Positions 1-9,681 of a DNA stretch of 9,681 bases are shown here, one piece after another. The first letter of the stretch is position 1. Each line of letters starts with the position of its first letter. The stretch comes from a bacterium (GTDB lineage: Bacteria; Bacillota_I; Bacilli_A; Mycoplasmatales; Mycoplasmoidaceae): contig JAFPYV010000031.1 of assembly GCA_017394375.1 (NCBI GenBank), positions 1 through 9,681 of the forward strand, in the 5' to 3' direction. A program made the position numbers and the translations under genes. Under the pieces are notes generated by a model. It made no database searches, was not told where the DNA came from, and worked only from the letters and a program-made list of their open reading frames with translations.

Positions 1-69
1 AAGAAATGTTGGATTAAATTTCTTTCACTTATGCTTAAATGTGTGTATTCCATGGTTAATTAACTTTAA

Positions 70-93
70 CACTTTTTTTGTACAAAAAAAGTG
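70..93. repeat. Perfect 24-nt palindrome with A/T runs
   Basis: CACTTTTTTT, then GTAC, then AAAAAAAGTG form an exact palindrome. Its right half supplies, on the minus strand, the T-run that follows the 91-120 hairpin. It could fold as an alternative to that hairpin, because both use the GTG at 91-93. Its function is unknown. Confidence 0.6.
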
Positions 94-120
94 CAATAAC
101 TCCTTTTAGAGTCGTTGCAC
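84..120 (-). terminator. Rho-independent terminator, minus strand
   Basis: On the minus strand, arms GTGCAACGACTC (120-109) and GAGTTATTGCAC (102-91) pair with one C-A mismatch and one G-U wobble around the loop TAAAAG, and seven T follow directly (90-84). No minus-strand gene that would need this terminator is visible within the window to its right, so it may be a remnant or may block transcription running toward the left. Confidence 0.6.
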
Positions 121-138
121 TTGAAATTTCACTTTAGG

Positions 139-158
139 GAACTGGTGTCATCCAGTTC
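139..158. repeat. 7-bp inverted repeat GAACTGG/CCAGTTC
   Basis: GAACTGG and CCAGTTC are separated by the 6-nt loop TGTCAT. Neither strand has a T-run next to it, so it is not a typical terminator. It is GC-richer than its surroundings. It could be a protein-binding site or an old element end; I cannot decide. Confidence 0.4.
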
Positions 159-179
159 AATATAAAAATCAGTTATAAT

Positions 180-218
180 AAAAAACACGAAATTTGAATT
201 TTTGTCCAAATTTCATGT
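180..218 (-). terminator. Second minus-strand terminator
   Basis: On the minus strand ACATGAAATTTG pairs with CAAATTTCGTGT over 12 bp, with one U-G wobble, followed by six T (185-180). On the plus strand the same site has a C-A mismatch and no T-run, so the signal is polarised to the minus strand. Arms at 166-172 and 220-226 can extend the structure. Confidence 0.55.
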
Positions 219-301
219 CCTGATTTAAATATTTTATTAAAATAGACTTTCATTTTTACTTACTTAATAAATATTTAAATAACTATTACGTATGTTGTAA
301 G

Positions 302-307
302 TATAAT
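302..307 (+). promoter_or_regulatory. Candidate -10 box of the tRNA operon
   Basis: An exact TATAAT lies 33 nt before the tRNA-Arg gene. No good -35 hexamer stands at 17 bp, which is common in mollicute promoters. A TATACA-like sequence at 322-327 is an alternative. Confidence 0.4.
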
Positions 308-339
308 ATCATTATTAACTGTATACATATAAAATGCAT

Positions 340-414
340 ACGGCATTAGTTCAATGGATAGAACAAAAACCTCCTAAGTTTTAAATGCCGGTTCGATTCC
401 GGCATACCGTGCCA
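340..414 (+). tRNA. tRNA-Arg (anticodon CCT)
   Basis: The sequence folds as a full cloverleaf: acceptor 340-346 with 404-410, D arm GTTC/GAAC, anticodon stem AAAAC/GTTTT, loop CTCCTAA with anticodon CCT at 373-375, T arm GCCGG-TTCGATT-CCGGC, discriminator G at 411 and encoded CCA at 412-414. It reads AGG. The fifth acceptor pair is a C-A mismatch (C344 with A408), and the anticodon stem is almost wholly A-U. A CCT-anticodon tRNA is an extra beyond the TCT isoacceptor that mollicutes normally rely on. The gene lies 4 nt before tRNA-Ser and is surely cotranscribed with it. Confidence 0.9.
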
Positions 415-418
415 ATTT

Positions 419-508
419 GGAGAGTTGACCGAGTGGTCGATGGTATTAGTCTCGAAAACTAACGTAGGAGCAATCCTATCAGCAGTTCGAATCTGCTACT
501 CTCCGCCA
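419..508 (+). tRNA. tRNA-Ser (anticodon CGA)
   Basis: A class II tRNA with acceptor GGAGAGT/ACTCTCC, anticodon stem TTAGT/ACTAA, loop CTCGAAA with anticodon CGA at 453-455, a long variable arm whose GTAGGA/TCCTAT stem marks serine tRNAs, T arm AGCAG-TTCGAAT-CTGCT, discriminator G and encoded CCA. It reads UCG, a rare codon in AT-rich genomes. All stems pair well, in contrast to the neighbouring tRNA-Arg. Confidence 0.95.
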
Positions 509-517
509 GTAATTAAA

Positions 518-561
518 AATAATGGCTTGCCTTCAAAAACAAGACATTATTTTTTATTTAT
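518..561 (+). terminator. Terminator of the tRNA operon
   Basis: AATAATG-G-CTTG (518-529) pairs with CAAG-A-CATTATT (540-551) around a 10-nt loop, with a single G-A mismatch, and is followed by a T-rich tail. It lies 9 nt after the tRNA-Ser gene. Confidence 0.75.
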
Positions 562-651
562 CTTAGATGAACAAATATTTTAAAATATTTTTAACTTCAT
601 TAATTTTTATTAAATTTTTGAAAAGCATTAATTAATAAAAAGAGGATAAAA

Positions 652-2001
652 ATGAAAAGCAATAAAAAACACCATGGACACGTAAATCCAAATAAGAAGC
701 AAAATCAAAATATAAATCAAACAGTTACTGCTAATAATAATCAACTAAATAACTTAAATCAAAATGAAATAAAAACAATTTCAGTTGCACCAGTAGAAAA
801 TTCCAATAATGATCCAAAGAATGAAGAAGATAAGTTAGTCAACAAAAATAACTCAAATATAAGTGCTGATAGTTCATCAGCAAATAATAAACAATTATCT
901 GAATTTGCGAGTCGGATTTATCATCTTGAAGAATCAAAGGAAAAGTCAGCTGTGCAACCATCAGTTGCTGATCAATCACAAATTAAAACCATTGGCTCTG
1001 CCTCAATTAGCGAACCAGCAATTGCTAAAAAGCTAGGGATTGTAATTGTAGAACATAATTCCCAACCCACGATTAAACAATTAATAACTTCGTTACAAAA
1101 TTTAAAAGGATTTAGTGATGATTGAATCAATATTTATATTTGGGATGATTTTAGTACTGACTACAGTCGGGCTTATGTAGCAGGACTAAGTAAGCACTTT
1201 AAAATCCATTATATTTTTAATGATGATTTAAAAGGAAAAGTCTTTGCTCGCAACAAAATGTTGGAATGAGTAAATGATGACTTTATTATTTTCATTGACC
1301 AAAAAGATCAATTTGAAAAAGACGTCTTAGAATCTTTTCTTCAAAATTGTGATACAAGTGATTTCATGATGTTGAAACGCAATTTCATGCATTCAATTAG
1401 TAAGCAAATGGTTGATGCTGCAGTTTATAAAGATAAAGGAGCAAAAATCGATACCTATTTAATAAAAACTCCTTATTCATATTTAACTGGTATTTTTGTT
1501 AAAAAAAATATTTACCAAAAAGTAAGAGATTTAGTAGCAAAAAGTCCTGATGAAATTGCTGATATTCGCTTTTATGAAGACATGGTGGTATATCCATTTT
1601 GAGTTTATTATTCCCGCCATCCAATGATTTTGCCAACTTATTACCACTTTAATTTAATGGAACATGATGAATATTTACTTACTGATACTTGTCAAGAAGA
1701 ACAACACCATGACTCATTAAAAGTGATTTATGCGATTGATAAAATTGCAAAAGATGCTCATTTAGATAACCAAGAATTTAATGCCATTAAATACGTAATG
1801 GATATTCGCTTGATCCATTTGTATTGAAGTACAGCAAATCGAAAAAAGAAAGAAAACGTTAATATTAAGGTGCAAGAATTGCTTGCCCAATTCATTAAAC
1901 CAGTCACAAATGTTCCTGAATTGTTAAGTCAAGATAAAATGAAGTTACAATTAGTTTCTAGTATTCATTTCCAACGTTTCTTTCACTTATTTCATAAATA
2001 A
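652..2001 (+). CDS. Family-2-like glycosyltransferase with disordered Asn/Gln-rich N-terminus
   Basis: A 449-aa protein, read through four TGA tryptophan codons (1123, 1267, 1600, 1825). Residues 1-125 are a low-complexity Asn/Gln/Lys/Ser stretch without a signal peptide or membrane segment. From residue 128 a GT-A (GT2-like) domain begins: the first strand LGIVIVEHNSQ, then IYIWDDFSTD (161-170, nucleotide-binding Asp-Asp), then a GKVFARNKMLEWVNDDFIIF stretch ending at Asp216-Gln-Lys-Asp219, and YEDM near 308-311. These match in order the PTYN, VDDGSTD, ARN...FLDSDD and ED motifs of the family. The metal motif is stretched (DQKD, not DxD), so activity and sugar substrate are uncertain. It probably glycosylates a lipid or surface polymer at the inner membrane face. 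The start is supported by AGAGGA six bases before ATG. It is a single gene between two terminators. Confidence 0.75.
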
Positions 2002-2019
2002 TAACAATAATAAACAAAG

Positions 2020-2056
2020 ATGAAATTTGACCAAAAGCAAATTTCATTTTTATTTT
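2020..2056 (+). terminator. Terminator after the glycosyltransferase gene
   Basis: ATGAAATTTG (2020-2029) pairs perfectly with CAAATTTCAT (2038-2047) around an 8-nt loop, and a T-rich run follows. It lies 19 nt after the stop codon. Confidence 0.8.
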
Positions 2057-2296
2057 ATACTTTTACTTATAAGTATAAGTTTTGTAACTTAATTCCGAAA
2101 TTAAATATTTCTTTATTTTTAGGGATTTAAATTTAATAAATTAACAGTTACCATTCCAGTAAGTTTTCGTATAAGGTTCATTGGATGGTACATTATTTTT
2201 TCGACTGTTGACTTAAGTAACAGCTTTGATGACACATTAATCAAATCATCATTAGAAGCATCATCATATAAGTTTGCATTATATTAAATCTTCTAT
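2057..2296. other. Intergenic stretch without a supported gene
   Basis: No open frame with a ribosome binding site is visible. On the minus strand short frames continue from the transglutaminase relic to the right, one of them ending in PYTKTYWNGNC at about 2143. These may be the decayed C-terminus of the same lost gene, but I cannot align them to the intact copy. Confidence 0.5.
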
Positions 2297-2380
2297 TTAC
2301 ACCAAATAACGTATAATATTTGCATCCTTAAATGATAAGAAGTAATTATCATATTCATAGCAATGACAAAGAATTTTCTT
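2297..2380 (-). pseudogene. Short relic of a transglutaminase-like surface protein gene
   Basis: The minus strand encodes CHCYEYDNYFLSFKDANIIRY before a stop at 2299-2297. This matches YHNYEYDNYFSYFKGCEWQA near the C-terminus of the intact minus-strand protein (4190-7654) and HNYEYDNYF in the broken copy at 7762-8670. At the DNA level the 22 bases at 2338-2359 are identical to 4414-4435 and differ by one base from 7954-7975. Nothing upstream or downstream of the motif can be aligned with confidence, so only a fragment survives. It has the same orientation as the other two copies, so this is a third, most decayed member of the family. Confidence 0.65.
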
Positions 2381-2416
2381 TTTTGATGTAGATGAGTTAA
2401 CTAATAGATAAGAATT

Positions 2417-2422
2417 TATAAT
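2417..2422 (+). promoter_or_regulatory. -10 box of the RNase III-like operon
   Basis: An exact TATAAT lies 45 nt before the first start codon, preceded by only a weak -35 (GTTAAC at 2396-2401, spacing 15). It sits just beyond the traceable relic sequence. Confidence 0.5.
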
Positions 2423-2466
2423 TATTTTCATTAAGGATGATGCAATCATTAATAAAGGAGAAATAA

Positions 2467-2937
2467 ATGGAATGAGATGAATTACCAATTGCAACCATTG
2501 AAGATGCAATTGGTTATAGTTTTTTAGATAAAGACTTGCTTAAGCAAGCTTTTACAACAGTAAGATATTGGTACAAGAAAACTGGTTATGAACAAGATTT
2601 ACCTAATTACATTGGTAACGCAATTATTTTTGATGAAATAGATAACTTAGTAAAAACAGGACAATTAACTAAACAATCCCAAATAAATTTTCACCAAAAA
2701 TTTTACGCAAAATGGTATGAACTAATGGTTGGTTTAGGATTTGATCAATACCAAATTAAATTATTTTCTGATCCTGATCAAGAAAATGAAAATCAACAAT
2801 ATTTTGATGTAGCAAACATTTTTCCATTGCTTATTTGTGCAATTTACTTTGATCAAAAAAGAAAATGCACTAATGAAGTTAAACATGCCGTTGATAAGAT
2901 TTTAGGAATGAAAGGAGCAACAAACTATCATGCTTAA
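2467..2937 (+). CDS. Catalytically dead RNase III-like protein A
   Basis: A 156-aa protein with an RNase III fold signature but no dsRNA-binding domain. IEDAIGYSFLDKDLLKQAFT (11-30) matches the family opening (IGYxFxDKxLLxxALTH). Residues 46-54 PNYIGNAII align with the catalytic LEFLGDAVL, and NIFPLLICAIYFDQ (117-130) with DxFEALIGAIYLDQG. The four metal ligands of RNase III (E, D, D, E) are replaced by Asn47, Asn51, Asn117 and Pro120, so cleavage by the known mechanism is not expected. The start at ATG 2467 has AAAGGAG six bases upstream; residue 3 is a TGA tryptophan. Its stop overlaps the next gene by 8 nt, so the two are probably translated together and may form a dimer. Function unknown: ribosome assembly, RNA binding or RNA protection are possibilities. 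Confidence 0.65.
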
Positions 2938-4111
2938 AGGTAATGAAAATATAAATAAGGTTGAAAACATTATTTGCTACACCTTTAAGAATAAGGAACC
3001 ATTAATTAAATTATTTAACCAAACCATTCCTTATTCCCAACAAGCAATTAATAATGGAGAACAACTATTTGTCAATTTAATGAAAAAATTAATTGCAAAA
3101 GATCAAAAAATTAATCCCGAATGAAAAAATGATTATTTATTTGATGCACTTGATGACTATCAAAAACCACGTTTTTGACAAAAACAATTAACCAAATTAA
3201 CTTTAAATCAATACCGTGATTTTAACAATGAAGAAGCTAGAGATTTTGTTTATTGTTTATTAGATGCAATCAGCAAAGATAGTAATTGAAACGAATCATA
3301 CTTAATCCATACCTTTGATAAATTACTTTATTATAATTACTTAATGCACAATCCAATTTTAGATGCTGATTTAAACTGAGATTATTTATTTGGAATGCAC
3401 CAAAATGCTAGTTTAATGATGGAAATTGACTGCAATCGTTTTATTACTTATTCTCATCAAAATATGCAAGAATTATGAGCATATTTGTATTATTGTTATC
3501 AAGATTTATTTAATAAGTATTATGACGATAATGACGAAATAAAAAATGTTTGAAAAACTATTGATCTTGATAAAGATTATGTTAAACAATTTGATCAAAT
3601 TTGCCAAGTCCACCATTTTTATACTGGAACTTGTTTTTTGCATGACAAATATTATTGGTACTGTTTAATGTTTGTTGGCAAATTCAAATATTGCTTTACT
3701 AGTAAAAATGAAAAGAAGGATGATGCTAAAAACCAAGCAATTAAAGAATTTATTCGCTATTATCAACAAGATCAAATCAAAGAACCATTGCCAATAGACC
3801 CAGTATGTAAAGATTTAAACACGCAATTATACATAATTCAAAGTCGATTAGGAATACCTAATTTTGGTGATGATGATAATTACAAAAAAATTGATTGAGC
3901 AACTGCTAAGAAAACTAATTTAATTCATAAGCTAAACAAAGCAAATTTATTTAATTTAGTAATTTATCATTTTAATAATAAACAATCAAACTGTACTTTA
4001 TTAGTCAATGGATGTGCTCAAGCATTTAGTGCAAATGGAATGGGTGAAACTAATTCATTAGCAAATGCAAATCAATTATTAATTGATTATTATTTAGCAA
4101 CCAAACATTAA
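2930..4111 (+). CDS. RNase III-like protein B with two dsRBD-like segments
   Basis: A 393-aa protein read through several TGA codons (first at 3122). Residues 11-28 (VENIICYTFKNKEPLIKL) repeat the RNase III opening seen in protein A. EARDFVYCLLDAI (102-114) aligns with the second catalytic block, keeping Asp105 but with Tyr108 in place of the essential Glu. The first block is degraded to EQLFVNLM (44-51). After a helical region without a match (about 135-225), residues 227-280 resemble a dsRNA-binding domain: an aromatic strand region, then KKDDAKNQAIKEFI, like the KKxAKxxAAxxAL helix. Residues 337-390 resemble a second one (LLVNGCAQAFSANGMGETNS...ANANQLLIDYYL) that lacks the basic KK pair. 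AAAGGAG lies 12 nt before the ATG, inside gene A. Likely a partner of protein A; enzymatic activity is doubtful. Confidence 0.6.
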
Positions 4112-4132
4112 TTATTATTAGAAAACATAAAT

Positions 4133-4166
4133 AAAAATATGAGAGGATAAAATCTCATATTTTTTT
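4133..4166. terminator. Bidirectional terminator between convergent genes
   Basis: AAAAATATGAGA (4133-4144) pairs perfectly with TCTCATATTTTT (4153-4164) around the loop GGATAAAA. The T-run on the plus side ends the RNase III-like operon; on the minus strand a TTTTTATTT tail ends the large surface-protein gene. Confidence 0.85.
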
Positions 4167-4189
4167 GTTATCTAAAAAAATTAATAAAC

Positions 4190-7100
4190 TTAATATTGAC
4201 TAACACCCATGGATTCAAAGTTGTAAGATCAACCACCACTAGTAATAGTTGGATTATGATTAATACTATTGTTTGGATTAGCTGCTCAATTAAATAATCA
4301 TGTTAATGCATTGGCATAACCAAAGTCATAATCTTGCACATTCATACCAGGGGGAACATCATAATATCTTCCCATGTCATTAAGTGCTTGTCATTCACAT
4401 CCTTTGAAGTAAGAGAAGTAATTATCATATTCATAATTATGATAGGTTAAAGTACCATAAGTATCATAATATTGACCAGTACCTTCATCAGGTCACATTA
4501 CCCCAATTATCCGACATGAATCACGGTTAGTAGTAAAGTAATTTTGTTCTCCCCCAATTTGGTTATCATACATCCATTGTTCTCATAATGGATCCATGCT
4601 AATTCATTCTTGGTATTGTGGTATTCAAACTTGACATCAAATGTGGTAACTGCTTTCTACTGCAGCTCCAGTATTTAAAGAACTATCAGTTGCCCGTGGT
4701 CAGTAATTACCTAATACTGGCCGGGAAACAAAACCAAGTAATTTTAATAAGGTACAAGTTAAGTCAGTGTAATTACCACATACCCCTTCTTGTGTTTCAA
4801 ATAATTGCCGTTCAGTGTATTGATAACGAGATTCGAGTTCCCCTAAATCTTCCATATTAGTCATCACTCAGTTTTCGACTGCAATTACTTTATTGATTTG
4901 GTTGGAATATGCTTGAGCAATTTCATTAGAAACTTGCACCATGGTTTGATCCGGATTATACCAGTTAATTGAGTTTTCACCATTCATTCACCAACCAGTT
5001 GGAGATTCATCAGCTCAACCATAAGTAGCAGTTCATTGGACATAGTTAGTAGAATTTTCTTCTTCGGTGTGTGCATAGAATCTAGTATCAGAGGCATTTT
5101 TACTAGTTAAGGGAACAATATTAGTTTCATTAATGACAAATGGGTAAGTATCATCAGCAGTTTGATCATTATAACTATTTGCCCCAGTAACATATCCATA
5201 GTTATAAACTTGGTTATTAGAGAAAAAGTTATTTACTCCCGCATTACTACCCCAAAAAGCAATTTTTTCACCTGGGACATATGGAATATTGCTAAATCAA
5301 TTTTGGACATCAATTAAAGTGGTATTTGAATTAATTGTTAATGGTTTTACAGTAATAAAGGAAGAACTAGTTGGTTCTTCATAACTAATATCAATTATTG
5401 AAGTATCTTTAGTATTTTGATTCGAAGTTTTAGGAAATTGCCCATTATTAGTATTACTATAATATAACCCAAAACCAGTTGCATATGCAGGTCAATAGTT
5501 TTTAATTTGGTTAGTAAATGCTAACTTACCAGTAATCCCATTAGCAAGAATGTTACCATCAATCGTGTCTCATCCATCATCAAAATAAATTCCAATAAAA
5601 CTTTCTTTTGGATTATTTCCTTGAATATGAGTAGTAAATGGTAATGGCAAAATAACTGATGAGGTTGCAGTAGTTGAACCAACTGGCATTAAAGTTAAAC
5701 TATTTGCACTCGTATAGGTTTTTGCAACATTAGTTAAAGTACTATCAATTGACCCTGCATCAGTACTTTCAATAGTACCAATAGTGTTCCCATTTACTTG
5801 GACATCAAACTTAATGTTTGGCAAACTGTTACCACTTAAACTTAATGTTCCATTAGTTGGATCATAAGCAACATTGCTCAAAGTTGTAACACTTAAGGTG
5901 CTATACAATCCTTGGGGTTTGATGGCTAAATTAGTGTCCAATCCGTTTCAAGAAGTTCATGATGTATAAAGATCCATGTAAGTATTTAAACCATTGCCAT
6001 TACTAGTTTGATAATTAGTATCACCATTATTTTCGTCAGCTTGTCAGGTGCTATAGTTGAAATTGGAAGCAATGTTAACATTTCAACTTTCTTTTGATTG
6101 AGTAGCAATGATGGAACCATTAGTACCTCATGATGTAGCATAGATACTTAATATGTCCCCGGGTTGACAATTATATTGATATATATATGTATTGTTATTG
6201 TAATCATTAGCATTTAAATAATAACTTTCACCAGAAATGTTGTCATTAATAATGTATTTCCCCGTAAATGGATCATACAAAGAAATATGTAATGTAGCAT
6301 TTGGGTTAGTACCTAAGATAGTTTCACCCCCATTGGTATTAATATCAAATTTAGTACCATTATCTTGAAAGTAAAATAATCACCCATCTTCAGCTCCTGA
6401 AAATTGGTTATTAGCATCCCCAATCGTTCCTTGACTACCATCTTGTTGTTGGTTGGCAATCGTTTCACTTTGAATTCCATATAAGGTATAAATACAAAAA
6501 TTATCAATGGTAGTATCACTAGTAGTCATGACATTTTGGATGGTATTAAAACTATCCATTTGGTTTGTATAACCTTTACTAGTAGATGGAGCAACACTAG
6601 TGTTAAAGTGTCATCCATTTTGCGTAGTATTAACTGGTTGAATAGTATATTTATCAGTTACACCAATTTGTCCTACAGTTTGTTGGGGATCTGTAGCTGG
6701 TGAAAATTGACTAGAGGTACTTGGAGTGTAAGGAGCATATGGAACGTTTAACGTAGTAGTAGCATTTTTAGTAGAACTACCAATCCCTACTGAAGAAGTT
6801 AAATCATAACTAGTAATTACCCATGCATATTGATCAGGTTGAAATTCATAAACCGCTGTGCCTTGAATGACAAATTGAATGCCGTTAGTTAACTTACCTA
6901 AATCATCTTTGCATCCAAATGGACATTCTAGTCAATTCGTATTTCAAGTTGCATTAAGTGGAACATGTACTGCATATGCATGAGGAAAAGGATTAGAAAT
7001 AAATGCTTTATTACCAATGCTAGTTAAACTAGATGGAAAAGTTAAACTGGTTAAATTATTATTAGCAAATGCTAATGACCCAATGGTCAATAATCCTTGG

Positions 7101-7654
7101 TTAAAAGTAACACTCGTTAAATTTTGACCATAGAACGCTCCACTAGCAATACTAGTTACAGCATAAAAATTATTCCCGTTAATGACCGTAGCAGGAATCA
7201 CAATGTTAGTAGGATTATTTTTAGAACCTACAGGAAAACCTAATAACGTACAAGTTGCTGAAGAAGTAGGTAAATAACTAAACGTATAACTAGTTGAACT
7301 ACCATTTACATTTGTAGTAAATGTGTAATTAAAGGATGAATAATTAACTTGGCTAGGAAATAATGCACTAGGTGTGGTATTAGTTTTAGCAGCACTAGTT
7401 GCATTCATGACTGCAATTTTTCCATTTGGAGTTCTTCGAGTTACATTCCCATTTGCCCTATTTTTAATTATTGTTGCTGAAGACATAGAATTGGGATTGT
7501 TAGTTACTGAGGAAACTTCATTGGTATTACTAATAGGATTAGTGCTTTGCTTTTGATTAATTGAAGTGCATACTGCCCCACTTACAACTGCAGTTGCAAT
7601 TGCTAATGCTCCAAAAACACTTAAACCAATTACTCATTTTTTCTTTTTTTGCAT
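4190..7654 (-). CDS. Large surface protein: BspA-type LRR plus transglutaminase-like domain
   Basis: An intact 1154-aa protein with many TGA tryptophans and no frame break. MQKKKKW and a hydrophobic segment (7-28) ending at SGAVC29 form an export signal or anchor; the lipobox is poor (Val before Cys). Residues 147-221 are about three BspA-type leucine-rich repeats (VTSIASGAFYG, LLTIGSLAFANN, LTSIGNKAFISN). Residues 230-880 are Asn/Ser/Thr/Tyr-rich, probably beta-rich, with no family recognised. The C-terminus is a transglutaminase-like (papain-fold) domain: EGVCGNYTDL with Cys959, SSYHIWCQVWI with His1004, ISMDPLWE with Asp1021, the Cys-His-Asp triad. It likely acts outside the cell on host or own proteins, as a protease, transglutaminase or adhesin. 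AAAGGAG lies 8 nt before the start, with a promoter upstream. Two decayed relatives lie in the window. Confidence 0.8.
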
Positions 7655-7674
7655 TTTGATAACTCCTTTCATTT

Positions 7675-7703
7675 ATTCTAATATATTCAAAATAGAAAAA
7701 CAA
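7675..7703 (-). promoter_or_regulatory. Promoter of the large surface protein gene
   Basis: On the minus strand TTGTTT (7703-7698) and TAGAAT (7680-7675) are separated by exactly 17 bp, a good sigma-70 type promoter. The predicted leader is short, roughly 15 nt, just long enough for the AAAGGAG ribosome binding site at 7669-7663. Confidence 0.6.
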
Positions 7704-7718
7704 ATAAAGTGATTTTGT

Positions 7719-7737
7719 ATTGATAAACAACATCAAT
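7719..7737. repeat. 6-bp inverted repeat upstream of the promoter
   Basis: ATTGAT, seven bases, ATCAAT. It lies 15 bp upstream of the -35 box of the surface-protein gene and downstream of the broken paralogue, so it could be an operator or a weak gene-end hairpin. Chance is possible in such AT-rich DNA. Confidence 0.25.
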
Positions 7738-7761
7738 TATCATCCTTATTTAGTAAATTTG

Positions 7762-8670
7762 TTAGGCTTGCATTTTACACATAATATATGAATTTATACT
7801 ATTAATGCTGTTAGTTGGATTGGCAACTTTATTTAATAATAAAGCAATTCTTGAGCAAAACTGCATTGATAACCATTTGGTAACATTCCAACAGCGGTGT
7901 TAAAGTGCCTTCCTAAATTATAAAGTGCATCATATTCACAACCTTTAAAGTACAGAAGTAATTATCATATTCGTAATTGTGATATGCAAGTGCACCATAA
8001 GAATCGTAATAAAGACCAGTTCCTTTTTCTGATTATTCAATTAAAATGATGCTAAAGTGTTTACAGTCCACGTTAAATTGAAGTTGGATAGTCAATTGCA
8101 CCATCCATGCCTCAGGTTGGGTCAATGGTGATTTATTCTTGAATACTTGGCATTTAAACTTGTAATCATTGGTGGTTCAATCCATAAATTATACTCACAA
8201 TTCCACTGATTGGTGAATATCCACCTAGTGTACCCCAATAATTTATCGGGAAACAAAACCTGCTAGTTTCATCATGGCACCACAAATAGCAGCAAAGTCT
8301 CAGCATCCACCTTGTAAGTGTTGGCAATATTCACACATGGTGTGACCATACATGTATTGCGTGGTGTAATCCATATTATCACATACTCATCAAATACTGC
8401 AACCATTCTATTTAATGGGTTAGCATATCATTGCACAATTTGGTTAGCAACTTTGACTATGATTTGTTTGGATCAAACCAGTTATCACAGTTGTATTCAT
8501 TAGTTCATCAGTCTAATTGGTTACATTGCATTCATCCATATGCAGCATTTCATACTCTACTATTAGCACTGTTATCTTCACCATTGTTATAGTTATTTAG
8601 GTAAGAATCTTCATAATATTGATGTTCCATGGAAGTAATACCAGTATTATTAATTAAAAAACCAGTCATG
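7762..8670 (-). pseudogene. Broken paralogue of the transglutaminase-like surface protein
   Basis: The minus strand carries, in changing frames, a recognisable copy of the C-terminal third of the neighbouring intact protein. In order one reads GFLINNTGITS, VWNAAYGW, QIVQWYANPLNRMVAV, LQGGCWDFAA...MMKLAGFVSR, ITIDPTWGMD, YGALAYHNYEYDNYF and FKGCEYDALYNLGRHF. The triad positions survive: Cys codon at 8305-8303, His at 8174-8172, Asp at 8123-8121. There are several frameshifts, and in-frame TAA stops at 8156-8154 and 8135-8133 stand exactly where the intact protein has tryptophans. The upstream part is missing because the copy stops at the insertion sequence at about 8671; the remainder may lie beyond that element, outside the window. 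It ends 107 nt before the intact gene starts, in tandem with it. Confidence 0.85.
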
Positions 8671-8678
8671 GTAGACTA

Positions 8679-8700
8679 GGACATTAAAATTGGACAATAA
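8679..8700 (+). repeat. Direct repeat GGACAnTAA at the IS left end
   Basis: GGACATTAA (8679-8687) and GGACAATAA (8692-8700) repeat with a 13-bp period, a little more than one helical turn, at the edge of the IS. They are candidate transposase binding sites. Confidence 0.4.
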
Positions 8701-8733
8701 TTCTTTCAAGAAAGGAAGGATTATTGTTTTTTT
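8694..8733 (+). terminator. 14-bp hairpin with T-run in front of orfA, enclosing its ribosome binding site
   Basis: Bases 8694-8707 pair without a break with 8714-8727 (two G-T wobbles) around the loop AAGAAA, and the T-run reaches 8733, one base before the ATG at 8734. It has the form of a rho-independent terminator. The only purine-rich Shine-Dalgarno candidate, AGGAAGG (8713-8719), is in the 3' arm and would be hidden in transcripts coming from outside. Confidence 0.65.
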
Positions 8734-9681
8734 ATGTCTAAACAATTAAAACCAAATCAATGGTTAAAATTATTCAATATTTATGAAACACAAGGTATTC
8801 ATGCTTTGTGATTAAAATATGGAGCATATCGAAAAATAAACAAAAATAGCAAATATTTATTTTTCAAAAAGTATAAGAAATTTTTGTACCATAATAGAGA
8901 TATGAAGACATTAATATCTATGACTGGTAAGGAATCTAAAAAAGGTACCAAATCTGGTCGTCCTAAAAACTCTAAAAATAAAATTAAAATTTGGAAAGAA
9001 TTTATAGACAAAATTGGCAAGGACGAAGTAGCAAATATTTTTAAAAAATTGTTGATGATGGAGATGAAGATTTAATTGATGCAATTAAGGAAATTATCAA
9101 GAAGAAAACAAAATTATCTTCACGAAAAATGGACAGCATTTTAGGTTTTTTCGAAGTCTTACATTTGTAATCTTCGAAATTCAAAAGAAAAGCCAATTAA
9201 TAAGTAGAAGTCACATAAAGAAAAGCTAGCGAATATGATTTATGACATCTTAGCAAAATATTATTTTTGCGTTGGTCGGGAACCAATTGCCCAAATAATG
9301 CTTACAAAGTATGAATTTTCATTTCTGGACGCCAAATTGACAGAATCATGCATGAAAATCATTTGGCTTGTGAAATTAAAGTATCACGTAAATTCCAGAA
9401 AGAAAAGACACCACTGCAATGATTCCAGATCTAGTAAAAAGAGATTACGATAATAAAAATCATAAATAAATTGTTCGTGCTACTGATGTTACATACATTT
9501 GTTCACTTTGCGACGCACCACAAATTTTGTTTACCTTTCAGTAGTAATTAATCATCGTACTAAGGAAATTGAATCATGAGAATTATCAAATGTACAATGA
9601 TGCAAAATTAATCATAGATTCATTTGCTGCTATTAAGCATAAACTTGCTGGATCGATTGTTCATACTGGCCAAGGTGCAGA
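8734..9681 (+). pseudogene. IS3-family transposase (orfA-orfB), degenerate
   Basis: From ATG 8734 an orfA-like protein reads MSKQLKPNQWLKLFNIYE (a helix-turn-helix type start), then GTKSGRPKNSKNKIKIW, and ends at 9075. The continuation DDGDEDLIDAIKEI follows in the -1 frame after TTTTTAAAAAA (9038-9048), then LSSRKMDSILGF. After an indel in the T-run at 9146-9151 comes EKPINK, a TAG, and HKEKLANMIYDILAKYYFCVGREPI, the orfB HTH_21 region. Further shifts give SGRQIDRIMHENHLACEIKV and the integrase core start ATDVTYI (first catalytic Asp). Near the window end MYNDAKLIIDSFAAIKHKL leads to IVHTGQGA, where the usual second Asp (HSDQG/HTDQG) is Gly. With several shifts, stops and a lost catalytic residue this copy cannot be active. 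Confidence 0.8.

Follow-up and report, generated by a model that had tools for sequence, protein, structure and literature searches.

The mitochondrial ribosome contains mL44 and mL57, two paired RNase III-fold proteins, and non-catalytic RNase III proteins are already known from mitochondria, chloroplasts and the editing complexes of trypanosomes. According to passages of one report, homologues of Mrpl44 were not found in bacteria (PMC4519308). The trypanosome proteins KREPB4-KREPB10 have RNase III-like domains without catalytic residues, and KREPB4 is described as essential for editing in the relevant parts of two papers (PMC9508840, PMC11033214). Maize chloroplast RNC1 has two catalytically inactive RNase III domains, and Mini-III (MrnC) catalyzes 23S rRNA maturation, both as stated in a section of PMC8708148. 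A search of open-access papers returned no bacterial non-catalytic RNase III pair.

The locus analyzed here consists of two overlapping genes, A and B, which resemble each of these systems in part. Like bacterial RNase III (rnc of E. coli, A. aeolicus and mollicute orthologues), both proteins appear to have the fold and B adds a likely dsRBD. Unlike it, they are two different chains, neither with a complete carboxylate set, and the gene neighbors differ: rnc lies after plsX and before an AAA family ATPase gene in M. cynos and between plsX and smc in M. hyorhinis. The first-pass annotation had compared the pair with mL57 and mL44, and this likeness holds as one of architecture, with the fold alone beside the fold plus a dsRBD, the latter being likely. 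However, A and B are bacterial and the structural match to mL44/mL57 was no better than that to active RNase III; mitoribosomal chains were also absent from the 31 PDB sequence matches of the A family profile (A1) and the 2 of profile A2. A and B share the missing catalytic residues with the KREPB proteins, which unlike B have a zinc finger in place of the dsRBD; KREPB6-B8 differ further in that their partners are catalytic, while no full site was seen in A or in B. RNC1 is likewise inactive, but both of its domains lie in one protein of a plant organelle instead of two ORFs. Mini-III resembles A as an RNase III domain without a dsRBD, and its description as a catalyst sets it apart from A, which is without the carboxylates.

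The window, that is the whole stretch of DNA analyzed, comprises 9,681 bases with a GC content of 29.8% and reads in genetic code 4, the code of most mollicutes. An Rfam scan of the window detected nothing beyond the tRNA. The features were as follows.

In the window: tRNA-Arg(CCT) and tRNA-Ser(CGA)
652-2001: family-2 glycosyltransferase gene, one flank of genes A and B
2454..2460, plus strand: Shine-Dalgarno-like AAAGGAG before gene A, read directly
2467..2937, plus strand: gene A, encoding a 156-aa stand-alone RNase III-fold protein without the active-site carboxylates
2911..2917, plus strand: Shine-Dalgarno-like AAAGGAG before gene B, within gene A, read directly
2930..4111, plus strand: gene B, encoding a 393-aa protein with a predicted RNase III-fold domain, followed by a likely dsRBD and a C-terminal region to which no fold was assigned
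2930..3358, plus strand: residues 1-143 of B, predicted RNase III-fold domain with an incomplete active site
3578..3763, plus strand: residues 217-278 of B, dsRBD-like a-b-b-b-a segment from the model and a joint structural alignment
3908..4099, plus strand: residues 327-390 of B, proposed earlier as a second dsRBD-like segment, not confirmed
4134..4163, plus strand: probable intrinsic terminator, hairpin and T-run, from the fold of 4112-4172
4190-7672, minus strand: gene whose 1,160-aa product has a BspA-type leucine-rich repeat region and a transglutaminase core

ORF calling in code 4 placed genes A and B on the same strand with an overlap of 8 bases, and TGA is read as Trp once in gene A and seven times in gene B. 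Both open frames and both clean ribosome binding sites described previously were recovered. The GC contents at the three codon positions were 44/26/16% in A and 36/23/17% in B, and 42/25/21% in the adjoining glycosyltransferase gene; genes A and B thus show the codon-position bias of coding DNA. A terminator shared by the two genes had also been proposed. The hairpin and T-run 3' of gene B are in favor of it, since the fold of 4112-4172 reached -11.9 kcal/mol (z -3.55) and 0 of 200 shuffles were as good. However, the hairpin was absent from the output of a consensus terminator scan, which requires three G-C pairs; by reading, the stem has only two.

Protein A resembled RNase III in a phmmer search of PDB sequences (E 4e-4), and the A family profile matched RNase III in the PDB with an E of 1.2e-5. 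Profile-profile comparison by hhalign gave an E of 2.3e-12, and none of 40 column shuffles was as good; the control as a whole comprised eight profile pairs with 40 column shuffles each. By these comparisons, the resemblance of A to RNase III is real. No match to A was detected in Pfam or NCBIfam, and a scan of nine A members against these libraries gave no RNase III or dsRBD family among those listed. The predicted model of A was of moderate confidence (pLDDT 62), and Foldseek matched nothing to it at an E of 0.001 or below, the best E being 0.012. Protein A has no residues left to hold a dsRBD. All 15 family members are net acidic (-1 to -11), as are half of the 10 reference RNase IIIs, and this acidity hints, at most, at A being a pairing subunit rather than an RNA binder. 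The position of E. coli Phe42, which we take to be a dimer contact, is aromatic in 15 of 15 A proteins (Y in 14, F in 1).

The loss of four metal-binding carboxylates in A had been read correctly, as Asn47, Asn51, Asn117 and Pro120 occupy the positions of E. coli RNase III E41, D45, D114 and E117. All 35 canonical RNase IIIs in the alignment had Glu, Asp and Glu at E41, D45 and E117. Among the 15 A proteins these positions were N/P/Y, N/K and P/S, respectively, and acidic in none, so the residues of an active enzyme were found in 0 of 15. The fourth position is different: it was D in 9 and N in 26 of the canonical proteins, a share that may be biased because 25 of the 35 were matches from a search with A (the other 10 being references), and N in 9, S in 4, T in 1 and D in 1 of the A proteins. 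Asn117 alone is therefore ordinary, and three losses are diagnostic in A, not four. The two mollicute rnc genes that were compared have all four carboxylates. An earlier active-site alignment had covered 7 of the 15 A proteins, 10 of the 25 RNase III matches and 3 of the 10 references. A Metamycoplasma orale RNase III-family protein was excluded from the reference set; this record (L005:99-590) is annotated as a 163-aa protein, apparently without a dsRBD, and by eye its catalytic residues are kept.

That both proteins open with an RNase III segment was borne out for A by sequence and for B by its structural model, B having a weak profile signal and no sequence match. The RNase III region of B had no match in Pfam, NCBIfam or PDB sequences, and eight B members scanned against Pfam and NCBIfam gave no RNase III or dsRBD family among those listed. 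Against sequences of solved structures, B matched NLRP3 only, and weakly (E about 0.1-0.2). Direct hhalign of the A and B family profiles gave a weak alignment, and the whole B profile failed against RNase III (E 0.089); a signal, weak but beating 40 of 40 shuffles, appeared only after cutting B to residues 1-143 and adding RNase III rows. This signal and the predicted structure are the basis for the RNase III fold of B. In the structure comparison, in which the absence of a family from a list is not informative, active RNase III and Dicer matched the B model as well as mitoribosomal chains did. Among viral structures none matched B at 0.001 or better, the best two being Pithovirus RNase III (E 9.2e-3 and 1.2e-2). 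Membership in the RNase III superfamily is thus indicated for A by homology and for B by the model and weakly by the profile, and an RNase III fold is supported for A by sequence and for B by model.

The alignment of B to the active-site helices is uncertain. By hhalign, Tyr108 stands at E117, Asp117 at D126 and Asp105 beside D114 across a gap, while the stretch FVYCLLDAISKD aligned with the helix after D114. All eight B proteins have Tyr108, and seven of them have Asp105. MAFFT instead placed residues 124-132 at the second site, with Asp130 of the window protein, which is not conserved, facing E117. At D45 in the first helix, hhalign put Asn49 and MAFFT put Glu44 (E in two of eight, Q in six). 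Under either alignment B had no complete carboxylate set, and as far as the alignments show, a complete active site is missing from A and B alike.

Two dsRBD-like segments had been described in B, of which one is likely. Residues 217-278 were modeled with helices at pLDDT about 70-85 and strands at about 50, the fold and this segment together could be aligned structurally with whole RNase III, and four residues, K262, K263, A266 and K267, do not vary among the 8 B proteins. The segment profile was weak (2 of 40 shuffles as good), and the dsRBD is moderately supported, mainly by the model. The second segment, residues 327-390, did not hold: its pLDDT was below 50, the profile aligned 7 columns with 3 of 40 shuffles as good, and its comparison with the first segment was not significant (5 of 40). 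The profile of residues 140-205 was at chance level against RNase III dsRBDs (12 of 40 shuffles as good). The same residues (window 3347-3544) beat 40 of 40 shuffles against B's own dsRBD segment, over 14 columns only. B is net acidic in 8 of 8 proteins, with a charge of -2 to +4 in the dsRBD stretch 205-283; as read from the sequences, the charge of A, B and this stretch does not suggest a strong RNA binder.

A search for relatives, proposed earlier for the gene pair, yielded 14 for A and 7 for B, so that the families, with the window included, number 15 and 8 proteins. Identity to the window proteins was 43-94% for A and 46-99% for B, and invariant columns are spread across most of the length in both families. 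Both proteins belong to conserved families and therefore look selected rather than decaying, as had been claimed, in agreement with the codon-position bias. For four of the seven B relatives and four of the 14 A relatives the length of the longest contig agreed to the base (5970, 33869, 10927 and 36988); these A and B most likely lie on the same contigs, so that the pair recurs as a unit. No partner was detected for seven relatives on contigs of 7-45 kb (A: P0009, P0010, P0020, P0021 and P0024; B: P0013 and P0014), in a search for B relatives that used one sequence only and is too insensitive to call them unpaired. Six patterns of B were scanned through genomes of 84,980 species, five of them containing Trp (TGA in 7 of 8 cases in B) and so possibly partly blind, and a further scan included the Trp-free pattern GKFKYCF; these scans gave no relative. 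None was found for B in viral contigs and plasmids or for A in viral contigs. A4 drew on seven of the nine A proteins so as to obtain a broader set of words.

Phylogenetic analysis divided the 15 A proteins into a subfamily of 7 and one of 8 (support 100/99), with the placement of P0024 unsure and a long-branch warning for P0024 and P0023. Some genomes may hold both subfamilies. The A and B trees showed no conflict over five pairs, but their branch lengths differ. In two contig pairs identity was 72% for A against 48% for B and 47% for A against 69% for B; A and B differ in rate, and tight co-evolution is therefore not evident. In the B relative P0012 the C-terminus is a short divergent tail, whereas the remaining seven B proteins run on at this point, which suggests a frame change in the source contig.

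By computation, both folds, both incomplete sites and both conserved families are in evidence. For two jointly encoded RNase III domains with incomplete sites, one of them accompanied by a likely dsRBD, the best explanation is a heterodimer that would hold RNA without cutting it, and we give this RNase III-type scaffold or clamp a chance close to even, though short of it. A, with the fold alone, and B, with the fold plus a dsRBD, would be produced jointly from the overlapping genes and dimerize via the RNase III domains; the dsRBD of B, with its conserved lysines, would hold structured or double-stranded RNA, and the A:B dimer might, for example, help to assemble the ribosome or a different RNA particle. 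The role is modeled on the non-catalytic RNase III proteins of organelles, and in E. coli RNase III, RNA binding is reportedly separable from cleavage, going by the title of a study cited in PMC8708148. A narrower version, an obligate bacterial two-gene pseudoenzyme heterodimer serving as a structural RNA clamp, arisen independently of mL44/mL57 in a poorly sampled code-4 mollicute-like lineage, is put forward more tentatively. If true, a conserved bacterial pair would mean that small bacterial genomes, too, can turn a nuclease into an RNA scaffold, and it would provide a compact system of two proteins in which to study what a dead RNase III dimer does.

The main rival, which we consider unlikely, is that A, B or both pair with the active RNase III of the cell, leaving one working site per dimer. 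A keeps the aromatic residue at the presumed dimer position. According to one section of PMC4014445, almost all Mollicutes have RNase III, with M. suis as the sole exception, and mixed catalytic/non-catalytic dimers occur in trypanosomes, where KREPB6-8 are thought to pair with KREN1-3 according to passages of PMC9508840. However, the joint encoding of two incomplete-site proteins suggests that they are each other's partners. Less probable still is a dsRNA-sequestering factor or decoy, with B shielding dsRNA from RNase III or, if the cell is intracellular, from host sensing. The likely dsRBD with its invariant lysines would suit this role, but a decoy would have no need of A, neither N-terminus has a secretion signal when read by eye, PADLOC gave no match for A or B, PHROGs gave one weak match only, of A (E 0.2), and viral contigs held no relative at the sensitivity of the search. 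We regard as improbable a protein that is still a nuclease with a site rebuilt from other acids (for example Asp56 and Glu57 in A; Asp105, Asp112 and Asp117 in B): Asp112 and Asp117 do not vary among the 8 B proteins, and Asp56 and Glu57 are kept in 14 and 13 of the 15 A proteins, respectively, but neither protein shows a complete canonical ligand set, and all 15 A proteins have Pro or Ser in place of E117. Decaying rnc duplicates without function, to which the lost catalytic residues and the decayed surface-protein gene copy and broken ORFs of the downstream flank might point, are strongly disfavored and were rejected on the family-wide conservation, given 15 A and 8 B members with invariant columns over most of their length, the codon-position bias, and the P0012 C-terminus as the only damage seen.

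The 1,160-aa surface-protein gene downstream has 27 TGA codons read as Trp. Positions 7801-8350 (minus strand) hold a decayed partial copy of its transglutaminase end (tblastn E 6.6e-19, three pieces), and tblastn upstream of gene A detected no remnants of this gene. Positions 8701-9679 contain short broken ORFs resembling transposase remnants, presumably IS3-like by eye; five pieces of these were scanned without a Pfam match. Short imperfect repeats link 2313-2359 with 7929-7975 and 2370-2389 with 5051-5070.
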